From assembly GCA_029556045.1 (NCBI GenBank), contig JAKQGS010000332.1, forward strand, positions 1-11,824: 11,824 bases of DNA, read 5' to 3'. This DNA comes from Pseudomonadota bacterium. Lineage in GTDB: Bacteria; Bdellovibrionota; Oligoflexia; Oligoflexales; Oligoflexaceae. A program made the translations under genes and the position numbers. Below, piece after piece: positions 1 through 11,824 of this stretch (its first letter is position 1; each line of letters starts with the position of its first letter). The notes under the pieces were generated by a model. It was given only the letters and a program-made list of their open reading frames with translations. It was not told the origin of the DNA and made no database searches.

Positions 1-1186
1 CCGCAGCTCGATGGCCGCCAAACTTTTGAAAAAGGTCCTTTCCATGGGACATGGCATTGGTGACATCAAAGCCCTCAATTGAGCGGGCAGAACCTTTGCA
101 AACGGTCTCACCACGGTGGAACAGCCATGTGGGACGCCAGAACATCTCCGCAATTTTACTGGCAGCAATCCCCACTACACCTGGGTGCCAGTCGCCCCCA
201 AGGAACAGAATAGGACTTTCACCTGCCGCTTGCGCCATGATTATCGCTTCTTTAACGATGCGCCGTTCAATAAGCTTTCGTTCCTCGTTGCACTCCTCCA
301 TGAACTGCACCAAGGGCTCCGGGTTGTCCCCAATAAAGGCCTCAATCACGGCGTCCGCATGCTCCAGGCGGCCCACCGCGTTGATGCGAGGCCCCAGACG
401 AAATCCAACGTCTTTTTCATCAAGGGATTCCAAAAGCGAGCTGGCTTGCCGCAGGCGCTTCAACACCGGCCGTTCACTGCGCAAAAGTGCTTTTACCCCG
501 AGGTTGGCCAATTTGTGGTTCACCCCGTTCAATGGGACCACATCGCAGATGGTGGCCATTCCCACCAGTGCCAATATGTCAGTCCAGACGGCCGGGGTGA
601 TGGGAAACTCCTGCGCCAGCTTACGCAGCAGCACAAAGGTGATCCCGCACCCGCACAACTCCTGATACATGGGATCCGGATGCATCTTGGGATTCAGAAT
701 AATGCAGTCCGGCATCTTGTCCGGCTGGATTTTGTGGTGATCGGTGCAGATGAATTCCACACCACGCGAGCGACAAAACTCCGCTTCAGCGTTGGCGGTG
801 ATACCAGTGTCCATCGTGATGATGAGTTCTGCTTTTTCATGCTCAATCAGATGGCGCACCGCATCCAGATTAAGACCATAGCCTTCTTTGAATCGGCAGG
901 GGATATAATGCAGGAAATTATTGTAGCCAATTGCCTGCAGAAACCAGATCCAGCTGACGCAGCTCATGGTGCCATCGACATCGTAATCCGCATAGAGGGC
1001 GATCCTTTTGCCCCCCCTTACCGCCCGAATGATGGCGCCCGCAGCATCCGCCAGTCCATAATCGCCATACTGCAATTCTTCGACAGCCTGGTAAGAACGG
1101 TTGGCATTGAGTACCAGTTTGAGCTCCTGATAGCTCTGGGGTGTTTCCCGTGACTGCGGCACCCAAACGGCATATTTCCGGCCCAT
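1..1186 (-). CDS. recJ: Single-stranded-DNA-specific 5'-3' exonuclease RecJ (3' end cut off by window edge)
   Basis: The minus strand is open from 1186 to base 1 and encodes the first 395 residues of RecJ, a cytoplasmic DHH-family nuclease that degrades 5' single strands in recombination and repair. Visible motifs: DYDVDGT at residues 67-73, DTG at 126-128, the family-defining DHH at 149-151, CDVVPL with Asp215, GPRINAVGR at 265-272, and the start of the DHHA1 domain, GGHRAA, at 390-395. The metal-binding Asp and His residues of the DHH core are all present. RecJ is usually about 560-600 residues, so roughly 170 C-terminal residues lie beyond the edge. The start at 1186 is chosen because GGAGAGG sits 7 nt upstream; an in-frame ATG at 1225 is possible but has a poorer ribosome site. 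Divergent from the lipoprotein gene at 1495. Confidence 0.94.
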   Translation of the reverse strand, partial: MGRKYAVWVPQSRETPQSYQELKLVLNANRSYQAVEELQYGDYGLADAAGAIIRAVRGGKRIALYADYDVDGTMSCVSWIWFLQAIGYNNFLHYIPCRFKEGYGLNLDAVRHLIEHEKAELIITMDTGITANAEAEFCRSRGVEFICTDHHKIQPDKMPDCIILNPKMHPDPMYQELCGCGITFVLLRKLAQEFPITPAVWTDILALVGMATICDVVPLNGVNHKLANLGVKALLRSERPVLKRLRQASSLLESLDEKDVGFRLGPRINAVGRLEHADAVIEAFIGDNPEPLVQFMEECNEERKLIERRIVKEAIIMAQAAGESPILFLGGDWHPGVVGIAASKIAEMFWRPTWLFHRGETVCKGSARSIEGFDVTNAMSHGKDLFQKFGGHRAA

Positions 1187-1293
1187 TCTCAAACCTCTCC
1201 CCGCTCTTCTCTGTGGTGAATCCATTATGTTTACCCGTGTCTTCCCCAAGTCGCAATGCTGAGCTTTAAGGACCACTGCGGTTTGCTTTGGTA

Positions 1294-1321
1294 AGGGTAC
1301 AAAAGCATCCGCATTTGTCTA
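1294..1321 (-). promoter_or_regulatory. Possible sigma70-type promoter for recJ
   Basis: On the minus strand TAGACA (1316-1321, 5 of 6 matches to TTGACA) is followed after 16 nt by TACCCT (1294-1299), a poor -10 element. It lies about 110 nt upstream of the recJ start. Weak prediction by eye only. Confidence 0.25.
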
Positions 1322-1338
1322 ATATTTAAACACATATC

Positions 1339-1353
1339 CTTCACACGGTGAAG
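1339..1353. promoter_or_regulatory. 15-bp dyad, possible operator or hairpin
   Basis: CTTCAC and GTGAAG form a perfect 6-bp inverted repeat around a 3-bp centre (ACG). It overlaps the -35-like element of the candidate promoter at 1340-1369, the position expected of a repressor site. No regulator is identified. Confidence 0.35.
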
Positions 1354-1369
1354 AAATCCACCAGATAAA
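1340..1369 (+). promoter_or_regulatory. Candidate promoter of the Q/N-rich lipoprotein gene
   Basis: TTCACA (1340-1345, 5 of 6 to TTGACA) is followed after 18 nt by GATAAA (1364-1369, 4 of 6 to TATAAT). Transcription from here would give a leader of about 115 nt that contains a small CCGAGC-TT-GCTCGG stem (1450-1463) ahead of the ribosome site. The rest of the 308-bp divergent gap (1187-1494) shows no other clear feature. Confidence 0.35.
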
Positions 1370-1494
1370 AATTACCCAGGGGGCTAAAGATTCTTTTCAG
1401 ACGGTCGAAATGGATGGCAGGTCGCGTTGCTTTTTGGGATTCCGCATGGCCGAGCTTGCTCGGAGATGCCCGATACCGATCATGAGAGGATGGT

Positions 1495-2412
1495 ATGCTG
1501 AAACAAATCACTCGATCAATGTCCGTCGTAGTGCTGTTCATGATTGTTCCACTGGCTTTCACCGGTTGTACCACCACGCAACAACAGGGTGCTCAGCAGC
1601 AAGGTTTGCAGGAGCAGGAGAATTTCGGCCAGCAACAGCAGGGAAACAACGTCGGCAACGGCAATGCCACTAACTTTAACAATGGTGGCAATGTCACCGC
1701 CAACAACAGCGGCAATGGGCAAAACACCGGAAATAACCAATTTGCGAACTCTCAGGGTGGTCAAGCCGTCAATAACGCTGAGGATGAGGACTTTGGTGAG
1801 CAAAATGCCGCCAACTTTGGTGGCCAGGGCAATGCAGCCTTCAATACCGCAATGCAGGGTCAAGGAAACCCTACCGTCAATAACTACGGCACGAACATGA
1901 ATACTTACGGGAATAGCTTGGACAACAACCTCACCGGCAACGAACAGATGACGCAAGAAGCCGATCCCATGGCCCAAGGCAATGGCGGGGAGGGGGTTAA
2001 CAATGCCCTGCCTTCCGAAGAGGAGTTTGCCCAGGGAGCGGCCGGTGCCAATCCTGCAGGTTTACCCGCTGTTGATGCCCCCGTAACCGACAACACCGTG
2101 ACTGAGATCGTGGATCAAGCGGCCACACCTCCCGATGGCGTTACGGGCACGGATGCCTTACCAGCGCAGCCGTCAATGGCGATGGGTTACAATCCAGGCG
2201 GAATCGTGAAATATGTGCGGGAGGGCGGTGGCTCTATCTATAATCAACCAGCTCTGGGTGGTCCTGCGGTGGGTTCACTGGAGCAAGGTGATCATCCGCT
2301 GGTCTTCCAGGAGGCCGATTGGGCCCGAACGCACGACGGGTATTACATTCCGATGTCACAATTGTCGGACAGGGGCGTTCCGCGCCCACGTTATCCATCC
2401 GTATGGCGTTGA
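1495..2412 (+). CDS. Lipoprotein with Q/N-rich charge-poor spacer and C-terminal SH3-like domain
   Basis: Probable outer-membrane or periplasmic lipoprotein of unknown job, 305 residues. Seen: an N-terminal basic-hydrophobic signal (residues 1-24) ending in a lipobox-like FTGC with Cys25; a low-complexity stretch (about 29-155) that is about 40% Gln plus Asn by my count and also rich in Gly; an Ala/Pro/acidic stretch (about 155-230); then a compact module (about 238-291) with KYVRE, DWARTHDGYYIP and QLS resembling bacterial SH3 domains, followed by a Pro/Arg tail. Residues 26-237 contain no Lys, Arg, His, Trp or Cys. SH3-like modules often bind cell wall; the spacer could carry this one across the periplasm. 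The next gene downstream is a cell-wall endopeptidase, but it has its own promoter. Start supported by GAGAGGA at 1484-1490. Specific family not recognised. Confidence 0.78.
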   Translation: MLKQITRSMSVVVLFMIVPLAFTGCTTTQQQGAQQQGLQEQENFGQQQQGNNVGNGNATNFNNGGNVTANNSGNGQNTGNNQFANSQGGQAVNNAEDEDFGEQNAANFGGQGNAAFNTAMQGQGNPTVNNYGTNMNTYGNSLDNNLTGNEQMTQEADPMAQGNGGEGVNNALPSEEEFAQGAAGANPAGLPAVDAPVTDNTVTEIVDQAATPPDGVTGTDALPAQPSMAMGYNPGGIVKYVREGGGSIYNQPALGGPAVGSLEQGDHPLVFQEADWARTHDGYYIPMSQLSDRGVPRPRYPSVWR

Positions 2413-2440
2413 GAATTGCAGGTCGGACCAGCAGCAACCG

Positions 2441-2469
2441 TTGTCAAAACGATGGAACCAATTTATAGT
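2441..2469 (+). promoter_or_regulatory. Sigma70-type promoter for the M23 endopeptidase gene
   Basis: TTGTCA (2441-2446) and TATAGT (2464-2469) are separated by exactly 17 nt, each with 5 of 6 consensus matches. It begins 28 bp after the lipoprotein stop codon and about 80 nt before the M23 start, so the endopeptidase is probably transcribed independently. Confidence 0.6.
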
Positions 2470-2512
2470 GCTGGACCCGCAATTTTCTTGCAATAATGGG
2501 TAAAATCGGTAA

Positions 2513-2533
2513 TCTGATTAATAAATAATCAGA
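2513..2533. promoter_or_regulatory. AT-rich 8-bp inverted repeat in the leader of the M23 gene
   Basis: TCTGATTA and TAATCAGA form a perfect inverted repeat around ATAAA. It sits downstream of the promoter at 2441-2469 and ends 4 bp before the GAGG ribosome site (2538-2541). It could be an operator or a weak RNA hairpin near the translation start. It is not followed by a U run, so it is not a terminator. Confidence 0.45.
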
Positions 2534-2547
2534 AGACGAGGCAGTCT

Positions 2548-3810
2548 ATGAAACCAGGAACAAAAATTCTTGGTGGTGTACTTTTTCTAGGCATCACTAT
2601 TCAAGCAAGCGCTTGTAAGGACGAGTACGCCACTGCAGCGGGTCGTATCAATATCGATGAAGCCTCAGAGCATTTGATGGAACTTCAGAAGGTCAAACCG
2701 GAAGAGGCCAACGTCAGCAATGAGTATGTGATCAAACAGGGATCCAATACCTTTGACTCCCTGAAAGCGGCCGGATTAGATGGTGCCACCGCACAAAAAT
2801 TGGTGGACCATGCTCGCCCTGTGTATCCACTGGAAAAAGTCCGGGCCGGCACCCCGTTTAAAGTTTTTCTCCACAAAACAACGCAAAAACTTCATAGCGT
2901 TGAAATCACCTTTTCCCTCGTGGAAACACTGCTGGCGCAATACCACGAAACATCTCAGGGCTGGACTGTCGAGCTGATTCAACACCCCGTGCAGACGGAG
3001 ACCGTTACCTTTTCCGGTGACGTCACCACCAGCCTGTGGGATTCCGGTTTAGGTTCCGGCATGGATGCGCGACTGATCAGCGACTTTGCGGATATTTTTG
3101 CCTGGCAGGTGGACTTCAGCCGCGAGGTGCAGGCAGGGGATCGCTGGCGACTAACGGTGGAAAAGAAGTCCGTCGATGGAGTCTTTCATGAATGGGGCTA
3201 TATCAAAGTAGCGGAATATCACCCGGTCAACGGTCCTGTACTGACAGGTGTGCGCTTTCCACAGGATGACCCTCAGGCTTCTTATTACGACTTAAATGGG
3301 ACCAGCCTGAAGCGCATGTTTTTAAAGTCCCCCATCCAATACGCCAGAATCACCTCAGGATTTTCCAAACGTCGCTTTCATCCGGTGTTAAAAGTCAATC
3401 GCCCCCACAACGGAGTAGACTACGGTGCCAAACCGGGAACTCCGGTCATGGCGGTTGGGGACGGGCAAGTGGTATCGGCATCTTTTGGCTCCGACACCGG
3501 CAACATCGTGCGAATTCGTCATAACTCCGTTTATGAAACCGCTTACCTGCACCTGCAGGGTTTTGCCTCCAGCGTCCGTAAAGGCACCAAAGTGGTGCAA
3601 GGCCAAACGATCGGCTACGTGGGCTCCACCGGGCTGGCAACCGGCCCCCACCTGCACTTTTCATTTTTTGAAAACGGTCGTTTCGTGGATCCCCTGGGGA
3701 TGAAATTTCCCTCGGCTGATCCGGTCGCTGCGGAGCAATTGACGGAGTTTAAACGCTTGGCTCAGGAAGTTCTGGTATCGCTGCCATCATGGAAGTTCGC
3801 CTCCAATTAA
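2548..3810 (+). CDS. M23 family (MepM/Csd3-like) murein endopeptidase
   Basis: Probable periplasmic zinc endopeptidase that cuts peptidoglycan peptide cross-links, 420 residues. Seen: an export signal at residues 1-22 ending ASAC, so Cys23 could be lipidated although the lipobox is atypical; an N-terminal LysM/OapA-like segment (about 58-110); a middle domain (about 150-250) with the DARLISDFADIFAWQVDF pattern typical of MepM/YebA and Csd3 relatives; and the C-terminal LytM domain (about 268-385). The zinc ligands His287 and Asp291 (HNGVD) and His370, and the catalytic His335 and His368 (GPHLHF), are all present, so it should be active rather than a regulatory pseudo-enzyme such as EnvC. Length matches the family. 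GAGG lies 6 nt before the start. It is convergent with tldE, whose stop is 84 bp away. Exact bond specificity cannot be read from the sequence. Confidence 0.93.
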   Translation: MKPGTKILGGVLFLGITIQASACKDEYATAAGRINIDEASEHLMELQKVKPEEANVSNEYVIKQGSNTFDSLKAAGLDGATAQKLVDHARPVYPLEKVRAGTPFKVFLHKTTQKLHSVEITFSLVETLLAQYHETSQGWTVELIQHPVQTETVTFSGDVTTSLWDSGLGSGMDARLISDFADIFAWQVDFSREVQAGDRWRLTVEKKSVDGVFHEWGYIKVAEYHPVNGPVLTGVRFPQDDPQASYYDLNGTSLKRMFLKSPIQYARITSGFSKRRFHPVLKVNRPHNGVDYGAKPGTPVMAVGDGQVVSASFGSDTGNIVRIRHNSVYETAYLHLQGFASSVRKGTKVVQGQTIGYVGSTGLATGPHLHFSFFENGRFVDPLGMKFPSADPVAAEQLTEFKRLAQEVLVSLPSWKFASN

Positions 3811-3894
3811 GTTTTGGCGCGACAGCACCAAAGCCATATCCTTAGACGAAGGTGAAGGGCCTCCCCGTACAACCGTCCAAGACTGGCCCGATCT

Positions 3895-5217
3895 TCAAAG
3901 CGTAAGCTGGAAATCCCGCGCCAGAGCCCCCGGCAAATGATGACTTCCGGTGGATCGGCTGCCATAGCTGGCATTGCTCAACATAAAGTGCCGCTCTTTG
4001 GTCAATGCCTCGAGATTCTTCCCTAAAACATTGTAAATGGTGTCATCAAAACGCATCACCCGCACCGGAGCCACGATTTTACCATCCTCCACCCAAAAGG
4101 TGGCAAAGCGTGTCATGCCGGTAATACGGCATGACACCCGGTCGGAATAATTGCAGTACCAAAGATTGTTGATATAAAGCCCCGTTCCCAATGCCTTTAG
4201 AACATCTTTTTCCGGGAGGGTCCCGGCTGCAATATCGAGAGACTCAGGAGATTCCCCCTGATTGGCCCCATTGGATGGAACGCCGTATTCCCGGGAGCTG
4301 CGGGCAGATACCAACGGGGCTCCAAAGCGCCCCTCCTGCACCAGACTCACGGAGGCCGGTTTCATAAATCCATTCTCATCAAAGTTGGGGGCAGCCCCTC
4401 CTGCGGTGTTTTCAATCATGGAGACCATGGGGGACAAATGGGCCGTTCCCTCCGCCAGGTGAATGAGGGAAGAATGTTTGGAGCGTTGGCTTTTAATACC
4501 AAATGAACTCCAGGAGAGGAGATCCACCAACTCAGCCAAGGCCGCTGGTGCCAGGTAAACGCGGTATTTACCCGGTTCGATGGTGCGACGCGGTTTTCGT
4601 AACACTTCGATGCTGCGGGCACCATCTGCCATCAGATTTTCAAATCGCCCCACGTCCCATGCGAAGCCACCATAACTATATTTGGCCGCATTATCCCCTT
4701 CCAGGTAAAGGCTCCAGTCGAGATTAAAGCTGGTGTTCTGGTACCAGGAACGCTGACCAAGGGAGCTGGCGAAACCGCGGGCCATAAAACCACCGCTGTA
4801 AAGCCCGACATAATCGTGGGATCCCACCCGATCTAAAACTTCAGATACAATGGTCTCCGCGGGCGGAATGCGGCTGGTTCGCACATCATCCACCACCCGT
4901 GGCTCCTGGTTGTAAAGAATATAGGGATCTTCCGGAAGCTGATCCAGGGCTTCCCGCATGGCTCCTAAATGGCGCTCGATGGCGTCCTGGTCGGATCGAC
5001 GATCAAACCCCAGTGTCAGCACATGGCTGATCTGCCGTTTGTTGCTGATTAAATTCAGCACGATCTGTCCCTGAAGAACTTTGCCAACCTGCCGCACCTT
5101 GGCTTTATTAAAGCGACAGAAATCGGAGTCTTCACCGGAAAAACGGCAGGTCAAAACCTCCTGGGGCCGCAATTTTTTCGTGGCCGCATCTATCAAACTC
5201 CAGACATGGTCCTTCAT
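3895..5217 (-). CDS. tldE: TldE (PmbA) subunit of the TldD/TldE metalloprotease
   Basis: Non-catalytic partner of TldD, 440 residues. In well-studied bacteria the heterodimer is a cytoplasmic protease that digests unfolded peptides, for instance trimming the microcin B17 leader and degrading CcdA. Seen: the TldE-type C-terminal block at residues 348-385 (INNLWYCNYSDR, ITGMTRFATFWVEDGKIVAP) and VMRFDDTIYNVLGKNLEALT just after. The equivalent of the TldD zinc helix (about 223-249) has no HExxxH, as expected for this subunit. Length is close to the usual 440-450. The start ATG overlaps the tldD stop as ATGA, and GGAGG (6 nt upstream, inside tldD) serves as ribosome site, so the two are translationally coupled and probably made in equal amounts. 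No clear terminator follows. Confidence 0.92.
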   Translation of the reverse strand: MKDHVWSLIDAATKKLRPQEVLTCRFSGEDSDFCRFNKAKVRQVGKVLQGQIVLNLISNKRQISHVLTLGFDRRSDQDAIERHLGAMREALDQLPEDPYILYNQEPRVVDDVRTSRIPPAETIVSEVLDRVGSHDYVGLYSGGFMARGFASSLGQRSWYQNTSFNLDWSLYLEGDNAAKYSYGGFAWDVGRFENLMADGARSIEVLRKPRRTIEPGKYRVYLAPAALAELVDLLSWSSFGIKSQRSKHSSLIHLAEGTAHLSPMVSMIENTAGGAAPNFDENGFMKPASVSLVQEGRFGAPLVSARSSREYGVPSNGANQGESPESLDIAAGTLPEKDVLKALGTGLYINNLWYCNYSDRVSCRITGMTRFATFWVEDGKIVAPVRVMRFDDTIYNVLGKNLEALTKERHFMLSNASYGSRSTGSHHLPGALARDFQLTL

Positions 5218-6653
5218 GCCTCACCTCCAAACACCTGAACGGATGCAAACAGGCAGGCCGGTGATGCGTGACCAACTTCGATCACCTGGTTGGGTTCTCC
5301 CTTGCCGCAATAGGGTGTCCCCATGACCCGCCAGGTATTGTGATCACCCACCATATTAAGATTGCGCCAAAAATCCGCGGATAGTCCGCGATAGTTGGGT
5401 TTTTTCACGAGCCCCCCTAATTTTCCGCCTTCGATCAGGCGCCCATACTCGCAACCAAACTGAAACTTGTTGCGTGAGTCGTCAATCGACCAGGATGTAT
5501 TGGTTTCCATGTAGATACCTCGGTCCACCGCCGCCACCATGTCGGCAAAGCTGGAGGTTCCCGGTTCCAGATTGATATTGCCCATGCGATCTATCGGCGG
5601 TCGATTCCATGAGTCCGCCCGTGCCGAGGAGACACCCGGCAAACCGGAGCGTTTTTGTGAGATCACACCCCCGATTCCGCGTTTGAGAATACCCTTCTCA
5701 ATCAGATAATGCCGTTCCGCCGCGCATCCATCGTCATCGTAATCATAAGACGCCAATTCACTGGGCAGGGTCGGATCGAAGGTAATGTTCAACAGAGGCG
5801 ATCCATATTGATAGCGGCCAAACATATCGGGGGTGACAAAACTGGTGCCGGCAAAATTACGTTCATCCCCCAGAATGCGGTCCAATTCCAGCGGATGCCC
5901 GATGGATTCATGAATCTGCAGAATCATCTGATCAGGGGCCAGCAGGAGGTCCATCACGCCAGTCGGACAATTGGGGGCTTTAAGCAGCTCAAGTGCCTCC
6001 TCGGCCACTCTTTGGGCCTGATCGGCATACCGCAATTGATCCAATACCTCCAGACCGCCGCGCACCGTATAGGCGCCCGCGCCATAACTGCGACTGATGG
6101 CTTCGCCCCCTTCATAAGCCGTCACACCCATGGTCGGCATCAGGTAGGCGGTATGCTGCTCGATCTCAGCTCCGCCCAAAGTGAGGTAAATCTGGTGATT
6201 TTCCACATGAAGGATGTGGGAAAACCAATCGGCAATTTTATCGGAGACCTTCAGTTTGGTGGCGGCGGACTGCAGGAATGCAATTTTATCCTGAAGTTTT
6301 TGCTGACCCCAAGTTTTCTGCACCGGGGTCCGGTAACGCCCCTGACCGGACGGCAGGAGGTTTTTTTCAAACGGTAAAATAGTCTTGCCGGCGGAGGTGT
6401 GAGCCCAGGCTTTGGCCCTTTGAAAAGCGGATCGCAGACCTTCGTCTGTCACATCGCTGGTGGCCGCATAACCCATGCCGCCCCGATCAAAAACCGTGAT
6501 CATAGCACCGCCGTCTTCGGTGCGACAGGGAGGTTCCAGGACCCCCTGACGGACGGTCAGACTTTCGTTATGCTCCACAAGATAGCGCAGACTGGCGAAA
6601 TCCACGGGGTCCGCCACGCGATGAAAGCGTTCTTTAAGTTGGGAAGAATCCAT
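5214..6653 (-). CDS. tldD: TldD catalytic zinc-metalloprotease subunit
   Basis: Catalytic half of the TldD/TldE protease, 479 residues, close to the family norm of about 480. Seen: the zinc motif HESIGH (His248, Glu249, His253) in the family context, followed by LELDRILGDERNFAGTSFV; the glycine-rich tail CGKGEPNQ with Cys449, probably the third zinc ligand by alignment with the known TldD Cys, although Cys467 is near; and a conserved YDDDGCAAERHYLIEKGIL block (307-325). The start at 6653 has only a distant AAAGGG (about 11 nt upstream), so initiation may be weak; no better in-frame start is nearby. It is first in a two-gene unit with tldE and lies 111 bp downstream of the desaturase stop on the same strand. 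Peptide substrates are unknown here. Confidence 0.94.
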   Translation of the reverse strand: MDSSQLKERFHRVADPVDFASLRYLVEHNESLTVRQGVLEPPCRTEDGGAMITVFDRGGMGYAATSDVTDEGLRSAFQRAKAWAHTSAGKTILPFEKNLLPSGQGRYRTPVQKTWGQQKLQDKIAFLQSAATKLKVSDKIADWFSHILHVENHQIYLTLGGAEIEQHTAYLMPTMGVTAYEGGEAISRSYGAGAYTVRGGLEVLDQLRYADQAQRVAEEALELLKAPNCPTGVMDLLLAPDQMILQIHESIGHPLELDRILGDERNFAGTSFVTPDMFGRYQYGSPLLNITFDPTLPSELASYDYDDDGCAAERHYLIEKGILKRGIGGVISQKRSGLPGVSSARADSWNRPPIDRMGNINLEPGTSSFADMVAAVDRGIYMETNTSWSIDDSRNKFQFGCEYGRLIEGGKLGGLVKKPNYRGLSADFWRNLNMVGDHNTWRVMGTPYCGKGEPNQVIEVGHASPACLFASVQVFGGEA

Positions 6654-6710
6654 AGGTTAACAGCCCTTTCCGGCGTCTGAATCCGCAATGGATGCAGTGT
6701 TTAACCCATG

Positions 6711-6739
6711 AATTTAGGGAGGTAAGGTTGATTTTGCAA
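6711..6739 (-). promoter_or_regulatory. Possible promoter for tldD-tldE
   Basis: On the minus strand TTGCAA (6734-6739) and TAAATT (6711-6716) are 17 nt apart, each with 4 of 6 consensus matches, ending about 57 nt before the tldD start. It would separate tldD-tldE from the desaturase, but read-through is equally possible. Confidence 0.35.
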
Positions 6740-6756
6740 TCGCAATATTACATTAC

Positions 6757-6772
6757 CCGGCTTTCTAGCCGG
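6757..6772 (-). other. Stem-loop over the desaturase stop codon
   Basis: CCGGCT and AGCCGG form a 6-bp GC-rich stem with a 4-nt loop; the TAG stop (6765-6767) lies within it. No U run follows, so it is at best a partial terminator or an mRNA 3'-end stabiliser. Confidence 0.3.
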
Positions 6773-7676
6773 CAACCACCTTGGGTGGCAATGAAACCAC
6801 GGGAAACTCCGGGGTTTCTTTCACTTCCGATGGGGATGTCCTCGCTGTTTTGGCGGGTGATTTGATGTCCCAAACCAAGCCAAAGGCCGCCAGCGTTTTA
6901 ATCACCAGCCAGGTGCTGTCAAACTCCCACCAACGATGCCCATGACGGGCTGATTCTCCCATGGCATGGTGGTTGTTATGCCACCCCTCCCCCAAAGCCA
7001 GCAGTCCAACCCACCAATTGTTGCGGGCAAGATCGTTGACTTCATAGTTGCGATAACCCCATTTGTGGGCGGCGCTGTTGACCAGCCAGGTGACATGATA
7101 AACAAACACCAGGCGAGCAAAAATACCCCACATCATGACCCAAAATCCCCCAATCGCCCACAGGATCAGCCCCAGGATGACTTGCAATCCGATAAAGACC
7201 ATCGGTTTGCTCAGTGTCCGTAAAACAGGATCGGAGATTATATCGCGGGCATACTTGCGCATCACGATAGGATCATCAAATCGCGGATCGGATTTGAGAA
7301 GCCAGATAAAGTGACTGTACCAAAACCCACGACGCGCGTTATGGGGATCTTTATCAGTATCTGAAAACGCGTGGTGCATGCGGTGATGAGCCACCCAGCG
7401 CCAGATGCTGCCCTGTAACGCCAAGGTTCCTGCAACCGCCATCACATACTCAAGCGGCTTGCCAGCCTTGAACGAGCGGTGGGTAAAGTAGCGGTGGAAT
7501 CCCAGAGTGATTCCTCCGGCGGTTATCAGATAGAACGCAAAGAACACGGCAAAAGCCCCCCATGAGAAATGGAAGAGCGCTGGTATCGCCAGAGCGTGAA
7601 AGACCCCTAGCAGCATGATGGTCGGCCAGTCTGGCCGGGCTGGTGACAAGGTGACAGGCGAGAGTCTGGGTGCCAT
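6765..7676 (-). CDS. Membrane acyl-CoA/acyl-lipid desaturase (delta-9 type, three His boxes)
   Basis: Integral-membrane di-iron desaturase that puts a double bond into saturated acyl chains using O2, which raises membrane fluidity; 303 residues. Seen: the three histidine boxes in the right order, HRYFTH (61-66), HRMHH (98-102) and EGWHNNHH (230-237), plus the extra ligand-type His204 in NSAAHKWG. Hydrophobic membrane segments lie at about 20-56, 74-90 and 157-198, between the boxes as in stearoyl-CoA desaturase-like enzymes. Regioselectivity is inferred from family resemblance. AAAGGAG lies 6 nt before the ATG, an excellent ribosome site. Its upstream gap is shared with a divergent lipoprotein gene and contains a Pho-box-like repeat array, so phosphate or stress control is possible. 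The gene needs electron donors not encoded here. Confidence 0.95.
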   Translation of the reverse strand: MAPRLSPVTLSPARPDWPTIMLLGVFHALAIPALFHFSWGAFAVFFAFYLITAGGITLGFHRYFTHRSFKAGKPLEYVMAVAGTLALQGSIWRWVAHHRMHHAFSDTDKDPHNARRGFWYSHFIWLLKSDPRFDDPIVMRKYARDIISDPVLRTLSKPMVFIGLQVILGLILWAIGGFWVMMWGIFARLVFVYHVTWLVNSAAHKWGYRNYEVNDLARNNWWVGLLALGEGWHNNHHAMGESARHGHRWWEFDSTWLVIKTLAAFGLVWDIKSPAKTARTSPSEVKETPEFPVVSLPPKVVAG

Positions 7677-7762
7677 GAGTGACTCCTTTGGTTGAGTGCT
7701 GGGATTTTTCGCCCGAAGCGGTTTCCTCTCACTTTTATCCTACGCACCCTTTCGGCCTTTCA

Positions 7763-7802
7763 CCGTCACATCCTTGTCATGTATTTGTCACAGAAATGTC
7801 AC
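7763..7802 (+). promoter_or_regulatory. Tandem Pho box (probable PhoB binding site), four half-sites
   Basis: Four 7-bp units, CCGTCAC (7763), TTGTCAT (7774), TTGTCAC (7785) and ATGTCAC (7796), repeat every 11 bp with 4-bp spacers; the GTCA cores fall at 7765, 7776, 7787 and 7798. This is the layout of the PhoB box (CTGTCAT, 4 AT-rich bases, CTGTCAY). Units two and three match 15 of the 18 consensus positions by my count. Pho boxes normally read in the direction of the gene they activate, here the lipoprotein at 7941. TATATC at 7806-7811 could be its -10 element, though the spacing is not classical. The desaturase start is about 87 bp away on the other side. Confidence 0.65.
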
Positions 7803-7893
7803 AGCTATATCTTGTGAAAACCACTTGATATTTCAGCCACCTTTACCCTGCCACCAAGCCCAACAAACCACCGAATTTCTGCTCATCCTGTAA

Positions 7894-7909
7894 TTCTATT
7901 AAAATAGAA
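7894..7909. promoter_or_regulatory. 16-bp AT-rich palindrome upstream of the Cys-rich lipoprotein
   Basis: TTCTATT and AATAGAA are perfect inverted arms around AA, ending 31 bp before the lipoprotein start. It contains TAAAAT (7900-7905), which could be a -10 element, although only a poor -35 (TTTCTG, 7876-7881) precedes it. Operator, promoter or chance. Confidence 0.3.
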
Positions 7910-7940
7910 GAATGGACGATGTTCACTCCTGGGAGGGCTC

Positions 7941-8777
7941 ATGCCACATCACACCAAATTCCGCCTTTGGATCGGATTGTTGGGGGCAGCCGCATGCCTG
8001 GCCTTGTGGCTTGGATGCACGCCTAAAGGCAAAATTGTGCAAAACATTACGGCCATCACATCACCCGACGCTGGACAGGCCAAGACCTTGGCCGCACGGG
8101 AGGTTCCTGACCCAGGCAAACCAAGAGAAGGAGCCTATGTTTATGATTTGCCAAAATTCTGCAATCTGGTTGCGTCACCAGAATCCAGTGAGACATGCAT
8201 TGTCTGCACCGCCAACGGACTCCCTCTGGAACGGTGTTTTCCTACCGTGCGTTCATTTACCACACGCACGTCGTGTGGTCACAATCAGCGGGAATTGAAG
8301 TGTCTGATCAATGGCAAAAATCCGCTCCTGACCCTGTCTTTTGAAAACAGTGAGGAAGCGGAGTTTGCCAAAAACTTTCCAGTGTTCCTCAGCACGGTGC
8401 GGGCGATTGCCCAGACCAAGATGGCGGCAAATCAAGGAGATCTCGCCTCCGCAGTTGGGGTTCTGGAATACTTTCAGGGGGCCTCCGGCAAAGTTTTGGA
8501 CCCCGCTCAAAAGGGCGTCATCATCCGTGATATCGACGCACTACTCCAGAAAAGTAATGTTCCCGCAGCATCCCGCGCCACAACGCTTCGTCAACTAAAT
8601 GCCAATCTCGACCAGATATCCCATCGTCGCCGCCACGGACGCCTGTCGCTGCGGGACGGCCAGCAGCTGGCCAAGACGACAATCAGCCCGTTGCCATCTC
8701 AGGCTGTTCTGACCCGGATCATGAGTGAGATTTCTCTTGATGGGCTGGAGAACCCTAGTGATTTAAACATGGAATAA
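7941..8777 (+). CDS. Cys-rich putative lipoprotein of unknown function
   Basis: 278 residues, family not recognised. Seen: a basic then hydrophobic N-terminus (7-25) ending LWLGC, so Cys26 is the likely lipidated residue; a low-complexity linker to about 65; a segment with six Cys at 74, 86, 89, 99, 112 and 121 (including a CIVC pair), which could form three disulfides in the periplasm or bind a metal; then a mostly helical-looking, Cys-free C-terminal half (about 130-278) with many Ala, Gln and Leu and a basic patch SHRRRHGR near 228. GGGAGG lies 4 nt before the start. It stands alone between a Pho-box-bearing divergent promoter region and a strong terminator, so it is probably a single-gene transcript and may respond to phosphate starvation. 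The protein itself shows no known phosphate-related motif. Confidence 0.82.
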   Translation: MPHHTKFRLWIGLLGAAACLALWLGCTPKGKIVQNITAITSPDAGQAKTLAAREVPDPGKPREGAYVYDLPKFCNLVASPESSETCIVCTANGLPLERCFPTVRSFTTRTSCGHNQRELKCLINGKNPLLTLSFENSEEAEFAKNFPVFLSTVRAIAQTKMAANQGDLASAVGVLEYFQGASGKVLDPAQKGVIIRDIDALLQKSNVPAASRATTLRQLNANLDQISHRRRHGRLSLRDGQQLAKTTISPLPSQAVLTRIMSEISLDGLENPSDLNME

Positions 8778-8781
8778 AAGC

Positions 8782-8812
8782 AAAACCCGGGATCAGTGGA
8801 TTCCGGGTTTTT
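8782..8812. terminator. Strong bidirectional Rho-independent terminator
   Basis: AAAACCCGGGATC and GATTCCGGGTTTT pair over 13 positions (one G-U) around an AGTG loop and run into TTTTT. The A-rich left arm gives a T run on the minus strand too. It therefore ends the lipoprotein gene (stop at 8777) and the convergent PilZ gene (stop at 8843). Confidence 0.9.
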
Positions 8813-8842
8813 CGTTCATGAAATGCTGTGTACGCTTTGCAG

Positions 8843-9247
8843 TTAACCAGCCGCTAGTGCCTCACCATCCTGATTACCCAGAAACCGTAGCGCCGATTCC
8901 CACAGACTCACGTCTTCCAGCTCCATCTGCACGATGCGTATTCCAAACGACTCCTGACCATTTTGTTCAAACTTTCGCACCACTTTCCCCAAACACTTGA
9001 GAGGACGCCGAAACAATTTAGCCTCCGGATCCACCGTGAGATCCACAATTGTTTTTTCTGAAAAAGGAGTCTTGACCGTGCTATTCCAGGTCAACAGCAT
9101 GCCTGTTTTTGAAATGTTTTCAGGCGACAGGTCAAAACTCAGATTGGATCCGATGGTTTTGGAATTGACCCGGAGTCGGCCATCCAGATCAAAGCGGGAA
9201 GCCCGCACGCGGTTTTTTCCGCTGAGTGAAAAGAAGGTGTTTTCCAT
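8843..9247 (-). CDS. PilZ-like domain protein (possible c-di-GMP receptor)
   Basis: 134-residue cytoplasmic protein resembling a stand-alone PilZ domain. Seen: an N-terminal basic segment with Arg13, Arg15 and Arg18 (RVRASR), then NISKTG at 44-49, matching the (D/N)xSxxG PilZ motif and followed by a hydrophobic strand; a later beta-rich stretch with FGIRIVQM and a C-terminal helix. The usual RxxxR spacing is not exact (RxRxxR), so c-di-GMP binding is uncertain; some PilZ proteins have lost it. No enzymatic or transmembrane part is present. The ATG at 9247 is chosen because AGAGGA (9255-9260) sits 7 nt upstream; the frame is open further up only through a TTG codon without a ribosome site. Single gene with its own promoter, convergent with the Cys-rich lipoprotein and sharing its terminator. 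Confidence 0.75.
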   Translation of the reverse strand: MENTFFSLSGKNRVRASRFDLDGRLRVNSKTIGSNLSFDLSPENISKTGMLLTWNSTVKTPFSEKTIVDLTVDPEAKLFRRPLKCLGKVVRKFEQNGQESFGIRIVQMELEDVSLWESALRFLGNQDGEALAAG

Positions 9248-9264
9248 TTTGGTTTCCTCTAGTT

Positions 9265-9287
9265 TTTGTTGCCGGGACGCAACCAAA
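9265..9287 (-). other. Leader hairpin just ahead of the PilZ ribosome site
   Basis: On the minus strand GTTGC and GCAAC pair around GTCCCG, extended by three T-A pairs after one mismatch. It ends 4 nt before the AGAGGA ribosome site, so it may influence translation. Weak stem; significance unproven. Confidence 0.3.
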
Positions 9288-9354
9288 CACAGAGGGTATT
9301 TCGGAGAAGCTCAACGCAGTCTTTAGTTTTTTGTGAGGAATTTAATATACTTCA

Positions 9355-9383
9355 ATTATATCAATATGTTGAAACCATGATAA
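9355..9383 (-). promoter_or_regulatory. Sigma70-type promoter for the PilZ gene
   Basis: On the minus strand a perfect TATAAT (9355-9360) lies 17 nt after TTATCA (9378-9383, 4 of 6 to TTGACA). It predicts a leader of about 100 nt. An uninterrupted run of eight G (9387-9394) begins 3 bp upstream of the -35 element. Confidence 0.65.
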
Positions 9384-9388
9384 ACACC

Positions 9389-9422
9389 CCCCCCAGCGTC
9401 GTCCCAACGACTGACCAGGGGG
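9389..9422 (-). terminator. Candidate terminator of the LOG-lipoprotein operon
   Basis: Just after the lipoprotein stop, the minus strand shows CCCCC pairing with GGGGG and an inner GTCGT-TGGG-ACGAC stem, separated by an unpaired internal loop. The following GTGTTTATC is only weakly U-rich. The right arm overlaps the G8 tract beside the PilZ promoter. Confidence 0.4.
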
Positions 9423-9444
9423 CTTAAAATGATTTCCGCCGATT

Positions 9445-9891
9445 TCAGCGGCTCACGACGCGAAACTGAACGGGGTGATTGAAGGCATAATGAACGACCT
9501 GAGCATCGCTGCAAAAGGCCGGTCTTTCCACCGGCGCTCGACTAAATTCAGGGTCAGCGCTGCAAACCCAGCGGACGTGCTTGGAAAGAATGGCAAATGT
9601 CTTCCCGCTCGCCTGACAGATTCCCTCACCTAAGGCCACATCACCCGCAGGAACACTGAGACAATAAGGTAGATTGGCCTGCCCTTCGCGACCCGTACCT
9701 TGCAGCTGTTGCACATCCACGATCAACTCCTGGGTGGCAAAATCTGCGGTCCCAGGTCCCCAGGCTTCCGATTGTGCAGAGCCTGGATCATCCGTGCGGG
9801 TCAAAGTTGGGGGAGGATTACCAACACGATCATTGTTTGAACCACAGCTGATCGCCAACATAGAAAAAAACACCTGTGCCAGTCGCCTCAT
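9445..9891 (-). CDS. Small putative lipoprotein with four mature cysteines
   Basis: 148 residues, family not recognised. Seen: a short signal (MRRLAQVFFSML) ending LAISC, so Cys16 is the likely lipidated residue, although Ala at -3 is not ideal; a Pro/Asp/Ser-rich linker (about 17-45); then a compact domain with Cys77, Cys92, Cys110 and Cys127, which could form two disulfides in the periplasm. The ATG at 9891 is chosen because GGGAG ends 5 nt upstream; a GTG at 9906 would lengthen the signal but lacks a ribosome site. It begins 24 bp after the stop of the LOG-family gene on the same strand and is almost certainly cotranscribed with it. No functional link between a cytoplasmic nucleotide hydrolase and this exported protein can be read from the sequence. 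Confidence 0.78.
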   Translation of the reverse strand: MRRLAQVFFSMLAISCGSNNDRVGNPPPTLTRTDDPGSAQSEAWGPGTADFATQELIVDVQQLQGTGREGQANLPYCLSVPAGDVALGEGICQASGKTFAILSKHVRWVCSADPEFSRAPVERPAFCSDAQVVHYAFNHPVQFRVVSR

Positions 9892-9915
9892 ACATTCTCC
9901 CATCACAAAACAAAA

Positions 9916-10620
9916 TTACTTTTTTGCCGCCGCCAACTTTTCCTCTTTGGCCCTTCGGTGGAATTCCTGAATATCCGGCTCCAGATACCGAATGAGCTCC
10001 TCTACGGAATCCACCACAGTCAGCTTCAAGAGATCCTTTTCATCCAGCAACTTTCCCTTCAACGGGTGAGCACGCAGCCAATCCAATAATCCTGCCCAGA
10101 ATTCGCGACCCAACAAAAAAATGGGGCGGCTAGAGATGTGCTCCACCTGCAGAAGCTGCCAGGTGTAAAACAGCTCCAATACGGTTCCAATCCCCCCCGG
10201 CGTCACTATCACGGCGTGAGAAATACGCATGAACTCATCCAGTCGGGTGGAAAACCGGCGATGCATGTACTTCACATCGAGATGGGAGTTGGCATCGGTT
10301 TCAAAGGGAAGTTGAATGGGCAAGCCAAAGGAGCGACTCTGGTTACCGCCCTGCTTGGCCCCGAGATTAGCGGCCTCCATCAAGCCGGGACCGCCACCGG
10401 TCACAATGTCGACCCCTCGTCCCGCCAGCTGAAAGGCCAGGTCGTAGACCTGCTTGTACTCCGGGGTATCCTGTTTGATTCGGGCCGAGCCAAATATACT
10501 GACCCGGTAGTATTCCAATCCCATTTCAGTGACCAACGTATCGAGATCCGCCACAATATCGTTCAGCTGCTGGATCTTTTTGTTGAGAAACTTACGGACT
10601 TTTCGTTCAACAAGCGCCAT
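9916..10620 (-). CDS. LOG family (TIGR00730-type) nucleoside-5'-monophosphate phosphoribohydrolase
   Basis: Cytoplasmic Rossmann-fold enzyme of the lysine-decarboxylase-like/LOG group, 234 residues. Characterised members split nucleoside 5'-monophosphates, including cytokinin ribosides or purine/pyrimidine nucleotides, into base and ribose 5-phosphate. Seen: a helical N-terminal extension (1-35); the nucleotide-binding strand RVSIFGSAR (39-47); GGGPGLMEA (75-83); an Arg-rich patch HRRFSTR (120-126); the signature PGGIGTVLE (141-149) with catalytic Glu149; and a basic C-terminal tail ending AAAKK. These cover the conserved active-site motifs, so activity is expected, but the true base is unknown. 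The old label lysine decarboxylase should not be used. The ribosome site GAGG is unusually far (11 nt) from the ATG. First gene of a two-gene unit with the small lipoprotein downstream; divergent from the GspC-like gene. Confidence 0.94.
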   Translation of the reverse strand: MALVERKVRKFLNKKIQQLNDIVADLDTLVTEMGLEYYRVSIFGSARIKQDTPEYKQVYDLAFQLAGRGVDIVTGGGPGLMEAANLGAKQGGNQSRSFGLPIQLPFETDANSHLDVKYMHRRFSTRLDEFMRISHAVIVTPGGIGTVLELFYTWQLLQVEHISSRPIFLLGREFWAGLLDWLRAHPLKGKLLDEKDLLKLTVVDSVEELIRYLEPDIQEFHRRAKEEKLAAAKK

Positions 10621-10781
10621 CGCGAATGCTACCTCGCTTTCTATAACCGTGAATAATTGAACCTGATTCCTGACTTAATTTCAAAATAACCCAGTTTGCG
10701 GCAGGTCTATACAATTAATTTTACGAGACATCGTCCGATATACCAAATGGGATGATGCATCTATGGGAGGAATCTCTCGCA

Positions 10782-11504
10782 ATGCCGAGAATATTGTTAA
10801 CTATTTTATCGTTTATTGCAGCCCTGCCAAGTCTGTGGGGCTACGATCCCATGTCTCTTAAGAAAACCCATGGGGATGAGTTGGGGGTTTTCATCATGGG
10901 GAGCATTCTGAATACCGTGAAAGACAATAGTGTGGCGCTGGTCAAGGAAACCAAGTCTGGCAAGGTGCTCGCCGTCAAAAAAGGCCACAGCATTCTCGAT
11001 AACAAATATCGCGTCCTGGAAGTGACCTCCAAGTATATGATCCTGTCCCCCAAAACCGGAGCCCCGGTCCTCGTTTATCACGACAAATTTGCTGGTGAAT
11101 TCACCTCTCCCACACCTTCGGGAGCAGACGGCCCCAGCATGGTGGCATCCAGCTATTCAGCAGAAGGCTTTGAGCGGGTGCAGGGATCCATCCGTATCTC
11201 ATCAAGTTTCCGGGAGAAGATGGTGACGGAAGACCTGAGCAAGATTTTGATGGATGCAAGCGCGATCCCCCACTATGAAGGCGGCGAAATCAAAGGGTTT
11301 AAGCTGTTGCAGATTACCAAGGGCAGCATCTATGAAAACGCCGGCTTCATGGACGAAGACGTCATCACCTCCATCAACGGGGTTCCCCTCACCAGCATTG
11401 GAGGAGCCATCAAACTCCTCCATGCCATCAAGAAAGAAAACCGTGTGGAGGTTGATGTCCTACGTAACGGTCAAACGTTCAAAACCGATATAACGGTCAA
11501 TTAA
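10782..11504 (+). CDS. GspC-like periplasmic protein (HR domain plus C-terminal PDZ)
   Basis: 240-residue exported protein that resembles GspC, the inner-membrane link of type II secretion machines. Seen: a hydrophobic N-terminus (3-19) that reads either as a signal peptide ending SLWG or as a membrane anchor; a GspC/PilP-type homology region (about 34-103) with FIMGSILN, VALVKE, AVKKGHSI and KYMILS; a Ser/Pro/Gly linker (about 107-128); and a PDZ domain (about 160-240) with IKGFKLLQITKGSIYENAGF and DVITSINGVPL, a pattern very close to GspC PDZ domains. Unlike typical GspC there is almost no cytoplasmic segment before the hydrophobic stretch. No protease domain is present. The ATG at 10782 is preferred, with GGAGG 11 nt upstream; an in-frame ATG at 10752 would put charged residues before the signal. 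No other secretion genes are visible on either side. Confidence 0.82.
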   Translation: MPRILLTILSFIAALPSLWGYDPMSLKKTHGDELGVFIMGSILNTVKDNSVALVKETKSGKVLAVKKGHSILDNKYRVLEVTSKYMILSPKTGAPVLVYHDKFAGEFTSPTPSGADGPSMVASSYSAEGFERVQGSIRISSSFREKMVTEDLSKILMDASAIPHYEGGEIKGFKLLQITKGSIYENAGFMDEDVITSINGVPLTSIGGAIKLLHAIKKENRVEVDVLRNGQTFKTDITVN

Positions 11505-11523
11505 AAGTCATCCAAAACCGTTA
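11491..11523. repeat. Inverted repeat across two convergent stop codons
   Basis: TAACGGT (11491-11497) and ACCGTTA (11517-11523) are perfect 7-bp arms around 19 bp and cover the ends of the GspC-like gene and of the S9 peptidase gene. TAACGGTCAA also occurs directly at 11465-11474 and 11491-11500. The long loop and lack of a U run make it a poor terminator; it may be chance. Confidence 0.3.
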
Positions 11524-11824
11524 CGAACTCTTCTTCTTTGGCTTTTTCGGTTCCGTCTTACCGATGTGCTGTGCCAGAAATTTCTCCATTTGGCGGTAAA
11601 AGTCGAAACGGTTTTCTTCGTTGCGGAACCCATGGCCCTCGTTATCTTTCACCATGTAGAGTACATTCACCCCTCGGCGTTTGAGGCTGGCCACAATCTG
11701 ATCCGACTCGGATTTTTTCACCCGGGGATCGTTTGCGCCCTGTGCCACGAAGAGGGGTGCCTTGATCTTATCCGCATGAAATACAGGAGAAGTAGCCCGC
11801 AGCAACTCCTTGTCCTTTTCAGGA
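11521..11824 (-). CDS. S9 family (prolyl oligopeptidase/acylaminoacyl-type) peptidase, C-terminal fragment
   Basis: The minus strand is open from the right edge and holds about 100 C-terminal residues of an alpha/beta-hydrolase of peptidase family S9. Seen: LLRATSPVFHADKIKAP followed by LFVAQGANDPRV, whose Asp (codon 11728-11730) is the triad acid, then LKRRGVNVLYMVKDNEGHGF, whose His (codon 11632-11634) is the triad base, then FRNEENRFDFYRQMEKFLAQHI. The nucleophilic Ser and the beta-propeller lie outside the window. The first visible codons (PEKDKE) continue the family pattern, so the gene is cut, not truncated. It ends in a Lys/Pro-rich tail (TEPKKPKKKSS) beyond the catalytic fold. Convergent with the GspC-like gene, 16 bp apart. 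Confidence 0.9.
   Translation of the reverse strand, partial: PEKDKELLRATSPVFHADKIKAPLFVAQGANDPRVKKSESDQIVASLKRRGVNVLYMVKDNEGHGFRNEENRFDFYRQMEKFLAQHIGKTEPKKPKKKSS

Follow-up and report, generated by a model that had tools for sequence, protein, structure and literature searches.

A direct-repeat array at a fatty-acid desaturase promoter is a predicted operator for a putative membrane-sensing two-component system that appears undescribed

The desaturase-lipoprotein gap and its repeats

We analysed an 11,824-nt stretch of DNA, referred to throughout as the window, in which an intergenic gap at positions 7677-7940 separates two divergent genes. The minus-strand gene (6765..7676) encodes a fatty-acid desaturase (PF00487, 73.4 bits) that is the putative target of the repeats described below. 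Several of its homologues are named delta-9 or acyl-CoA desaturase by their sources, and its closest named relatives are Bdellovibrionota and Oligoflexia-type organisms. Desaturase matches were present in 66 plasmid records, every one below 60% identity. The divergent neighbour on the plus strand (7941..8777) is lipoprotein-like, and its product gave no family match in a Pfam and NCBIfam scan. Among 5.8 billion proteins, three including itself were found, the two relatives at 91% and 50%, and viral contigs yielded no relatives; the protein has eight cysteines. Elsewhere in the window we observed a low-complexity protein rich in Asn, Gln and Gly (1495-2412) that begins like a lipoprotein and matched no family, and a GspC-like PDZ protein (10752-11504; NF041515, 91 bits, under the cut-off of 150), beside which other secretion genes were not recognised among the window proteins scanned. 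An Rfam scan gave nothing reaching the gathering threshold.

Four 11-bp units occupy positions 7763-7806, 87 nt from the desaturase start and 135 nt from the lipoprotein start. On the plus strand, unit 1 (7763-7773, CCGTCACATCC) carries CGTCA, one mismatch from TGTCA, while units 2 (7774-7784, TTGTCATGTAT), 3 (7785-7795, TTGTCACAGAA) and 4 (7796-7806, ATGTCACAGCT) carry TGTCA exactly, and all four unit starts are spaced exactly 11 bp apart. On the minus strand the predicted operator (7763..7806) reads GTGACATTTCT GTGACAAATAC ATGACAAGGAT GTGACGG. In this direction it faces the desaturase with TGACA in the promoter-distal (7796..7806), second (7785..7795) and third (7774..7784) units, followed by TGACG in a degenerate promoter-proximal unit (7763..7773). 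The initial annotation had described four TGTCA-type units 11 bp apart, lying between the desaturase and a lipoprotein-like open reading frame, and both the spacing and the gene positions agree with it. Its statement that the units read toward the lipoprotein reflects a choice of strand and not an observation, because the minus-strand array reads as three TGACA and one TGACG facing the desaturase. The PhoB-like geometry it noted also stands: the repeats run head to tail near a promoter and follow one another at one helical turn, which is the arrangement of OmpR/PhoB-family operators; on the desaturase strand this amounts to T(T/G)ACA at an 11-bp period within 300 bp of the gene start.

We evaluated the rarity of the array with shuffled sequence. 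When the 300-bp upstream region of the desaturase was dinucleotide-shuffled 2000 times, the array score was reached 0 times. The two-unit pattern with at most one mismatch had three matches in the window, each belonging to the array itself, against 0.80 expected; at least three such matches also arose in 14 of 200 shuffles, so the two-unit form alone is not rare.

A candidate -10 element of the desaturase promoter, TAGGAT (7737..7742, minus strand), lies 27 nt from the start of the promoter-proximal unit by hand count. At this distance the repeats would overlie the promoter's -35 side, a usual location for activators of the OmpR/PhoB family. A consensus promoter scan gave one match, on the plus strand and within the array.

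Repeat arrays at desaturase promoters of relatives

Relatives were found by scanning GTDB contigs with an alignment of the desaturase, and the best 80 loci among the matches listed were compared. One of these (L002) lies in genome G002, whose phylum we sampled with 56 genomes in most searches and 58 in one. This phylum was the nearest neighbourhood found, because its desaturases reach 59% identity to that of the window, against 47% at most in the phylum of the Halobacteriovoraceae. We infer from named homologues at 49-58% identity (Bdellovibrionota bacterium, Oligoflexus, Oligoflexales and Pseudobacteriovorax) that it may be termed Oligoflexia-like. The genomes of two of the 80 loci, L002 and L041, are at the same time members of the phylum sets: G002 (Oligoflexia-like) and G001 (Halobacteriovoraceae side) respectively.

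From the 56 Oligoflexia-like genomes we took 29 desaturase upstreams, one per genome at E<=1e-70, with nominal gene starts set from the alignment. T(T/G)ACA arrays at 11 bp on the desaturase strand scored at least 7 in 26 of the 29 promoters and at least 10 in 13 of those 26, with cut-offs chosen post hoc and related genomes that are not independent samples. The other 13 arrays sit at the minimum score of 7 and are weak singly, this score being reached by up to 23 of 200 shuffles, and three upstreams (L081, L138 and L145) have no array. Over the whole set, the summed coding-strand score at 11 bp was 267, compared with 66.8 ± 10.2 and a maximum of 94 in 200 shuffle sets, and the mean array score was 9.2 at period 11 versus 2.3-4.3 at nine other periods from 7 to 16. 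The opposite orientation gave a mean of 4.0 at period 11, which came partly from second, divergent desaturases with arrays of their own; two such desaturases were confirmed as PF00487. Five loci (L126, L127, L129, L131 and L151) carry divergent desaturase pairs of two types, and several of these pairs have one 11-bp array per gene, in that gene's orientation.

Comparison of the gap in related genomes, a check proposed in the initial annotation, found such an array, clear or weak, at 26 of the 29 Oligoflexia-like desaturase promoters compared. The genes across the gap vary among the 10 loci of this phylum that were read closely. The earlier suggestion that the lipoprotein is the target is not supported: the array keeps to the desaturase in relatives while the genes on the other side differ in those 10 loci. 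The units themselves are TGACA in the window, which is PhoB-like, whereas most relatives have TTTACA.

Genome-wide counts place these arrays in context. Exact three-unit arrays numbered 10 in the 56 Oligoflexia-like genomes, compared with 5 for the backward control. Five of the 10 were upstream of desaturases in coding orientation, three were perfect short tandem repeats and two were elsewhere. Two-unit matches numbered 28 (37 for the backward control), with seven at 76-113 nt upstream of desaturases, three of those having the regulator described below alongside, and 21 elsewhere. As the bare two-unit pattern is not enriched, the evidence in this phylum is one of place and not of number.

The cross-phylum scan covered 79 of the 80 loci (L005 left out). 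Arrays scoring at least 10 preceded the desaturase in all six Nitrospina-type loci, in 4 of the 34 loci from mixed phyla (Vicinamibacterales, Acidobacteria, Phycisphaeraceae and Pirellulales) and in 0 of the 39 cyanobacterial loci among the best 80 listed. Within these three sets, neither orientation gave a score of 10 at periods 9, 10, 12 or 13. For the Bdellovibrio side, 20 desaturase loci included one with the array in the window orientation and two more with it in the opposite one; one locus reached score 10 at period 12.

A kinase-regulator pair linked to the arrays

The Nitrospina-type loci have a common layout, with the desaturase divergent from a histidine kinase gene that is followed by the gene for an OmpR-type response regulator. 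Related kinase-regulator pairs occur close to the L050, L072, L075 and L066 desaturases, and the desaturase of L139 has an adjoining regulator. Counting all of the best 80 loci listed, a related kinase/regulator was present in the fetched stretch of 9 of 10 array-bearing loci versus 7 of 70 array-less loci (Fisher 4.5e-7). Among these seven, L066 has a full pair and the other six have weaker matches.

Nitrospinota are a group of marine nitrite oxidisers. In 60 of their genomes the two-unit form had 59 matches, compared with 27 for the backward control. Of the 59, 32 precede a desaturase by 68-104 nt; each of these has the divergent kinase across the gap, and for 28 of them the regulator also falls within the fetched stretch. 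Among the remaining matches, one has the pair but no desaturase and 26 lack both. These 32 operators before desaturases have their best -10 exactly 27 nt past the start of the last unit, the distance also counted in the window, the mean score at that offset being 4.51 versus a mean of -3.92 (sd 2.0) over offsets 6-59, with -10 weights set by hand. For 23 Oligoflexia-like promoters the top offsets were 49, 7, 27 and 28, none dominant.

We then searched the Oligoflexia-like phylum with an alignment of the regulator (A3). One clear match per genome (223-343 bits) was obtained in 42 of the 56 genomes. G002 was borderline at 211 bits, and otherwise matches were at 204 bits or below, some of them PhoB-like. 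A kinase lies beside the A3 regulator in 29 of 30 fetched loci, and in 4 of the 30 a desaturase is directly convergent, one of these being confirmed as PF00487. The regulator, at 223 bits or more, was found in all 26 genomes with an array and in none of the 3 without one, a co-occurrence with a chance of 1 in 3654 by simple counting, for cut-offs set post hoc and relatives that are non-independent. In G330 the regulator adjoins the desaturase, yet the array is weak. We infer from these relatives that the organism of the window also has the regulator. Autoregulation of the kinase-regulator operon in this phylum was considered and dropped: an array of score 10 stood before the kinase in 0 of 30 loci, with a few hundred bases in view.

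The regulator is separable from PhoB-like proteins. In a tree with 28 of the 30 PhoB-like rows, these and 38 regulators fell on opposite sides of a branch with support 100/96; the rows were picked by similarity, so the tree shows distinctness and not function. An atypical OmpR-like regulator near the desaturase of G300 (L135:2470-3216) is a distant relative of the pair's regulator.

In the kinases, membrane helices immediately precede the catalytic part. Before the H-box, 25 of the 27 examined have two hydrophobic stretches on a simple hydropathy scale and two have three; the last stretch is close to the H-box and the loop is short. Three kinases scanned against Pfam contain HisKA and HATPase_c and no other domain. 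A kinase that lacks any further sensor domain and neighbours a membrane-lipid desaturase suggests that the signal is sensed inside the membrane, as is described for DesK in the sections consulted of PMC3264485.

Candidate regulators of the array

The initial annotation took PhoB to be the regulator. Under this reading, PhoB on the plus-strand TGTCA repeats would tie the lipoprotein, or the desaturase up or down, to phosphate limitation. The array does form tandem 11-bp repeats with a TGTCA core. As in the enterobacterial PhoB operator, the repeats run head to tail at 11 bp with that core in units 2-4, and units 2 and 3 on the plus strand fit 17 of the 21 specified positions of the PhoB consensus by our own count (consensus as quoted in an excerpt of PMC4168254). 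PhoB-like regulators occur widely in the phylum (29 of 56 Oligoflexia-like genomes at E<=1e-60), and 20 of 30 PhoB-like matches lie within 5 kb of a pstS-type match by hand count, some of the pstS matches being below the family cut-off. However, 0 of the 56 genomes reach the PhoB equivalog cut-off, and the presence of PhoB-like proteins at E<=1e-60 does not follow that of the array: 20 of the 26 genomes with an array have them, and so do 2 of the 3 without.

The pst promoters of the same phylum carry TTTA(T/C)-type repeats. We built one matrix from 23 of the 29 desaturase upstreams, leaving out L081, L138 and L145 (no array) and L127, L129 and L144 (near copies), and another from 18 of 30 pstS upstreams picked by eye after viewing the repeats. 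With the window left out of training, the desaturase matrix scored its array at 15.8 (training range 11.2-24.4). The pst matrix, whose own mean is also 15.8, gave the window 2.9, and that elsewhere in the gap; the motif of the window is not one shared with these pst promoters. Desaturase upstreams scored 20.1 and pst upstreams 4.3 with the desaturase matrix; with the pst matrix, desaturase upstreams had 8.9, pst upstreams 15.8 and reversed desaturase strands 1.9. By these cross-scores the two motifs are distinct though related. Searching both strands of 30 pstS loci turned up a TGT(A/C)A chain in one (L160), and G334 has TGACA-type units at its desaturase, yet the chain is absent from its one fetched pstS locus (L171). 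Many pstS upstreams (L159-L188) have their own 11-bp TTTA(T/C)-type repeat, possibly the Pho box of that group.

Unlike the PhoB operator, the array sits at desaturases, lies in the opposite orientation to the gene and differs from the pst repeats of its phylum; among relatives it stays with the desaturase and in the desaturase's orientation. On the pst matrix, co-occurrence and orientation, we set the Pho box aside as the best reading and consider a genuine one improbable, although the fit of units 2 and 3 leaves some probability to a Pho role in the lineage of the window. PhoB as the proposed regulator is not supported, given the low pst-matrix score and the better co-occurrence of the array with the other OmpR-type regulator. 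The link to membrane lipid change that the annotation also drew is supported via the desaturase. PhoB-like 11-bp repeats on their own are no evidence for a phosphate response.

Other assignments of the site were weighed on the same evidence. The array may be shared, with one regulator governing desaturase and lipoprotein from the divergent gap. It does lie between both genes, and the Nitrospinota operator sits between divergent desaturase and kinase genes, so two-sided use is conceivable. Against this, the lipoprotein has just two relatives in the protein database, and the desaturase side is the only one on which a correctly phased -10 was noticed, leaving the shared site possible but doubtful. 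That the array is a functionless chance repeat is very improbable: two-unit matches by themselves are not rare in the window, but none of the shuffles reached the array score and the place is conserved in several phyla.

A general envelope or stress regulator of WalR/RpaB type might also bind the array, with the desaturase as one of many targets. The best family scores of the Nitrospina regulator are for YycF/WalR (189.8 bits) and RpaB (183.8 bits), none above cut-off and both far under the equivalog cut-offs of 340 and 330. The three scanned kinases have HisKA and HATPase_c alone, unlike WalK, which carries HAMP and PAS parts. The WalR/VicR box, TGTWAH-N5-TGTWAH, is likewise an 11-bp direct repeat on either strand (from an excerpt of PMC4168254), and the arrays of some relatives fit it on the other strand, such as TGTAAA-AGAAA-TGTAAA in L130. 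The window differs from this box in having C at the W position in units 1-4, in a linked regulator below the family cut-off and in a desaturase as target. In cyanobacteria, RpaB binds HLR1, TTACA direct repeats whose period is 10 bp by our own reading of the sequences seen in PMC6331805, whereas the window array has 11 bp. We regard a regulator of this type as rather unlikely.

Our preferred reading, to which we assign a probability of roughly three in four, is that the array is an operator of the desaturase under an apparently undescribed membrane-sensing two-component system. A phosphorylated response regulator of the OmpR/PhoB family would bind head to tail on the 11-bp T(T/G)ACA repeats, immediately upstream of the desaturase -10, and most likely activate transcription. 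The position of the array fits activation, with repression a further possibility. This regulator would be the partner of the small histidine kinase, whose only visible input is its two membrane helices and short loop, and the signal would probably come from the membrane's own state (how fluid it is or how its acyl chains pack, as at low temperature). For the binding, the support comes from genetic linkage and co-occurrence. A broader proposal, which we find fairly probable, is a switch spread over several phyla, in which a two-helix kinase sensing within the membrane and an OmpR-type regulator would directly activate acyl desaturases through 11-bp T(T/G)ACA repeats at a fixed distance from the -10. 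In Oligoflexia-like bacteria, Nitrospinota, Acidobacteriota and Planctomycetota it would be the equivalent of DesK-DesR and Hik33-RpaB, and the TGACA variant of the window would be one divergent instance.

The system so proposed resembles two known ones in part. In Bacillus, the regulator DesR is of NarL type and its kinase DesK contains more membrane helices, unlike the OmpR-type regulator and the two-helix HisKA kinase proposed here. Bacillus DesK-DesR is, likewise, a two-component system for a desaturase, with a kinase that senses cold and membrane fluidity (in the sections seen of PMC3264485). Cyanobacterial Hik33-RpaB/HLR1 similarly joins TTACA-type direct repeats (excerpt of PMC6331805) to a cold-sensing kinase, Hik33 (PMC3264485, in part). 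The differences are the 11-bp period, found at 0 of 39 cyanobacterial desaturases, and the Nitrospina regulator's score under the RpaB cut-off.

The kinase-regulator-operator-desaturase unit consists of parts of known kinds, and no description of their combination was found in the open-licence PubMed Central literature searched. To our knowledge, little is known of membrane-state sensing and control of unsaturation outside Bacillus and cyanobacteria. The conserved unit offers a defined, testable system in Nitrospinota and Oligoflexia-like bacteria.

We also compared the sister phylum on the Halobacteriovoraceae side (G001). Desaturases at E<=1e-60 occurred in 18 of its 290 genomes. Three-unit TGTCA arrays were present in 16 of 280 genomes, compared with 2 backward-control matches, and neither a desaturase nor a pst context was recognised by eye in the neighbouring open reading frames of these 16 hits. 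Seven of them (L109, L110, L111, L112, L114, L116 and L117) have one compound site in common, some copies of which lie near contig ends. This site consists of TGTCA(T/C)CA three times at 11 bp, followed by GAAAT-type repeats at about the same spacing.
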